A DNA stretch of 64,000 nucleotides from Methanolobus psychrophilus R15 (lineage in GTDB: Archaea > Halobacteriota > Methanosarcinia > Methanosarcinales > Methanosarcinaceae), in NCBI GenBank assembly GCA_000306725.1, contig CP003083.1, positions 2,716,042-2,780,041 on the forward strand, read 5' to 3'. This document shows, one piece after another, positions 1 to 64,000 of this stretch. The position numbers and the translations under genes are program-made. Position 1 is the first letter of the stretch. Each line of letters begins with the position of its first letter. The notes beneath the pieces were generated by a model, which did no database searches, had not been told where the DNA came from, and worked only from the letters and a program-made list of their open reading frames with translations.

Positions 1-57
1 CTTGCAAGATACAGGAAATTTGTAAGTTCCGCAAGTAAAGGCGCTATAATAGAATGA
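1..57 (+). CDS. C-terminal end of an unidentified gene
   Basis: An open frame runs in from the left edge and gives 18 residues (ending KGAIIE) before a TGA at 55-57. A hairpin followed by T residues comes directly after it, as expected at the end of a gene. Too little is present to name the family. The frame itself is the only evidence, so the call is tentative. Confidence 0.4.
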   Translation, partial: LARYRKFVSSASKGAIIE

Positions 58-62
58 GCATG

Positions 63-88
63 AAGGGCAGAATGGCCCTTTTGTTCAT
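63..88 (+). terminator. Hairpin plus T-run after the left-edge gene
   Basis: AAGGGC (63-68) pairs with GCCCTT (75-80) across a six-base loop and is followed by TTTTGTT. The shape and position, just after the stop at 57, suit an intrinsic terminator for the gene entering from the left. Confidence 0.45.
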
Positions 89-189
89 CATCCTGTCACT
101 TTTTAAAGAACATTAAAACCCTTTTGTTTCTGCATCGTCTGCGACCGTGTGCAACAACTATTTTAAAGTATGTCGACAAAATCAGCTTT

Positions 190-363
190 ATGGAAAGAAC
201 AGGTTTATGTTCTATTTGCGGCAGGCCGTCTGGTATGCATACGTGCATGCTTTGCGGACGGCTTGTTTGCGCTAAATGTTATGACCGCTCCCGAAGCGTG
301 TGTGTGAGGTGCCTGATGATGCCAACATCCTCTCAGAGCTTCACAGAACAGACTCACTTCTGA
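190..363 (+). CDS. Small eight-cysteine zinc-finger protein
   Basis: A 57-residue protein. From the ATG at 190 it carries four CxxC-type pairs in the first 43 residues (CSIC, then CMLC, CAKC and CVRC). This fits a compact two-zinc B-box/HIT-like finger. The open frame extends upstream to 124, but the zinc-finger part begins right at Met190. An AT-rich TATA-like stretch (TTTTAAAGTA, near 160-170) lies about 25 nt before this ATG, which suggests a leaderless transcript. The gene converges on the 368-2026 gene with a 4-bp gap. Its function is unknown; a role in protein or nucleic-acid binding is only an inference from the fold. Confidence 0.65.
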   Translation: MERTGLCSICGRPSGMHTCMLCGRLVCAKCYDRSRSVCVRCLMMPTSSQSFTEQTHF

Positions 364-367
364 AAAC

Positions 368-2026
368 TCAAGGGCGTATGAGGTACTGGTTCCCGCTATC
401 TGCATTGATCCTCAATACTCCTGCTGAAACAAGTTCACTTATCTTTGCTTCGATCTCACCTTCGGAGAACTGCTTTGAGATCAGGCTTTTTATGATCTCT
501 TTTTTCACCTTTGCACCACGTGGCATGTACATTAGTATATTGCCCTCGAGCTTGCCAGGTTTCGCAGTGTTTTGTGCGGACTGCCTGGATTGCTGCTGCA
601 CTTGTGGCATCGCAGCAGGCTGAGTTTCCATGAACGGCAAAGACTGTACATTTTCCTGCACATCCAGTATGGGAGGTGCAATGAATGGGGGCATCTTCTC
701 GGTTTTAAGGGGCTCAGCTATCTCATGCAGCCTGAACAGAGGCTGTCTTAAGTCTCCATGGGGTGCTGTCTCGCTTTTGGTATCAAAGGATGGCATGGCT
801 GGTACTATCTGTCCCATATCCCCTGGCATTTTGAACTCCTGCATCACTATCTGAGTCCCCTGTTCTTCCATAGCTTGAGGTTTGAATTCCGGCATAACGA
901 GGGATGGTTCACTTACTGACTTTGTCTGTTGCTCGAAAACTGGCATTATCGGGGCTGGTTCGCTTACCGGGATAACCTGCTGGTTGAAAGCTGGGATTAC
1001 CGGAGCTGGCTCGCCTGCCGGAACGGAATGCTGATTGAAAGTTGGCACTATAGGTGCTGATTCGCTTACCGGAAGAGCATTCTGATTGAAAATGGGCATT
1101 GTTGGTTTTGGCTCACTTACCGGAATAAGATGTTGATTGAAAGCCGGCATTACTGGAACTTGTTCTCTTGTCGGAATAATATGTTGTTCGAAAGCTGGCG
1201 TTACCGGGACTGGCTCACTTATCGGAATAGCTTGCTGTTCAAAAGCCGGCATTACCGGAGCCGGCTTACTTATCGGAATAACTTGCTTTTCAAAAGTCGG
1301 CATAATAGGAGTTGTGTCGCTGGCAGGAGTAACTTGTTGCGTTAGCTCCGGCATCATTGGAATTGATCCGTTTGCATTAATGTCCTTTTGCTTGAATTCT
1401 GATATTATCGGGGGTACTTCAGGCTCTGTGTTTTCAAGTGGTGCCTGCGCAAAAGTATATTCTGGCTGATTTGAATCCGCGAAAACTTCCGGCTGGTCAA
1501 ATACAGGCTCCTCGGGAGGATTTTGTACGATATCATGGATCATCGCTCCATTAAATGCCTTCCCGGGTGTTGTTTCAGAAATCCGGAAGTGTATTTCCTT
1601 TTTCTCAAACTCTGGAATCTCTGCCGGGGCATCCGGTATAACAGTGCACGGCAGGGCAATGCTTTTCTCGCTTATGGGAATTATTATTGGCTCAATATCG
1701 TCACCAATGTTGCTTGCAAGGGGCCTGTCTTTGTATGAGATTAATGAACCCGATGGCAGAATGTCTGAAGATGGTTCAGAATCCGGGCTAAGGGTGATTT
1801 TTCCTGTCAGGTGTTTCTCAAATTCAGTAAGTTTTAAGAATATCTCATCTACGTTTTCCTTAAGAATTGTGAAATCATGCACCCATGGTTTATTGCTGGT
1901 CTCAGGTGTATCTTCAAGCGTTTCAAGCTCTCTTTCCACCAGTTTTCTGATGAACAGGCTTTTGTTCTCTATCCTGTCCAGCTTTTTGAAAAGCTCATCA
2001 GACATACTAATAGTCAGGCGTTTCAT
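368..2026 (-). CDS. Ribbon-helix-helix protein with 17-residue tandem repeats and a C-terminal winged-helix-like domain
   Basis: A 552-residue protein with three parts. Residues 1-38 look like a CopG/MetJ-type ribbon-helix-helix: a short beta strand (KRLTISM), then two helices ending in an ERELE pattern. Residues about 223-390 are a proline/glutamine-rich array of exact 17-residue units built on P-[VI]-M-P-x-F-[EN]-Q followed by IPxSEP. Residues about 490-552 form a Lys-rich helical segment resembling a winged helix (KKEIIKSLIS, then SAGVLRI). The disordered linker would let the two DNA-binding ends reach separate sites. A perfect dyad lies 44 bp upstream of the ATG and may be an autoregulatory operator. 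I do not recognise a characterised homologue. DNA binding is inferred from the RHH pattern. Confidence 0.8.
   Translation of the reverse strand: MKRLTISMSDELFKKLDRIENKSLFIRKLVERELETLEDTPETSNKPWVHDFTILKENVDEIFLKLTEFEKHLTGKITLSPDSEPSSDILPSGSLISYKDRPLASNIGDDIEPIIIPISEKSIALPCTVIPDAPAEIPEFEKKEIHFRISETTPGKAFNGAMIHDIVQNPPEEPVFDQPEVFADSNQPEYTFAQAPLENTEPEVPPIISEFKQKDINANGSIPMMPELTQQVTPASDTTPIMPTFEKQVIPISKPAPVMPAFEQQAIPISEPVPVTPAFEQHIIPTREQVPVMPAFNQHLIPVSEPKPTMPIFNQNALPVSESAPIVPTFNQHSVPAGEPAPVIPAFNQQVIPVSEPAPIMPVFEQQTKSVSEPSLVMPEFKPQAMEEQGTQIVMQEFKMPGDMGQIVPAMPSFDTKSETAPHGDLRQPLFRLHEIAEPLKTEKMPPFIAPPILDVQENVQSLPFMETQPAAMPQVQQQSRQSAQNTAKPGKLEGNILMYMPRGAKVKKEIIKSLISKQFSEGEIEAKISELVSAGVLRINADSGNQYLIRP
851..1360 (-). 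repeat. 51-bp in-frame tandem repeat array
   Basis: Nine consecutive 17-codon units begin at residues 223, 240, 257, 274, 291, 308, 325, 342 and 359 of the RHH protein, with a degenerate tenth at 376. The period never slips. The units differ at the DNA level, mostly at variable positions 5, 7, 9-11 and 15-17 of the repeat, so this is an old, selected protein repeat rather than a fresh slippage product. Confidence 0.9.
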
Positions 2027-2069
2027 TGCAATCTCTCAGGGGTGTTACATGTATGTAGGATTATATTTG

Positions 2070-2087
2070 TGTATGAAATCTCATACA
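2070..2087 (-). promoter_or_regulatory. Perfect dyad upstream of the RHH gene (candidate operator)
   Basis: TGTATGA (2070-2076) and TCATACA (2081-2087) are perfect inverted repeats around AATC. The site lies 44 bp upstream of the start at 2026, in an AT-rich region suited to the promoter. RHH proteins typically bind short dyads of this size and often repress their own genes. The link is inference. Confidence 0.55.
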
Positions 2088-2239
2088 TATATACTTACTG
2101 GAAATATATTTAAGGAGAAGTGGATAAACGCCCTCTACAGAGAGATGCATACAAAAAAGAGATATGGTATAATGGATATAATTTGATATCCATAACACAA
2201 TATATATATGTATCTCATATTGTGAATAAACCTGACAAC

Positions 2240-3013
2240 TTACATGTTCTTCTTACACAGGGGGCAGGCTTTTCCCTTGGTCGTCTGGATAAAGGAATGC
2301 TTAGGAGCAATACACTTGCATAGCGGACAGATCTCATTGGTCTTGAATATCTTCTCAACGGCCTGCAGGTCTGCCTCGTAGATGTGTGTGTCCCAGCCGG
2401 TGGCTATAAGTGATTCTATTTCATACGGGAGATTTTGCTCTTTGAAGACTTTTTTAACCCCTTCCACAATTGCAGGTATGTTGGCAGGGAACCCTCCGAA
2501 TGCATCCCATGATCGATAGAGGATGAACAGTCTGGCCTGTTTTTCCTCAAGGAGCTCTATCTTGTAGGCTATCCAGCAGGGCTGGTCCTCAAATTTGGGG
2601 ATGTGGATCTCGTTTTCCCAAAGCACGCCCACATGCCTCCTGGAACCGGGGCGCAGGTTTGCGACATTGGCACTCAGGGTATTATAAGCCGTTTCCCCAT
2701 ACCTGAACAGTTGTTTTGCATAGCAGTAATCGAATTTCCTTTTGTCATCCTCGGGGAGCGAAATATACCATTCTGCATACTCTTCAGTCAATTCTTCTTT
2801 ATATTTCTTAATAAGGTTCTCGCCGAAAGGAACCGCCTGATTGACCTGGTTGTTGTTCACGTCTTCAATATATATGGTCGCATGAACCCTTTTTGTCGTT
2901 GTTTTGTAATCCGGCTTGTGTTCCTCACCTTTCTTATATATCTCATATATGAGTTGTGACCATGCAGAAGAAATGCTTTTTGCCTTTATCAGTACAGCTT
3001 CCATTTTCATCAT
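2240..3013 (-). CDS. thyA: Archaeal thymidylate synthase with C-terminal zinc-knuckle tail
   Basis: Predicted to methylate dUMP to dTMP. The ThyA core motifs are visible: the nucleophile motif QPCW (Cys146), the dUMP-binding signature RSWDAFGGFPANI (residues 167-179, with Asn178), and WDTHIY (residues 197-202) matching the canonical D-x-HIY motif. At 257 residues it is near the usual family length. Unusually, the C-terminus adds CPLCKC (229-234) and CPLC (250-253), a likely zinc-binding tail. In methanogens the C1 donor is expected to be methylene-tetrahydromethanopterin or -sarcinapterin rather than folate; this is from family knowledge, not shown here. A TATA-like element (TTATATTAA on this strand, near 3096-3104) lies upstream. 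The start could also be Met4. Confidence 0.82.
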   Translation of the reverse strand: MMKMEAVLIKAKSISSAWSQLIYEIYKKGEEHKPDYKTTTKRVHATIYIEDVNNNQVNQAVPFGENLIKKYKEELTEEYAEWYISLPEDDKRKFDYCYAKQLFRYGETAYNTLSANVANLRPGSRRHVGVLWENEIHIPKFEDQPCWIAYKIELLEEKQARLFILYRSWDAFGGFPANIPAIVEGVKKVFKEQNLPYEIESLIATGWDTHIYEADLQAVEKIFKTNEICPLCKCIAPKHSFIQTTKGKACPLCKKNM

Positions 3014-3155
3014 TCCCTGTAGGCAGGCTTGCCATGCAATACGGAACCGGAGGTCATTTTAAAAGTTGGTTCCCCTGTTGAAAAGGTTTTCCGGGTTAAT
3101 ATAATTATCATTATTTGCTTTTTTCATCGAGACATGAGAGATGTGGTCAATGCCA

Positions 3156-4031
3156 TTACAAGGGAGTAACATGTGCTTCTTTCTGTTTGACAGGTACTTC
3201 ATTCCTGCTCACAAGCGCACTGGCAAGCATAATGGCCTTCGTGTAGTGCCCCCCTACTCTGGAAGTGTCTACAAACACATACCTGTCCATGAGGACTGGC
3301 GCTCCCATGCCGTCCCCGCCCCCAAGGAAAACAAGTGTCCTGAAGATAAGGTTCCCGGAGATGCCGTCAGGTGCGAGGATGAAATTCGCTTCCTTTATAG
3401 CATCCTCGATAAGGATCGTATAGTGTTTTGCATTTATGCCTGCTTCCCTTATCCTGTTCACGATGAAGTCTCCTTCAGCAAGAGTCTGGTCAACGCGCGG
3501 GTCCCTCCCCAGATCCCCCATTCTTCCTCCTGAAAGCACGCCCACCAAAGGTTCGATTCCAAACCTGCGTATATGCTCAACTCCGAGGTGTATAAATGCT
3601 ATCTTATCTGCCAGGTCGTTCCCTTCATCAATGCCTACGGGTGCTATGAAGAATGGTTTCCCGTCGCTGGTCTTTAACAGTGCTATCCGATGAAGTTTAT
3701 TCTGGTTGAGCACCTTCTTGAGATGAACGAGTGTCCCTGAGGCTTTTGCAGTGCCTCTGACTGCAGCATCGACATATCCTGATCTTAAAAGGTCACCCAG
3801 CACTTTCTCCGGCTCGTTCGTGCCTACGATCTCAAGGTCCGTTCCAATTGCCTCTATCTCCTTCTTGTCCCCTGCAAGAACCACGTGGGCATAGCCTGCA
3901 TCATGGGCATCCTTTGCGCTTTTTAACATCTTTGGGGTCGGGCCTCTTACTCCTATAGCGACCCGCGCTTTATTCTGTAATGCTCTTTGCTCTATTATCT
4001 CAAGCAGGTCTTCAGTGTTTTTTGGTCCCAT
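3156..4031 (-). CDS. mtxX: Methanogenesis marker protein 4 (MtxX)
   Basis: The protein belongs to the MtxX/Mmp4 family of methanogens, which is related in fold to phosphate acetyl/butyryl transferases. Visible features include GVRGPTPKM near the N-terminus, [12 protein letters not shown] mid-protein and [21 protein letters not shown] near the C-terminus, consistent with a phosphotransacetylase-like core. The exact reaction is not established; the name comes from an early link to methyltransferase activation. The frame extends to a TTG at 4073, but the ATG at 4031 has a GGTAGGT ribosome-binding-like stretch 9 nt upstream and gives the usual N-terminus (MGPKNTED). It is divergent from rfcL, sharing the promoter region around 4032-4123. 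Confidence 0.85.
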
Positions 4032-4123
4032 GTCCAGATACCTACCATTAGTGATATCAATCAGAACAGACAAAGATGTGCAAACCTTAATTACTTTTCC
4101 TGGATATCGGGTAATGATCGTTT

Positions 4124-5617
4124 ATGACTATGCAGATGGAATGGGCAGAAAAATACCGGCCACGGACACTTGCTGATGTCGTGGGCCATAAGAAATCGAT
4201 AGGGGAACTGCGTAAATGGGGTGACAGCTGGGCTCATGGTGCGCCTGATGTGAAGGCTGTGATCCTTCATGGACAGGCAGGTATCGGTAAGACTTCTTCC
4301 GCCCACGCCATGGCAGCAGACTATGACTGGGAGGTCATCGAGCTCAACGCGAGCGACCAGAGAACTGCCAGTGTGATAGAGAAGGTTGCAGGTTCAGCCT
4401 CTCAGATGCGTACTCTCACCGGCATGTCCGGAAAGAGGCTCATTATCCTTGATGAGGCAGATAACCTTCACGGCACCAGTGACCGCGGAGGTGCACGTGC
4501 GATAATCGATGTGATTAAGAATACCAGCCAGCCGATCATACTGATAGCCAATGACATTTACGGGATATCTTCTTCTGTGCGTGCACTCTGCCTGGAGATC
4601 AAGTTCCCTGCAATACAGGCGCGTTCCATGATTCCTGCACTTAAGGAGATCGCCAGGAACGAAGGACTCATGTGCGGCATCGGAGCCTTGGAAAAGATTG
4701 CTGAGAATGCGGACGGGGATTTCAGGAGTGCTGTCAATGACCTGCAGGCTGCAGCCATAGGTCGCACAGAGGTCCATCTGGAGGATATATCCACCGCCGA
4801 ACGAGACAATAAGGAGTCGGTCTTCAAAGTGGTAGGGAAGATATTCAAGGGCAAAAGCGTCAAGGCTGCCCTGGAAGCCAGTTACAGCCTGGATGAAACC
4901 CCTGAGGATCTTATCCAGTGGATAGATGAGAACCTGCCTAACCAATATACGGGCAAGGATGAGCAGAAACTCACTCCTGACATTGTGCAGGCCTATGCTT
5001 ATCTCTCGCGGGCCGACAGGTTCCTTGGGCGCGTACGCAAAAGGCAGAACTATCGGCTGTGGCGCTATGCCAGTGTACTTATGACAGGTGGTACCGTTGT
5101 ATCAAAGTCACGCCTGAGAGGTGGTTTTGAGAAATATCAGTCTCCCTCTCTGTGGAGGAAGATGGGGCAGATCCGTTCCCGGCGTAACATGAGGGACAAT
5201 ATTGCTTCCAAGATAGGTGCGCATAGTCATGAGTCCATGCGTTACTCCCGCACCCAGCTCTCCCGTGTATATTCCCGTCTGCTGGAGGATAATGATTATG
5301 CACCGGCTGTGGTTGCAAAGCTTGATCTTGATCAGGATGAACTGGCTCATATCACGGGTAATAAGAAACTGACAAAGAGGTTGCAGGATATTTATGACCG
5401 TTCAAGGGAACTGCGTCCTGGGCCGGAATCAGCTCCTGCTTTTTTCACCCCTCCTGCTGAGAGGGTGAAAATTCTCAAAAAGGGACCGGATCAGACCAGC
5501 CTGGATTCCCTTGTAATTGCTGAAGCCGCTGTTCAGAATACTAATTCCGGCAGCGAGGGCAATTCCAGCAGGAAGTCTGTTCAAAGAAAGCCTCAAAAGA
5601 CGCTCTTTGATTTTTAG
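4124..5617 (+). CDS. rfcL: Replication factor C large subunit
   Basis: The clamp-loader large subunit, which with RfcS loads the PCNA sliding clamp at primer ends. The N-terminal [11 protein letters not shown] motif is diagnostic. Walker A ([10 protein letters not shown], near residue 50) and Walker B (LDEADN) mark the AAA+ ATPase, followed by the RFC collar helical region. The last seven residues, QKTLFDF, form a PCNA-interacting peptide placed exactly at the C-terminus, after a Lys/Ser-rich linker. Length (497 aa) is normal for archaeal RfcL. Met3 or Met5 are possible alternative starts. Confidence 0.96.
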
Positions 5618-6184
5618 GTCTTCCTTTTTTATTTTGTTTGCATGCTTATTGCATATAGTATTCAGTTTCTATTGTGGCTGTGTGTTTCTCAATAGTGCAC
5701 ATATATATATATATGGATGTACTTTCATGTATATCTTAAAAAGTATATATCTGTACAACTACTACTTATCGTCTATATTTTGCTGTATGCTTGTCGTATA
5801 GCTTTTCATCATCCTCTCACCATGTCGAAAGCAGACTGTGCAGACAAGAGAGTCTCAGCATTAAAATTGGCAGTCAGGAGTTTGTCAGTGCACAAGAATC
5901 TAAAGTGGAGTATGAGCGGGTCGGGGAGTGGGGGTTATTGTCAAAAAGAAGATAACCCGCTCATCTACTTCCTATATATGTTGTTTTATGTATTTATATT
6001 TAGTGGTGTTCATCATAATAATGATGATAATCACTTCTATTCCACTATTAGTCTCAGAGGTATAGAAGTTTTATGCTGCTCTCATGTTCTCCCGGTGAGC
6101 TCAAATTCAGCAGTTGGTCATATTGTTTCTAAAAATAAAGAAAACTTCTAAATATCATGTATCCCACTCCTATGTGGTGATCTA
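5618..6184. other. 567-bp intergenic region between rfcL and the RAM gene
   Basis: The only structure I can support is the G/C-rich hairpin at 5912-5964, described separately. The flanks are AT-rich, with a short (AT)n run at 5701-5714. A 144-codon open frame at 5717-6151 lacks a ribosome-binding site, runs through the hairpin, and reads as low-complexity translated AT-rich DNA, so I do not call it a gene. Confidence 0.6.
5912..5964 (-). ncRNA. Candidate hairpin small RNA, copy A (C-rich loop)
   Basis: ATGAGCGGGT (5912-5921) and ACCCGCTCAT (5955-5964) form a perfect 10-bp stem around a 33-nt loop. On the minus strand the loop ends TAACCCCCACTCCCC. The same stem core and the same loop segment recur at 34999-35058 with a different flank. 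A TATA-like AATATAAAT lies on the minus strand at about 5992-6000, about 30 nt before the stem. Conservation of the hairpin but not of the flanks suggests selection on RNA (or a protein-binding DNA hairpin). Orientation is inferred from the TATA positions and is less secure than the structure. Confidence 0.5.
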
Positions 6185-6418
6185 ATGGTAATCGGAGTCA
6201 CAATGGTAAATGTGCTGCCTGGGAAGGAGCGAATAGCCTATAACGAGCTTAGCAGGATTGAAGGTATTAAGGATATATATCACGTCTTTGGTGAATATGA
6301 TTTTGTGGTCATAATTGAAGTTGAGGATCTTGGCCACCTTAATTACATAGTGGACCTTATACGTGAGACCGGGGATGTCACTGCGACCCAGACCATCGTT
6401 GGTGCTGAGCTCAAGTGA
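6185..6418 (+). CDS. Stand-alone Lrp/AsnC ligand-binding (RAM) domain protein
   Basis: A 77-residue protein that matches only the C-terminal regulation-of-amino-acid-metabolism domain of Lrp/AsnC proteins. It has the alpha-beta pattern VNVLPGKE, then GIKDIYHVFGEYDFVVIIEVED, then a final helix ending TATQTIVG. No DNA-binding helix-turn-helix is present. Such single-domain proteins usually form decamers or partner with full-length Lrp proteins as effector sensors. Its nearest neighbour downstream is top6B, 136 bp away, so it is probably a separate unit. Ligand and partner are unknown. Confidence 0.88.
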   Translation: MVIGVTMVNVLPGKERIAYNELSRIEGIKDIYHVFGEYDFVVIIEVEDLGHLNYIVDLIRETGDVTATQTIVGAELK

Positions 6419-6554
6419 TCACTTGGGCTTTTAATTCTTTTATCTTGGTGTATGAAACTTTTTAAAAACATTTTGTATCATTTATATTTTCGACGTTATT
6501 TATTTATCATATTACTCTGATGTTCTTACCAACATCGAAAAGGAAGATACTTTC

Positions 6555-8423
6555 ATGGCAACCCTTATTGCAGAAGAACTTGCGAAGAACCAGAAATCTA
6601 TCAGTGTTGCAGAATTCTTTGAGAAGAACCGGCAGATACTTGGTTTCGATTCCGCACCTCGCAGCCTGATAACAACTGTCAAGGAGGCAGTAGACAATTC
6701 TCTGGATGCCTGTGAAGAATCCCAGATACTGCCTGATATACTGCTGCACATCGAACGCTCCGGGAAGGATAACGTTGTTGTCATTGTCGAGGACAATGGG
6801 CCCGGCATAGTAAAGGAGCAGATACCCAAGGTATTTGCAAAGCTCCTCTATGGTTCAAGGTTCCATGCGCTCAAGCAGAGCAGAGGGCAGCAGGGTATAG
6901 GCATCTCTGCCTCTGTCCTTTATGCGCAGCTCACATCCGGCCATCCTGCAAAGGTCATCTCCAAGATAGGGCCCGGTAAACCTGCCCACTACTGCGAGCT
7001 GATGATCAACACCAGCACAAATGAGCCTGAGATCCTCAGGGACGAGGTCGTGGACTGGGACCGTCCTCACGGCACCCGCATCGAGCTGGAGATGGAGGCG
7101 GCTTATGTTAAAGGCAGGAGGCAGTCTATCTATGAGTATCTTAAGTCCACTGCGATTGTCAATCCCCACGCAAGGATTACTCTTTTTGAGCCTGATGGTA
7201 ATGAAGTGGTTTTCGAGAGAGCTACTGATAAGATGCCTGTGCCCGCAAATGAGATCCTTCCTCATCCTCATGGCATCGAGCTCGGGACGCTGATGAAGAT
7301 GCTGCGCTATACTGAGAGGCAGAAATTATCTCCTTTCTTACGCTATTCGTTCTCAAAGATAGGTCACTTGACAGCAGAAGAGATATGCAAGGCTTCGGGG
7401 CTAGATCCGGATATGGATCCTCATGAGATGAGCCGTGACCAGTCAAGGAAACTTCTTGACGCGTTCGCAAAGGTGAAGATAATGGCGCCTCCTACGGACT
7501 GCCTTTCTCCTATAGGTGAGGATCTCATCTATAAAGGACTTGAGAAGGAGTTCAGTGTGGATTTCATCGCCACGACCACCCGTGCACCGGCCGTCTTTTC
7601 CGGCAATCCCTTTGTTGTCGAAGTAGGCATAGCATATGGCGGCGCTCTCCATAAGGACGACCGAATCGAGATAATGCGTTTTGCCAACAGGGTCCCGTTG
7701 TTGTACCAACAGGGCGGCTGTGTCGCCACGCATGCAATAGAATCCATCAAATGGAAACAGTACGGTCTGAACCAGCCTGGTGGGGCTCTCCCAAGCGGCC
7801 CGGTAGTCCTGCTTATCCACGTAGCATCCACCAACGTTCCCTTCACTTCCGAATCAAAGGATGCCATAGCCGATATTCCTGAGATCAAAGATGAGATCGA
7901 GCTCGCGGTAAAAGAAGTGTCAAGGAAACTCAGCAGGTATCTAAGCAAGCAGGATACCCTGAAAAAGCGCCGTGAAAAGGAGATCATAATCACCAAGGTG
8001 CTTCCTAAAATGGCACAGAAGCTTGCGCAGACCCTTAAAAGAGAAACTCCTGACATAGGTCCGGTCGTAGCAAAGGTGATGGGTAATCTTCTTGTTCACA
8101 GGGTAGTGGAAAGCGATGGCAACGGCGGTGTGAATGTTGCCATAAAGGTGAAGAACTTCTCAGCAAAGAAATATGATTTTAAGGTACATGACATGCTGCC
8201 TTTCAATATAGAAGGTCCCGTACCTCAACCTAAAGTGATTGCAATGGGTAATGATTACGATTATATATGGGATGTGAGCATCTCCGCAGGAGCTTCCAAG
8301 GTCATCCGGTATTCCGTGGCAACTCTCAGTGACAGTGAAGTATCCAAGCTACCCGTATTGATAGTTGAAGGGCTTGACGAGGAACTTGTGACCGGCTCCA
8401 AAGCCATAAGAGGGGTGAACTGA
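6555..8423 (+). CDS. top6B: DNA topoisomerase VI subunit B
   Basis: The ATPase subunit of the archaeal type IIB topoisomerase. The GHKL ATP-binding motifs are present: a helix with EAVDNSLDA (N box), EDNGPGI (G1 box), and [19 protein letters not shown] (G2 region). The transducer domain follows, with the conserved Lys in the segment near [11 protein letters not shown]. At 622 residues the length is typical for Methanosarcinales. A GGAAG ribosome-binding stretch precedes the ATG. The gene is directly abutted by top6A: TGA at 8421-8423 is followed immediately by ATG at 8424, indicating a two-gene operon for the A2B2 enzyme. Confidence 0.97.
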
Positions 8424-9533
8424 ATGGCTGAAGAAATATCCTTGCAGAGAAAAGAACATGATGCTATAGCAAGTAACCGCCTTCTCGGGCTTGCCGAGGA
8501 ACTGTACAATCAGTTCCTGAGCGAGACCATTCCCAATGTTAACCTCCCGACACGTACAAAAAAGAACATCGAGTACAGTGATGAGAGTGATGTGTGGGTG
8601 TATGGGGACCGTGAGACCGAAAGAAGTGCCAAGACCGTAAAAGGGGCTTTCCAGCTTCTTAAGACCACGCATGTAGTGGATTTCCTTGTGAACAACCACC
8701 TGAACCAGAACCGCGGCTCAACATTAAGAGAATTGTACTACATCTCAGAGAACTGGGATATTGCCAAGTTCCGCGAGCAGCCCGAAAGCGACAGGCTTAT
8801 TGAGGACCTTGAGATAATATCCGGCCTGCAGAGGGAATACTTCCACATGCGTCCGGAAGAGGACGGTGCGACTATGTTCGGTCCGGTGCGCATACGCGAG
8901 GAAACAAAGCGTGGCAACAGGGTCATCCACTGTCAGGAAGACATAGGGGAAAGCGGCTACCAGATTCCGTTCAATGTTGAGAACATTGAGTTCCTTGATC
9001 ATGATGCTGATTTTATAATTGCCATTGAGACTGGTGGTATGTATGCAAGGCTCATTGAGAATGGTTTTGACGAGAAGTATAATGCTGTGCTTGTCCACCT
9101 GAAGGGCCAGCCGGCCAGGTCCACAAGGCGTATCATCAAAAGGATGAACGATGAACTAAAGCTGCCTGTGGTAGTATTCACTGATGGTGATCCCTGGTCG
9201 TACCGTATCTTCGCGTCCGTTGCCTATGGTGCTATCAAGAGTGCTCACCTGTCGGAGCACATGGCTACTCCAGGCGCGCAATTCATAGGGGTCCAGCCAT
9301 CAGATATCGTGGAATATGAGCTTTCAACTGACAAACTTACAGACAAGGACGTTGCTGCACTTCGAAGCGAGCTTACGGACCCGCGCTTTGAGACTGATTA
9401 CTGGAAAGAACAGATAAACCTGCAGCTCGAGATCAACAAGAAAGCTGAGCAGCAGGCTTTTGCAGGCAAAGGTCTGGATTTCGTGACAGATACCTACTTG
9501 CCGAACAGGCTCACAGAGCTTGGAATCATCTGA
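8424..9533 (+). CDS. top6A: DNA topoisomerase VI subunit A
   Basis: The DNA-cleaving subunit, homologous to Spo11. The catalytic tyrosine lies in the [11 protein letters not shown] motif (Tyr105/Tyr106) of the winged-helix CAP domain. The Toprim domain has an acidic [12 protein letters not shown] segment and the VVFTDGDPW (DxD-type) magnesium site near residue 250. At 369 residues it is full length. It starts on the base after the top6B stop, so translation is probably coupled. It relaxes and decatenates DNA with subunit B. It converges on the TPR gene. Confidence 0.97.
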
Positions 9534-9546
9534 AGGGGTATTCTCC

Positions 9547-10275
9547 TCATAAGCTTTCTTTTGGCCTGAAGCGCCTGCAAATAGCAGTTGCTGAAACGGC
9601 CATTCCCTTTGACTCACTGTGCCTGCAGACATTCTTGTGCTGGAACATGCAGACTGTACAACAGTACACGTGCCAGCTCAGTTTATCCTGTATCGCCTTC
9701 TCTTTTATGAGGTCCTCGCCAAACCCTTTGTAGTATTTGATGTCGCTCTGGCTGCACTTCATTGCATGAGCCAGGAGAGTCATGACTCCGGGAGGCTGCC
9801 AGTCGCTATATATGACGTTGGCAGGAATCTTCCCGGGTTCGGCACGTGCTCTTTTTACGGGGGTGTTCCTGATATCCTCCGTCATCATCAGGATCTGCTC
9901 CTGAAGCTTTTTTAGTTTCTCATTCTCCGGATCATGTCTGAGCGCCTTCTTAACGAAATTCAGGGCTGCCTCGTTCTTTCCCAGGCATTTCAGTGCAAGG
10001 CTCTTATTGTATAACACAGCCACAGGACCTGGTTTTACTGCTTCAGCGTTTCCTGCGGAAGTATCTGCAGTGTTCAATAGCCTGTCGTAGCAGACGATGG
10101 CCTTTTCAAACTCTCCTTTTTTGTGGTGAAGCATCCCTTTCTGGTTCAGCGCCACAGCGTCGTATGGGTTAAGTTCCAGTGCCAGGGTGAAGTAATGCAT
10201 TTTCCTGTCAGGGTCTGTTTCACGGATTCCCTGGACCGTCCATCTTTTTGAGACTGACTTTTCTTCCTTGCTCAT
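9547..10275 (-). CDS. TPR-repeat protein with C-terminal Cys/His cluster
   Basis: At least two or three tetratricopeptide repeats are visible: RKMHYFTLALELNPYDAVAL, then the following KGEFEKAIVCYDRLL unit, then LALKCLGKNEAALNFVKKAL. The C-terminal third is different: a Trp-rich segment and then CC-x2-C, C-x-H and a final C (within YCCTVCMFQHKNVCRH and AICRRF), which could bind a metal. The preferred start is the ATG at 10275 (MSKEEKS); the frame extends to a TTG at 10290. It sits tail-to-tail with top6A. TPRs suggest a scaffold role, but no partner can be named. Confidence 0.75.
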   Translation of the reverse strand: MSKEEKSVSKRWTVQGIRETDPDRKMHYFTLALELNPYDAVALNQKGMLHHKKGEFEKAIVCYDRLLNTADTSAGNAEAVKPGPVAVLYNKSLALKCLGKNEAALNFVKKALRHDPENEKLKKLQEQILMMTEDIRNTPVKRARAEPGKIPANVIYSDWQPPGVMTLLAHAMKCSQSDIKYYKGFGEDLIKEKAIQDKLSWHVYCCTVCMFQHKNVCRHSESKGMAVSATAICRRFRPKESL

Positions 10276-10368
10276 TGCTGGCTGTATCAATAAAATATTA
10301 TTTCATCTTTTGCACAGCTCAAATAAAATGTTTATATATTTTCAATCTTCTTTCCCGATGGGCTATTA

Positions 10369-10409
10369 TCGAGAAATTGTCAGTTCGAGAAATTGTTTAT
10401 ATATAAAGC
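10369..10409 (+). promoter_or_regulatory. Direct repeat and TATA box of the J-domain gene
   Basis: TCGAGAAATTGT occurs twice, at 10369-10380 and 10385-10396, with 16 bp from start to start. It runs straight into a strong TATA box, TTTATATATAAAG, beginning at about 10395. The J-domain gene starts at 10467, giving a predicted 40-50 nt leader with GAGGT upstream of the ATG. The pair sits where a TFB/TBP-adjacent regulator would bind. Confidence 0.55.
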
Positions 10410-10466
10410 CCATATCCTATATCTGGGTAGGGTGGATATTAGGGAATAACAGAGGTTATCGTTGAT

Positions 10467-11015
10467 ATGAGTGTGCCTGATTATTACTCTGTTCTTGGAA
10501 TGCCTCCCGGAGCTTCACAGGACGAGCTCAAGAAGAGATATCGTACTCTGATCGCAAAATACCATCCTGACAGAAACTCCGATGCGGGCGCTGAAGAGCA
10601 GTCAAAGAGGATAAATGAAGCTTATAGCATTCTTGCGGATCCGGAAAAGCGAACCCGTTATGATCGCAGTCTTCATTATCCTGGATATGCAGCAAGCGCC
10701 TTTGAAGGCAACAGCACTTATGGCAATTCCGACGGTAACAGTACCCGCAGCAATTTCAGGTCGTACTCCTGTGGGAATTACACTTACAGGTCTTATACAT
10801 ATCGGACTCATGATGCACAGGGATCCGCAGAAAATGTGGATTTCTTCGGAATACTACTTAGCTCTCTCCTGAAAGTAGCAGCTATATTGCTGGTCCTTTG
10901 GCTGGTGCTGCACTTCTTTGTTCTATTCATGTTCCTGCTATTCCTGATGATGCTCTTGTATCTTGTATGGGTTGTACTTGGTCAGATACTGGGTTTCTTC
11001 TTCGGCAGGAGATGA
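10467..11015 (+). CDS. J-domain membrane protein
   Basis: Residues 1-70 form a J domain ([12 protein letters not shown] at the N-terminus, the HPD triad at 33-35, and [14 protein letters not shown] at the end), which stimulates the ATPase of an Hsp70. A Ser/Asn/Gly/Tyr-rich linker follows, with repeated GNST and SYTYR-like units. The C-terminus has about 60 very hydrophobic residues forming one or two membrane segments. It lacks the G/F and zinc domains of DnaJ, so it is a J-domain co-chaperone anchored to the membrane rather than DnaJ itself. It ends immediately before the convergent cutA. Confidence 0.88.
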
Positions 11016-11321
11016 TCAGCGGGTAGAATCCTTTATCCATTCAAGGTATTCCACGTCTCCCTTCATTTCCCAATAAGTGATGGCAGGGAGGTCATAACTG
11101 TGTAATGCTCTGATAGTTCTCATTATATCTCCTGATTTCTCGGAGGTGCTCTTTATGGAAAGTGCTACTTCCTCATCCTCCTCTATCTTTCCTTCCCATC
11201 TGTAAAGAGAAGTTACAGGGTACATATTGACACATGCAGCAAGCTTTTTTTCAACAAGAACGCTCGCTATTTTCCTTGCTTCTTCCATGTCCCTTACTGT
11301 TGTGTGAATCTCAATATACAT
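11016..11321 (-). CDS. cutA: Divalent-cation tolerance protein CutA
   Basis: At 101 residues this is the size of CutA1. It shows the family pattern: a first strand IEIHTTV, the signature KKLAACVNMYPVTSLYRWEGKI, and the C-terminal SYDLPAITYW motif. CutA proteins are ferredoxin-fold trimers linked to copper tolerance in bacteria, although the biochemical role in archaea is unsettled. It is convergent with the J-domain gene (no gap) and divergent from the next membrane gene. Confidence 0.95.
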   Translation of the reverse strand: MYIEIHTTVRDMEEARKIASVLVEKKLAACVNMYPVTSLYRWEGKIEEDEEVALSIKSTSEKSGDIMRTIRALHSYDLPAITYWEMKGDVEYLEWIKDSTR

Positions 11322-11432
11322 GTTATCAATAATCCATATCTGGTTTCAGTTATAAAATCATCATTACAGCTTTTTAAGGAAATTCATGGAAGAACGGAAG
11401 GGTTATATATTGCAACCTTTATGGCAATTATC

Positions 11433-11945
11433 ATGAGTTCAGGCAACCATATTCTTTTCAGGGAGGAACAGAAATTCAATCAATTATGGCTCTGGGTGCT
11501 TGTTCTGATTCCCGCATCAATATCCTGGTATGCTGTCATAGAGCAATTGGTTTTCAAAAGGACTGTTGGTACCAACCCGGCATCCGATGGCGGGGCAGTG
11601 TTGATATGGGTCATTTTTGGTATACTGTTCCCAATTTTTATGGCTTCCCTGCGTCTGGTGACCGAAGTTCGCAGCGATGGCTTATATGTGCGTTTTTATC
11701 CGCTGCACAGGTCATACCGCAAATTTCCATTTGACAGCATACGGTCTTGCCATGTGCAAAAATACCGGCCTATAAGGGACTATGGTGGCTGGGGTATCCG
11801 CTATGGCTTGAAAGGGACGGCTTACAATGTGAGTGGTGACCGGGGTGTGCTGCTGGAATTCAGGGATGGCAGTAAACTGATGATCGGCTCACAGCAGCCA
11901 GAAGGACTTGCAGCAGCAATGGCGTGTGGTCCCAGTGTCCTATAA
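11433..11945 (+). CDS. Two-helix membrane protein of unknown function (DUF6141-like)
   Basis: About 170 residues from the ATG at 11433. Two membrane segments are clear (LWLWVLVLIPASISWYAVI and a segment around LIWVIFGILFPIF), followed by a soluble C-terminal domain with DGLYVRFYPL, a Gly/Tyr/Trp-rich GGWGIRYG stretch and a FRDGSKLMIGSQQPE hairpin. The last region resembles PH-like membrane-associated domains. The frame extends upstream to 11304, overlapping cutA, but TTATATAT at about 11403-11410 places a transcript start near 11430, so this ATG is likely leaderless. DUF6141 is recalled from general appearance, not tested. Confidence 0.65.
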   Translation: MSSGNHILFREEQKFNQLWLWVLVLIPASISWYAVIEQLVFKRTVGTNPASDGGAVLIWVIFGILFPIFMASLRLVTEVRSDGLYVRFYPLHRSYRKFPFDSIRSCHVQKYRPIRDYGGWGIRYGLKGTAYNVSGDRGVLLEFRDGSKLMIGSQQPEGLAAAMACGPSVL

Positions 11946-12131
11946 GGCGGCAATTGGGACATTGATCGTTTGATATTTCTTATCTTTACCAGTGATACAA
12001 TATTTTATCTATTGTACATTATGCATTGTCTTGTGTACTCGCTTGGCGCATTTGTGTCTCTATTTACTTTGCTTGCTCAGTTGTCTTGTTTCGCTTTCAA
12101 GAGGCCGGTATGACATTTAGGATTGTTGATT

Positions 12132-12206
12132 TCATACGCATCCTACGTGTATGATTAACAGGTGCATACGTGTATGCTTCCTCTTACAAGTGCATAATGG
12201 TATGCA
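12132..12206. promoter_or_regulatory. Array of three GTATG-type dyads
   Basis: Three inverted repeats follow one another: TCATAC-N11-GTATGA (12132-12154), GCATAC-GT-GTATGC (12164-12177) and TGCATA-ATGG-TATGCA (12191-12206). All are built from CATAC/GTATG-like half-sites. They lie in the 396-bp gap 11946-12341 ahead of the gene at 12342. A TATA-like TTTTTATATTT (about 12237-12247) and CTCTATATAG (12282-12291) lie downstream of them, so the array sits where an upstream regulator would bind. Nothing else is recognisable in this gap. Confidence 0.55.
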
Positions 12207-12341
12207 AATATATGCTCATGCTTTGTATTGATTAAATTTTTATATTTGAAAGCTCTATATTCTCTCGGTCAAGGCATGAATACTCTATATAGTTTAAGGG
12301 AATGGATCCATTAATGTGAAAGGTTCCTGTTCCTTGCCGAA

Positions 12342-12689
12342 GTGCATTACCACAAAGAGGATGTGGTCCCTTCACGTCACCAGTTCATATGTGAGATGAA
12401 CGCTGGGCTGCTTGAGGATATGATTTCCCGGGCAGGGGATGTGGATAAGGACAGTCCTTACTGCGTAAGCTTTGATGCCTGCCTTTCTCCCGAAGAGTTC
12501 TGCCTGCTAAAAAGTACTCTTGATGATGTTTGCTGCGAGAACTGGGGACAAATGGGACTTGACAAAGTCCTTGAAGCTCAGAAGGTACTCCACAAACTGG
12601 GAAAAGCGGTGGACATGGATATTATGCAAACTTATGAGTCAAGAGGTTATCCTTCTTTTTACAAGGTCTGCGGCGTCAGGTATGTTTGA
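12342..12689 (+). CDS. Hypothetical protein, start uncertain
   Basis: A 115-residue, soluble-looking, acidic protein with several cysteines and no domain I recognise. The only in-frame start is the GTG at 12342; the same frame stays open for nine codons further upstream to a TAA at 12312 and reads protein-like (FLFLAE), with no ATG or GTG in it. The true N-terminus may therefore have been lost by a frameshift or may use an unusual start. It follows the three-dyad array and converges on the next gene. Confidence 0.5.
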   Translation: MHYHKEDVVPSRHQFICEMNAGLLEDMISRAGDVDKDSPYCVSFDACLSPEEFCLLKSTLDDVCCENWGQMGLDKVLEAQKVLHKLGKAVDMDIMQTYESRGYPSFYKVCGVRYV

Positions 12690-12694
12690 AAAGA

Positions 12695-13915
12695 TCACTT
12701 GGCACATGCTTTCCTAAGCCTTGTTGATGATGTGCCGTCGTCCATATATGTGTCATGCGGCATGATCTCGCATATCTCCAGAACATTTTTGTCTATGCCG
12801 AGTTCCCCGAGTTCCACATCCTGCCTGTGGAATACGAGGAAACTTATATTATGCCGCTTGAAATGTTCGATGAGAGTAACTCTGTTCTCTCCTTTAAGGT
12901 AATACTTTTCATTGAAAATGCGGTTCATGGTGTCAGAACCGATCAGGAACCGGGAGTCAGGGAACAACAGTGCCTTGTCTGAAAAGAGCGGGGCATTTGT
13001 CAGGCAGATATTTCCGAAGAATCCTTCATTTGCATATGTCTTCAAGGAGTTGATCCTGCTTTCCAGGGAGATGAAGTCAGTTGGAGGTTTGTCCACGTTA
13101 GCAAGTGATATCTCAAAAGTCACCGGTGATCCGTATCGTTCATAAGCTATCTTTGCCATTGCTGCATGGTTTTTATGGCAGGGATTAAATGAGCCTGAAA
13201 AGATTATCTCATGGGCAGCAGGTATAGCAGGTGCAGTCTTTCTACTGTGAGTAATTGGTATGCACTTTTTGCTGTAGCTGTCCTTTCTCAGAAGGATGCT
13301 TGAAAGCAGTTCTCCAATGTCATGGCTGACAGCGGCCTCCTTTTTCTGCAGAACCTGCTGTTCGGTCATTGAAATGTGTTCATCCAAATTGACAGGTCCT
13401 GCCCCGCAAAGCCGTGCTATGGTATGTATCAGAAGAGCGGAGGCCACTTCCTCTTCCTCTTCCCGGCTTCTGTTCTGCAATAAGGTCAGGCTTGTTGTGT
13501 TTGTTCCTGATATGGATTGTGAAGCAATATGGATCTCATGTTCCCTTGTCTCACGTTCACCCTCTTTGGCCAGTTTACAGGTAACTCCGATTCCGACAAG
13601 GTAGTCGGGCCTGAATCCGTTTTCGGAATTTGTGATTTCCAGTGCTCTTTTAAAAGCAGCCATCGCCATCTTCCGCGCAGTTTCCTCAGAGCAGTATCTC
13701 TCCGGCTCTTTCCCGATAAAGTCCCGAAGAGCATTCTCATGATAGGGTACGATGGCTTCTATCAAAGTAGCTGAACCGTTACCATGTCTGAGCACCTCCC
13801 CGATAGCCCCGGTCCCACCTCCTGTAATGGAAAGCACTATCATATAAGGGGATGCATGTATTTGCTTTACGATGCACGAGATGTCTTTTTCCATGATGCT
13901 GTTATTCTTTTCCAC
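12695..13915 (-). CDS. Fusion of a CinA/PncC-like domain and a nicotinamide-nucleotide adenylyltransferase-like domain
   Basis: Residues about 10-165 match the CinA C-terminal (PncC, NMN deamidase) fold: ITGGGTGAIGEVL aligns with the SCTGG loop region, then AIVPYHENALRDFIG, SEETARKMAMAAFKRA and YLVGIGVTCKLA. Residues about 235-406 match a Rossmann nucleotidyltransferase: GSFNPCHKNH (241-250) is the (H/T)xGH region with His247 and His250, and SSTRLRK (396-402) is the ISSTxIR motif. Both activities belong to NAD recycling from NMN. The classical Ser of the PncC SCTGG motif is replaced (SITGG), so deamidase activity is uncertain. The start may be GTG 13915 or ATG 13894. Confidence 0.78.
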   Translation of the reverse strand: MEKNNSIMEKDISCIVKQIHASPYMIVLSITGGGTGAIGEVLRHGNGSATLIEAIVPYHENALRDFIGKEPERYCSEETARKMAMAAFKRALEITNSENGFRPDYLVGIGVTCKLAKEGERETREHEIHIASQSISGTNTTSLTLLQNRSREEEEEVASALLIHTIARLCGAGPVNLDEHISMTEQQVLQKKEAAVSHDIGELLSSILLRKDSYSKKCIPITHSRKTAPAIPAAHEIIFSGSFNPCHKNHAAMAKIAYERYGSPVTFEISLANVDKPPTDFISLESRINSLKTYANEGFFGNICLTNAPLFSDKALLFPDSRFLIGSDTMNRIFNEKYYLKGENRVTLIEHFKRHNISFLVFHRQDVELGELGIDKNVLEICEIMPHDTYMDDGTSSTRLRKACAK

Positions 13916-14002
13916 GGGGCACCTGCAATCTTTCTAATAATTCTATATGATGCCGTTATTCTAAATAAACATATTATGTTGTAGAAAAAGCAAATAGATA
14001 AG

Positions 14003-14010
14003 TATATATT
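14003..14010 (+). promoter_or_regulatory. TATA box of the receiver-domain gene
   Basis: TATATATT at 14003-14010 lies in a very AT-rich stretch. It predicts transcription from about 14033 and a leader of roughly 58 nt. A GAGG ribosome-binding stretch is just before the ATG at 14091. Confidence 0.45.
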
Positions 14011-14090
14011 ATTATATTATCTAACTTATTCATCACAATACTTTACTTATGGCTTATTTATTTGCCTGTTGGCAAAGATGATGAGGAAAA

Positions 14091-14468
14091 ATGGCGCAGA
14101 TACTGGTAGTTGAAGATAATCCCGTAAATATGGAGTTAACAGTTGACTTGCTGGTAGCTTGCGGACACAGCGTGACACAGGCTGAAGATGGATTCGTTGC
14201 ACTCAAGAAAATCAAATATGAAAAATTCAGCCTTATCCTGCTTGATATGCAGTTGCCCAAAATGGATGGACTTGAGCTGCTTTCTCTTCTTAGAAAAGAC
14301 GAGGGTACAAAAGATGTTCCGGTGATAGCTTTAACAGCCCACTCCATGCGTGGTGATCATGAGCGCTTCATAGAGGCCGGATGTACTGATTACATCTCCA
14401 AGCCTATTGATATTAAGAGCTTCTGGAGCAAGATAGAATACTATGTCAACAAGCAGGCATTATGCTGA
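14091..14468 (+). CDS. Stand-alone response-regulator receiver protein (CheY-like)
   Basis: A 125-residue protein consisting only of a receiver domain. The acidic pair is Glu8/Asp9, the phosphoacceptor is Asp52 (LLDMQLPKMDG), the conserved Thr is Thr82 and the Lys is Lys104 (SKP). The sequence around VVEDNPVNMEL resembles receivers found with hybrid histidine kinases. No kinase gene is adjacent, so it is an orphan here. Output is by protein-protein contact, since there is no effector domain. Confidence 0.93.
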   Translation: MAQILVVEDNPVNMELTVDLLVACGHSVTQAEDGFVALKKIKYEKFSLILLDMQLPKMDGLELLSLLRKDEGTKDVPVIALTAHSMRGDHERFIEAGCTDYISKPIDIKSFWSKIEYYVNKQALC

Positions 14469-14521
14469 AAATATGCTGAAACCAGGTCTGATGTCGGAGA
14501 GCATCTAAAAAAATGGGCTGC

Positions 14522-15007
14522 TTATTCCGGCAGCACATTATCAGTTGTCAGTTCAAAAGTTTCCTCAACAGCGTTCACATTTACAGTGTAGGTGCCTCTC
14601 TCAAGCCCGTACACATCCAGGGGGATGTTCTGCTCAAATGGTACAAGTGCCTCTGTACACATTGCCTCTCTTGGTCTTACTGTTTCCAGGTACACATTGA
14701 AAGTATTCCCTTCTCTTTGTACAGTGGTGGCGTTCGAATTTACAACGGTGCAGCCATCAGGAAGGTATCCCCTTGCAGTTGCATGCACCTGGACAGGGAA
14801 TGATTCAAGTATCCTGACATCAACCTCCTCGACTACAGCAGTTCTGTACACGTATTCGGCATCATCACCTATAGCGTTGCCAGTGTCACTCACGTCTCCA
14901 GTGATGTTCCCATTTTCCGCACATCCCAGGGAGAGCGTAGTGACAGCAACTATAACTATCACTATCAAGACCATGATTCCCATCATGATGTTTCCATTAT
15001 TCTTCAT
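14522..15007 (-). CDS. Predicted lipoprotein of unknown function
   Basis: The first 30 residues have the form of a lipoprotein signal: a short polar start, a hydrophobic core (GIMVLIVIVIVAV) and a lipobox LSLGC. The mature part has an Asn/Asp/Gly-rich spacer and then a single beta-rich domain with PVQVHATARGYLPDGCT, MCTEALVPFEQNIPLDVYGL and GTYTVNVNAV. I have seen this domain layout in bacterial secreted proteins, but no function is known to me. GAGGGAG precedes the start. It converges on the receiver gene. Confidence 0.75.
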   Translation of the reverse strand: MKNNGNIMMGIMVLIVIVIVAVTTLSLGCAENGNITGDVSDTGNAIGDDAEYVYRTAVVEEVDVRILESFPVQVHATARGYLPDGCTVVNSNATTVQREGNTFNVYLETVRPREAMCTEALVPFEQNIPLDVYGLERGTYTVNVNAVEETFELTTDNVLPE

Positions 15008-15135
15008 ATAACTCCCTCTTATCTTCTGTAATAATACTACTTACCCGGTGTATAAATCACTTGCTTAAGCTGCGAATATAGTGGAAGTATTATGTGCCTT
15101 TGGATGCTGTTCTTATGGACATGCTCCCTGCCGGC

Positions 15136-15795
15136 TCAGTCCCTGGCAGGCGGCAATACTGATCTGAGCCTGTCCATGTATGAGCTTATTTCAGCATTCA
15201 CTCTTTCCTCTGACATCTTCCCTGCACCAAAAACTATGTGAGATGGCAATACCTCAAGACCTGTATATTCAAGTGTACAGTGGGTTATGTACCTGAGAAG
15301 CTCATGTATGTCCCCGTGCATGCCTTCTTTTGAATACAGTGATTCTTCGGCACCTGCTGTCATGACAAGCATGGCTTTCTTTCCTTTGAGCAGGCCAGTT
15401 TCATATGCACTCTGGGTTGCCGGGTTAAAAGCAAAACCTGCGGCGAATACCCTGTCTATCCATCCTTTCATCATTGCTGGCATATTTGTGAAATATATCG
15501 GGAAATGGAATACCAGCATGTCAGCCCACCTGACCTTTTCCATCTCGTCCATGATATCCCGGGAAAATGTACCATTCTTACTTGCATTCATCTGTTCCAG
15601 AAACGGATTGAAGACATCTGTCTTTTTAGGCTGCAGGAAATCGTGCTTGTCCAGCACAGATTTGAATCCCATGGCGAACAGATCTGAAAGCTTTACCTCG
15701 TGACCCTGTTCATTAAGTGTTTTCAAGGCTGCTTCTTTCATGGCCGAGTTAAAGGATTTCGGTTCCGGATGTGCGAATACGTACAGTATATTCAT
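15136..15795 (-). CDS. Flavodoxin-fold NAD(P)H oxidoreductase (quinone reductase/KefF family)
   Basis: The N-terminus MNILYVFAHPEPKSFNSA is the FMN-phosphate loop of the DT-diaphorase/KefF/MdaB family. Mid-protein, FHFPIYFTNMPAMMKGWIDRVF is the second FMN-binding motif, and KKAMLVMTAGA follows. It probably reduces quinones or other electrophiles with NAD(P)H in the cytoplasm. The frame begins five codons further upstream at 15810, but the ATG at 15795 gives the typical start, and a TATA-like ATATATATTA lies about 20 nt before it. Confidence 0.9.
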   Translation of the reverse strand: MNILYVFAHPEPKSFNSAMKEAALKTLNEQGHEVKLSDLFAMGFKSVLDKHDFLQPKKTDVFNPFLEQMNASKNGTFSRDIMDEMEKVRWADMLVFHFPIYFTNMPAMMKGWIDRVFAAGFAFNPATQSAYETGLLKGKKAMLVMTAGAEESLYSKEGMHGDIHELLRYITHCTLEYTGLEVLPSHIVFGAGKMSEERVNAEISSYMDRLRSVLPPARD

Positions 15796-15975
15796 GTAAA
15801 CCCCATACATAATATATATTTTTACTATTTATCTGTTCGGATGAGCATCAGAGTCGTCGCTGCAAAGCTGCCTTTCTTGTTGCCTTTTCGGCTTTGCCGA
15901 TGCGCAGGTCAGCAGGCACAATAATCTTATAAGTTAGCGTTCAAGCTCCTGCAATACGTTTAAAGGAGTATGTCC

Positions 15976-16956
15976 ATGGGTATATTATGGCTTAACCAGT
16001 CTGATGTTAAAAGCGTGCTTGATATGGCATCAGCAATGCTTGCTGTAGAATCCGGATTCAGGGAGCATGGTCTCAGGAAGGTGCAGATGCCTCCAAAGTC
16101 CTATCTTTATTTCAAAAGACACAATGGAGACCTGCGCACCATGCCATCTTTCATGGAGGAACAGGACATAGCCGGTGTCAAGATTGTGAACGTGCACCCT
16201 GATAACAGAGAGAAAGGTCTTCCCAGTGTAATGGCGGTCGTTGTGCTCAATTCCACAGAAACCGGCGCACCTCTTGCTATTATGGATGGTACCTACCTGA
16301 CCGATATGCGTACAGGTGCCGCAGGTGGTGTTGCTGCAAAATATCTCGCGCGCTCCGATTCGAATGTAGTGGGCATGGTGGGTACCGGGGACCAGGCACG
16401 TACCCAGTTGCTTGCGCTCTCGCAGTCCATGGATATAGAGCAGGTAAGGATCACCTGCAGGAACCTCAGCAATTGTGCCTCTTTCGAGAAGGAGATGGCT
16501 CCGGTCGTGAATTGTGATTTTGTCCGCACTGGAAGCATAAAGGAAGTTTGCGAATGCGATATCCTTGTAACGACAACTCCTGTCAGAAGTCCCATAGTGA
16601 AGTCCGAATGGATTCGCGAAGGTACACACATCAACGCCATCGGAGCCGATGCCACAGGAAAGCAAGAGCTAGAGTCTTATCTGCTTAAAAGGGCCAAAGT
16701 AGTCGTTGATGATATAATACAAGCGTCCCACTCAGGAGAGGTCAATGTGCCCATCTCCTCTGGCGTTTTCTCGCAAGCCGATATTCATGCAGAGCTCGGT
16801 GAGGTCATTGCAGGCACCAAACCAGGAAGGGAAAACGACGAAGAGATAACCATATTCGACTCCACAGGTCTTGCAGTGCAGGATCTTGTGACTGCTGACA
16901 TGGTCTATCACAAGGCACTGACAGCGGGGATAGGGAAGAGAATGAGGTTGTTCTAA
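15976..16956 (+). CDS. Ornithine cyclodeaminase/mu-crystallin family, probably alanine dehydrogenase
   Basis: The protein shows the family pattern: an N-terminal LNQSDVKSVLDM, the substrate-binding KIVNVHP segment with Lys, the TGAAGGVAAKYLA segment, and the Rossmann GTGDQARTQL motif. Related archaeal enzymes of this family interconvert alanine and pyruvate with NAD, while others are ornithine cyclodeaminases; the sequence alone does not decide. At 326-328 residues it is full length. The start at 15976 is chosen because GGAG is 7 nt before it, whereas it is 1 nt before the ATG at 15970. Confidence 0.88.
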   Translation: MGILWLNQSDVKSVLDMASAMLAVESGFREHGLRKVQMPPKSYLYFKRHNGDLRTMPSFMEEQDIAGVKIVNVHPDNREKGLPSVMAVVVLNSTETGAPLAIMDGTYLTDMRTGAAGGVAAKYLARSDSNVVGMVGTGDQARTQLLALSQSMDIEQVRITCRNLSNCASFEKEMAPVVNCDFVRTGSIKEVCECDILVTTTPVRSPIVKSEWIREGTHINAIGADATGKQELESYLLKRAKVVVDDIIQASHSGEVNVPISSGVFSQADIHAELGEVIAGTKPGRENDEEITIFDSTGLAVQDLVTADMVYHKALTAGIGKRMRLF

Positions 16957-19164
<2,208 letters not shown>

Positions 19165-19174
19165 GGTGAGGTAG

Positions 19175-21709
19175 ATGGCAGATAATACAGATAACGATAA
19201 TAACGATAATAACGATAATAACCAGAATAACAAGACTTCCACTCCAGTTCCCGTGGATGAGATGCCTCTTGACATCCAGCCGACAGATACCGGCGAGAAG
19301 ATCGTCCCCATTCTCATTGAAGATGAGATGAGGAATTCCTACATAGATTATGCGATGAGTGTCATCGTGGGGCGTGCACTTCCCGATGCAAGGGATGGTC
19401 TCAAGCCTGTGCATCGCAGGATACTCTATGCAATGAAGGAAGCCGGCATCACTTCAGATAAGCCTTATAAGAAGTCTGCCCGTGTAGTGGGAGACGTACT
19501 CGGTAAGTATCACCCCCATGGAGATGTTGCTGTTTATGATTCCCTTGTAAGGATGGTACAGGAGTTCTCCCTCCGTTACCCCCTGATCGACGGACAGGGC
19601 AACTTCGGTTCCATTGATGGTGATTCCGCAGCAGCCATGCGTTACACTGAGACACGCATGGACAAGATCGCGGATGAGATGCTCATAGATATTGATAAGG
19701 ACACAGTTTCCACCCGCCCCAACTATGATGGTTCACTTCAGGAGCCCACTGTACTCCCGGCAAAGCTGCCAAACCTGCTTGTCAACGGTTCCACCGGTAT
19801 CGCAGTAGGTATGGCTACTAATATGGCTCCCCATAACCTTACCGAGGTTATTGACGCTACACTCATGCAGATAGATAATCCTGATGTAAGTGTCAGTGAA
19901 CTGATGAAGGTCATCAAAGGTCCGGATTTCCCGACGGGTGCCGTTATCCTCGGGTCTCAGGGAATAAGAGATTCCTATGAGACAGGACGTGGTAAGGTAC
20001 ATCTTCGGGCTGTGGCTGAGATAGAGGAGATCAGGAAGGATAAGAACGCTATAATCGTGACAGAACTTCCGTATCAGGTAAACAAGGCCAAGCTTATTGA
20101 AAATATCGCCGAGCTTGTCAGGGATAAGAGACTAATAGGCATTTCAGACCTGCGTGATGAGTCTGACCGTGATGGTATCCGTGTTGTTATCGAACTTACA
20201 CGGACTACCAATCCAAACGTGGTCTTAAACCAGCTCTACAAGCATACCCAGATGCAGACCACTTTCGGTATCATTAACCTGGCTCTGGTGGACAATGTCC
20301 CCAAGGAATTGAGCCTTAAGGACATGCTGCGCATTTACCTCGAACACCGCATAGAGGTTATCCAGAAGAGGACGCTTTTCCAGCTTAGGAAGGCTGAGGA
20401 GAGAGCCCACATATTGAGAGGGCTGAAGATAGCCCTTGACCATCTGGATGCGGTCATAACCCTTATCAGGTCTTCAAAAGATGTGGAGACTGCACGTGAA
20501 GGCCTCATCAGTAACTTTGGCCTGGATGAGATACAGGCAAAGGCTATCCTTGACATGCGTCTGCAGAAACTGACAGGACTTGAAAGGCAGAAGATAGAGG
20601 ATGAGTATAATGAGATACTCAAGCTCATAGCCGAACTGGAAGAGATCATCAAGAGCGATGAGAGGAAGTATGAAATAATCAGGTCTGAGCTTGCCGATCT
20701 GAAGGAGCGCTTCGGCGACGAAAGGAGAACTAAGATCAAGGGCTCTGTCATGGAGCTGGAAGACGAGGATCTGATACCTGATGAGGAAGTAGTTATCACT
20801 ATCACCAACAGTGGTTACATCAAGCGTCTACTGGTGGACACCTATTCCCAGCAGCACAGGGGTGGCAAGGGTATTATGGGCATGGAGACCAAAGATGAGG
20901 ACTTCGTGACCGATATATTCGTAGCCTCGACTCATAATTACATCCTCTTCTTTACCAGCAAGGGAAGGGTCTACTGGCAGAAGGTCTACGAAATACCTGA
21001 AGGCAGCAGGCAGTCCCGAGGCAAGGCCATAGTGAACCTGCTGGAACTGAGCGAAGGAGAGTCTGTCACTGCAATGATACCAGTGAGCGAATTTTCTGAG
21101 GACAGCTACCTGTTCATGGCTACCCGCATGGGAACCGTTAAAAAGAGTTCTCTCTCCGATTTCAGCAACCCGCGCAAGGCAGGCATTATCGCGCTGAACC
21201 TTGATGAGGGTGATGAACTGGTTAATGTGGCATTGACTGATGGCTCAAAAGAAATGGTGATGGTATCAAGGCACGGCAAGGCTATCAGGTTCTCTGAAGC
21301 AGATGTGCGCCCGATGGGCAGAAGTGCAAGGGGTGTCCGCGGGATGAGGCTGGAGCCCGGGGATCTGGTGGTCAGCCTGGATGTTGTGGATGAGAGCGCA
21401 TCCCTTCTGACAGTGACTGAGAATGGCTTTGGTAAGCGTACAGAGTTTGGTGAGTATCGTACATTGCACAGGGGCGGCCAGGGTGTCATCACTATAGTGA
21501 CCAGCCTGAGGAATGGTCCTGTCATGAACGTTAAAGCTGTAAAGGATACCGATGAGATAATGCTTACAAGTTCCGAAGGTATTATTATCCGGATACCTGT
21601 AAAGGATATACGTATCCAGGGCAGGAACACCCAGGGTGTCAAGATCATGGATGTGCGCCAGAAGGATAAAGTAGTCGGTGTTGCGAGGATAAGGGCAGAC
21701 GGTGAGTAA
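19175..21709 (+). CDS. gyrA: DNA gyrase subunit A
   Basis: The cleavage subunit of gyrase. The N-terminal 20 residues are an unusual Asp/Asn tail encoded by a 9-bp repeat. The breakage-reunion domain follows: [25 protein letters not shown], the [17 protein letters not shown] helix, and the catalytic tyrosine Tyr157 in [10 protein letters not shown]. The C-terminal beta-pinwheel carries a GyrA-box-like QQHRGGKGI near residue 560, so true negative supercoiling is expected. Length 844 aa is normal. It is co-transcribed with gyrB; GTGAGGTGAGGTAG between them provides the ribosome-binding site. Confidence 0.97.
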
Positions 21710-21803
21710 TGTAAATGCTTTTAAGTATTGACCATGTTTAATGGTCTATACGCGCATAGCTATTAAAATAAAATTACAAAGATTATATTATAAGGATGAT
21801 ACT

Positions 21804-22700
21804 ATGGAACTCGAGAAATTAAGACACGGTACGGAACTTATCAAGCGCGGCTTTGCAAAGATGCAGAAAGGCGGCGTAATCATGGATGTTACCACTCCTG
21901 AGCAGGCACGCATTGCAGAGGAGGCAGGAGCAGTTGCTGTAATGGCTCTGCAGGCAGTGCCCGCTGACATAAGGAAGGCAGGCGGTGTCGCAAGGATGGC
22001 AGACCCGCAGATAATCGCCGATATCATTGATACCGTGACGATTCCGGTGATGGCAAAAGCACGTATCGGGCACTTTGTAGAGGCTGAGATACTGCAGGCT
22101 CTTGGTGTTGATATGGTCGATGAGTCTGAGGTGCTCACCCCGGCTGATCATAAATATCACATCGAGAAGACCGATTTTACTGTTCCTTTCGTTTGTGGTG
22201 CCAGGAACCTTGGCGAGGCTCTCCGCCGTATGAATGAAGGCGCAGCCATGATACGCACAAAAGGTGAGGCCGGGACCGGCGATGTCAGTGAAGCTGTCAA
22301 GCACATGAAGCAGATCCAGGGTGAGATACGCGCACTTAAGGGTATGACCAGAGAAGAGATGACCCGGATTGCCCGTGAGATCGAAGCTCCTGTTGAGCTT
22401 GTGGTCGAGACTGCACAGATGCAGCGTCTGCCGGTAGTTAACTTTGCAGCGGGTGGAGTTGCAACACCTGCCGACGCAGCCCTCATGATGCGCCTGGGTG
22501 CTGACGGTGTTTTTGTGGGCTCCGGTATATTCAAGGCAGAGATACCTGAGAAGATGGCAGTGGCAATTGTCGAGGCAGTGAACAATTACGACAATCCTGA
22601 AGTGCTTGCCAAGATATCAAAGGGCATCGGTGCGGGCATGAAGGGTATCAGTGTTGACACCATCCCCCAGGACCAGGTCCTTCAGACACGCGGATGGTAA
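21804..22700 (+). CDS. pdxS: Pyridoxal 5'-phosphate synthase, synthase subunit PdxS
   Basis: Makes PLP from ribose-5-phosphate and glyceraldehyde-3-phosphate with ammonia from PdxT. Characteristic segments are [28 protein letters not shown], the lysine-bearing [12 protein letters not shown], and the C-terminal [15 protein letters not shown]. The open frame reaches back to 21741, but the ATG at 21804 begins the normal N-terminus (MELEKLRHG). It is followed 36 bp later by pdxT, the usual pair. Confidence 0.97.
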
Positions 22701-22736
22701 TATCCATCCTCTATCTTTTTTAATAACGGAGCCATT

Positions 22737-23330
22737 ATGCTCATAGGTGTAATTGCTATACAGGGTGATGTTTCCGAACATGTGGACGCGCTTGTCAGGG
22801 CGCTGGAGGAGCGCGGCCAGTCTGCCGATATTGTGACCATCAAGCACAAAGGCATTGTACCCGATTGTGACGCACTCATTCTTCCAGGAGGGGAGAGTAC
22901 AACCCTGGGCCGTCTGCTTATACGTGAGGGTATCGCGGATGAGATAAGGCAAATGCATCTCTTAGGGAAACCTATTCTGGGAACATGCGCCGGCCTGATC
23001 CTGCTCGCAAAGGAAGGTGATGAGCAGGTGAGAAAGACCCATCAGCATCTCCTGGGAATAATGGATACGAAGGTGAACAGGAACGCTTTTGGAAGACAGC
23101 GTGAGTCCTTTGAGACCGGGCTTGAGCTTACTTTCCTAGATTCGCCTTATAAAGCCGTTTTCATCAGGGCGCCCGGCATTGTTGGATGCGGGGAGGATGT
23201 AACCATCCTGGCAAAGATGGATGGCATGGTGGTGGCTGCAGAACAGGGAAACATCCTGGCACTGGCTTTTCATCCTGAACTTACCGATGACCTGAGGGTT
23301 CACCAGTATTTCCTTGATAAGTTATTCTGA
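22737..23330 (+). CDS. pdxT: Pyridoxal 5'-phosphate synthase, glutaminase subunit PdxT
   Basis: A class I glutaminase that delivers ammonia to PdxS. It starts MLIGVIAIQGDVSEH; the oxyanion-hole region LPGGESTTLGRLL, the nucleophile in GTCAGLILLA (Cys at about 82) and the His/Glu pair in AFHPELTDD are all present. Length 197 aa is typical. GGAG lies 8 nt before the ATG. It forms a two-gene operon with pdxS. Confidence 0.97.
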   Translation: MLIGVIAIQGDVSEHVDALVRALEERGQSADIVTIKHKGIVPDCDALILPGGESTTLGRLLIREGIADEIRQMHLLGKPILGTCAGLILLAKEGDEQVRKTHQHLLGIMDTKVNRNAFGRQRESFETGLELTFLDSPYKAVFIRAPGIVGCGEDVTILAKMDGMVVAAEQGNILALAFHPELTDDLRVHQYFLDKLF

Positions 23331-23452
23331 TATTGCTTTCAATGTTTCTCCTTCTCTCTTTTTCCCTATATTCATCACTGATGAAAAAGTTTAAACTTAA
23401 TTGATGTGTAGATTATCTGAGTCTTATATTTTGATATGCAGAGGTGACATCA

Positions 23453-23860
23453 ATGGTAAAATTAACAGATGAGATTAAAGCAGAATTCGCAAAGATGAAA
23501 ATATTCCCCTTCGCAACAGCCTCAAAGGATGGCGTACCAAATGTTATCCCTATCGGGATGTGCATGCTTCAGGAAGATGCTGAGACAATATGGATCGTTG
23601 ACAATTTTTTCCTCAAGACCATGGAGAACCTCAGGGCAAACCCAAAAGGCGCAATCTATGTATGGGGGCCTGAGATCAACGGATGCTTCCAGATAAAAGG
23701 CGATATAAAGATCATAGACCGTGGTGAGGAATATGATGAGATGCGCAAGATAGTAAAAGCAAAGAGTGACCGCTTCCCTGCAAGATATCTTATAAAAATG
23801 AAGATAACAGATGTATTTGAATGTAAAAGCGGACCTGAAGCCGGAAAGAAGCTGATATGA
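23453..23860 (+). CDS. Pyridoxamine 5'-phosphate oxidase-like FMN-binding protein
   Basis: A split-barrel flavin-binding fold of about 135 residues: FPFATASKDGVPNVIPIG is the first strand pair, followed by ETIWIVDNFFLKTMENLRANPKGAIYVW, a common FMN-contact region. Members of this family bind FMN or F420, and the substrate is rarely predictable. The start is set at 23453 because the GTG at 23444 lies inside the GAGGTGA ribosome-binding site. Its position near pdxST is suggestive only, since this subfamily is generally not PdxH. Confidence 0.85.
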   Translation: MVKLTDEIKAEFAKMKIFPFATASKDGVPNVIPIGMCMLQEDAETIWIVDNFFLKTMENLRANPKGAIYVWGPEINGCFQIKGDIKIIDRGEEYDEMRKIVKAKSDRFPARYLIKMKITDVFECKSGPEAGKKLI

Positions 23861-24041
23861 TCGGCTTTTCCCTTATTTTACATCGGTCTTATTTCACTTT
23901 GTCTTCATTATCGGTCTCTCTTTTTTACGGTCTTTCAGCGCTTGTGTTCTTATAGCCAAAAGCAGCCTAAAGTATATTTTAAGCAATATATTTATAAGAG
24001 CAAATCTTATTTTGATTACTTGCTTCTCGAGCAGTGGTTAA

Positions 24042-25382
24042 ATGAAACTCTTCCGAATCCCCGGTGACTTTATTTGTTCCTTATCTTATTCCTTTCTGAA
24101 TAAGGCCAAGGGAATGAGTGGATCTATCTTTCAGATGTACTCTATTGTTTGGATAATGTGGCTGGCTTTCTTTTTAGTGGGAATGTTACATTCTTTGTCT
24201 TCCGGCATTGGCCTGCAAGCCCTTGCTTATTCTATGATGCCCCTTAGCATTTCATCCTTGCTGTTGGAAGTTATGCCATTATCAGTGCCAGTTTTTATGC
24301 TGGCTTTACTCGTGTTTGTCATACTTCCTTACACGCCAATCTATCTTTTCTGGGTATATGAGAAGACATGGGGAATAAGCAAGAGACGGTTCCTTGGAAT
24401 GCAGGTATGTAATGCGGTGGTCGTGGAGTATAACCATCCTGCAAGTACGGAAGCAGGATTTCCGTACGCAGTGACTTTAACTGTTAACAACCCTACTGAC
24501 ACCGATATCAGTAACGTATGGCTTAGATGGGTGTTCCCTGGCTCTTTCAAGTGTGCTGGCTCCCAACTTCCTCTTGGCACCATTGCAGGAGGGTCTTCAG
24601 GATACGTATCAATGCCTTTTGTCCCCCTGCACACAGGAAAGGGCTCCATGGGCACAGCGGACCTGTATTTTGAGATACGCGGGCAAAAGTACACAAAGAA
24701 CAACCTTCCAATCGGTTTGTGTAATGTCATCTGCTCCTGCCTGTATGTGAATACCAGTATTCCGGATGTCCTACAATTCGGGGAAGAGTCTTCCCTGGGG
24801 ATATATATCATGAACAGGCTTTCCTTTTCTCTGGATGATGTACAGGTAAAGTGTTTTTTCAGGGACGACATAGACCCGGATGTAACATCATTTAGTATTG
24901 GCAATATGCAGGCAGGGTTCGGGCAGGTAGTGGCTGTTAACATAACTCCTAAGACGATCGGCGAGATAAGTGTAGGTCATTTAAGTGTCGAATACAGGAT
25001 GAATGGTAATGTCTGCAATGCGGGACCACTTGGATTCGATGTTCGCCGGATATTTGCTCCGGAGCTGAATGTCAGGATGAATACGCCGGAAACCCTTTAC
25101 AAGGGCATCCCTGCATCTCTCGGTTTCATTGTAGAGAACCGCTCGGATGAACCACTGATCAATATAAATCTCTCCAGCTGCTTCTCTTCACAGATCGAGT
25201 GTGATGTCCCGACAGTTCTTATTGAGGGATTACTACCCTCAGCTTCGCGTTATGCTTCCATTGCCATCAGGCCTATGACAAGTGGAAAGGCAGACCTTGG
25301 AAACCTGAATGTATCCTTTGAGGTAAATGGTATTCTCTGCAGGAAAGAGCCGCTTGTGCTTGGTGTCCACAAAATCAATTAG
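24042..25382 (+). CDS. Membrane protein with three Ig-like repeats
   Basis: The first 110 residues contain two long hydrophobic segments (SIVWIMWLAFFLVGML, and VFMLALLVFVILPYTPIYLF). After a short cytoplasmic-like stretch, three homologous beta-rich domains of about 100 residues follow. Each ends with the pattern [SF]-x-E-[IVY]-x-G/N-x2-[YC] and P-[IL]-[GV]-[LF], as in VSFEVNGILC. They resemble CARDB/DUF11-type adhesion modules, suggesting a membrane-anchored surface protein. TATA-like ATATATTTATAAG precedes it. No specific function can be assigned. Confidence 0.7.
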   Translation: MKLFRIPGDFICSLSYSFLNKAKGMSGSIFQMYSIVWIMWLAFFLVGMLHSLSSGIGLQALAYSMMPLSISSLLLEVMPLSVPVFMLALLVFVILPYTPIYLFWVYEKTWGISKRRFLGMQVCNAVVVEYNHPASTEAGFPYAVTLTVNNPTDTDISNVWLRWVFPGSFKCAGSQLPLGTIAGGSSGYVSMPFVPLHTGKGSMGTADLYFEIRGQKYTKNNLPIGLCNVICSCLYVNTSIPDVLQFGEESSLGIYIMNRLSFSLDDVQVKCFFRDDIDPDVTSFSIGNMQAGFGQVVAVNITPKTIGEISVGHLSVEYRMNGNVCNAGPLGFDVRRIFAPELNVRMNTPETLYKGIPASLGFIVENRSDEPLININLSSCFSSQIECDVPTVLIEGLLPSASRYASIAIRPMTSGKADLGNLNVSFEVNGILCRKEPLVLGVHKIN

Positions 25383-25438
25383 AATAGAAAGTAAACAAGT
25401 AAAAAATGGATATAAAATTATTATAAAGAGTGAGTGGC

Positions 25439-25840
25439 TCACTCTTCTGCTGCTGCTGCTTCTCCGCCACCAACGATGGCTTCGATGGCCTTGTCACCAT
25501 ATTCAACGACAACGGTGTTGACCTGTATTATGTCCGGTGCAATTTCCCTTCCGCGCATCATCTTTCTGCGGCGGACACCACTTGCGACAGGAGAGTAACC
25601 TACACCCTGTGCAACGAGTACTTTCTGTCTCTTTGGACCGGGGATCTCAGGTCTCATGACCATGCCGCTCTTGTCGCTTCCGCCTGTAATCTTCAATGCA
25701 TAGCCTGGGAGTCCGACGATTGCGCCGTCCACGGTCTGGCCTATGGATTTTCCGACAAGCTTGTTAGCTTCCGGTCCTGTCACATTGAACTGATATGATT
25801 TTGTCTTCGGGTCTGATACTACTATTTTGAAATCTGCCAT
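25439..25840 (-). CDS. rps6e: Small ribosomal subunit protein S6e
   Basis: A 133-residue protein with the archaeal S6e pattern: [28 protein letters not shown] and [20 protein letters not shown]. The C-terminal Glu-rich tail ([10 protein letters not shown]) is short because archaeal S6e lacks the phosphorylated extension of eukaryotes. It is last in the L7ae-S28e-L24e-ndk-infB-S6e cluster, 71 bp from infB. Confidence 0.97.
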
Positions 25841-25911
25841 ATTTATTCCTCCAATTTTTTGTTCGTTCCTACGTTCCTGTGATATCTATGATCATGCGTT
25901 ACCCTGAATAC

Positions 25912-27687
25912 TTATTTTGCCCAGAAGGGATTACCCCTTCTTTTGAATTCAAGGAACGCCTCAAGTGTCTCTAATTCATCTGCCGTCAATGAGTCGTTAA
26001 TTTCATTTTCCATCTTCTTAGCATGCCGTTCCGGGACGTTGATAAAGAGGGTATCTCCTTCCTTGATCTGCCTTCCGACAGTCGGGCCTTCTATTGCCAT
26101 GGCAACTTCCATGCCGACCTTTGCCTCCGAAATATTTTCGCCGCTGGATTGAAGACCTTTAACCTTACCGACGATGGTACCATCAAGTGCCATTATATCG
26201 AGTTTTGTCCTGACGACTCCCCCGATTATTTTCACACCTACGACAGCAGGTTTACTCTGCCGGAATGTACAGTTTGGCAATATCTGGAACCTTCCCGGTT
26301 TTATGATAGTGTCAGCCATCTCCTTCTCAGCCAGTTCCTTCTGCTCCTGCACCCAGTCCTTGTAGTCATCTATCAAACGATATATGACATCATTCTGGAA
26401 AAGCCGGACATGTGTATCCTGCACTTTGTCTCTTGCATCAGGAAGCACCTTTATGTTGAATCCGATGATCACTCCATAGGAATGGTCCTCAATGGCTGAA
26501 ACTTCCACAACATCACGCTGGGATACATCTCCCACGGTCGCTTTTCTGATGGGTATATTCTCTTTTCTCAGCTCGTTGACAATGGCCTCAAGAGAACCTA
26601 TAGTATCCGCTTTTATTGTAATTCCCATCGAGTCAGTGTCTATCTGGACATCTTCTATCTCACTCTGAACCTCTTGGGTGATGTCATCGATAGTCTCAGG
26701 CGTTGCGACCCTGACGGGAGACCCGGCAAGTGCACCTTCAAGCCCGGGTGCAGATATCTTCACGCCTATGGCTGCTGTAACGAATGGGACCTGCTCGAAC
26801 CTCTCTTCGGATTTTATCTCGGTAAGCGGGCGAGGTTTCAATAATGCACGGATCTTGGTCTGGATAGGTTTTCCAAGGCTCCCGACAACTATAGTATCTC
26901 CCTTTTTAAGGGTCCCGTCATAAAGAATGACGTCTATCGTTGTCCCAAGCCCCTTCTCTTCCTTTACTTCAAGGACGGTGCCAATTCCGGGGATGTTTGC
27001 GTCATAATGGAGGTTTGCCTCGAGGAATCTCTGGGCAAGTCCCAGAAGCACCATCAAAACGTCAGGAATGCCCTCTCCTGTCATCGCGCTGATTGGGATT
27101 ATCCCAATGTTCCGCTGGAAATCGTTGATCCTGTCATGCCTTTCGGAATTGAATCCCAACTTATACAGCTCACCTACGATCTCATAGAACTTCCTGTCCA
27201 GGTCGGTCCTTACCCTTTCGATCTGCTTGTTATATGATTGCACGAAAGTGGAGTTCTTTTGCGGGTTCCAGCCGTGTATCCTGTCGATCTTGTTCGCAAC
27301 GACCACAAAAGGTGTCTTGAATCTTTTAAGGATCTGGAGGCTTTCTATAGTCTGTGGCTTGAAACCTTCGTTTATATCCACGATAACTATGGCAAGATCC
27401 GCAAGAGCTCCACCGCGACTCCTGAGTGAAGTAAAAGCATGGTGTCCCGGCGTGTCAATGAACAAAAGGCCGGGCACAATGAACTTATCCCGGAGTGATG
27501 GATTGCCACACTTGTTTACTATAACATCGATGGGAACTTCGGTCGCACCTATGTGCTGGGTAATGGCGCCTGCCTCTCCGTCAGCAACAGTACTGCCTCT
27601 GATCTTGTCAAGCAATGTAGTCTTTCCATGATCTACATGTCCCATTACAGAGACAATTGGTGTGCGTAAGTTTCCCTTGACTGCCAT
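25912..27687 (-). CDS. infB: Translation initiation factor aIF5B
   Basis: The GTPase that promotes ribosomal subunit joining. GHVDHGKTTLL is the P-loop, DTPGHHAFTSLRSRG is switch II (G3), and NKID with the later SAMTGEG are the base-recognition motifs. Domains II-IV follow. At about 591 residues it is the archaeal length without the long eukaryotic N-terminus, and no intein is present. The start is set at 27687 because a GAAGGG ribosome-binding stretch precedes the second ATG, not the first at 27693. Confidence 0.97.
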   Translation of the reverse strand: MAVKGNLRTPIVSVMGHVDHGKTTLLDKIRGSTVADGEAGAITQHIGATEVPIDVIVNKCGNPSLRDKFIVPGLLFIDTPGHHAFTSLRSRGGALADLAIVIVDINEGFKPQTIESLQILKRFKTPFVVVANKIDRIHGWNPQKNSTFVQSYNKQIERVRTDLDRKFYEIVGELYKLGFNSERHDRINDFQRNIGIIPISAMTGEGIPDVLMVLLGLAQRFLEANLHYDANIPGIGTVLEVKEEKGLGTTIDVILYDGTLKKGDTIVVGSLGKPIQTKIRALLKPRPLTEIKSEERFEQVPFVTAAIGVKISAPGLEGALAGSPVRVATPETIDDITQEVQSEIEDVQIDTDSMGITIKADTIGSLEAIVNELRKENIPIRKATVGDVSQRDVVEVSAIEDHSYGVIIGFNIKVLPDARDKVQDTHVRLFQNDVIYRLIDDYKDWVQEQKELAEKEMADTIIKPGRFQILPNCTFRQSKPAVVGVKIIGGVVRTKLDIMALDGTIVGKVKGLQSSGENISEAKVGMEVAMAIEGPTVGRQIKEGDTLFINVPERHAKKMENEINDSLTADELETLEAFLEFKRRGNPFWAK

Positions 27688-27782
27688 GTGCATCCCTTCA
27701 AATATGATTGACTGCCCGTGCTAATCTATTAAGATGTTCCGGGTATTATCTAAAAAGAAGGTGCCCGGAATTGTCTTAAAGT

Positions 27783-28232
27783 TTACTCGTAGAGGCAAAC
27801 CTCATCTATCTTTGAATAACTGACAATCTCTGTATCCTTAAAGTGGATCGAGATCTCACGTTTAGCCGATTCCGGCGAATCGGATGCATGGACAACATTC
27901 CTTCCGGTCTCGATGGCAAAGTCTCCCCGGATGGTGCCCGGAAGTGCATTTACAGGGTTGGTTGCCCCGTTGACCGCACGCATGATGGCGATGGAGTTCT
28001 TTCCTTCAACCACCATTGAGACTGAAGGTCCTGATGTGACATACTCTATGAGGGATGCAAAGAATGGTTTCTCTGCATGTTCCTTGTAGTGCTCTTTTGC
28101 ACTCTCGGCACTCATCACATTCAGGCGCATGGCTGTAACCTTCAGGCCGCGTTTCTCGATCCTTGAGATTATCTCCCCGACGAGCCCGCGCTGTACGCCA
28201 TCGGGCTTGATCATAATATATGTCTGTTCCAT
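27783..28232 (-). CDS. ndk: Nucleoside diphosphate kinase
   Basis: Transfers the gamma phosphate among nucleotides through a phosphohistidine. The protein starts [22 protein letters not shown], and the active-site His is in the [16 protein letters not shown] signature near the C-terminus. Length about 149 aa is standard. The start is placed at the ATG at 28232 rather than the GTG at 28241. It is within the ribosomal cluster, 13 bp after rpl24e, an arrangement common in archaea. Confidence 0.97.
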
Positions 28233-28245
28233 GCCTGACACCGGG

Positions 28246-28443
28246 TTAAGCCTTCTTCAAATGTATTCTGCCCTGCTCGGTCCATTCAGTGCGCCTTGGA
28301 AGTCTTCCAAGATCAAAGTTACTCTCGCATTTTGAAGAACAGAACAAATAAGTTGATCCGTCCCTCTTCACAAAGAGCTTGCCTGTCCCCGGCTCAAGCA
28401 ATGCGCCGCAAAAAGAACATTTTCTTTGTTCCACTATAATCAC
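28246..28443 (-). CDS. rpl24e: Large ribosomal subunit protein L24e
   Basis: A 65-residue zinc-finger ribosomal protein: [32 protein letters not shown], with the C-x2-C and C-x3-C zinc ligands. It overlaps the end of rps28e by 4 bp (28440-28443), indicating translational coupling. Confidence 0.96.
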
Positions 28444-28655
28444 CTGGTAGTTAGCTTCTTGGCTTCTCTGGATGTTTCGATCAGCATCAATATATCTCCT
28501 ACTCTGATCGGACCTACACAGTTGCGGGTGATTATACGGCCTTTGTCGCGCCCTTCAAGCACACGGCACTGTATCTGGCTAGCTTCGCCATGCATACCGG
28601 TGTTGCCGATAACATCAATGACCTCAGCCGCATAGCCTGTATCTTCATCTGCCAT
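28440..28655 (-). CDS. rps28e: Small ribosomal subunit protein S28e
   Basis: A 71-residue protein with the S28e pattern: [29 protein letters not shown], and the invariant [13 protein letters not shown] near the C-terminus. It is an OB-fold protein of the 30S head near the mRNA exit. It lies 21 bp after rpl7ae and overlaps rpl24e. Confidence 0.97.
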
Positions 28656-28676
28656 AATGATACCTCATGTATCAGA

Positions 28677-29033
28677 TTATTTCAATGCACTTATTTTCTG
28701 TGCTATGTCTTCAACAAGTCCGCTGCCCTTGCCGGTATCAATGATGGCAACAGCTGCACAGGCTACTCCGATGCCGCAAGCTGCACCAAGTTCTTTCTGC
28801 TGCTTGACGAATATGTACGGAGTGTTCTTCTCTTCACAGAGTGGTGCAAGGTGGGCTATGACTTCAGCAGGGCTTACATCCTCAGCTATGACCGCGAGTT
28901 TTGTAATACCTCTCTCGATTGCTTTTGTCACTTCGTTTGTGCCCTTCTTCAGTTTTCCTGTGTCCCTTGCGAGCTCTACGCTCTCAAGTGCTTTGTTTGC
29001 TAATTCTTCTGGAACGTCAAATTTTGCTGCCAT
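28677..29033 (-). CDS. rpl7ae: Ribosomal protein L7Ae
   Basis: A kink-turn-binding protein of the large subunit, also a component of C/D and H/ACA guide RNPs and RNase P. Visible motifs are [12 protein letters not shown] (RNA-contacting loop), [11 protein letters not shown] and [12 protein letters not shown]. Length 118 aa is typical. It is the first gene of the translation cluster, and its leader carries a strong hairpin at 29051-29071, which may relate to autoregulation known for archaeal L7Ae. Confidence 0.97.
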
Positions 29034-29050
29034 ATTATTAATCTCCTTCG

Positions 29051-29071
29051 AAACCGCGAGAAATGCGGTTT
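29051..29071 (-). promoter_or_regulatory. Hairpin in the rpl7ae leader
   Basis: On the minus strand AAACCGC pairs with GCGGTTT around a 7-nt loop. It ends 4 nt before the GGAG ribosome-binding site (29043-29046) of rpl7ae, so folding could influence translation. L7Ae is known in other archaea to bind a kink-turn in its own leader, but I cannot show a clean kink-turn here. Confidence 0.5.
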
Positions 29072-29284
29072 TTCATTATTCATTGCAGATCAGGACAGTA
29101 GCCTGAAACTAATTTGGCCAATTTTATGATTGCTACAAATTAATATCACTAACTGACACTGTTATATGCCAAAGTAATGGCTATCAACCGTTGCATTCAG
29201 ATATATATCTTTCGGCAAATAGCGGTTTGATTCCAAAACAATCTATTCATGTATAAATCTTGTGGCAAAAGGCGGAATCTTGCC

Positions 29285-29313
29285 AAAAAAAGGTGGTGAG
29301 AATGACTCCCACC
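29285..29313 (-). terminator. Intrinsic-type terminator of the 29343-30197 gene
   Basis: On the minus strand GGTGG (29313-29309) pairs with CCACC (29296-29292) around a 12-nt loop and is followed by seven T residues. It lies 30 bp past the stop of the upstream gene. The rest of the 29034-29342 gap holds the rpl7ae leader and AT-rich DNA. Confidence 0.6.
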
Positions 29314-29342
29314 GAAATTCCGGATAACCTCTGGTATGAACA

Positions 29343-30197
29343 TCACCAGAACTGTTCAAGTGCCAGACTGTAAAAGTTCGAGGCATTTGTCGTTACAATT
29401 ACCTTTGTTATATTTGCGTCATCATGTGTAGTTATATTGTACGCGAGTCCGCGCTCGGAACTATTTGCACCAAGGGCCGTTATATTGTCAAGCAGGTTTT
29501 GCTGGGGCTCAACAAATACCTCTGTCCTTGTATAGTTCCCGTCAGCTGTATACCTGAACTCCATATAGTGCTGTTCAGCAAGTCTGTCTGCGGAAGTGAG
29601 CATCTGGTATTCAGCACCGTCCTCTATGTAGGGCATTATCCTCTCAAAATCCCCGGAGCTTCCAAGAGTGCCGGATTTTACGTCAATTACCTGCTGAAGT
29701 GATTCCTGTGGACCAAGCAGCATCGGATTGCCTACAATATTATATACCTGACCATTGCGGGATAACATGTAATACCCATTATATGGCTGTTCTGCAAGCA
29801 TATACTCGAAATTTATAACCTCTGGATTTATAACATGAGCTTCGAATGCAAAATCTTCGGTAGTATTATATGCGGAATACCTCTTAATGATCATCGAGTT
29901 GTAAACCGAGTATACATCGGTGATATTGGGTGCCAGTATCTGGAGCGGTGTCCCATATACCCTGGAATAATCGACATAACTAACGACTGTAACACCCTCC
30001 GGTGTCATGGCCAGCCCGTCCTGAAGTGAGTTCAGTTCATGGCTCATCTTTGTCCCGGGTATCGTTTCAAATCCGGGTGCCTGTGAGGCATCATTCCCAT
30101 TGTTGCTCTGGTTGGACAGAGGGCCGGCAAAAAAGAATGTCCCTATCGACATTAGCATAATGGCAGCCAGAAAAATGCCTATTAATTTTTGGTTCAT
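29343..30197 (-). CDS. Secreted or membrane-anchored protein of unknown function
   Basis: A 284-residue protein with an N-terminal signal-anchor (LIGIFLAAIMLMSIGTFFFAG) and an Asn/Ser-rich spacer. The body has repeated beta-rich segments and several N-x-T/S sequons, suggesting surface glycosylation. Two similar motifs (GTLGSSGDFERIMPYIEDG and EYQMLTSADRLAEQHYMEFRY) are distinctive, but I do not recognise the family. A hairpin terminator follows, and it stands apart from sufB, 54 bp away. Confidence 0.7.
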   Translation of the reverse strand: MNQKLIGIFLAAIMLMSIGTFFFAGPLSNQSNNGNDASQAPGFETIPGTKMSHELNSLQDGLAMTPEGVTVVSYVDYSRVYGTPLQILAPNITDVYSVYNSMIIKRYSAYNTTEDFAFEAHVINPEVINFEYMLAEQPYNGYYMLSRNGQVYNIVGNPMLLGPQESLQQVIDVKSGTLGSSGDFERIMPYIEDGAEYQMLTSADRLAEQHYMEFRYTADGNYTRTEVFVEPQQNLLDNITALGANSSERGLAYNITTHDDANITKVIVTTNASNFYSLALEQFW

Positions 30198-30251
30198 TAA
30201 TATCCTCTTGTTAAGATTTATCTATTAAAATTGATTCCACTTATATGTGGT

Positions 30252-31478
30252 TCAGATCGCGTTCTCTCCAATCTTTGCAATGGTTTCGTCAATATCTGCT
30301 CTGAGTTCATCGGGTATGCCCTGGATGCCAACATCAAGGAAGCCCCTGACAATCATGCCAATTGCATCTTCTTCTGTAAGTCCGCGGGCCATCAGGTACT
30401 CTATCTGCTCCCTGGCGATGCGGCCAACGGCAGCTTCATGGGAAAGCTCTATGTTCTGGACGTTTGCCTCAAGTATGGGGATGGCTCTCTGTGTGCCCTT
30501 GTCACTAAGCACGAGCCCGTGACATTCCAGATGGCCTTTGGCACCATTGGCATTACCTATCATTTCTCCCCTTGCAATGGATACGCCGCCCGTTGTGATG
30601 GTTCGCGAGATCAGCTCGGCTGATGTGTCCTCTGCATTGAAGATGACCCGGCTTCCAAGGTCCAGCTCCGAACCCGGATGAGCTACAGCTATCGTATTGA
30701 GCCTTGTGAACGCGCCCTTCCCCTCCAGGAGAACTGTCGGGTAAGCCTGGATAGATTTGACTGGCTTCAGGGTCACGTAATTGCTAATGTATTTGCCATT
30801 CTCTTCAACATGAACGACAGTTCTTGGCCTGACACCTATCTGGTCAGCCCAGTTGTGGATCATTGTAAAATTGAGTGTTGCCCCTTTCTGCACATACATC
30901 TCTGAAATGCCAAGGTGGAGTCCTTTTTCCACTCCATGCTTTGTGGAGCAGCCAGTTATCACTTCAAGCTCGGCTCCTTCTTCTACAATAATTATGTTGT
31001 GCACTGTCTGTGAAACCTGCTTTGAGCCTATAAGGAGGCAGGTCTGTACAGGCATCTTTGATTTTTTGCCAGCGGGTGCCCGGATGAAATAGCCGTTGGC
31101 ATCCTGCAGATAGCTCATCGCAGTGTACTTGTCTGCATCCGGCTTTATGAGCTTCCACATGTAATCCTTTACCCAGCTGTGAACTTTCATTGCATCGCTG
31201 AGAGACATCAGCTCAACTGCATCACTATCGTGTAGCGATGTATGAGCTATTTTATTATCGACCATTATGAGGCTGCCCGACCTGTTTTCCTCTCCCGGAG
31301 TGAAGCCTACATTAAGCAGTGTCCTCTTGTCCTCTTCCGTAAGTTCTGTCAGGTTTTGCTCGTACCGGACATCGGTAGCGCCTGCGCTGTATTCATCAAG
31401 ATTGAAATCCTCTCCGTAAGCGGCGCTTTTCCCGAGAGCGTCTTCTGCCTTTTTCCTCATATCTGCATCAGCTTGCAT
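30252..31478 (-). CDS. sufB: Fe-S cluster assembly protein SufB/SufD
   Basis: The scaffold component of the SUF system that works with the SufC ATPase. The C-terminal half shows the beta-helix pattern, and the conserved SELSHEAAVGRIAREQIEYLMARGLTEEDA motif of SufB/SufD is present (here NIELSHEAAVG). ARGEMIGNANGAKGHLECHGLVLSD is the domain core. The start is at the ATG at 31478, where GAGGAG lies 7 nt upstream; the GTG at 31487 is inside that site. It overlaps the end of sufC by about 22 bp. As in many methanogens, only sufB and sufC are present here, with no SufS or SufE nearby. Confidence 0.93.
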   Translation of the reverse strand: MQADADMRKKAEDALGKSAAYGEDFNLDEYSAGATDVRYEQNLTELTEEDKRTLLNVGFTPGEENRSGSLIMVDNKIAHTSLHDSDAVELMSLSDAMKVHSWVKDYMWKLIKPDADKYTAMSYLQDANGYFIRAPAGKKSKMPVQTCLLIGSKQVSQTVHNIIIVEEGAELEVITGCSTKHGVEKGLHLGISEMYVQKGATLNFTMIHNWADQIGVRPRTVVHVEENGKYISNYVTLKPVKSIQAYPTVLLEGKGAFTRLNTIAVAHPGSELDLGSRVIFNAEDTSAELISRTITTGGVSIARGEMIGNANGAKGHLECHGLVLSDKGTQRAIPILEANVQNIELSHEAAVGRIAREQIEYLMARGLTEEDAIGMIVRGFLDVGIQGIPDELRADIDETIAKIGENAI

Positions 31479-32203
31479 TTGATACACTCCTCATATCCCT
31501 GTTCTTTGATCTCGCTGAGCATTTCGCGCGGATTACCCGAACACATCACAGTCCCGTTACAAAGAATGTAAGCTCTGTCGGTTTCCACATAATCCAGAAC
31601 TTGTCCGGTGTGGGTTATCACAAGCGCTGATTTACCATGCCTGCACCTGTCTCCAGGGCATTTGCAATCCCTGTTCAGGAGGGTATTGATCGTGTTTCCC
31701 AGAAGCTCGATGCTTGCAAGGTCCACTCCTGATTCGGGTTCGTCTAGCAGGAGAAAATCTGGATTTTGTGCTGACAGCTGGAGAAGCTCCGATCTCTTTA
31801 TTTCGCCACCTGAAAACCCTACATTGACATCCCTCTCAAAGAACCTTACCATATCAATTGACTCTGCAAGCTCTTCTGTTTCTTTAGGGTCTTTTGATAT
31901 CACTTTCAGGAGGTCATGCAGCCTGACGCCACTGAGGTTAGGAGGCCTCTGGGTCATGATGCCCATCCCCATCTGTGCTCTCTGGGAAACAGACAGGCGG
32001 GTGATATCTTCACCCTTGAAAATGATTTCTCCGCTAATAACATTATAACCGCTGAATCCCATCAGAGTCATAAGGAGTACGGACTTGCCCGCGCCATTTG
32101 GCCCGAACAGTACATTAGTGTAGCCGGCATCGACTTTGAGGTCTACACCTTTCAGCACCCTGCGACCGCCGACTTCGACTGTCAGATTGTTGATCTCCAG
32201 CAT
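31457..32203 (-). CDS. sufC: Fe-S assembly ATPase SufC with a Cys-rich insertion
   Basis: An ABC ATPase (248 aa) driving the SufBC scaffold. Walker A FGPNGAGKSVLL (about 33-44), the signature VGFSGGEIKRSELLQL, and Walker B PDFLLLDEPESGVD are present, with a catalytic Glu. Unusual for an ABC protein, residues 170-177 form CKCPGDRC and the C-terminus has CIKC (230-233). These are exposed positions just before the H-loop (VITHTG) and at the tail, and they may bind iron, zinc or a cluster. The start at 32203 follows AAGGAAGG; the frame extends to 32233. A dyad lies in the leader. Confidence 0.94.
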   Translation of the reverse strand: MLEINNLTVEVGGRRVLKGVDLKVDAGYTNVLFGPNGAGKSVLLMTLMGFSGYNVISGEIIFKGEDITRLSVSQRAQMGMGIMTQRPPNLSGVRLHDLLKVISKDPKETEELAESIDMVRFFERDVNVGFSGGEIKRSELLQLSAQNPDFLLLDEPESGVDLASIELLGNTINTLLNRDCKCPGDRCRHGKSALVITHTGQVLDYVETDRAYILCNGTVMCSGNPREMLSEIKEQGYEECIKCKLMQI

Positions 32204-32253
32204 TAGTATGTTCCTTCCTTTAACTTTTATCAATGCAAGGACATGGGTTAATA

Positions 32254-32277
32254 CAGTATTGACATAGGATAATACTG
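32254..32277 (-). promoter_or_regulatory. Dyad in the sufCB promoter/leader
   Basis: CAGTATT (32254-32260) and AATACTG (32271-32277) are perfect inverted arms around 10 nt. On the minus strand a TATA box (GGTTATAAG near 32305-32313) predicts transcription from about 32282, so the dyad covers the start of the leader, where a repressor would block elongation. Confidence 0.5.
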
Positions 32278-32423
32278 GTTATGAGTTAAAAAGGTATTGA
32301 GATTCTTATAACCCAGTTCTTACCATTTGATGCATTGCATGGCAATGATCAAAACCTTAGAACAGATCCCCGGTCGTTTCCGGTGGAAGGATCTCACCAG
32401 GTGGTACTGATGAGTATCTACAT

Positions 32424-32657
32424 TTATAGTCCTAGTTCCTGTGCGATTTCTTGGAATTCCTTTCCTTTCTCAGTTGTCATATAGAGGCTGTCCTTCTTCT
32501 CTATAAGCCCCTTTTCTTCTAACATCGTAAGGTATCTGTTGACAACCTCAAAGTTAAGGTTTGCACGATAGACTATGTGGGTTTTTTTTGCTCCCTCCAT
32601 GGCAGCTCTTAATATTTCCACGCTGATGGCAGTTCTACTTCTTCTGATATGAATCAC
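32424..32657 (-). CDS. Small winged-helix DNA-binding protein (HTH_45-like)
   Basis: A 77-residue protein from a GTG at 32657: IHIRRSRTAISVEILRAA is the first helix, HIVYRANLNFEVVNRYLTMLEEKGLIEK the recognition region, and LYMTTEKGKEF the wing. This matches small archaeal single-domain winged-helix regulators. The GTG is chosen because it overlaps the TGA of a short open frame ahead of it as GTGA, a classic coupled junction. The open frame continues upstream to 32723 as a different reading. Confidence 0.85.
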   Translation of the reverse strand: MIHIRRSRTAISVEILRAAMEGAKKTHIVYRANLNFEVVNRYLTMLEEKGLIEKKDSLYMTTEKGKEFQEIAQELGL

Positions 32658-32824
32658 ATCTCCGTTTGGATCAACAATCTGGAGTAAGGCTGAAGCTGAA
32701 CAATGTATTGCTGATAATTGCAATGGTAGGCGATACTTTTTGTAAGGCCTTCCACAGGAGCATTGGGTCGGTTTGCAACATCGTGCATATTCTGTAAAAT
32801 GATGGTCTCATTGCCTCTGTGCAT
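32654..32824 (-). CDS. Possible small gene coupled to the winged-helix gene
   Basis: From an ATG at 32824 the frame gives 56 residues (start MHRGNETIILQNMHDVANRP, then a segment with AYHCNYQQY) and ends in TGA overlapping the GTG of the next gene. The frame is open back to a TAA just before 32878 and reads like real protein (IAGIYHNFEM upstream). I do not recognise it. It could be the remnant of a larger gene, possibly from a mobile element, or a small regulator of the winged-helix gene. Confidence 0.35.
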   Translation of the reverse strand: MHRGNETIILQNMHDVANRPNAPVEGLTKSIAYHCNYQQYIVQLQPYSRLLIQTEM

Positions 32825-33142
32825 TTCAAAGTTATGATAGATCCCGGCTATCTGACAAATGATAACAAGACCCTCACTTTACGCCGCCTTCCCCACTTAT
32901 CCCGGCCAATACCCTTCTTCTAATCCCGTAGAGTATATGGAATTTAATCTAATAAACAAGTAAGAATCTTAGTTACTTATTATATATAAGAAACAAAAAT
33001 ACATTCATACTTTTTTGAAATTAATAAGGATATTGCCTGTCCTGTCCGGGCTTTGAGAAAAGCACATGACGGTTGGAATACATCAGGGCTTTTCTCCAGG
33101 CGCAACGGGGTAGGTATATAAAACTAAAAGGAACATGTAGTA
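32825..33142. other. Gene-poor AT-rich stretch with an inverted repeat and a TATA box
   Basis: GAGAAAAGC (33055-33063) and GCTTTTCTC (33088-33096) form a perfect 9-bp inverted repeat around 24 nt. A TATA box, TATATAAAA, lies at about 33115-33123. I see no protein gene here. Confidence 0.5.
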
Positions 33143-33303
33143 TTACCACCAAGTCTGGACTTGGTCAGGCATCGCAGGTGTGGTCTTGCCGGTGGCAATT
33201 ACCTTAAACAAAAAAATTGAACCTACAAAAAAGGAAACAAGCGTCTGTTCCCACGCCTGTTTCCCAACTCCATGTTTCGCAGTAAGGTGGTACTTGGTGG
33301 TAA
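33143..33303 (+). ncRNA. Candidate structured RNA of about 161 nt
   Basis: TTACCACCAAGT (33143-33154) and ACTTGGTGGTAA (33292-33303) are a perfect 12-bp terminal inverted repeat. Inside are a perfect 8-bp hairpin ACCAAGTC/GACTTGGT (33148-33165), TTGCC/GGCAA (33186-33198), and GGAAACA-GCGT with ACGC-TGTTTCC (33233-33264, one mismatch). The first hairpin overlaps the left arm of the closing helix, so the two are alternatives. A TATA box 20-28 nt upstream puts the transcript start at the first base of the closing helix. An 88-codon open frame from 33180 crosses this region but looks non-coding. A miniature transposon is the rival reading; no clear target duplication is visible. Confidence 0.5.
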
Positions 33304-33455
33304 CTATATCGATCTCTGAGATATCTCAGGACAACACTGACCACCAGATTTTATTTGTCTCATGTGGCAATAAATGGATAAGAAGCATTACTGCTGAAAA
33401 GAGTTACATTTTCCAATATGCTATGCAACCAAATAAGACAGCCTAAAAAAGTCCG

Positions 33456-33484
33456 CATGGCATTGTTTTTCTTACAGTGCCATG
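33456..33484 (-). terminator. Hairpin after the 33499-33726 gene
   Basis: CATGGCA (33456-33462) and TGCCATG (33478-33484) are perfect arms with a 15-nt loop, 15 bp past the stop of the minus-strand gene. It lacks a strong T-run, so its role in termination is only likely. Confidence 0.4.
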
Positions 33485-33498
33485 AACGTCACATCATA

Positions 33499-33726
33499 TC
33501 AGAGTTTCTTCAGTGCTGATCTTGCAATATAATTAGTTACCAGGGTATATACGAAGATGATGATCCCAAGCCAGAGCAAAGGCTCACCGATCTCATATTC
33601 AAGATAGGAAAGTGCAAGTCCGGAACTTAATATCAGCAGATTGATCCTTATCAGTTTTCTGTTCCTGTAAAGAATCGCAATGTTCTTTTGTTTTTCCTGC
33701 ATGACCTGTTTTTTTTCTGTTTTCAT
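33499..33726 (-). CDS. Small membrane protein of unknown function
   Basis: About 75 residues: a Lys/Gln-rich N-terminus, then two hydrophobic helices (INLLILSSGLALSYL and LLWLGIIIFVYTLVTNYIA). The start at 33726 is set by GGAGG 8 nt upstream; the frame extends to a TTG overlapping the end of the upstream gene. It is probably co-transcribed with the threonylcarbamoyl-AMP synthase gene. No family recognised. Confidence 0.65.
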   Translation of the reverse strand: MKTEKKQVMQEKQKNIAILYRNRKLIRINLLILSSGLALSYLEYEIGEPLLWLGIIIFVYTLVTNYIARSALKKL

Positions 33727-33752
33727 TTTTCTTTCCTCCAGTTGTTCTGTTT

Positions 33753-34802
33753 TCAAACTTTTATGATCGAGCCGGCTGCTTTACGTATCCTGTTACTGAC
33801 GGCTTCACCGATGCCGTGGCGGCTGAAAGAACCGTCAACGAGTATAATGTCCACACCTCTTGCATCCAGGGAACGCAGTCCTGAGAATAAGTTGAAGGCC
33901 AGTTCAGCAGGCTTGTCCTTGCTACCCAGTGAGAGCTGGTCATCCTGATGGATGGTCATATTGCTCTCGTCCGTTAAAAGCAGTCCTACTTTCACTCCTG
34001 CGGATTCATATGTCTTAAGCATCTCCTGTATCCTGCGGGCTACGTTGGCACTTGCTCCTTCGATGAGTATCACGGTTGCATCGGGCGCATAGTGTGTGTA
34101 CTTCATTCCCGGGGAACGGACAGCTGCTGAGTCCGGATGACTCCCATCCATATATCCTGTTGTTATACTCCCTATCTCCTTCTCTATATCCTCCCGGCTT
34201 ATCCTGCCGGGTCTGAGTATGGCAGGTACCTGCAATGTCATATCTATGACTGTTGACTCCAGGCCTATCTCTGCGGTCCCGCCATCAATAACTGCATCTA
34301 TCCTACCGCAGAGGTCTGAAATGACGTGCTGTGCGGTTGTAGGGCTTGGCTTTCCGGAAAGGTTGGCGCTGGGGGCCGCGAGGGGCTTTCCTGACACCCT
34401 TATTATCCCGAGTGCTATTTCGTTGTCGGGCATTCTCAGGGCAACTGTACCCAGCCCGCCTGTTGTCACATCAGGCACGATTTCCTGTCTTTCCAAAATA
34501 AGCGTGAGAGGGCCGGGCCAGAATTTATCCATAAGCTTAAAGGCTTTCTCAGGGATATTACGGGCAAGCTCGCAGCATTGCTGCTTTGAGCAGATGTGCA
34601 CTATGAGAGGGTTATCAGCCGGCCGGCCCTTTGATTCAAAAATACCCCTCACAGCTTTTGCATCAAGTGCATTAGCTCCCAGACCGTAGACCGTTTCAGT
34701 CGGGAAAGCCACCAATCCCCCATCATCAATGATGGCTGCAGCTTCCTTTAAAGTGTCATGGAAGTTGCTTTTATTGATGGGGAATATTCGGGTTCTTGTC
34801 AT
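33753..34802 (-). CDS. sua5: Threonylcarbamoyl-AMP synthase (Sua5/YrdC)
   Basis: Makes threonylcarbamoyl-AMP from threonine, bicarbonate and ATP for the t6A modification of tRNA. The YrdC domain is clear: GGLVAFPTETVYGLGANA, KGRPADNPLIVHI, and ALRMPDN with SAPSANLSGKPSPT. The last 120 residues, from PGMKYTHYAPD on, are the Sua5-specific C-terminal domain, so this is the long Sua5 form (349 aa). The gene stands alone upstream of a small membrane gene. Confidence 0.96.
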   Translation of the reverse strand: MTRTRIFPINKSNFHDTLKEAAAIIDDGGLVAFPTETVYGLGANALDAKAVRGIFESKGRPADNPLIVHICSKQQCCELARNIPEKAFKLMDKFWPGPLTLILERQEIVPDVTTGGLGTVALRMPDNEIALGIIRVSGKPLAAPSANLSGKPSPTTAQHVISDLCGRIDAVIDGGTAEIGLESTVIDMTLQVPAILRPGRISREDIEKEIGSITTGYMDGSHPDSAAVRSPGMKYTHYAPDATVILIEGASANVARRIQEMLKTYESAGVKVGLLLTDESNMTIHQDDQLSLGSKDKPAELAFNLFSGLRSLDARGVDIILVDGSFSRHGIGEAVSNRIRKAAGSIIKV

Positions 34803-35223
34803 GGGTCTGTTCTTTCAAAAACGGCATTTCTACCGAGCCCATTATGCATTAACAGGCAGATAAGTTTTGTGTTCCCGGCACTTCATTCAGATATGGTCCC
34901 ATTCATTCTAAACTATACGCAATAGTGGCTCTTCTTTCATAATTTTCGGCAAAACAAAATAACAATGCTTATATACGATAATGACTTCTATGCTCTCAGT
35001 GAGCGGGTCTATTTTTAACCCCACTCCCACACTAACCCCCACTCCCCAACCCGCTCACAATAATATTCGGGGTAAAGTAACGGAGATTAAGTATCTAAAA
35101 ATTAAGTTTCCCAAAAGAGACAGTTTAGATTCATCCTTCATAATAAAGTGTGCCTCTCCTAGATTCAAGCCGTCAGGAACTAAAATCTGAAATGAAAATA
35201 TGTTTTGAGTGCTGTTCTGAAGG
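34803..35223. other. Intergenic region carrying hairpin copy B
   Basis: The 421-bp gap between the Sua5 gene and mrpG contains the hairpin at 34999-35058 and its TATA box, TTATATAC at 34969-34976. A 69-codon open frame at 34981-35190 runs through the hairpin and is low complexity, so I reject it. I see nothing else. Confidence 0.55.
34999..35058 (+). ncRNA. Candidate hairpin small RNA, copy B (C-rich loop)
   Basis: GTGAGCGGGT (34999-35008) and ACCCGCTCAC (35049-35058) are a perfect 10-bp stem around a 40-nt loop. The loop contains AACCCCACTCCC and then TAACCCCCACTCCCCA, the latter shared with copy A. A strong TATA box, TTATATAC at 34969-34976, is centred 26 nt before the stem, so the transcript should start at the stem. 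The opposite strand has four G-runs (GGGG, GGGGG, GGG, GGGG) with short loops, a G-quadruplex pattern. The C-rich loop could pair with G-rich ribosome-binding sites, but that is inference. Confidence 0.5.
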
Positions 35224-35580
35224 TTAGATTTGGCTCTCTTTCTCTCTCTTATTATCCTCTTCATATTCATCAGTTACAGAGTCCGTCCACATCTGGGTTC
35301 CACTTCTGTGGGCAGCTCTTGCTATCATGTGTGCTGCTACAGGAGCTGTCAGGAGCAGGAATATTCCGACAGTTATGGCTTTTAGGCCCATTGTCGAAAA
35401 GCCGGCCTTTATTGCGATTGCGAGCATGACACCAAAGGTACCAAGCGTCGCTATCTTCGTGGTTGCATGGAGACGGTTATACACGTCAGGCAGCCGCAGC
35501 AGGCCCACCATTCCCACGAACACGAACAATATGCCTGCTAAAAAGAACACATTGCCGATAATGTCGGTTGCAGTTGTCAA
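35224..35580 (-). CDS. mrpG: Mrp antiporter subunit G
   Basis: A 118-residue protein with three membrane helices: GNVFFLAGILFVFVGMVGLLRLPDVYNRLHA is the signature MnhG N-terminal region, and VGIFLLLTAPVAAHMIARAA follows. The tail is charged (EDNKREKE). It is the last gene of the seven-gene Mrp operon, 5 bp after mrpF. Confidence 0.95.
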   Translation of the reverse strand: MTTATDIIGNVFFLAGILFVFVGMVGLLRLPDVYNRLHATTKIATLGTFGVMLAIAIKAGFSTMGLKAITVGIFLLLTAPVAAHMIARAAHRSGTQMWTDSVTDEYEEDNKREKESQI

Positions 35581-35585
35581 TATGC

Positions 35586-35846
35586 TCAGAATATCGCCCC
35601 CTCATCAATGTATCTAGCTATAGCAATAGTCCCTACAAAACTTATGATGGATAGTACAAGGGCAGCATCCAGGAAAAACGGAGATTCCTGCACATATGAA
35701 TATACTCCCAGAGTTACTACCATGACAAGGGTCAGCGCATCAAGACCGACGACCCTGTCAGGAAGTGTCGGTCCGGCTATAATCCTGTACAGGCAGGGAA
35801 TTAGTGAAATGCTCATTATAACAAGGGCCACGTCAAGTAAATTCAT
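35586..35846 (-). CDS. mrpF: Mrp antiporter subunit F
   Basis: An 86-residue protein with three helices: LDVALVIMSISLIPCLYRI, GPTLPDRVVGLDALTLVMV and AALVLSIISFVGTIAIARYI. The GP-x-x-DR-x-x-x-LD motif is diagnostic. It overlaps mrpE by 4 bp. Confidence 0.95.
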   Translation of the reverse strand: MNLLDVALVIMSISLIPCLYRIIAGPTLPDRVVGLDALTLVMVVTLGVYSYVQESPFFLDAALVLSIISFVGTIAIARYIDEGAIF

Positions 35847-36337
35847 TCAAAGGCCTCCAGTACATATTTTTCGAGTTTGTCGCGGATAGATATCTTAAGT
35901 GCCTCAGGATCCGAAGCATCTATTGAATGGACATATATCTTTGTCAGATCATCCGATACATCTATCGTGAGTGTCCCGGGTGTAAGGCTGATCGTATTTG
36001 CAATAGCTGTAATGGACACGTCCTTTGTTGCACGTATGGGAACCGCTATTATTCCGGGCTTGATATCCAGCTTTGGCCACAGGACTATCTTTGCGACCAG
36101 GATACTTGCTTTTGTGATCTCTATCATGAGGATTGCAAAGAAGGTTGCAAGTTTTGGAATGCGTGCGATTATGTTCTTGTAAGGCACGTCTTCATCAGGC
36201 TGGTATAGCTTCTTCAGAGACCAGATGATCAGAATACCCAGCACAGAGCCAACCATAAAATTCAATATACTGGCCTCTCCGCTGACAAAACACCAGACGA
36301 TTCCCAGGGCCAGTGCATAAGCAATATATTGTCTCAT
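35843..36337 (-). CDS. mrpE: Mrp antiporter subunit E
   Basis: A 164-residue protein with two or three N-terminal helices (YALALGIVWCFVSGEASIL, and LATFFAILMIEITKASILVAK) and a soluble C-terminus with SLTPGTLTIDVSDD, typical of MnhE. It overlaps mrpD and mrpF by 4 bp each. Confidence 0.94.
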   Translation of the reverse strand: MRQYIAYALALGIVWCFVSGEASILNFMVGSVLGILIIWSLKKLYQPDEDVPYKNIIARIPKLATFFAILMIEITKASILVAKIVLWPKLDIKPGIIAVPIRATKDVSITAIANTISLTPGTLTIDVSDDLTKIYVHSIDASDPEALKISIRDKLEKYVLEAFE

Positions 36338-37872
36338 CGTACACTCCTCTCAAGTACGGCTGCTATATATGGCTGCGGGTCAAGCAATTGCTCTGCTATT
36401 GTGCTTGAAAGTACTATCAGGGGTTCGGGATACACTCCCAGGAATATGACCACACAAGCCAGCAGGGCCAGGGATATCTTGATCGCAATGGTCGGATTAC
36501 GGGTTTTATATGCATCTTCTTTGTCATGCTCCTTTACCTCTCCCCAGAAGATGGACAGCCATGTCCTGAACAGATAGAATAGTGTGAAAATTGCAAATAC
36601 AAGTGCTATCCCGATGGGAATATAATACTCTGCCCCAAGACCTGCATCAAAGAGCACAAGCTTGGCAAAAAACCCTCCTGTGGGTGGAAGTCCTGCAATT
36701 GACATGGCGCCGATCAGGAATATGACACTGAGGAACGGGGCTGACTGGACGAACCCTCCCATCTTTCTTATGTCCTTTGTACCTGCATGGTAAAGCGTTT
36801 CTCCCGTAGCCAGGAAAAGCATGGATTTGGCAATAGCGTGGTTGACGAGATAAACCATAGCTGCAGTCAGCGCATAAGCAGTTCCCATGCCTACTCCAAG
36901 AAGCACATACCCTATCTGGCTTACACTTGAATACGCAAGCAGCCTTTTAAGATCATACTGACCCACTGCTGAAGTAGCTCCCACTGCTATTGTCACAAGC
37001 GATAGCAGGATCAGCACTGGTTGAAGCATGAACATGGACTCATGGAATATCAGGTAGTGGACCCTAAGGATACCATATACTCCGACCTTGATCACCATTC
37101 CACTAAGCATTGCATGGATAGGTGCAGGTGCTGATGGATGCACATCTGCAAGCCAGAAGTGCAGGGGAAACAAGGCTGCTTTGTATCCAAAGACCACAAT
37201 AAGCATCATTGCAATGACGTGGATGTGCCAGGGAAGCGTTCCTGTCTCAGCCAGATATGCTATTTTGACCGCAATATCTGCCATATTGAGCGTGCCTACG
37301 GTTGCATAGAGAGAAGCAATGGCAACCAGCATCAGGATGATGCTCACCATATTAAGTATCAGGTATTTGAATATGGCTTCCAGCTTGTCTGCCATTTTTG
37401 TGTGGTCACCCCTGCCTGTCAGGACTATAAGCCCGCAGGAAGAGAGCACCAGCACTTCAAAGAAGACGAACATGTTGAATATATCCCCTGTGAGGAATAT
37501 CCCGTTAAGACCCGCAGCCATCAGATTGAAAAGCGGAAAGAATGTGGTATCCAGAGCTCTTCTGTCCATATAGTCCGTGGCATATATCATGGCCATCAGG
37601 GATATCAGGGAACTGAGGACCACCATGCTTGCACCAAGAAGGTCTGCCACGAGCAGTATGCCGTATTTTCCCCATTCTCCAACCTCATAAACGATGATGC
37701 CATTGTTCCATACATCTAATAAAAGACTGAGGCTCATGACGAACAGACCGGCAAATACGCCTATATTAAGCGCTTTCTGTAAGCCCGACTTTGACCTGAA
37801 AAGTATCGTGATTGCTGCGAACACCATGGGTAGGGCGACCAGAATGATGGGGACGTGTTGCATTGAATCCAT
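36334..37872 (-). CDS. mrpD: Mrp antiporter subunit D
   Basis: A 512-residue proton-pumping-like subunit related to NuoM/NuoN. It has about 14 hydrophobic segments. Conserved charged residues lie in the membrane: Lys in YKAALFPLHFWL, with the following HPSAPAPIHAMLSGMVIKVG, and YLVNHAIAKSMLF. It shares one base with the end of mrpC. Confidence 0.96.
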   Translation of the reverse strand: MDSMQHVPIILVALPMVFAAITILFRSKSGLQKALNIGVFAGLFVMSLSLLLDVWNNGIIVYEVGEWGKYGILLVADLLGASMVVLSSLISLMAMIYATDYMDRRALDTTFFPLFNLMAAGLNGIFLTGDIFNMFVFFEVLVLSSCGLIVLTGRGDHTKMADKLEAIFKYLILNMVSIILMLVAIASLYATVGTLNMADIAVKIAYLAETGTLPWHIHVIAMMLIVVFGYKAALFPLHFWLADVHPSAPAPIHAMLSGMVIKVGVYGILRVHYLIFHESMFMLQPVLILLSLVTIAVGATSAVGQYDLKRLLAYSSVSQIGYVLLGVGMGTAYALTAAMVYLVNHAIAKSMLFLATGETLYHAGTKDIRKMGGFVQSAPFLSVIFLIGAMSIAGLPPTGGFFAKLVLFDAGLGAEYYIPIGIALVFAIFTLFYLFRTWLSIFWGEVKEHDKEDAYKTRNPTIAIKISLALLACVVIFLGVYPEPLIVLSSTIAEQLLDPQPYIAAVLERSVR

Positions 37873-38291
37873 TATCCTTTCAGCCTCCTGATCTCACTCA
37901 CGTCAGTTGTGCCATGTTCCTGGTAGATACGATAGCAAAGTATTAGCAGGAAAGCAGTTGTAGCAAGGCTGATCACTATTGCGGTGAGCGTAAGGGCCTG
38001 TACCAGAGGGTCTACAAACACCATTTCTGTCCCTTTCGGGATAATAGGGGCAAGAATACCGTTTGCAAGATCGTCTGTGAAAATGATGCCTGATGAGCTG
38101 CCTGGATCTTCGCTGGTGATTATGGGGGTCCTTCCTCCAAGAAAAGCCCCTGCTGATACAATAAGCAGGTTTGTTGCATGGGAAAGGACCGTGATACCTA
38201 TGGCTACTTTTATCATGTCTCTTCTGAGGATCATGAATGTACCAATCGCAAAAAGCAGTGCTATGCAAACAGAGAGCAGTGTATTGTTCAT
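37872..38291 (-). CDS. mrpC: Mrp antiporter subunit C
   Basis: A 139-residue protein related to NuoK. Three helices are visible: SVCIALLFAIGTFMILRRD, MIKVAIGITVLSHATNLLIV, and ALTLTAIVISLATTAFLLIL. The IVISLATTAFLL segment is typical. It overlaps mrpB by 4 bp. Confidence 0.95.
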   Translation of the reverse strand: MNNTLLSVCIALLFAIGTFMILRRDMIKVAIGITVLSHATNLLIVSAGAFLGGRTPIITSEDPGSSSGIIFTDDLANGILAPIIPKGTEMVFVDPLVQALTLTAIVISLATTAFLLILCYRIYQEHGTTDVSEIRRLKG

Positions 38292-38704
38292 TCATCCTCA
38301 CCTGTGCCCTTGAACACATAAAGCAGGCTGCCAATGACCACAAGATATACCCCTATGTCAAAAAGGGTCGTTGATAGCAGCTTGACATCACCCGCCAATG
38401 GCAGGTTGACCAACATATATAAGCTTCTGAGGAAATTATATCCAAAGAGCATGGCTCCAAAGCCTGTAAGGGAGGCAAGCAGCAGGCCAGTGCCAAACCA
38501 TTTGTCCCACTGGTAACTGTAAATGGAATCAATATATTTCAATCCGAAAGCCACATAAAGTAAGGAGATTGCAGAAGCAAACATCACCCCTCCTATGAAT
38601 CCGCCTCCGGGAAGATCATGCCCTGCAAACAGCAGGGAGACAGAGAATAATATGATTATGGGCACGCATGCCTTTGATACGGTCTTGGTTATCAGGGTTG
38701 TCAC
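38288..38704 (-). CDS. mrpB: Mrp antiporter subunit B
   Basis: A 138-residue protein with four helices. The GHDLPGGGFIGGVMFASAI segment (HxxPGGGFxGG) is the MnhB signature. It overlaps mrpA and mrpC by 4 bp each. Confidence 0.96.
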   Translation of the reverse strand: MTTLITKTVSKACVPIIILFSVSLLFAGHDLPGGGFIGGVMFASAISLLYVAFGLKYIDSIYSYQWDKWFGTGLLLASLTGFGAMLFGYNFLRSLYMLVNLPLAGDVKLLSTTLFDIGVYLVVIGSLLYVFKGTGEDE

Positions 38705-41070
38705 TTGCTATCACTCCTGCTTTTTATAAGGTTATAAACACCCAGCCCTGCCAGGCAGATTACTACTATTTCTCCCAGAGTATCGTATCCCCTGAAATCG
38801 ACCAGTATCACATTTACCATGTTGTGCCCTCTTGCAAGTGGAACACTGTTCTCGATAAAGTAATATGATATTGATTCAAAAGGAGATGCTATCCCCTGGG
38901 TTGCGTTAAGCAGCAGTACTAGTACCGTGATACCCACTGCAGAAGAGATAAGCAAATCTCTCGCCAGGACTGATCTTGTGAGATTCTCCCTGAATGTCTG
39001 GGGTATCTTTAGTATAACCAGCAGGAAGATTATGGTGAAAAGAGTTTCTACAAGGATCTGTGTCATTGCGAGATCAGGTGCCTGCAGGTATATGAACACA
39101 AGGCTTATGAGATATCCAACTGCAGAAACTGCAAGTATAGCATGCAGGTACTTCCTCAGGATTGCCGTACCAAGAGCAGCTAGTACAATAAGACCGAGGA
39201 GGATCCCTTCATAAGGGGGTACGTTAAAGTTAAGGTCAGCCGGGACCAGTGTGGTTGCAACCAGCATGGCAGGTATGGCCCCGAGAACCAGGAACAATAG
39301 CAGGAGTGCAACAAGATACGGTTTTACAGGTCCTGGCTGCATAACGGCTGCAAAGGCCGAACTTTTTCCCTGTGCCCCGTTCACTATCCTGTCATAGGCA
39401 TAGTTGATACTGAACCAGGGGTATCTTGCATTCATCCGATCCTGCCAGGCTGCTATGGCGTCATACTTTGTATATAGTGCAATACCTGCGATGAAGGTTA
39501 TGATCGTCATCATAAGTGCTGCTGTGAAACCGTGCCAGAGTGACACGTGAAGATGCACTTCCTGAAGCAATATCCCTGATGCTGCCGGCTCGATGATATA
39601 CTGGACTGCAACAGAGGGGAAAAGGCCTATAAGGATAACAAGAATTGCCAGGAATGCGGGCGGGACGAGCATGATCAGAGATGGTTCATGCATATGTTTT
39701 GGAAGATGTTCACTGCGCCTTTTACCCAGAAATATACCGTCTATGAACCTGATCGAATAGGCAAATGTAAAGACACCTCCAAGAACTGCGGCTGCAGGTA
39801 TCAGGTATTCTAGCGGTCCTCCCAGCAGATGTCCCATCTCCAGTGAGCTTTCATAGAACATCTCCTTGCTGAGGAAACCGTTAAGAGGCGGTACGCCTGC
39901 CATGGCAAGGGCAGCTATTGAGCCGATGATAAACGTTACGGGCATATCCTTGCGAAGCCCGCCCATTTTTGTTATATCCCTTGTGGCTGTCTCATGGGCC
40001 ACGATACCAGCAACCAGGAAAAGACATGCCTTGAAAGTTGCATGGTTGAGCAGATGGAATGTTGCGGCGGCCACTCCTATGCCGGGGTATTGGTAGGTGG
40101 TGTAGCCGTACATGGCCATCATATATGCCAGCTGGCTGATGGTCGAATAGGCAAGTATTCCCTTGATATCCGTCTGGCGGAAGGCAAGGAACCCTGCTGC
40201 CAGCATGGTAATTATCCCCAGTCCGCTGACCAGGATGAACCATGCATCAGTTCCGGAAAATAGGGGATGTATCCTGGCAACAAGGTAGATACCTGCCTTT
40301 ACCATGGTGGCTGAGTGAAGGAATGCGCTGACAGGAGTTGGTGCTTCCATCGCGTTCGGGAGCCATATATAGAACGGTCCCTGCGCAGATTTTGCGGCCG
40401 CTCCTATCAGGATAAGGACAAGCGCAAAGAGAAAGAACTCATGTCCTTTTATTGTCTCTATCATGGACTCGTTTTGCAGGACAGTGGCAATGTCAAAGGT
40501 GCCTGTGATGATATTTAGTACCAGGAAGCCAGCAAGCATGAAAATCCCGCCGCTGGCTGTTATCAGCAGGGATTTGGTAGCTCCGTAAACGGACATGGGA
40601 CGGTTGCGCCAGTATCCGATAAGCATGAAGGATGTGATGCTTGTAAGCTCCCAGAATATGAACAGCTGAATAATGTTGGACGAAAAGACCATTCCAAGCA
40701 TAGATCCCATGAACATGAGCAACTGCCTGTAATAGCGGGACAGGTCTTCGCGCTTTGACATGTATTCATTGGAGTATGCCATTATAAGTATGCCAACTCC
40801 GGAAACTATCAGACCGAACATTATGCTGAGCCCGTCTCCGTAGAAAGATAGCTCAATTCCCAATGAAGGAAGCCACGGGACCGAGCCTTGGATGTTCTCT
40901 CCATTTACTACAGACGGGACAGCCTGTGCCACCAGAAGCAATGACATGAGAGCAATTGCTGCAGCATACCATCCAATCCTCTTCTTCAGTACCTTTTCTG
41001 CAGCAGGCAATATACCGGCCATGATAAATGGCAAAAAAACCGCCAGTGTAATTGCTGTAAACAAATCCAT
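38701..41070 (-). CDS. mrpA: Mrp antiporter subunit A
   Basis: The largest subunit (789 aa), related to NuoL. The N-terminal two thirds are the antiporter-like membrane domain with GAAAKSAQGPFYIWLPNAMEAPTPVSAFLHSATMVKAG as the key helix. The C-terminus has the additional DUF4040/MbhD-like helices (SLVFIYLQAPDLAMTQILVETLFTIIFLLVIL), as in bacterial MrpA. The complex exchanges Na+ for H+ at the membrane, which in Methanosarcina relatives supports growth on acetate by linking the sodium and proton gradients. It opens the mrpABCDEFG operon. Confidence 0.97.
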   Translation of the reverse strand: MDLFTAITLAVFLPFIMAGILPAAEKVLKKRIGWYAAAIALMSLLLVAQAVPSVVNGENIQGSVPWLPSLGIELSFYGDGLSIMFGLIVSGVGILIMAYSNEYMSKREDLSRYYRQLLMFMGSMLGMVFSSNIIQLFIFWELTSITSFMLIGYWRNRPMSVYGATKSLLITASGGIFMLAGFLVLNIITGTFDIATVLQNESMIETIKGHEFFLFALVLILIGAAAKSAQGPFYIWLPNAMEAPTPVSAFLHSATMVKAGIYLVARIHPLFSGTDAWFILVSGLGIITMLAAGFLAFRQTDIKGILAYSTISQLAYMMAMYGYTTYQYPGIGVAAATFHLLNHATFKACLFLVAGIVAHETATRDITKMGGLRKDMPVTFIIGSIAALAMAGVPPLNGFLSKEMFYESSLEMGHLLGGPLEYLIPAAAVLGGVFTFAYSIRFIDGIFLGKRRSEHLPKHMHEPSLIMLVPPAFLAILVILIGLFPSVAVQYIIEPAASGILLQEVHLHVSLWHGFTAALMMTIITFIAGIALYTKYDAIAAWQDRMNARYPWFSINYAYDRIVNGAQGKSSAFAAVMQPGPVKPYLVALLLLFLVLGAIPAMLVATTLVPADLNFNVPPYEGILLGLIVLAALGTAILRKYLHAILAVSAVGYLISLVFIYLQAPDLAMTQILVETLFTIIFLLVILKIPQTFRENLTRSVLARDLLISSAVGITVLVLLLNATQGIASPFESISYYFIENSVPLARGHNMVNVILVDFRGYDTLGEIVVICLAGLGVYNLIKSRSDSK

Positions 41071-41092
41071 GCCATGTAAGATTTCATTACCC

Positions 41093-41100
41093 GTATATAA
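41093..41100 (-). promoter_or_regulatory. TATA box of the mrp operon
   Basis: On the minus strand TTATATAC lies 23-30 bp before the mrpA ATG (41070), which implies an almost leaderless mrpA transcript. No other promoter-like signal is visible inside the operon, consistent with the tight overlaps. Confidence 0.5.
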
Positions 41101-41247
41101 TTGTTGTTAACTCCAATTATTATTCGTGATGGATTCAGGTTACTATGTCTGAAATGTTCCTTTTTCTGCATTTCGTTTCAATGCATATCTCTCACCGCAT
41201 ATTTGACTGGTAAACTTATTCTAAGATAGGCTGCAATATCATTCAAT

Positions 41248-41910
41248 ATGCTGAAGGGAATTATTTTTGATTCGGATGGGGTACTTGTGGATTCCATGCC
41301 TTACCATGCACAGGCCTGGGTGCAGGTTTTCAAAGAAGAGGGCATAGATGTGCGTAAAGAGGAAATATATGAAGTGGAAGGAGCAAACCATGTTGGCGTG
41401 ATCAATACTATGTTCAGGAAGACTAATAAAAAGCCCGGAAAAGATAATTACGATTCTCTTCTCACTAAAAAAAGGGAGCATTTCATGAAGAATAACAAGG
41501 CAGAGCCTTTTGACGGAATGCTTGAGTGTCTGCAGTCATTGAAAGGCAGGTATAAGCTTGCAGTTGCTTCAGGTGCAGACAAGACCATCGTAAACGACCT
41601 TATGGACAGGTTCTATCCCGGTATTTTTGATGTGCGCATCACGGGAGAGGACGTAGAGAACGGGAAACCTGACCCGGAACCTTATGTCAAGGCAGCCGGC
41701 AAGCTTGGCATTGGCGCTGTGGAGTGTATGGTTGTCGAGAACGCTCCTCTTGGGGTGCAGTCTGCTAAAAAAGCCGGTATGTACTGCGTAGCAGTTGCAA
41801 CATATATACCGCCTGAAAAAGTTGCCGGTGCTGACAGGGTTTTTAAGGACCATTCCAAGCTTATTGATTATCTCAAAGGGCTTGCTATATCAGAAGATCC
41901 TGGTCAGTGA
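41248..41910 (+). CDS. HAD-superfamily hydrolase (phosphatase/phosphoglucomutase-like)
   Basis: A 220-residue protein with FDSDGVLVDSM (HAD motif I, nucleophile Asp and Asp+2), a helical cap, LAVASGADKTIVNDL (motif II) and NGKPDPEPYVKAAGKLG with VVENAPLGVQSAKKAG (motif III and IV). It looks like the beta-phosphoglucomutase/phosphoglycolate phosphatase branch; substrate unknown. It is convergent with fttA and stands alone. Confidence 0.9.
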   Translation: MLKGIIFDSDGVLVDSMPYHAQAWVQVFKEEGIDVRKEEIYEVEGANHVGVINTMFRKTNKKPGKDNYDSLLTKKREHFMKNNKAEPFDGMLECLQSLKGRYKLAVASGADKTIVNDLMDRFYPGIFDVRITGEDVENGKPDPEPYVKAAGKLGIGAVECMVVENAPLGVQSAKKAGMYCVAVATYIPPEKVAGADRVFKDHSKLIDYLKGLAISEDPGQ

Positions 41911-41961
41911 ACGAATTAAAAATAAGAAAATAAGGTATAAGAAAAGAGACACGCTGTACGG

Positions 41962-43872
41962 TTATACCAGCCGTACTGTTTCAAGGTTTGTCAGTGCCCT
42001 TGTCTCAAGCTTGTTCTTTTTGTGTATCGAACTTGCAAGGTCAAGGCAGGAGCGCTCGTCACCGTGCTCCGTGAACACTCTCTCGGGACGCGGCTTCATC
42101 TTCTTGATGTAATCCATCAGCTGTCTTCTGTCTGAGTGGCCTGAGAAGCCGTCAACCACCTCTACCTGCATGTTCATGGATATAACATGGGTCCCATTGT
42201 TGGTCGAGAGAGGAATCTCCTTCCACCCTTTCTGTATCCTGCGACCCAGGGTTCCGTCCGCCTGGTAACCTACGAACACAAGTGTGTTCTTCTCATCGTC
42301 TGCGAACTTCTTGAAATATTCTATGACAGGGCCTGCATTCATCATACCTGAGGTGGCGAGAATCACACAAGGCTCTGGCTCTTGAAGGATTTTCTGTCTC
42401 AGTTCGTTGGAGTCCACAGGCTTGAAGCATTCTGCCAGGAACGGGTTTTCTCCCTTCTGGAAGATAAGCTTGCGCAGATCGTTGTTCAGGTATTCGGGAT
42501 AGGTGGCGTGAATTGCCGTTGCTTCCCATATCATGCCGTCGAGATAGACCGGGACGTTGGGTATTTCCCCTTTGCGAATTGCATCCTCAAGGACTATCAT
42601 TACTTCCTGGCTCCTTCCAACCGCAAATGCAGGGATAAGAACCACACCATTCCTGATCAGGGTTGTATTGATCACGTTCTTGAGATTGTTCTCAGCTTCC
42701 AGGAGGGAAGGCTGCAGAGCATTAGCACTTCCATATGTCGATTCCATCACTACACTTTCCACACGGGGGAACTTATTCACTGCTGCATCGAACAGTCTGG
42801 TCTTCTCGTACTTGAAATCACCCGTAAAGACCACGTTATGCAGCCCGTCACCTATGTGGAAGTGGGACACAGCTGACCCGAGGATATGCCCGGCATTATG
42901 GAAAGTCAGCTTGACATCCGGTGCGATATCGGTCACTTCTTCATAGTCCAGTACGATGGTGTGTTTAAGAACTTCCCTTACATCTGCTGATGAGTATGGG
43001 GGCCTCTTACCTTCTTTTGCAGCTACGTCTATGTAGTCAAGCTGCAGCAGTGCCATAAGGTCGCGTGTGGGGGGAGTACAGTACACAGGACCTTCAAAAC
43101 CATACTTATATAGTAACGGCACAAGACCCTGGTGGTCCAGGTGGGCGTGTGTCAGCACAACTGCATCTATCTGGTTAATAGGGAAAGCCTCGGGAACATA
43201 GAGGTAAGGCGTCATGTTGTCATCAGAAGCGACATTGACGCCACAGTCTACCATGATCCTGGACTCAGGGGTTGAGATGATAAAGCAACTACGACCAACT
43301 TCCTTTGCTCCACCGAGGGATGTTATCCTTACCCAGTGGTCCTTGGAAGTGCATCCTCTGTGGATCTTCCTTCCCACTGCCTTAAGAATGTCTTTCCTTT
43401 CTTTATGGTTGGTACGCATGAACTCGCGGATGTTCTTTACGGTCCTTGATTTGATCGGTGGTGCTCTGACCACTTTTGGTGTCCAGCCGATCTTCTTGGT
43501 GATCTCCCTGAGGGTCTCACCGTGTTTTCCTATAACAAGGCCTGGTTTTTCAGCTTCGATGATGACTTCACCGACATCCGGGTCAAAATGGTAGTTTGAT
43601 ACCATCGCTTCCTCAGGCACTGTCTCAGCAATTCTCTGTATGGATTCCTCCGGAGGTGTAAGCACTTTAGGATCAGGGCGCACTACAATGCGTGTCCTGA
43701 GTACTTTTGCCAGATTCCTGACAATGTTACCGTTATCTGCGAATTTCTTGGGCTCTTCTGTGTAAACAACAAGCTGCGGACCTTCAAATTCAACACTAGA
43801 AATAGTCGTGCCGCTTGGCAACTTCTCTTCGATTTTCTTCTTAAGATCAGATAGTACTTCTTCTACCGCCAT
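41962..43872 (-). CDS. fttA: FttA/aCPSF1 transcription termination ribonuclease
   Basis: A 636-residue metallo-beta-lactamase beta-CASP ribonuclease. The N-terminal 170 residues hold the archaeal KH domains ([23 protein letters not shown]). The metal-binding [10 protein letters not shown] lies at about residue 240, with further His/Asp motifs ([17 protein letters not shown]) and a C-terminal SGHSDRRQL. The archaeal enzyme cleaves nascent RNA to trigger termination. AGGAAGG precedes the start. Confidence 0.96.
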
Positions 43873-43987
43873 TAAAACAGCCTTCCTGTAAAAAAGTAAA
43901 AAATTGGGTTTAAAAAGTGTAATTTTTTAAAATTACATAATTTAACATTACTTGAACATTTTGATGTATAGTAAAGATCAGTAAGTG

Positions 43988-44620
43988 TCAGTTAAGTAAT
44001 TCCCTGACCTTCTTCACATCCTCGAGTTCGAGCCTTGTGAACTGATCCTTCGTTATGATGACCACATCGATCCCATCACCTGACGCGGAATCCCTTTTCA
44101 TGGCATTATGAAGTGCCCTGACAGCCAGTTCCACACCTTCCTGGGTGGTCATGTTCTCCTTATACCTGTCCTCAAGCACACCATATGCTATGGGTGAGCC
44201 GGAACCTGTCGCAACAACCCTCTTCTCATCAATGTTCCCGCCGAGAGCATCAATTGAGTATAGTTCAGGGCCATGCTTGTCATAACCTCCCACCAGCAGC
44301 TGCACCATCAGTGGATAGTAACGCTGTCCGCTCAGGAGATTTGATAACATCGTTGTTAACCCTTTGATTGTCATTGATTCTTTACGTCTCATTTTGTACA
44401 GCTTTGATTCAACGCTTATGATACGTACGATTTGCTGAGCATCTCCCACGGAGCCAGCAGTTGTCATTGCTGCGAAGTCGTCGATCTGGTATATCTTCTT
44501 TGCAGTCTTGCTTGCGATAAGATGCCCCATTGTTGCACGCTGTTCGGTCGCCATAACGACACCGTCACTGCATACTATCCCAACTGTAGTTGTACCTTTC
44601 AAATACTTATCATCGGTCAT
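43988..44620 (-). CDS. psmB: Proteasome subunit beta
   Basis: A 210-residue protein with a short propeptide; cleavage between Gly9 and Thr10 ([10 protein letters not shown]) exposes the catalytic N-terminal threonine. The Asp and Lys of the active site lie in [15 protein letters not shown] and [11 protein letters not shown]. It forms the inner rings of the 20S core. Archaeal psmB is often near fttA, as here. GAGGT is upstream of the start. Confidence 0.97.
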
Positions 44621-44730
44621 TAGTTATACCTCTAGCTAAAAATGAGTAAGTGATATGATAAAAACGTGTTATGCATTTATTGCACAGCTACCCATTAGTG
44701 ATTTTTATATAAATAATTATCCCTTGTGTC

Positions 44731-45237
44731 TTACTGAATCCCAATTTCATCAGCAAGCGCTCTGACTCTCTTGATGCTCTCAATATCGATATTCTTTTCT
44801 GTCATCATTGTAATGCGTTCGTCCATAGTTATCCTTCTTGTCCCGACTATCAGGTTATCCGCATGAGCAACTATCTTTTCCTCGATCGTCCGGGGCATGT
44901 AGTCATCTTCCGGCAGGCCTAACCGGACAGCCTCTTCAGTGCTGATACCTGCACCGATATGCCTTTTGATAATCTCTGTGAGCTGCTTGTCAAGGCCAAG
45001 TTCCCGGGCAATCGCCACACCCTCTATGGCATGGGCAATACCGTGTGTCCTGGCACGTCCCAGATCATGCAGCAATCCTCCCAATTCTATGAGTTCCATG
45101 TCCGGATGCTCTTCTTCAGATGAGAACTTTCCGGCAATATCGACTGCAAGCTCGGAGACTGCAATGCAGTGAGCTATGACATCATTGTTACATCCTGAAT
45201 CTTTCAGGATCTTCAAAGCTATCTCACGTGAGATCAT
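44731..45237 (-). CDS. HD-domain (HDIG) phosphohydrolase
   Basis: About 168 residues from the ATG at 45237, one base past the tfe stop. The HDIG-type metal site is clear: IAHCIAVSELAVDIA gives the first His, GGLLHDLGRARTHGIAHAIEG the HD pair and the following His. This matches a methanogen family of small HD hydrolases acting on nucleotides or related phosphates, with unknown substrate. The frame extends upstream to 45303 within tfe, but the ATG at 45237 (MISREIALKIL) is a natural coupled start. Confidence 0.88.
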   Translation of the reverse strand: MISREIALKILKDSGCNNDVIAHCIAVSELAVDIAGKFSSEEEHPDMELIELGGLLHDLGRARTHGIAHAIEGVAIARELGLDKQLTEIIKRHIGAGISTEEAVRLGLPEDDYMPRTIEEKIVAHADNLIVGTRRITMDERITMMTEKNIDIESIKRVRALADEIGIQ

Positions 45238-45238
45238 A

Positions 45239-45733
45239 TCAGTCTTTTTCAAACAGTTCAAGCCTTTTGTGGATCCTACCTGTGAATGGCTGGTTATCCT
45301 CAAACATCATATCCTCTCCACAGAGGGGACAGAGGAATTCACATTCTGTTGCTTCGTTGAAGTTCATGCGAGTGCATCCTTCCGGGCAGGTGTAAAATAC
45401 ATTATCCTCTTCAAAGGAAAGGCGTGACCTGAGGTTCTTAACAAGCCTTTTTTTCTCTTTCACAAGCTGGGGCTCAATATCTGACATGTCTAACGTCCAG
45501 AGATATGTCAGCCACCCGCTGCTGGAGTCGCGCTCCCTCCTGCAGACAGCCAATTTGTTCTCGTTGAGAATGAAAAGTGTCCGGCGCACGATATTAAGCA
45601 GTATTCCTGTCGCCTGTGCAATCTGTTCATCCGTAACCTCGCCTTCGGGCATATTCCGGATCATTTCCACCCCTTCTTCGCCCACCAGCCGGATAAGATA
45701 TCCCCTGATAACTGGATTATTCAGATCTATCAA
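45239..45733 (-). CDS. tfe: Transcription factor E (TFE alpha)
   Basis: The archaeal TFIIE-alpha homologue that stabilises the open promoter complex. The N-terminal winged helix (VIRGYLIRLVGEEGVEMIRNMPEGEVTDEQIAQATG, with the following NIVRRTLFILNENKLA) and the C-terminal zinc ribbon (CPEGC and CPLC pairs) are both present. The start is a TTG at 45733: GAGGTGA lies 7 nt before it and no ATG or GTG exists in frame upstream. The HD gene follows directly. Confidence 0.95.
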   Translation of the reverse strand: MIDLNNPVIRGYLIRLVGEEGVEMIRNMPEGEVTDEQIAQATGILLNIVRRTLFILNENKLAVCRRERDSSSGWLTYLWTLDMSDIEPQLVKEKKRLVKNLRSRLSFEEDNVFYTCPEGCTRMNFNEATECEFLCPLCGEDMMFEDNQPFTGRIHKRLELFEKD

Positions 45734-45853
45734 AAAACATTCACCTCGTGAAATGTATGCTTATGCAATGTATTACAATATTAAGTTTTGGTAAAAGCCT
45801 CTGTAATTAGATCACACACAAGCATTTTACCTTCCCGGAACATGTTCACAGGA

Positions 45854-47035
45854 CTAGTCTACATTTAAGCGTTGACGTATAAACATGACGCTTTGTTCTA
45901 TCTCACTCATTACTTTTTTTCTGGTGTCACCCGTGGATATTACTGATGTTACCGGCTCATTCTCTCCTATAATATCGCCTCTGTTGGGGATATCCGCAGT
46001 CTGCTTTGCAATTATTCCGTCCATAGCATGTCCTGTAACAACTCTTCTTTGATTCGCGTACATCACTGCCCGGGCGGCATATTGTCTATAAACAGGCTTT
46101 CCATTTCTTTCCTGTCTAATATTGCCTTCAAAGGCTTCCATATGTTCCTCAAATAGATTGGCTCCGGTTGCAAGCTCCACTGTATCCATGCTTCCCTGGA
46201 ACCTGGCATTAATCTCTATTACAACGGGACCACTATCCGTAATGAGGAAATCCACTCCTGTGGATCCTATCAGTCCAAGTTGATATATTAGCTCTTCAGC
46301 TATATTTTCCATTTGGTTGGCATATGAGGTAATAATCGGTGTCACATTACCGCAATACGCAAATGGAAGTTTTGTAAGCCAGGGTACTCCGATAAGTTGT
46401 TCATTCACCGCTACAGTGCAGGCTTTATCCTGTGTCGACATTACCGAAACACTAGCAGGGGTGCCTGTGAGGTAATCCTGGAATACCATGTCCTCTTTTT
46501 TCAGAGGGATTTGTGCATTTTCCAAAAAAAGCATGTAGTTGTCCAGATCTTCCGGGCTGTATAGCACGCGATTGAAAATTCCCCCGCCTGCACATGCAGG
46601 TTTGACCATCAAAGGAAAAGGGGCATCCTGAAGCTCCGGGTGGGAGTAAGTCCGCGGATGTGGCATCCCTATCGATTCAAGGAATTCTGCGAATCTGGAT
46701 TTATCCGAAACCTGTCTCATTGCCGAAGGGTTGTTGTGCAGCATGGGAAATCTGCTTTCCGGCAGTTCCAGTGTCTCAAACCCGGATGCGGGTATGATCG
46801 CGTCGAAATCCACACCAAAGCTGTTGATCATTTCAGACAGCAAGGCAGGTTCAATACCCTTGCTGTTAAAACGTCCTTCTGCTTCAAGTTTCTTTGCTGC
46901 GTTTGCACATTTCAGCATATCCTGATCACAGAAAGCGTCAATTGCGAACATATTGTAGCCTGCACGGCTTCCCGAGCAGACCGCATTGCGGGTACTGAAT
47001 CCTATTACAAGTACGTTTTTCATGTCTGAGGACAT
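45854..47035 (-). CDS. ATP-grasp carboxylate-amine ligase-like protein
   Basis: A 393-residue protein with the pre-ATP-grasp Rossmann start (MKNVLVIGFSTRNAVCSG) and an ATP-grasp core: FPLMVKPACAGGGIFNRVL (phosphate-binding loop), MVFQDYLTGTPASVSVM, and VDFLITDSGPVVIEINARFQGSMD (magnesium-binding Glu and Asn). The reaction joins a carboxylate to an amine through an acyl phosphate. Substrates are unknown; methanogen cofactor synthesis is possible but not shown. It starts one base after nmd3 ends, so the two are coupled. Confidence 0.85.
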   Translation of the reverse strand: MSSDMKNVLVIGFSTRNAVCSGSRAGYNMFAIDAFCDQDMLKCANAAKKLEAEGRFNSKGIEPALLSEMINSFGVDFDAIIPASGFETLELPESRFPMLHNNPSAMRQVSDKSRFAEFLESIGMPHPRTYSHPELQDAPFPLMVKPACAGGGIFNRVLYSPEDLDNYMLFLENAQIPLKKEDMVFQDYLTGTPASVSVMSTQDKACTVAVNEQLIGVPWLTKLPFAYCGNVTPIITSYANQMENIAEELIYQLGLIGSTGVDFLITDSGPVVIEINARFQGSMDTVELATGANLFEEHMEAFEGNIRQERNGKPVYRQYAARAVMYANQRRVVTGHAMDGIIAKQTADIPNRGDIIGENEPVTSVISTGDTRKKVMSEIEQSVMFIRQRLNVD

Positions 47036-48103
47036 TCAAAGATCGCTTTTTCTTGATGCTTCATCAGGCAGCGCCACAAGGCCGATGCTCGCCTTTATTA
47101 CAGGGACTTCATCTCCTTCTGAAGCATTGAAAGGAACAGGTATCTTAACCGTGACCGTCTCAAAATTATCCGGGTCAAGCAGCATCATTTCGTCTTTCTC
47201 CATGGAAACGACTACTGCCTTTTTAGCAGTGCTCCTCTTTGCGATGAGCGCGAAACCTTTCATGTCATCTGGTGATGAAATGAACCTGCCACTTTTGATA
47301 AGATCCGTCCCGGTCACGCTTTTTGAGAACTTCTTTATTTCGACAACCTTATCCTTGAACTCGATTATATCCCCCGGCATGAACTCAGGAAGCCTGAGAG
47401 AGAATGTCATTCTGTAAACGTCTTTTCCATCCTTTCTTCCAAAAAGGGAAGAAGATTCAGCAAAGCCTCCTCCAAGCTCGGCTACTATCTCTTTACAAAC
47501 AATTCTGGTCGCATTGGCAGATCCCATATACAGGTCGATACCATCCCTTGCCTCCGCGGAATTAGTTATGAAGGCTGTCCTGTCGCCCTTCTTCTGCATT
47601 TTGTCCAGCGTGTTGTTTATTATCTGCATGCATCTTTTCTTTTCTTCTTCTGTAGGATGACGGCTGGCTGCCCTTATCTGGAGTATTGCCTCAAAGTAAT
47701 TGCCTGACATCCTGCTGCACATATCGCAGGCTATGCGGGTTATGCGCGCTTCAGTTTCGATGCTCTGCTGAACCGGTTCTCCAAGGATGGTGGCAGAGGC
47801 TTCGATCTTTACACGATACAGGTGTGGAGTCATCTGTTTTGGCTCAATGCATAATTCAATATCATCCGCCTTATCATGTATAAGTAGTGCATCCTCTGCT
47901 GTCTGTATCACAATCTCCGGGATCGTGCAGTCATTGTTCCATTTGCCTTTGAGAAGCTGTGCTCCGCAGGTCGGGCATATTTTAGCATACAGCACCAAAG
48001 GTGCTTCTATCAGATGGGATGCTTTAAAAAAGCAATCTTTGCAGAGACCGTCAATAAGTCCCTGTGTAAGTCCCCCGCATTTGGGACAGGTGATATCGTT
48101 CAT
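47036..48103 (-). CDS. nmd3: Ribosome biogenesis protein NMD3
   Basis: A 355-residue protein with two N-terminal zinc-binding regions (CPKCGG and CKDCF; then CPTCG) and a third Cys pair (CDMC). It continues with the eIF5A/eL22-like core typical of Nmd3. In eukaryotes Nmd3 exports the 60S subunit, and the archaeal protein presumably acts in large-subunit maturation. It is followed immediately by the ATP-grasp gene. A gap of 57 bp separates it from the upstream DUF362 gene. Confidence 0.93.
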   Translation of the reverse strand: MNDITCPKCGGLTQGLIDGLCKDCFFKASHLIEAPLVLYAKICPTCGAQLLKGKWNNDCTIPEIVIQTAEDALLIHDKADDIELCIEPKQMTPHLYRVKIEASATILGEPVQQSIETEARITRIACDMCSRMSGNYFEAILQIRAASRHPTEEEKKRCMQIINNTLDKMQKKGDRTAFITNSAEARDGIDLYMGSANATRIVCKEIVAELGGGFAESSSLFGRKDGKDVYRMTFSLRLPEFMPGDIIEFKDKVVEIKKFSKSVTGTDLIKSGRFISSPDDMKGFALIAKRSTAKKAVVVSMEKDEMMLLDPDNFETVTVKIPVPFNASEGDEVPVIKASIGLVALPDEASRKSDL

Positions 48104-48160
48104 TGTCTTTCAATCCTTGAGCCGATTTATAATATTTTCGCTTATTTTCATTCTGCCTGT

Positions 48161-49216
48161 TCAGCGCAGGGAATATTGCAGGCTGCCTGCTCCTATCTTT
48201 GCAGCATACTCAACATGGATGACCGGGTCTATGTTCCACACACCGGTGAGTTGTCCCACATGGTCATGCTTCATTCTCCGGTTAATAAGGTCGATGCTTG
48301 CCACATCTATTGCAACGGGATCCTTTGATGCAAGTATCCCTATATCGCCAGCGAACGTGGGTGCGGAGAAGTTAAAACAGTCACATCCCGGGGTCAGGTT
48401 GAACATCCAGTTGATGTATCCTATCTTTCCCCCAAGGGCCTTTACAGGTCCCAGGGCCGCCTCTCCAAGCCGGGCCTGCATCTCATCGGTGAATCCTTCA
48501 GGTGGCACAATTGCCCCATACCTGCAGCTATTTGTGCATGAGAGGTCGCCTTTGCACAGTTCCGTGTTCACCCTGGCTGTGTCGCCCTCCATGTACAGTG
48601 CATCCCACAGGCACTCTGATATGCACTTGCTACAGCCTGTACATTTTTCGGGGTCGATGTCAGGTACGCCTGGTTTGTGGACAAGGGTCTTGCCTGCTTT
48701 ATCCAGACACCCCATGCCCAGGTTCTTTACGGTGCCCCCGAAGCCGGAAGCAGGATGGCCTTTGCAATGGGACAGCATTATCATTGAATCTGCCTTAGCG
48801 ATAGCTGAGGCAACCGTTATCTCATCGAGCTTTGTTCCGTTGATCCTGACGACTATACTGTCATCACCATGAAGCCCGTCGGCACAGATAAAAGGAGCTC
48901 CCATACCTGCATGTGAGAATCCGTTCGATGCCGCGGTACAGATGAGGTCCGCAGCATTGAACCTCCTGCCTTTATACAATACCGTGGTATCAGTGACAAA
49001 AGGTATGCCATCAGCTTCCTTTACAAGGTCGACTACAGTTTTGACAAGTATCGGGTGTATGTGTGTGGTGTTCCCATACTCTCCCGGGTGTATCTTCACA
49101 GCAACGATATCTCCTTCATGAACAGGCGATATCTTTGGGAACAGGGCGGTGATCTGGTCTATCTGGGTCTCATCAGCACCTATACTTTCCGCAGGTTTGA
49201 AAAAAACATCGCTCAT
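48161..49216 (-). CDS. DUF362 protein with ferredoxin clusters
   Basis: A 351-residue protein of the DUF362 family. The N-terminus has VKIHPGEYGNTTHIHP and LYKGRRFN; the middle has SHCKGHPASGFGGTVKNLGMG, a hallmark of the family. Two 4Fe-4S motifs follow: CTGCSKCISEC and a modified CKGDLSCTNSC. A redox role is likely but no substrate is known. It is the first gene in its direction, divergent from the tiny genes that begin at 49408. Confidence 0.92.
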   Translation of the reverse strand: MSDVFFKPAESIGADETQIDQITALFPKISPVHEGDIVAVKIHPGEYGNTTHIHPILVKTVVDLVKEADGIPFVTDTTVLYKGRRFNAADLICTAASNGFSHAGMGAPFICADGLHGDDSIVVRINGTKLDEITVASAIAKADSMIMLSHCKGHPASGFGGTVKNLGMGCLDKAGKTLVHKPGVPDIDPEKCTGCSKCISECLWDALYMEGDTARVNTELCKGDLSCTNSCRYGAIVPPEGFTDEMQARLGEAALGPVKALGGKIGYINWMFNLTPGCDCFNFSAPTFAGDIGILASKDPVAIDVASIDLINRRMKHDHVGQLTGVWNIDPVIHVEYAAKIGAGSLQYSLR

Positions 49217-49407
49217 CTGGATTCCTCTGTCGTTAATAGTCTTCTGAGTATATGTATGTGCATCCTGGCATTATTTTTCTTTTATACATTCGGTGTGTTT
49301 CTATAGTGCCTATATATTCAATATTGATATATACAGATTATTTACATCAAATATATCTATTCAAAAGCAATTCTATACTCTGTAAGAGAGAAAAGGAGTA
49401 ATGAATT

Positions 49408-49560
49408 ATGCGAAATGTTCAAAAGTGTATAAAAACATATAAGTGTCAGAAGATGGATACTGAATATAGGTCCATTGTAAATGGTCAATACGAAAAGTGT
49501 GTGGATGCTGATGAGCTGGATTTGATCCGGTTCATGATAGGCGGTATTGACTCAAAGTAA
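49408..49560 (+). CDS. Small Cys-containing protein 1
   Basis: A 50-residue protein (start MRNVQKCIKTYKCQKMD) with three Cys, at 7, 13 and 31. AAGGAG lies 8 nt before the ATG. It ends TAA at 49558-49560. It is too short for any family call. The paired AT-rich promoter region (CTATATATTC near 49306 and further TATA-like motifs to 49360) is upstream and shared divergently with the DUF362 gene. Confidence 0.5.
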   Translation: MRNVQKCIKTYKCQKMDTEYRSIVNGQYEKCVDADELDLIRFMIGGIDSK

Positions 49561-49595
49561 AGCTGGGGAAAACCGGACAATGAAGGGGGCTTCAT

Positions 49596-49763
49596 ATGAC
49601 CAGAAGGGACGGTACGTCGTGTGAGTACTGTGGCACCGGGCTTAAGAGACAGTTTGTAGGATCGAATGTGTTCTACTACTGTAAAAGGTGCGGCAGGATC
49701 ACTTCAGGAAACGACATTACCTTAGTAGGATCAGATTGTAGTATGGTGGGAGCATGTGTGTAA
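49596..49763 (+). CDS. Small zinc-ribbon protein
   Basis: A 55-residue protein with CEYCG and, 20 residues later, CKRCGR: a classic zinc ribbon. Two more Cys follow near the C-terminus. GAAGGGGG is just upstream of the ATG. It overlaps the next small gene by 10 bp, indicating coupled translation. It likely binds zinc and a nucleic acid or protein, but the target is unknown. Confidence 0.65.
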   Translation: MTRRDGTSCEYCGTGLKRQFVGSNVFYYCKRCGRITSGNDITLVGSDCSMVGACV

Positions 49764-49933
49764 TAGAAACGATGGGGTACTCGAAAGAGAACAAGTTAAT
49801 GTACTGTACCAGTTGCATCATTTATAGGAAAACGGGTAAGTGCGAATATCTCAGGTATCTTGAGTCAAAGGTCACAGTTGACCTTGCAAAAGATCTGGTT
49901 CAGGAGATGTCTGCCACAGATTGCGGTCTTTAA
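49754..49933 (+). CDS. Small Cys-containing protein 2
   Basis: A 59-residue protein beginning MCVIETMGYSKENKLMYC, with a C-x2-C pair (CTSC) and a Cys nine residues on (GKCEY), then a helix VDLAKDLVQEM and a final Cys. The start ATG lies inside the end of the zinc-ribbon gene. It is followed by a convergent hypothetical gene. The Cys spacing suggests metal binding. Confidence 0.6.
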   Translation: MCVIETMGYSKENKLMYCTSCIIYRKTGKCEYLRYLESKVTVDLAKDLVQEMSATDCGL

Positions 49934-49960
49934 TAAGGGCTTCTTCCAGGGACGTGTGTG

Positions 49961-50308
49961 TCACTGGATGAACCAGTCTACATAGGCCATGATATCTCTT
50001 TTTTGCCATTCGTGCAGCTTAGGCGGGCTATCCTTGCGGGAAGCATCAAAAAGAGCTTCAAGCTGCTCTCTGTCAAGTACATGAACTTTGTACTTTCCAC
50101 CGGCACTATCGCGGATGAAGTATCCAGGCTCCATGGAATCCGATTTCTTCCACATGCTTATCTTATCGTAATTCCATAATGTATTAGCCCATTCTGCAAG
50201 CTTGCGTATGTGCTCATCAGTAACACCCGCAACATCCCCTATTATTGTGCAATGCTTACCGTTTTTTGTAAGCTCAAGGCTATTCTCACTTCGTATAATA
50301 AGTTCCAT
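49961..50308 (-). CDS. Hypothetical soluble protein
   Basis: A 115-residue protein (start MELIIRSENSLELTKNG) with mixed alpha/beta character, a basic middle and Trp residues near the C-terminus (DIMAYVDWF). No signal or membrane segment. I do not recognise its family. It lies between the small Cys genes and cdhE, in the same direction as the cdh operon but 115 bp after it. Confidence 0.6.
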   Translation of the reverse strand: MELIIRSENSLELTKNGKHCTIIGDVAGVTDEHIRKLAEWANTLWNYDKISMWKKSDSMEPGYFIRDSAGGKYKVHVLDREQLEALFDASRKDSPPKLHEWQKRDIMAYVDWFIQ

Positions 50309-50423
50309 GGTTTCACATATTAGAATTTAATAAGTCCTATAATAGTATTGTGATGCCCTTTTGATATTGTCAGGAAAAATAGTAAGACCCCTGTAATTAA
50401 GATACAGGGATCAACTGGTAAAG

Positions 50424-51833
50424 TTACTTATTTTTCGGAGGCCAGTTCTTCTCCAGCCAGCCTGGTATACGGCCTGAGTCCGCGGGACCTATAAGTACCC
50501 TGGATCCGGTCTCATCCTCAACATCTCCCTGCAGGCGTGCTGAAAGTCCAGGCAGGATGATGGTGTTGTGGGATGTGTCATCTTTCATATTGAATCCGGA
50601 GTCTTCGATTCCCTTCTTTATTTTGGCAGCCGTAAGCTGGCCACCTGCCACAGCAGCCTCAACACCAATTCCGTCAGTGTCGATAGCCCAGAGGAAGCAG
50701 TCTATCTTGTTGGAGGATATGTCGCTCTCCACAGTATAGTATGTAAGGGCGAAGTTGGTAGTCACGAACACAGGTGAATCCTTTGTAGGGGACCCGATCT
50801 TGTACATTCCGGGGTCAACGGTCACAGGTTTTCTCGGGTCTGTGTATATCGTATCACGGATGTGCAGTTCCGGCAGCATCGCATAAGGTTCGATGCTGTG
50901 GAGGATCATTATGTCTCCGTACTTTATGGTGAACACTGAAGCGACAACAGTCTCCCAGTAGGACGCGCTTACGGGATCGTCGTGGACCATCCATGCGGTT
51001 AGCGGTACTGCCATGAGCGGGTATGCTATCTCCCGGTCGCCGTCTATACCTGCCCTGCGTATCTTGATGAAGTTACTGAAAGTTTCCTTAAGCTGCTTTC
51101 CTGAGGGGAATGTTCCCGGGTCGAGCACAAGTTTCTCGATACCCATCTCGGCAAAGGTCTTTGCGAGTGATTTCAGCAGATCGAGGTCATTGGGTGCGAA
51201 GAGAGTTACAGGCACATCGTACTCGAGAGCCAGGGCAGCCACCTGTTGCCAGTTGTCCTTGTTTGCGGCATACAGCAGCGGGTTCCTGTCTTTTGCAACT
51301 TCAAGTCCGGCCTTCAGCACTTCCGGGTTGAATGAACAGAGCACCAAAGGCATGTCTGTTGTCTCAACGACCTTCTTCACTGCAGATGCGAATTTTTTGG
51401 GGTCGTTGGATGTGCTGCGCACAGCTACCATGTCAACGGTCAGGAAGTTGCCTACATAGAATTTCTTAAAATCCTGTATCTTATTCACTCTTTCCACAAG
51501 ATCTTTCTCGTCCATGGTGTCCCATACATCATAGGCCAGTGCAGTCTGGTTAAAGAATGTCAGCTTGTGGCGGTAGAGTACATCATCGCCGCCGATCTTC
51601 ACGACCTTCTCACCGACACCGATCTCGACCTGTCTGATCTCGGGTGCGAGCAGTCCCTGAAGCTGATCGAGTTTTTTCCTGAACTTGTCCTCGAGCATCG
51701 GGGTACATTCACTGAGTTTCTTGGATCTGTCTATCAGGTGCGAGGCAAATGCCATACATGTCTGCTCACCGCATATTGCGCAGTTTGTACCGGGCAGGTA
51801 CTTGTAAGCCTCAAGAGGGCTGTTGATCTTCAT
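50424..51833 (-). CDS. cdhE: ACDS complex gamma subunit (corrinoid Fe-S protein large subunit)
   Basis: Carries the methyl group between tetrahydrosarcinapterin and the acetyl-CoA synthase site via a corrinoid. The N-terminal 4Fe-4S site is complete: Cys18, Cys21, Cys26 and Cys43 (CAICGEQTC then SEC). The TIM-barrel and the corrinoid-binding C-terminus (GIGVEAAVAGGQLTAAKI) follow. Length 469 aa is standard. It is the last gene of cdhABC-cooC-cdhDE, 3 bp after cdhD. Confidence 0.97.
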   Translation of the reverse strand: MKINSPLEAYKYLPGTNCAICGEQTCMAFASHLIDRSKKLSECTPMLEDKFRKKLDQLQGLLAPEIRQVEIGVGEKVVKIGGDDVLYRHKLTFFNQTALAYDVWDTMDEKDLVERVNKIQDFKKFYVGNFLTVDMVAVRSTSNDPKKFASAVKKVVETTDMPLVLCSFNPEVLKAGLEVAKDRNPLLYAANKDNWQQVAALALEYDVPVTLFAPNDLDLLKSLAKTFAEMGIEKLVLDPGTFPSGKQLKETFSNFIKIRRAGIDGDREIAYPLMAVPLTAWMVHDDPVSASYWETVVASVFTIKYGDIMILHSIEPYAMLPELHIRDTIYTDPRKPVTVDPGMYKIGSPTKDSPVFVTTNFALTYYTVESDISSNKIDCFLWAIDTDGIGVEAAVAGGQLTAAKIKKGIEDSGFNMKDDTSHNTIILPGLSARLQGDVEDETGSRVLIGPADSGRIPGWLEKNWPPKNK

Positions 51834-51836
51834 GTT

Positions 51837-53168
51837 TTACACCTCCGCTCCAATCCAGTTACTGATGTCCAGCTCTTCAGCCTCGATAGAGCCATAGAGT
51901 GTCTGGGTTATTTCCTTGAGCACCTGAACAGATGTCGGGTGCATCATCATGAACATGTCGTTACCTGCAAGCGAGAGTGCAAGGCCTGTGACAATTTCCC
52001 ATATAGGGCCACGATATTCTCTCGGGCCCCAGTCCGAGTCCTGCTTCAGCGGGGATGCTACCATCCATGACTCACGGGCACCCCAGGCGTTGGTAGTACC
52101 GGAGGACATCGGGAATGTCAGTTCGTCGTCGCCCATTAGACCTGCGAGCCTTATACGCTCCATGTTGGTATATGCGTAGTCAAGTCCGTATCCCAGTGCT
52201 GCGGTTGTCGGGTCCATTACAATACTGTCCCTTGGGACCTTGCACTGCTTCATGAGCTTCCTGTTAAGTTCCTTCTGGGCATTGATCTCAAGTTGTGTCC
52301 ATGAAAGCACAACATGGCCATGTTCCACAGCAGCCCTTGCAATCCTCTCATAGTCCAGATTAAGGCTTGCCGAAGCGAGCAGCACACGCTCACCGGCTGC
52401 AACCTCTGCGGCTTTTTCCAGCACTTCAGGGTCTTTCTCAGGATTTCCTGAACCGCCAATGACAATAGGTACGTCCACTGCCTGTAATACATCCTCTACA
52501 ACCTTTGCAGCATCCCTTGCAGAAGTATCCTTGATGAGGGGATCAGTGGAGATGAGGTGAATGGTCACCATGTCCGCATTGAAATCACGAACGACCTTCT
52601 TGGCCCATTCCGCAGGGTCATTGATAACATCATCATAATTGGACTTGACAGCTTTTGCCATTCCAATGGGCATGTCAAACACGTCCATTGTCACGTAGTT
52701 CCTGTGAGGCATTGCGGCGTCAAAATAATAAGGAAGCGCATTCTCTCCGCCGATCGTCACTGTGCTCTTCCTGGAACCTCCGTCTGCTGATGTGGCACCT
52801 AATGTCACTTCCTGGATAGGGTTGTTCCAGTTGCTCATCTTTGCGACCTCAAACTTAGAGGTCAGAAGCTCCTGCATCCTTGAAGTAGTCCCAAGTGAAG
52901 GTGCCTGGGGCCCAGGGATGCCATTCATGCCAAAAGCAGATGCGAATAACTGTTCCGCAGGGAACCCGAGCATCCTTCCTATATTGGCCATGTGCAGGGA
53001 TATCTGTGATATCTCGCTTCCAAGCGCATAGGCCAGCGCAGGGTTAAGCCCTCCGCCACCTGTGATATTCAGTTCGATGTCGCCTTCAATGGTCACTCCT
53101 TCGAGAGACTCTATATTGAGTTCCTGCAACATCTCAGTAAGTTGCGTCAACTTCATTTTCTGTGTCAT
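51837..53168 (-). CDS. cdhD: ACDS complex delta subunit (corrinoid Fe-S protein small subunit)
   Basis: Forms the corrinoid iron-sulfur heterodimer with CdhE. The TIM-barrel fold shows [40 protein letters not shown], and [26 protein letters not shown]. The N-terminal 90 residues are the typical leader part of archaeal CdhD. Start set at 53168 (MTQKMK): GGTGG is about 7 nt before it, and the frame extends to 53174. Confidence 0.97.
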
Positions 53169-53211
53169 GTGCATTCCACCATGTAATGATACTCTTGAGT
53201 TAGAAACCTGA

Positions 53212-53964
53212 TCACAAACCCAGCTTTGCAGCTATTTTCTCAATTTCCCTGACTGCAGCCGAATTGTCAGGAAGCTCGAACAACGGCTCTCCGGCAAGAT
53301 CCTTGCGGATGAGCATCTCGTCAACAGGGATCATCCCTATAAGCTCCAGCCCGAGTTCCTTCGCTGTGCTTGCTATAGTTTCGCGGTTTGTTTCTGTGAC
53401 CTTGTTTGCAATAACATAAATATTTGATACATCTGTCTCCATCTCATCCACAAGTTCCCGGATGCGCTCAGCAGTCCGCAATCCCCGGCGGGACCCATCC
53501 GTCACCACGATCAGGTCGTCCACTTTGCGGAAGATCCTGCGGCTGAAGTGCTCCAGCCCGGCCTCAGCGTCAATGATGAGGATGTCATAGTTGTCCACAA
53601 GCTTGTCCATGATGCCGCGCAGGAGGTTATTGACGTAGCAATAACAACCTGCACCTTCGGGTCTGCCCATGACCAGCAGGTCATACTTTGGCATTTCCTC
53701 GATGATCTCGTACAGCTTTGACTTGAGCACTGACTCCTTATTGGAGTCAGGAGGCAGGTTATCTCGCTCGCTGTGCATGAACTCCTTGATGTCGCCGATG
53801 GTCTTGCTAACCTCGCAGCCAAGGGTTTCGGGAAGGTTTGTATCGGGGTCGGCATCGACTGCAAGGATGACTTTGTTCCCCTTTGCAAGCTGGCGTATCA
53901 GAAGGGCCGACGTTGCAGTCTTTCCTGTTCCGCCCTTGCCTGTCACTGCAATGATCCTGGCCAC
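53212..53964 (-). CDS. cooC: CooC-like nickel-insertion ATPase
   Basis: A MinD/CooC-type P-loop ATPase of 250 residues: GKGGTGKT at residues 10-17, then [17 protein letters not shown], and the metal-binding-type [16 protein letters not shown] with C-x-C. CooC proteins dimerise and insert nickel in carbon monoxide dehydrogenase clusters. Its place between cdhC and cdhD fits maturation of the ACDS metal sites. Confidence 0.95.
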
Positions 53965-53975
53965 AGAATACCTCT

Positions 53976-55397
53976 TTAATCCTCTTTCAGGATGGTGATC
54001 TTGTCAACGGTCACCTTTGCATTCTTCAGGATGATCCTGACCCCGCCGGAACCGCCACCCATCATTGGCATGGCCGGCATGAAGTTGGCTGGCATCTGCA
54101 TCATCTGCGGTGCAGCAAATCCTGCCTGGGGAGTTGCCTGTGCTTTTGCCGGTGCTTCCTCTTCTACCTCTTCTTCTGCTTCTTCTTCCACCCATCTCTC
54201 CAGTATCGGATGATTCTTCTCTCTCAGGAAATTCCTTAGGGAATCAATATCCTTTGCATCATCTTCGGTAGCAATCTTCTCGCGTATGTCTTCGGGCATA
54301 TCCTGGAGTATTTTTTCCTTGAGCATCTTTGGCATCCAAACCACTCTGTTCCAGCCACCGTCAGCCTGGATGAATTTGGGTGAGCGGAAGTAGTTGACGC
54401 CTACTCCGAGGAAACCTACAACCTGTTTTCCTCCGCCGGTCTGTCCTGCCATTGTGGAGAATTGCAGCCCGTTGGGCGCCGTGCCTGCGAAATCCCTGTC
54501 TACCCAGCCAATTCCATCAACTTCAGGAATATAGAATCCTACAACTTCAAAGCAACCGCAGGAAGTGTGTGGGTATTCCATGAAGGAGTGCAGCTTGATA
54601 CGGTCGTATTCACCGCTTGAAAGCTTCTTTGCGAACTCGTTCACGCCTGAGTACTCTCCGGATTCGGCATCCAGGAGCTCTCCCTTGGGGATAGCGAACT
54701 GTGGCCCCTCGGGGTCCACCTTTGCGGCTGCTCTTCCGTCAAACCAGTTAATGGCACCACAGAGGGATATCCTGTCAGGGGTAACGACACATACATTTGT
54801 AGGTGCGAAGGAGGCACATAATGTACACCCATAAAAGGTGTCAACATCTTCATCATGCAGGCCGCGTGTCCTCTCGTCCCTTGCCTTGTAGACTGCTCTT
54901 GTGTTCTCGATCTCTTTCTCGATCTCGTCCATATCGGTGATATAGATAGCTTCGACCTTCTCTATAAAAGGGAGTTCGTTTTTGAAGAGCATCATCACCG
55001 CCTTTGCGATATGCTCAAAGGAATTCAGCCCTTTGCTGACAGCTTCCTTACCCACCCTGATCCACACATCGTCTCTCTGGTTGAGGTGCATCATGCCCTG
55101 GATGTAGTTCTGGAATTCGTGGTTCCTTCTTTCTACTATGGACTCAAGGTCAGTTTCCACAAGTTCACCTGCGATCTTGTAGATCATTGCGAATGGGTAT
55201 CGTGAACCCTCTTCCATATCCGAGAGATCGGGTCCGATGAGTGTGAACCTGCCATCCTCAACATCATTCATATCTGCAGCCCTTACAAGCTCAAAACCCT
55301 TGGATTTCGGACCTGCAAGCTCGACATGCATGCCTTCTTTTCTTATTCTCTCTCCCTCGAACATAGGAGATATCTCAAAAGGAAATTCATCTGCCAT
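53976..55397 (-). CDS. cdhC: ACDS complex beta subunit (acetyl-CoA synthase)
   Basis: The A-cluster subunit that forms the C-C and C-S bonds of acetyl-CoA. The cysteines of the A cluster lie in GCTLCASFAPTNVC and SCGCFEV, as in CdhC of Methanosarcina. The Pro/Ala/Met-rich region near the C-terminus (QMPANFMPAMPMMGGG) is a normal linker in archaeal CdhC. The start at 55397 gives the typical N-terminus (MADEFPFEIS); the frame extends to 55424. Confidence 0.97.
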   Translation of the reverse strand: MADEFPFEISPMFEGERIRKEGMHVELAGPKSKGFELVRAADMNDVEDGRFTLIGPDLSDMEEGSRYPFAMIYKIAGELVETDLESIVERRNHEFQNYIQGMMHLNQRDDVWIRVGKEAVSKGLNSFEHIAKAVMMLFKNELPFIEKVEAIYITDMDEIEKEIENTRAVYKARDERTRGLHDEDVDTFYGCTLCASFAPTNVCVVTPDRISLCGAINWFDGRAAAKVDPEGPQFAIPKGELLDAESGEYSGVNEFAKKLSSGEYDRIKLHSFMEYPHTSCGCFEVVGFYIPEVDGIGWVDRDFAGTAPNGLQFSTMAGQTGGGKQVVGFLGVGVNYFRSPKFIQADGGWNRVVWMPKMLKEKILQDMPEDIREKIATEDDAKDIDSLRNFLREKNHPILERWVEEEAEEEVEEEAPAKAQATPQAGFAAPQMMQMPANFMPAMPMMGGGSGGVRIILKNAKVTVDKITILKED

Positions 55398-55427
55398 GAT
55401 TATTTCTCCGCGTTTAGTATCCAATGA

Positions 55428-55940
55428 TCACAGATTCTCGATAAATTCATCAAGTGCTTCAACATGCACTTCAGGCTTCAGGTTGCCAAAGGACAAAGTC
55501 GCATTCTGCATGAAATGTCTTTCGATTGCAATGGTCTTCAGGTCCGAGAAGTTCTTGAAGCCGGAAAGTACCTGGTCCAGGTAGTATTTCTTGTGTCCAA
55601 GGAAGAGTATCATATCATATGAACCCTGCCCGTCAAGTCCCTTCCAGTTCTTGTCCCCGAGGTAATGGGCCAGTGCATGAATGTTGATATATTTTGCATT
55701 CACGCCCTTGCCATGGAAGACATTGATGGCATGGCCTGTCGCAGCTATCTGCACGCCCTTCTTTCCAATAGCAATAGCCCTCTGTGCAAGCTGCTCGTTG
55801 TCAACGATCTCAGAGCCAGCTACCAGAAGCGGTTTCTTTGCTTTTGATATCAGCTTAGCTGCGACATTGGGGTTGACCGGCTTTGCGGTCTTTGTTCCCC
55901 AGGTGGTATACATAAGTGTGTTCTTGGTCGTGTCTACCAT
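55428..55940 (-). CDS. cdhB: ACDS complex epsilon subunit
   Basis: The small partner of CdhA in the alpha2epsilon2 carbon monoxide dehydrogenase. A 170-residue protein from the ATG at 55940, with [16 protein letters not shown] and [32 protein letters not shown], matching CdhB. It begins 2 bp after cdhA ends; the open frame extends into cdhA, so the ATG at 55940 is the real start. Confidence 0.96.
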
Positions 55941-55942
55941 TT

Positions 55943-58351
55943 TCAGCACTCTCCCTTGCAAAGTCTCTTGAGGTTTGTAGGCTGGGCTGAGACATCTGAC
56001 TTCATCCTCGGGCCTGAGAGGATCTTCTTCCTCTTCCAGTCGATCTCCCATCCATGGTCTTTTTCAAGCATCTTAAGGAGCTCTTCACGCTTTGCAAGCG
56101 GAAGGTCTGTCTCTGTCCTGACGAACCTGTGCCAGTCTTCGGGCATCTGCCCAAGGTACTTCTGGCTGAGTTCTATATAGTGTGTCAGCTTGATCATCCT
56201 TCCCATGTTGTTGTCCGACGGGCGTATGCAGTTCTTTGCAAGCATGGGCATAAGCTCCTCGACGGATTCAACAGTTGTCAGGAGGAACTCGGGTGAAGCA
56301 GGTATTGCCAGATCCTCTCCGTTCCTTGCATCATAGAGCTTCCAGTGCTCTTCTTCATACGGCTTGCCTATTAGGGCTCTCCTGTATTTTGAACCATGTG
56401 GCCCGACAACCACCGGGATTCCAAGCCTGTTACATCCGGTTGCAATAGAGCCTGCCTTCTGTGAATAGGCACCCCATGCAACACCGACAGCACCAATACG
56501 GTTCATGATGTAATCGGCGATCTCCTCGTAGTTTCCGGTGATGTTGCGCTGCGCAAAGATAGCTGCTACCTTGATCGCTGTCCCGGTTATATGTGAGTTG
56601 GATACACAGGAGCCTACGTTAATGAGGTTTCCTCCAAGGAATTTTGCAGGATATCTCTCGTAAAGGGTCTTGCCGTCCTCATCCTTGTACATCCCCAGGT
56701 CCATTGCAGAGCAGCCTGATGTGATCATGATGTAGTTCCTCTTGAGCATCTCCTCGGCAAGTTTATACAGGTCCTTAGTGCCCTCCGGATAGTTGGAGCA
56801 ACCTACCAGGGCAATGATCCCTGGTGTAGTTCCCATGACCAGGTTAACGCCTTCCTGCCTGATCTCCGGGTCGCTTATCTGTCCCCTACCGGAGCGTATC
56901 AGGCCCTTCTCCTGGCTGATGGCCTTCTGTGAAGCCTTTTCGATGACATCCAGGACCGGTATGTCCTTTGGACAATCCTGGTCGCACCTTCCGCAGGCAA
57001 CGCAGTGGTCATGCAGGCTTTCGAATTTTGTCAGGTCACCTTCCACACAGGCTTTCATTGCGTCCATGATTGGAAGGTTGTTCGGACAGACCAGTTCACA
57101 TGCACCGCAGTGTACACACTTTCCAGCCAGCGCGGTGAGCTCTTCATCACTCGGGAGCGCCTTAATGCCCTTTTCTTTGCGTATGGGAGCCACTTTCATT
57201 ACAAGCCTTGGGGCAACCTCGCCAAGCAAGTCCAGGTCAAGTATGAGTGCCCCTGCCTCTTTTCCGCTGGCAAGATCCTCGATGATGTCGTCAGCCTTGT
57301 CCTTTGAGCGGTTGCGCAGTCCGTACATAATCTTTTCATTACAGGTGATGACCGGGATGGAAAGTCTTTTAGCTTCATCCAGTACGTCTGCTCTCACACA
57401 CTGCTCGTCGACGACGATGACATCCGGTATGCCCGAACGTATCATCTTGAGTTCCTTTGCAAGAGTTCCCACGACCTTTGCATAAGGCTTGCCACCCTTA
57501 TCCATCTGGTAGCGGATCATGTCAATGGCAGTGCAGCACAGGCCACCCAGCTCTATCTTGTCTGAGAGGTCATTCTCATGCATGTAATCGATCATGTTGG
57601 CTACACCTGCAACGTTGTGTCCGATGACCAGCAACATGGGTTTGGTGGCATCTATGCATCCCATGCCTATCTCTGCCAGCGGCGCCTCCGGGTCGGATTT
57701 TGGCATTCCCATGCAGGATATCTGGGCGAGGTCGGAGATTTCCATGCCTACATGGTCAAGCATTCCGCCGTGCATTGCCTTAGACTCGAAGTCTATAGCT
57801 GCGCCTTCCTGTCCCATGTGGACTGTTGCAAGCAGCTGTGTGAGTTGCTCTTCCACATACTCGATTGCAGCTTCGAGATCTCCAAGGGTCTTTGGCTTGA
57901 TGCCCGTAACCATCTGGACATTGGGTGCAAGCAGGTTTGATGGTCCCAGGTCTAGGGGATGGTCACGTCCGTGACGTTCTATCAGATAGTGCAGGAGGTG
58001 TCTGCCATGTCCCGAGTGGGCAGCTGCGCCGGTGATGACCCTGAGCAGGAACTCGCGGGACTGGTGGGCAGCCAGGTTTATGCCACAGGCACCTTCCTTG
58101 TTCCCGCCCAGATCGCACTTCCCAAAAGTACAGTAGCAACATTGGTCACACTGCGGGGTATATACTGGCTGATAGCGGGTGAGCAACTGGTGATCCCAGT
58201 CCCTGAGGGCGGAGACACTGGGTTTAGGAGTTGGTCCCACATCTCTTTCTTCCGCCACCTTTTCTTCTATAGCGCCGACTATCTTCCCGATCGTGATCTG
58301 GACATTTTCCAGGTCTTCAATGGAAAAATGTCCGGTTGATATCTTGCTCAT
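55943..58351 (-). CDS. cdhA: ACDS complex alpha subunit (carbon monoxide dehydrogenase)
   Basis: The Ni-Fe carbon monoxide dehydrogenase subunit. An N-terminal cysteine cluster, [16 protein letters not shown], binds the B/D-type clusters, and two ferredoxin motifs, [14 protein letters not shown] (about residue 410) and [14 protein letters not shown] (about 450), are the additional 4Fe-4S sites specific to archaeal CdhA. C-cluster ligands are within the C-terminal half ([11 protein letters not shown], and others). At 802 residues it is the usual archaeal length. AGGAG precedes the start. It opens the cdh operon. Confidence 0.97.
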
Positions 58352-58705
58352 TGTATCTTGTTCTCCTGTAGGTGTGTTATTAATAACTGTAATCGTATGA
58401 GATAATGTTAATATCTGCTCAGTACGTAATAAAGTTGAAACAGTTTTATTGAGGGCTCTAACAATATCATCCTATAAATAGATTTCCAGAATCTATCATG
58501 ATTATTTATTACAATGGTATCTAGTTCCACATACTTAGAGAAATAATCAATAATAATTGTTTTGCCCCAAGGGAGATAAGCAATTTTCACATATAAGTAT
58601 TCCGATATTTATCATGATTATTATTGACAATCAGTAGCATGCTTTGCCATCTATCCCTGGAAATAGTTTTATTTGATGCGAACCTTGTAGCCCACAATAT
58701 TTGTC
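58352..58705 (-). promoter_or_regulatory. Promoter and leader region of the cdh operon
   Basis: On the minus strand a TATA box (CTTATATG at about 58590-58597) predicts transcription from near 58568 and a leader of about 217 nt. A 22-nt direct repeat (19 of 22 identical) lies at 58494-58515 and 58610-58631, one copy each side of the TATA box. In Methanosarcina relatives the cdh operon has a long leader that takes part in regulation. The region is shared with the divergent rhomboid gene at 58706. Confidence 0.55.
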
Positions 58706-59581
58706 ATGGTGAAAACATTGGATAAAAAATGCTGGATATGCGGCAGGGAAGAGCACTTACCTTTCAAATGCCGTTTTTGTGGAAAGGTATTCTGTTCACA
58801 GCACAGGCTTCCTGAGCAGCATGCATGCGTGGGCCTTGAGCAATTGAAACAACACAGCCCAGACGGTTCAAACCGCGCGAACAGACAGTCTGGGACAGAT
58901 GATATCATGAAGGATGTGCTAAAGAGCACTGCCAAATATGCCGCAAAGAGTGCGTTCCAAGGAATCAGGAACAATGTAAGTTACTCCATGAGAAGCAGCC
59001 CTTCCATGGCAATTATATATCTTTGCCTGTTCTCGTTCCTCTTACAAAAGATACTGGAGCCAATGGGCATAAATTATTTTCAATTTTTTATGTTTGTACC
59101 TATAAACTTCTTGGCACAGCCATGGACTTTAATCACTCATCTATTCCTTCACAACGGTTTCTTTCATCTGTTCTTCAACATGATGGTACTGTTCTTTTTC
59201 GGCCCGGAACTTGAGCGTAGGGCAGGTAAAGCTACCTTCCTGCGGGTCTACTTCATTGCAGGTATCGTTGCGGTCTTAGGTTACTCTCTAACCACTTCGC
59301 AACCTAATATCGGCGTGGTCGGGGCAAGTGGTGCCATAATGGGTGTGTTTGCAGCACTCGCGGTCATTGCGCCGGAAATCCGTGTTTATGTGTATTTCAT
59401 CCCTATGAGAATAGTGCATGCTTTAATCCTGTTCGCACTGGTTGACTTCTTACTGATAGGAGCTAACGATATGGTGGCTCACACTGCCCACCTCACAGGC
59501 ATACTGATAGGTCTTCTTATGGGACTAAGGATCAAAAAGAGTCAGCAAAGGTCTGGCTGGAATGATGCCTACCGGTACTGA
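58706..59581 (+). CDS. AN1-type zinc finger fused to a rhomboid protease
   Basis: Residues 8-50 form an AN1-like zinc finger (CWIC, CRFC, CSQH and later H-x-C). Residues about 95-275 form a rhomboid intramembrane protease: six or so membrane helices, HLFLHNGFFHLFFNM (the HN motif region), the catalytic Ser208 in GVVGASGAIMG, and His262 in AHLTGIL. The zinc finger would place a substrate or partner near the membrane. This architecture is known in some archaea. It is divergent from the cdh operon. Confidence 0.93.
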   Translation: MVKTLDKKCWICGREEHLPFKCRFCGKVFCSQHRLPEQHACVGLEQLKQHSPDGSNRANRQSGTDDIMKDVLKSTAKYAAKSAFQGIRNNVSYSMRSSPSMAIIYLCLFSFLLQKILEPMGINYFQFFMFVPINFLAQPWTLITHLFLHNGFFHLFFNMMVLFFFGPELERRAGKATFLRVYFIAGIVAVLGYSLTTSQPNIGVVGASGAIMGVFAALAVIAPEIRVYVYFIPMRIVHALILFALVDFLLIGANDMVAHTAHLTGILIGLLMGLRIKKSQQRSGWNDAYRY

Positions 59582-59607
59582 AGAAGGTGATCCTGCTGGA
59601 TAAGGGT

Positions 59608-60006
59608 ATGACTCGTATGAAGTGCCTCTTCCCAAGGCCTGAAGAAAACGAAGAGATCCCTATCCAGTTCATTGACATGCAACAGAAACTGGCAGGCTGG
59701 TCCCCGCGGCTTAAACGTTCGGTGTACGTGGATGATTTTAAGGACACAGAGAACTTGAAAAGGGTAAGGGATGTGACTCTCCTTCGTGTTTACAACTGGT
59801 TTCTTGAAGGTGAAAGTCTTATTGAATTGTCAGAGATGGAGAAGTCCCAGTTTGAGTGCATCATGGATATGTTTATAAGACATGGTGGAGAAATCCGATA
59901 CACGAGGAAGAAGGTAGGGGAAAGGCTAATCAATTATTTCCTTTTAGAGGAAGGCCGCATATCACAAAAGAGTGTCAAGGCAAGATTGCTCTCTGACCTT
60001 CTTTGA
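59608..60006 (+). CDS. Hypothetical protein
   Basis: A soluble protein of 132 residues with charged helices: RLKRSVYVDDFKDTENLKRVRDVTLL and MFIRHGGEIRYTRKKVGERL. I do not recognise its family. The frame starts at a GTG at 59587, which is itself inside a GGTGAT ribosome-binding-like site, so the ATG at 59608 is preferred; 59617 is another option. It follows the rhomboid gene closely. Confidence 0.6.
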   Translation: MTRMKCLFPRPEENEEIPIQFIDMQQKLAGWSPRLKRSVYVDDFKDTENLKRVRDVTLLRVYNWFLEGESLIELSEMEKSQFECIMDMFIRHGGEIRYTRKKVGERLINYFLLEEGRISQKSVKARLLSDLL

Positions 60007-60197
60007 TTCCCTGGGGAAGGCTTAAGGAACTGGCATAATATTTATGGCAGTCAGTAACAATTATATGCTATCAGGATTAAGATTTACCTGTAATTATATT
60101 GCCTATGGCGGTTATCTATCTGGCATCTCAACTTGGAAACGGTTGATATGGGAATATTATATTTATATGCAGCTTGTAATAATTATAGTGAGGAATC

Positions 60198-60794
60198 ATG
60201 GCCAACGTGAAAACCGGACTGAATTCTATCGTTAAATATCTTAGTACAAAGAAAGAAACTGGCAGACGCAGTATCGGTCTTCTTGTCGATGGTCCCAACG
60301 TGCTCAGGAAAGAGTTCAATGTCAACCTTGAAGAAATAAGGGATGTGTTAAAGGAATACGGTAATGTCAAGATAGGACGTGTCTTCCTTAACCAGTATGC
60401 ATCCGATAAGCTTGTGGAGGCCATTGAGAATAACGGCTTTGAGCCAATAATCTGTTCAAGCGACGTAGATGTCAGGCTTGCGGTGGAGGGGATGGAGCTT
60501 GTGTACAATCCTACCATAGATACTCTTGCTCTGGTCACAAGAGACGCTGATTTCAAGCCTCTACTGAACAAAGCTAACGAACATGGAAAGGAAACCATCA
60601 TCTTTGGTGTCGAGCCAGGTTTTTCAACCGCTCTTCGCAACTCTGCTGATTATGTTATCATCCTTGAGAATGATCGCATGAACTACCATGATGATTATGT
60701 TCCCGAGAATGGTGGAGGAGAGCGGCCACTTGAAGCGGTAGAGAAGGATACAATGTCCTCCCATCGGAAAAAAGGTACAGTTGTGGAGTATTAA
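60198..60794 (+). CDS. NYN-domain protein (LabA/DUF88-type, likely ribonuclease fold)
   Basis: A 198-residue protein of the PIN-like NYN superfamily. GLLVDGPNVLRKEF provides the first Asp/Asn pair; CSSDVDVRLAVEGMELVYN and LALVTRDADFKPLLNKANEHGK give the other acidic residues (SDVDV and RDADF) of the metal site. This is a typical archaeal stand-alone NYN protein, probably acting on RNA. Its stop overlaps the end of aksA by 4 bp (convergent). Confidence 0.92.
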   Translation: MANVKTGLNSIVKYLSTKKETGRRSIGLLVDGPNVLRKEFNVNLEEIRDVLKEYGNVKIGRVFLNQYASDKLVEAIENNGFEPIICSSDVDVRLAVEGMELVYNPTIDTLALVTRDADFKPLLNKANEHGKETIIFGVEPGFSTALRNSADYVIILENDRMNYHDDYVPENGGGERPLEAVEKDTMSSHRKKGTVVEY

Positions 60795-61963
60795 ACCCCG
60801 CTGACATCATTGATCATTTCTTTCAGTCTTTTCGGGGATATTCCTTTCTTTGCTTCTGTGCAGTTCTTTATTTTCTCAAGCAGGGCACAGAGTTGCTCTT
60901 TCTCGAGATCATATCCCATACTTTTAACAATGCCCCTCAGTGCTTTCATTCCCGTGTGTTTACCAACTATCAGGTGTCGGGTTCCTCCAACCATTTCGGG
61001 GCTGAAGAGCTCGTAGGTCCTTGGCTCTTCCAGAATGGCACAGACATGTATGCCTGACTCGTGCGAGAATGCATGTTCCCCTACTATGGCCTTGGTGATG
61101 GCTGGCCTGATACCTGAGAAATCATTGACCATTCTTGAAAGGTCCATCAGTTTTGTGGTATCATACCTTTCAATTCCGTATTGGACCCGAAGGGAAACAA
61201 GTACCTCTTCCAGGGAAGCATTACCAGCTCTTTCCCCAATAGCATTTACAGTTGTATGGAGTTGCTTTGCTCCGGCTTCGGCAGCAGCCAGCGTGTTTGC
61301 AGTTGCCATGCCTAGATCGTTATGGCAGTGGATACAGATGGGTGTATGCACCACTTTCTTTATCTCACTGACAAGGTAATAGGTGGTGCTTGGAGAAAGT
61401 ATTCCAATAGTATCAGCAATGCTGACGTAGTCCACTTTATACTCCTCTGCGGCCCTGAAAGCTTTCTTCAGTACTTCGATATCGGTCCTTGAGCCGTCTT
61501 CGGCTGCAAACCTTACACCGACCCCGTGGTCCTTAGCGTACTGGACAGCCTCCATTGCGCTGGCAAACATCTCATCGTAGGTCTTGTGATACTTGTACTT
61601 GAGATGAAGGTCTGACATGGCTATGAACACGCTGATAAAATCCACATCACATTCAACGGCAACCTCTACATCACTTATAACAGAACGTGAAAGGCAGCAG
61701 GTTTTGGCATTCAGGCCCATGTTTGCTATTTCTTTCACTATTGATCTTTCAGCAGAGGACACTACAGGGAAACCTGCTTCAATGATCTCAACACCAATAG
61801 AATCAAGCTCATTTGCAAGTGCTATCTTCTCCTCCCTTGTAAAAACAACCCCCGGTGTCTGTTCACCATCACGCAGTGTGACATCGCAGATCTCAATATC
61901 AAGAGGCTTCAGATTAAGGTAATCGACAAGTTTATTCCTTGAATATGCTTCGATTTGTGACAT
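60791..61963 (-). CDS. aksA: Homocitrate synthase family (AksA-like)
   Basis: A 390-residue enzyme of the isopropylmalate/homocitrate synthase family. CDVTLRDGEQTPGVVF is the N-terminal signature and IHCHNDLGMATAN the metal-binding His site. In methanogens AksA makes homocitrate and longer homologues on the route to the 7-mercaptoheptanoyl chain of coenzyme B. A citramalate or isopropylmalate role cannot be excluded without a tree; the missing C-terminal LeuA regulatory domain favours the homocitrate type. Confidence 0.88.
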   Translation of the reverse strand: MSQIEAYSRNKLVDYLNLKPLDIEICDVTLRDGEQTPGVVFTREEKIALANELDSIGVEIIEAGFPVVSSAERSIVKEIANMGLNAKTCCLSRSVISDVEVAVECDVDFISVFIAMSDLHLKYKYHKTYDEMFASAMEAVQYAKDHGVGVRFAAEDGSRTDIEVLKKAFRAAEEYKVDYVSIADTIGILSPSTTYYLVSEIKKVVHTPICIHCHNDLGMATANTLAAAEAGAKQLHTTVNAIGERAGNASLEEVLVSLRVQYGIERYDTTKLMDLSRMVNDFSGIRPAITKAIVGEHAFSHESGIHVCAILEEPRTYELFSPEMVGGTRHLIVGKHTGMKALRGIVKSMGYDLEKEQLCALLEKIKNCTEAKKGISPKRLKEMINDVSGV

Positions 61964-62187
61964 GCTCTTTTTTCCTGTGAATGAGGAAAATCCCTGTTAC
62001 ATATTTAAATTTTAGGATTCTAAGACCTTTTTACTGTGATGTGGTACTGTAGTATCTCTCCACAAACGGTAATCTTTATCAAGTGAGAGGAAGGTAAATG
62101 CCTGCACCTTTGCTGATCCTGCTCAAGTATTGCCTCTATTTTGAAGTTGCCCGTATGTATGCACTTATATTTCACACCTTAAAGTGC

Positions 62188-63021
62188 CTAGACAAGTTTG
62201 CTCTGCACTTTTTCATAGAATCCGTTGACAGAACTGCTGACAAACCTTGCAGGGTTCTTTGCTCTTGTAAGTGTGACAACATCGTTGGCCTTAATACTAT
62301 AAGAGTGCTGGCCATCAATGACTATCACTGCTTCCTTTTCAGGGATTATCATCTCAACTTTGATAGTACTTGTAGCCGGGACCACCCAAGGTCTGGCAGA
62401 AAGCTTGAAAGGTGCCAGGGGTACTATCAGGGAGGCGTTAACCCTTGGGTCAACTATGGGACCGCCTGCACTCATCGCATAAGCTGTTGATCCGGTGGGA
62501 GTCGCAATGACCACTCCGTCAGCCCTGATCTCTTCCATCAGCGACTCGTCCAGCGACACCCTGAAAGTGAGTATCTTTGCAGGTCTTGCAGTGATAAGCA
62601 CAACCTCATTGGTTGCAGGAGGGAGTGTTTCCGCGTTGAATGAGACACCCAGGCGGCTGCGTTCTGTGTATGTGAATCCTCTGAGTACATCCTCAATGGC
62701 GGTGATGGCCTCTGCGGGCTGTACATCAACAAGGAATCCCAATGTGCCCATATTTATTCCCAGGACAGGTAACGGGTCTTCCATTTTGGAAATGTTGCGC
62801 AGTACGGTTCCATCCCCGCCGATGGATATAACAAATTCGGCCCCGGCACTCCTCATGTTCTCAACAGGGACAGCCAGGTTGCTTTTTCCCAGGTGTTCTG
62901 CTGTTTTGGGAGACAGCACGATTTCGATCTTTTTCTCAAAGGTCTGCAAAATTGCCCCTGCCATCTCCAGAGCTTCCAGGTTATCATAGCGTGATACAAT
63001 GCCGATCTTTTTAACCTTCAT
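62188..63021 (-). CDS. nadK: NAD kinase
   Basis: A 277-residue NAD/NADH kinase: the GGDGT motif (ISIGGDGTVLRNI) and the NE-like stretch in the middle (PPATNEVVLI) are diagnostic, as is TPTGSTAYAMSAGGPIVDP. It overlaps the start of suhB's end by 11 bp, so both are translated from one message. It makes NADP from NAD. Confidence 0.96.
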   Translation of the reverse strand: MKVKKIGIVSRYDNLEALEMAGAILQTFEKKIEIVLSPKTAEHLGKSNLAVPVENMRSAGAEFVISIGGDGTVLRNISKMEDPLPVLGINMGTLGFLVDVQPAEAITAIEDVLRGFTYTERSRLGVSFNAETLPPATNEVVLITARPAKILTFRVSLDESLMEEIRADGVVIATPTGSTAYAMSAGGPIVDPRVNASLIVPLAPFKLSARPWVVPATSTIKVEMIIPEKEAVIVIDGQHSYSIKANDVVTLTRAKNPARFVSSSVNGFYEKVQSKLV

Positions 63022-63826
63022 GCGAACTTCCTGCCAAAAGCTTCAATATATCTTCATGCGCATGCCCGTTGGATGCAACCATGTGTACTTTGTTTATTAT
63101 ACTGTCCTCAAGAAGCAGAGGAGCACCGGACCCATCAGTGACAACCCCGCCTGCCTCTTCTATGATCAATTTGCCGGCTGCAACGTCAGTCAGGCGCAGT
63201 GATCCCCTTACGTCGATGAATGCATCGAACTTCCCTGCAGCTGTGTAGCATAACTCAAGAGCCACGCTGCCAAGTATTCGTACCCTTCTGACCTTCCTGC
63301 AAAGCATGGTGGTTTCTTTGATGTGGGGCCTGTAACCATAGATACTTACACAGAATTTACTTATGTCCGGCTTATTTGATATTTCTATTCTTCCTGAATT
63401 AAGAAAAGCCCCTTTTCCCCTCTGGGCATGAAATATGTCTCCAGTGGCGAGGTTCTTCACATACCCGAAACATATCTTTTCCTCAAGTGCGTGCTTGAAT
63501 GCGAGAGATATGCTGTAAAATGGGATCCCAAAACATGCATTGTAGGTCCCATCAATGGGGTCAACTATAATTGTGTATTGTGGAGAGTCACCTATTATCT
63601 TTTCACCACATTCCTCGCTGAGGATCCGCATGGATCTTCCTTCCCCTGAGAGTACTTCCAGGATCACTTTTTCCGCGATGTCATCGATGAATTTTGTGGG
63701 AGTACCGTCAGCTCCCATATAAAGAGTATCGCTGGCCCTGAGCGTTCCCGCAATATCCTTTATACGGTCGTGCACAGCATCAGCTATCCGGTTGCTTAGC
63801 TCCAGAAAATAATAAGCATCCTCCAT
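63011..63826 (-). CDS. suhB: Inositol monophosphatase/fructose-1,6-bisphosphatase family protein
   Basis: A 271-residue protein with the family motifs: DPIDGTYNACFGIP (motif II; IVDPIDGT) and DVAAGKLIIEEAGGVVTDGSG (motif III; the usual WD is replaced here by TD). A glutamate in ILSEECGEK is the first metal ligand. Archaeal members are usually bifunctional for fructose-1,6-bisphosphate and inositol-1-phosphate. It overlaps nadK and follows the GAPDH gene. Confidence 0.93.
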   Translation of the reverse strand: MEDAYYFLELSNRIADAVHDRIKDIAGTLRASDTLYMGADGTPTKFIDDIAEKVILEVLSGEGRSMRILSEECGEKIIGDSPQYTIIVDPIDGTYNACFGIPFYSISLAFKHALEEKICFGYVKNLATGDIFHAQRGKGAFLNSGRIEISNKPDISKFCVSIYGYRPHIKETTMLCRKVRRVRILGSVALELCYTAAGKFDAFIDVRGSLRLTDVAAGKLIIEEAGGVVTDGSGAPLLLEDSIINKVHMVASNGHAHEDILKLLAGSSHEG

Positions 63827-63840
63827 AAAGAAAATGGGTA

Positions 63841-63999
63841 TCAGATACCCATTGCTTTGTTGGTCTTAGCTACGGATCTTGCGCCGTCCTTCTCAAGTTC
63901 CGTCATTGCACGGATTGCATCCACATTATCCGGTATAACGATGGATTCCTGATGGATGGCCTGGAAGAAATAGAGTTCTCCTTCGTGCATTGTGATGGA
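63841..63999 (-). CDS. gap: C-terminal end of archaeal glyceraldehyde-3-phosphate dehydrogenase (partial)
   Basis: The last 52 codons of a gene running off the right edge. The peptide has HQESIVIPDNVDAIRAM followed by KTNKAMGI at the end, which matches the C-terminus of the archaeal phosphorylating GAPDH. It stops 15 bp before suhB begins, suggesting a gap-suhB-nadK operon. The catalytic part is outside the window, so the call rests on this tail only. Confidence 0.78.
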   Translation of the reverse strand, partial: SITMHEGELYFFQAIHQESIVIPDNVDAIRAMTELEKDGARSVAKTNKAMGI

Positions 64000-64000
64000 A

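Follow-up and report, generated by a model that had tools for sequence, protein, structure and literature searches.

What is the function of two dispersed hairpins that share a stem and a C-rich loop segment in the genome of the archaeon Methanolobus psychrophilus R15? A first-pass annotation of the window (the whole stretch of 64,000 nucleotides that was analysed) had interpreted them either as hairpin RNAs of a small family or as a regulatory dyad to which a protein binds. Our sequence comparisons indicate that both hairpins belong to a real, ancient and apparently unnamed family of small RNAs (sRNAs).

Two hairpins in the window and their paralogues

On the minus strand, copy A consists of ATGAGCGGGT, a 33-nt loop TATCTTCTTTTTGACAATAACCCCCACTCCCCG and ACCCGCTCAT. 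On the plus strand, copy B consists of GTGAGCGGGT, a 40-nt loop CTATTTTTAACCCCACTCCCACACTAACCCCCACTCCCCA that contains no G, and ACCCGCTCAC (Table 1). The positions and sequences of both hairpins and their 10-bp stems, as first annotated, were confirmed, and the loop segment said to be repeated between the two loci does recur, with TAACCCCCACTCCCC being exact in A and B. The minimum free energies are -16.4 kcal/mol for copy A, whose loop is unpaired in the predicted fold, and -17.3 kcal/mol for copy B. With our covariance model R2 the two copies score 64.4 and 53.3 bits, respectively, compared with only 14.9 bits for the next, unrelated match in the window. The stem pattern TGAGCGGGT(N25-55)ACCCGCTCA occurs twice in the window, while 0 occurrences are expected from 100 shuffles. 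When 464 kb were scanned for structure only, with a stem of 9 bp or more enclosing a G-free run as the criterion, copy B was the sole match; copy A was missed because its loop contains one G. The TATA-like element noted before stem A is real as well, and its position is also TATA-like in the Methanolobus orthologues.

Table 1. Positions of the hairpins, their sequence elements, the neighbouring genes and the paralogous loci
Feature	Window position	Contig position	Strand	Remarks
Copy A hairpin RNA (putative)	5912-5964	2721953-2722005	-	5′ arm 5955-5964, 3′ arm 5912-5921, loop 5922-5954
Loop core TAACCCCCACTCCCC of copy A	5923-5937		-	exact also in copy B
TATA-like element of copy A (TAAATATAAATAC)	5990-6002		-	~26-38 nt before stem
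Copy B hairpin RNA (putative)	34999-35058	2751040-2751099	+	5′ arm 34999-35008, 3′ arm 35049-35058, loop 35009-35048
First C-rich motif, loop B (TTAACCCCACTCCCA)	35015-35029		+	near-copy of TAACCCCCACTCCCC
Second C-rich motif, loop B (TAACCCCCACTCCCC)	35033-35047		+	
TATA box of copy B (TTATATAC)	34969-34976		+	~23-30 nt before stem
Replication factor C large subunit (rfcL-like AAA protein)	4124-5617		+	left of copy A, convergent; Pfam AAA/Rad17
Lrp/AsnC ligand-binding (RAM) domain protein	6188-6418		+	right of copy A, divergent; Pfam AsnC_trans_reg
DNA topoisomerase VI subunit B	6555-8423		+	conserved neighbour of copy A; Pfam Topo-VIb_trans
Sua5/YrdC threonylcarbamoyl-AMP synthase	33753-34802		-	left of copy B, divergent; Pfam, synteny
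Na+/H+ antiporter subunit MnhG	35224-35580		-	right of copy B, convergent; Pfam, synteny
Paralogue		399462-399536	+	
Paralogue		2877686-2877736	+	
Paralogue		351375-351425	+	
Paralogue		561347-561411	+	R2 E 1.2 (weak); stem pattern matched exactly
Paralogue		2838639-2838688	-	R2 E 0.4 (weak); stem pattern matched exactly
Paralogue		~69763-69805	-	stem partly decayed; R2 E 0.014 (weak)
Paralogue		948157-948238	-	divergent, CCAACC repeats in loop; R2 E 1.7 (weak)

Hairpins of the copy A type have a conserved tail ACTCCACT(CC) 3′ of the stem (window 5900-5911, minus strand), which is a second single-stranded CUCC element. Their RNAs start with ATGAGCGGGTTATCYTCTTTTTGA (window 5941-5964, minus strand), a 7-codon frame MSGLSSF that is mostly kept within Methanolobus and lost in other genera. 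A leaderless micro-ORF was considered for the family as a whole and rejected: 55 of 88 stems begin with ATG or GTG, but indels in the loop disrupt the frame from one species to another, and ACG, GCG or AGG is found at the start of other members. The strand complementary to copy B (34999-35058, minus strand) has five runs of 3-5 G, from which a G-quadruplex might form at the DNA level.

The two hairpins had been described as a dispersed pair. Both are real, but they are not a pair, as seven more copies lie elsewhere in the genome. Searches with the loop core (two mismatches allowed), with R2 and with the stem pattern gave about nine loci including A and B, four of which are weak by R2 score (those at 69763, 2838639, 561347 and 948157). 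The stems of the paralogues differ (TGAGCGGGT, TTGCGCGGGT, AGGTGTGTG and GCGAACGGG), and the loop core is kept in all but the last. Copies B and E each carry two full loop motifs. Five paralogous loci (L127, L131, L128, L130 and L129) form an AGGTGTG subgroup with a stem of the AGGTGTGTG type; a promoter-region sequence (TTATA-GCG/TTG..., GTTAAC) is common to four of them and is present only in part at L128. Close copies of this stem type outside its own genome were seen in two genomes only (G049 and G056).

An RNA gene family of the Methanosarcinia

The search for further copies, which had been proposed together with the first reading, gave several hundred loci across the class Methanosarcinia in addition to the nine in the genome. 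With R2 the family was found in 220 of 238 Methanosarcinia genomes, in 148 of the 151 of good quality and in 35 of 39 genera; within the taxonomic family of the host, 101 of 112 genomes were positive. All 84 sampled members of the class were positive, compared with none of 309 genomes from the same phylum outside the class. When the exact pattern was searched over all GTDB species genomes, 79 of the 80 loci fell into Methanosarcinia and one into Paenarthrobacter. These 79 loci, two of which are titled only 'uncultured archaeon', span Methanolobus, Methanomethylovorans, Methanococcoides, Methanohalophilus, Methanosalsum, Methanosarcina, Methanothrix, Methanocrinis, Methanoperedens and ANME-2. 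The 13-mer AACCCCCACTCCC is present in all 27 Methanolobus genomes, two to six times in each, while the reversed control occurs once in those 27. Genomes of one taxonomic family of the class (f5) have up to 12 copies. Three genera (g6, g8 and g28) gave no R2 match in any genome searched; these genera are represented by small genomes of 0.8-1.8 Mb, most of them incomplete, and the absence is possibly due to loss on genome reduction. A family of hairpin RNAs is supported by its copies and its covariation, but it is far larger and older than the word 'small' had suggested.

The genomic places of the copies are kept as well. The copy A type is located between rfcL and an Lrp-like gene with top6B in Methanolobus, in Methanomethylovorans-like genomes and in other genera; rfcL adjoins this type in at least six genera, often together with top6B, and homologues of rfcL or top6B adjoin members in genera g1, g9, g11, g14, g4 and g13 (presumed Methanosarcina). 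Copies of the B type are flanked by sua5 and by mnhG, a gene of the Mrp antiporter, both in Methanolobus and in further genera. At L304, L307, L163, L173, L166, L099 and L094 the RNA gene occurs twice in tandem with a spacing of about 200-700 nt, and in several of these pairs (e.g. L163 and L099) a TATA box precedes each copy. A likely divergent member (L109) was seen in presumed Methanosarcina (g13; G082:C1:2248375-2254375, ~2960-3030). It has a stem, GGGCATCTGA/TCAGATGCCC, unlike all others, AAACCCCCACTCCCAAACCACTCC in its loop and a TATA box upstream, and it scores below the R2 threshold.

Compensating changes in the stem, for which a check had been suggested, are frequent. Among 88 members, retrieved through the loop core or R2 and aligned by a fit to R2 that favours the stem somewhat, standard pairs make up 95.5% of the stem cells, compared with 24-46% after shifting the partner by 1-3 columns. 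In the same members, two-sided changes occur in eight of the ten stem pairs and amount to 89 cells, against a shuffled mean of 15. The first 110 loci had been picked by the 13-mer loop core alone, and quite different stem sequences were found among them. In 77 of 84 members a TATA-like box is present at -36 to -20 relative to the stem, while 3-11 were counted in non-overlapping control windows. A run of four T within 40 nt past the stem was found in 56 of 88 members, whereas a control stretch of about equal length gave 16 of 88; since a clear T-run terminator is seen in only these 56, the 3′ end of the RNA is uncertain. Nearly all members are intergenic (83/85), and in 60 of 81, both window copies included, the next downstream gene lies on the opposite strand. 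This placement indicates stand-alone small-RNA genes rather than leaders, and in combination with promoters at a fixed distance it favours an RNA gene over the protein-recognised dyad of the first-pass annotation. As far as sequence can tell, the loci almost certainly represent an RNA gene family.

An element that acts at the level of DNA without RNA function, whether a dyad bound by protein or a mobile repeat of the MITE type, might account for the dispersed copies, the paralogue groups and the tandem pairs, and its G-rich complementary strand could form a quadruplex. However, the paralogue stems differ with compensation, which would be needless for a protein reading DNA sequence, the promoter is found at a fixed distance, and the same genomic place is kept across genera. 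We consider this explanation very improbable. Still less credible is a 5′ leader, attenuator or riboswitch of the downstream gene, which the promoter upstream of a stem-loop with a U-run would suit, but which disagrees with the orientation of the downstream gene in most members and in both window copies and with the varying types of this gene among copies.

What the exposed loop may bind

The loops of the 88 members are 23-72 nt long and consist of 44% C, 28% U, 27% A and 1.6% G. They are conserved as sequence: a U-run, present in all 88, is followed by ACCCCCACUCCC adjoining the 3′ arm. The core ACCCC(C)ACUCCC is found in 74 of 88 members, and 80 of 88 loops have at least two C-tracts of at least four. 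Folding predicts the loop to be open and single-stranded, and according to this model the hairpin design is a clamp presenting a single strand. The U-run could be a site for SmAP (Lsm) proteins.

We favour, with fairly good confidence, an explanation in which the family consists of stand-alone hairpin RNA genes with their own TATA promoter and with the single-stranded loop as a binding site. Copies A and B would be genes for hairpin RNAs of ~55-70 nt, whose transcription we infer, starting at or just before the stem from the TATA promoter. A stem of 9-11 bp, free in sequence if paired, would close a G-free loop and hold it single-stranded, so that the U-run and one to several C-tracts (ACCCCCACUCCC) would be displayed as a putative binding site. 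The RNA presumably acts in trans, and its exposed C-rich loop probably binds a partner. A candidate for this partner is an RNA-binding protein that reads C-tracts; the RNAs might sequester or deliver it, and the number of genes and motifs might set its dose. Among the mechanisms considered, a protein-bound loop with sequestering or delivery appears the most likely one, at somewhat less than even chances. We know of no archaeal C-tract-binding protein that has been identified.

Next in likelihood is pairing of the loop with a few G-rich mRNA sites, a possibility to which we give about one chance in three. The RNA would then be a trans-acting antisense sRNA that pairs with G-rich mRNA leaders, including variants of the Shine-Dalgarno (SD) sequence (GGAGU), and blocks translation in the manner of the bacterial LhrC and cuckoo sRNAs. 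A G-free, C-rich loop that is predicted to be single-stranded would suit this role, and masking of the ribosome-binding site (RBS) is known for the archaeal sRNA162 and sRNA154 (PMC3510493; PMC5867862). GGAGT and GGGGT, the complements of loop words, are enriched about 4-5-fold before gene starts, but roughly to the same degree as other purine-rich words. Moreover, when the loops of copies A, B, G and E were tested for pairing with 353 start regions, which a simple rule had called in a 400 kb sample of genome stretches, they did not outperform shuffled loops and in most cases fell behind them (z +0.9 to +2.6). In the same duplex test an artificial anti-SD loop used as control reached a z of -1.4, and because this control is modest the test has limited power. 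Within that power the test argues against anti-SD pairing as a general role, and a few specific mRNA targets remain compatible with it. Across the 27 Methanolobus genomes we found no conserved full-length complementary site. One candidate target, rtcB, appears not to be conserved: its codons for GGVGFD (contig 2239141-2239154) are the exact complement of a loop motif of copy E (GGGGAGTGGGGTTT), but at nine other loci with that 14-mer that were inspected it belonged to another copy of the sRNA or to an unrelated site, and in no case to rtcB. Since the loops pair with RBS regions no better than shuffled ones and no conserved antisense site is seen, a protein, or a few specific mRNAs, is favoured as partner. 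For a motif that is conserved in sequence throughout the class and repeated in loops, with no matching site in mRNAs, protein recognition is the better fit.

Comparison with known small RNAs

No match in the window reached the gathering score of Rfam 15, and when 11 member loci were searched with E values up to 1 only tRNAs and one chance match to mir-297 were found. The literature that we searched, with subscription papers and supplements outside its scope, contained no earlier description of the motif. An sRNA family that spans nearly all Methanosarcinia is thus absent from Rfam. To our knowledge, few archaeal sRNAs are conserved beyond a genus.

The closest candidates for a known counterpart come from the same species. 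From M. psychrophilus R15, Li et al. (2015) reported a set of nine sRNAs that are induced by cold and highly conserved, for which the main text gives a shared upstream 'cold box' and neither sequence nor structure; the same source shows that dRNA-seq data of R15 exist (PMC5378194). The two sets have much in common, both being multi-copy, intergenic small RNAs of the same species and both numbering nine, so that the loci described here might be those of Li et al. and hence known transcripts in cold adaptation (PMC5378194); we regard this identity as quite possible, at chances somewhat below even. On the other hand, no upstream 'cold box' is clearly common to all nine loci here. The best upstream 9-mer, found in seven of nine loci, is the AT-rich ATATTTATA, where shuffles reach five; ATATTTATAGCGACAA is exact at copies F and G only, and a promoter-region sequence is common only to a subgroup of up to five copies. 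That the organism is the same is supported by the RNase J of this genome, which is identical over 447 residues to PDB 5haa. This entry is one of a group of near-identical ones whose molecule name includes MPY-RNase J, and we take MPY to mean M. psychrophilus. The genera that carry the family include some with thermophilic members, and therefore cold cannot be its basic role. If the two sets are the same, transcription in R15 has already been shown by Li et al. (PMC5378194), and the class-wide family, its structure and its loop are still undescribed in the sources searched.

Among other archaeal sRNAs, sRNA162 of M. mazei has 191 nt and three stem-loops, has homologues only in Methanosarcina and pairs with the RBS of MM2441 (PMC3510493). 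Together with sRNA171 it resembles the family described here as an intergenic archaeal sRNA with a paralogue, and sRNA162 acts in trans (PMC3510493). Unlike sRNA162, the present family has a single stem whose loop is G-free, and its spread is class-wide. M. mazei sRNA154, which is nitrogen-specific, has two functional loops, one of them with an anti-RBS sequence (PMC5867862). Both sRNA154 and our family are loop-based and archaeal; an anti-RBS mechanism is unsupported for the loop here.

Two bacterial systems offer further parallels. The LhrC and cuckoo (CIN1) sRNAs are multi-copy, and their C-rich loop motif mimics an anti-SD sequence. They are similar to the family described here (~9 loci in this genome) in that several paralogues expose the same C-rich loop motif. 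However, the sequence of the loop motif here is ACCCCCACUCCC, with no preference for start regions. The CsrB/RsmZ RNAs titrate CsrA/RsmE via GGA motifs in many hairpins. The likeness lies in repeated single-strand loop motifs, in their varying number and in gene redundancy, whereas the family here has C-tracts in one large loop and its protein partner is putative. By analogy, we tentatively propose, while considering it rather unlikely, that the family provides class-wide decoy or delivery RNAs that set the dose of a putative C-tract RNA-binding protein, as an archaeal counterpart of CsrB/CsrA. Methanosarcinia comprise methanogens that use acetate and methyl compounds as well as the methane oxidisers ANME-2 and Methanoperedens, and if the analogy were true a principle like that of CsrB/CsrA would operate in both. 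As the same RNA is present in the genetically tractable Methanosarcina and in a psychrophile, a general post-transcriptional regulator or a C-tract-binding protein is directly testable.

Follow-up and report, generated by a model that had tools for sequence, protein, structure and literature searches.

The 64-kb stretch of Methanolobus psychrophilus R15 DNA analysed here (64,000 nucleotides, referred to as the window) contains an RNA gene on the minus strand, and the case for RNA-gene status of positions 33227 to 33350 is strong. The evidence consists of conservation, synteny, strand, covariation in the terminator hairpin and a promoter-like layout, all established by computation; from these we infer actual transcription, the exact ends of the RNA, pairing with mRNAs and mRNAs as its targets. 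At a probability of about 0.55, the gene specifies an independently transcribed intergenic small RNA (sRNA) of the genus Methanolobus, the C-rich segments of which would most likely pair with mRNAs. The features considered are the following.

33369-33386, minus strand: predicted promoter GCTTCTTATCCATTTATT, comprising a GnTTC upstream element, N7 and the TATA-like TTTATT (layout in 34/34 copies)
33227-33350, minus strand: small RNA gene, predicted transcript of ~124 nt (conserved family; ends predicted)
33340-33346, minus strand: UGGUGGU, the 5' arm of the closing helix, close to the predicted 5' end (inverted repeat, predicted fold)
33306-33337, minus strand: internal hairpin of the 5' domain, containing CUGAGAUAUCUCAG (predicted fold)
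33295-33301, minus strand: 3' arm of the closing helix, ACCACCA (repeat, predicted fold, cross-pairing test)
33284-33294, minus strand: C-rich segment AGUACCACCUU, left unpaired by the predicted fold (proposed as the seed)
33233-33264, minus strand: terminator hairpin P1 (covariation and strand test)
33227-33232, minus strand: TTTTTT run after the hairpin (sequence)
33499-33756, minus strand: gene of a conserved 85-aa protein, the syntenic neighbour upstream and not part of the RNA (12/12 loci compared)

Layout and folding of the RNA

Promoter of its own and discrete terminator, the two marks of an intergenic sRNA gene, are both predicted. The RNA, which should run from ~33350 on the minus strand, carries UGGUGGUC on its 5' side. 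Its 5' domain, with UGGUGGU:ACCACCA as the predicted closing helix, is followed by another ACCACC that stays free, a covarying hairpin and the TTTTTT run. Predicted lengths are ~124 nt in the window and ~122-163 nt in relatives. For the 124-nt minus-strand RNA, a fold of -44.3 kcal/mol was predicted (z -4.2), and none of 300 shuffled sequences folded equally well. Alignments of relatives revealed conservation of the hairpin 33233-33264, of the stretch 33284-33302 and of ACCACCA at 33340-33346, which is UGGUGGU in the RNA. A CCAC motif is present in 34/34 copies of the family; the 5' GGTGG is found in 23 of them.

P1 showed covariation far above the shuffled control. Own-minus-others values of -6.1, -6.5 and -7.4 kcal were obtained for three groups of copies, compared to shuffled means of -3.1, -2.8 and -2.5, respectively. 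The closing helix is almost invariant among main copies, and cross-pairing indicated a weak preference for the own partner (70 of 5000 permutations equally good for the upstream copies, 60 of 5000 for all 34 copies). In the two main groups, 1485 and 2387 of 5000 permutations were as good, and the test is uninformative there. For the inner hairpin of the 5' domain, no covariation beyond the shuffled control was detected. The 34-copy sets omit G014, the core of which is identical to that of G008.

Two further elements were considered and rejected. A long-range pseudoknot between the bases after GGTGGT and a downstream segment, hinted at by a few genomes, gave cross-pairing P values of 0.29, 0.53 and 0.80, and 0.055 for all 31 copies, a set from which G008, G013 and G018 are also omitted. 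A two-quartet G-quadruplex motif occurs in clade 1 and is not kept in clade 2.

Distribution and genomic neighbourhood

The RNA family was detected in 25 of 27 Methanolobus genomes, G005 and G015 being the two without it, with 35 copies including tandem paralogs. Elsewhere in the class, 210 genomes (of 237 searched) gave nothing at E≤0.001. These numbers derive from sequence model R2, which was built from 34 copies and matched 35 places at E 6.4e-9 or better; since the model was made from copies that it then found, the positive hits are not independent, while the negatives in other genera are. R2 matches at E 0.004-0.05 occur both within and outside the genus. When 60 genomes, the own genome included, were searched at the DNA level, eight had matches, all from Methanolobus. 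A model of the 3' core read on the plus strand, R1, gave ten clear members, and its weak hits in G012, G019 and G023 proved to be real by synteny; the other nine of the 12 weak hits among the matches listed had no synteny support. Divergent members were identified by reading the stretch beside the gene of the 85-aa protein, and a second tandem copy is present in ten genomes.

The location of the RNA gene is well conserved. It adjoins the 85-aa gene and Sua5 in 25/27 genomes of the genus, and all 12 loci compared are flanked by both. The 85-aa gene itself is present in 95 of 111 genomes of the family; its product showed no Pfam match. Genes downstream of the RNA vary by clade, a winged-helix (wHTH) gene and SufC being found in one and a 515-aa protein in the other, which makes a leader of one particular gene unlikely. 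In clade 2 (L105, L106, L107), a secreted-looking protein of ~500 aa and one of ~137 aa take the place of the Suf and wHTH genes, and a conserved motif containing a TATA sequence is located between the second RNA copy and the gene of the ~500-aa protein. At L134 (G007), the interval from the RNA promoter to the 85-aa gene contains a stretch of ~200-250 bp with long inverted repeats at its ends, resembling a small mobile element. In the window, the winged-helix (HTH_45) gene occupies 32424-32723 and is preceded by a strong TATA sequence, TTATATATAAT, on the minus strand at ~32975-32990. Clade-1 genomes have a recognisable counterpart of the TATA-like box near 33115, together with ~60 nt to its left (33045-33122); this box may be a promoter that reads toward the wHTH gene on the minus strand, or one that drives an antisense RNA on the plus strand.

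By Rfam, the family is new, although the kind of RNA is known. Searched against Rfam 15, the window had nothing that reached gathering scores, and 32750-33600 gave no match even up to E=5; nine loci of relatives were without a match near the gathering score. In a dRNA-seq report on M. psychrophilus R15, 195 intergenic sRNAs are described, among them nine conserved cold-induced sRNAs with a 'cold box' upstream of the promoter (PMC5378194). The minus-strand RNA may already be one of these 195. The nearest precedents are sRNA154 and sRNA41 of Methanosarcina mazei, described as masking ribosome-binding sites (PMC5867862). Both are likewise encoded by intergenic genes, in an archaeon of the same family, and the likeness is one of description; the Methanolobus RNA family differs in that it was not found outside its genus at E≤0.001.

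Strand of the RNA and the 12-bp inverted repeat

The strand was deduced from several properties of the copies. In P1 hairpins of 34 copies read on the plus strand, 35 A.C mispairs were counted versus 8 G.T (binomial p 4e-5, a value that overstates independence as the copies are related). Such an excess of A.C over G.T is expected if the RNA is encoded on the minus strand. Counted by copy, 19 voted for minus and two for plus, with 13 ties, and the upstream paralogs as well as both clades agree in direction. Folding compared to shuffled sequences pointed the same way, with a mean z of -3.57 for the minus and -2.48 for the plus strand, minus being better in 28/34 copies; the predicted start of G025u, one of the 34, was set wrongly in this comparison. 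Each of the 34 copies examined has, ahead of the RNA on the minus strand, the promoter layout GnTTC-N7-TTTAT or a close variant. Of 24 main copies, 23 have TTTAT 28-31 nt before the 5' GGTGG or, in a few cases, before a variant of it; this count refers to main copies only, as the spacing was measured to stand-in motifs for GGTGG in most upstream copies and in G025, G002 and G018. T content is high on both sides of P1 (0.47 on the right side on the plus strand versus 0.52 on the minus side), and the T run alone thus does not fix the strand.

A first-pass annotation had assigned a structured RNA to the plus strand at 33143-33303, with a TATA box setting its start and a 12-bp helix closing it. 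That a conserved structured RNA is located at the site was borne out, but the proposed strand, start, end and closing helix found no support. The coordinates overlap the RNA gene, but miss the 5' end of the RNA (33304-33350) and include ~80 nt beyond the terminator. A TATA-like sequence, TATATAAA, does occur at ~33115. The repeat is real, TTACCACCAAGT at 33143-33154 pairing with ACTTGGTGGTAA at 33292-33303 in 12/12 positions. It is nevertheless a chance-level repeat: the 64-kb window has a single perfect inverted repeat that reaches 12 bp or more with its arms no further than 160 apart, and shuffled sequences contain 0.7 on average (maximum 3, 30 shuffles); the chance of such a repeat in one pre-chosen 800-bp region is ~1%. 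The helix also falls outside the minus-strand RNA. A search for its arms in relatives, proposed in the same annotation, revealed the left arm to be complete only in the genome of the window, partly retained in G022 and G016, and mostly absent in G011. The distance between the TATA sequence and the hairpin differs widely among relatives.

The alternative 8-bp hairpin attributed to the left arm is present as a repeat (33148-33155/33158-33165), but its arms are only 2 nt apart and therefore unable to close as 8 bp. The idea that this hairpin and the 12-bp helix form mutually exclusive folds found no support, as the sequence involved is neither conserved nor within the RNA. The inner hairpins do exist, the important one being 33233-33244/33253-33264. 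A miniature transposon, raised in the annotation as something to check, was rejected: the sequence is single-copy in its own genome, and relatives contain one locus each with one or two tandem copies.

Alternative readings and possible function

That an RNA with mutually exclusive folds is read from the plus strand, beginning near 33143, is very improbable. The arms exist, the ten clade-1 genomes retain the TATA-like box near 33115, and one compensatory-looking change was noted in G016. Against these observations stand the chance level of the 12-bp repeat, the lack of conservation of segment 33143-33230 in alignments of relatives, and both strand tests, mispairs and folding z, which favour minus; the plus-strand fold of 33138-33315 reached a z of -2.1 and was equalled by 6 of 200 shuffles. 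An untranscribed DNA element, in which GGTGGTA repeats form an array of protein-binding sites, would account for repeats that are direct as well as inverted and variably spaced. It appears quite unlikely, since covariation of the hairpin and the strand bias of its mispairs are what is expected of an RNA, and promoter and terminator are arranged in fixed order. The RNA could also be derived from the 3' untranslated region of the 85-aa gene or act as an attenuator of the downstream gene, given that it is located on the same strand ~150 nt past the stop codon of the 85-aa gene and always next to this gene in the loci compared. Promoter-like sequence of its own in every one of the 34 copies and the differing downstream genes argue against this possibility, which is regarded as unlikely.

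The main rival accepts the same minus-strand RNA, but assigns another task to it: the repeated ACCACC and GUACCCCCAACG segments would bind and titrate a protein. CsrB is the comparison for such a protein-titrating sponge RNA. Two or three C-rich repeats in several upstream copies, at least two CCAC motifs in 27/34 copies, and the lack of a clear mRNA target fit this proposal. On the other hand, a candidate protein did not emerge, and in main copies there is often only a single free repeat. Protein titration is accordingly given a minor, though appreciable, share of the probability.

The preferred reading, pairing with mRNAs, assumes that the minus-strand RNA is made from its own promoter and ends at the hairpin terminator. 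With the 5' domain closed by GGUGG:CCACC, one or two more C-rich ACCACC segments would remain open between this domain and the terminator. Their most likely partners are G-rich mRNA stretches, probably close to ribosome-binding sites, and pairing would alter translation or stability of these mRNAs. Even where upstream copies no longer have the 5' GGUGG, ACCACC is retained, which indicates that it is not kept only for folding and argues for a job in trans. Searches for targets gave a less clear picture. For the 19-nt motif, the own genome contains no other site at three or fewer mismatches, and no extended target was found. GGTGGTAC or GGAGACAA shortly before ATG occurred in counts modestly above those of a reversed control, and these were partly coding-looking. 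Ribosome-binding sites in the window (52 ORFs) resemble GAGG/AGGTGA, not GGTGGT, which, together with the lack of a long target, speaks against a simple anti-RBS role. Several genomes of the genus each contain a number of occurrences of the sequence GGTGGTACGATATG, which is probably coding.

In its widest form, and put forward tentatively, the interpretation is that of a genus-specific, tandemly duplicated sRNA family with repeated C-rich seeds (ACCACC, GUACCCCCAACG) that has diverged into paralogs of two types next to a single conserved gene pair and would either regulate translation at multiple sites or serve as a protein sponge. The test of strand by hairpin mispairs can overturn a plausible reading by eye. 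It is uncommon for the family, strand, ends and conserved seed of an archaeal intergenic sRNA all to be defined. Here, the RNA is found in nearly every genome of a genus, with paralogs to compare, and its short candidate seeds are testable in culturable methanogens.
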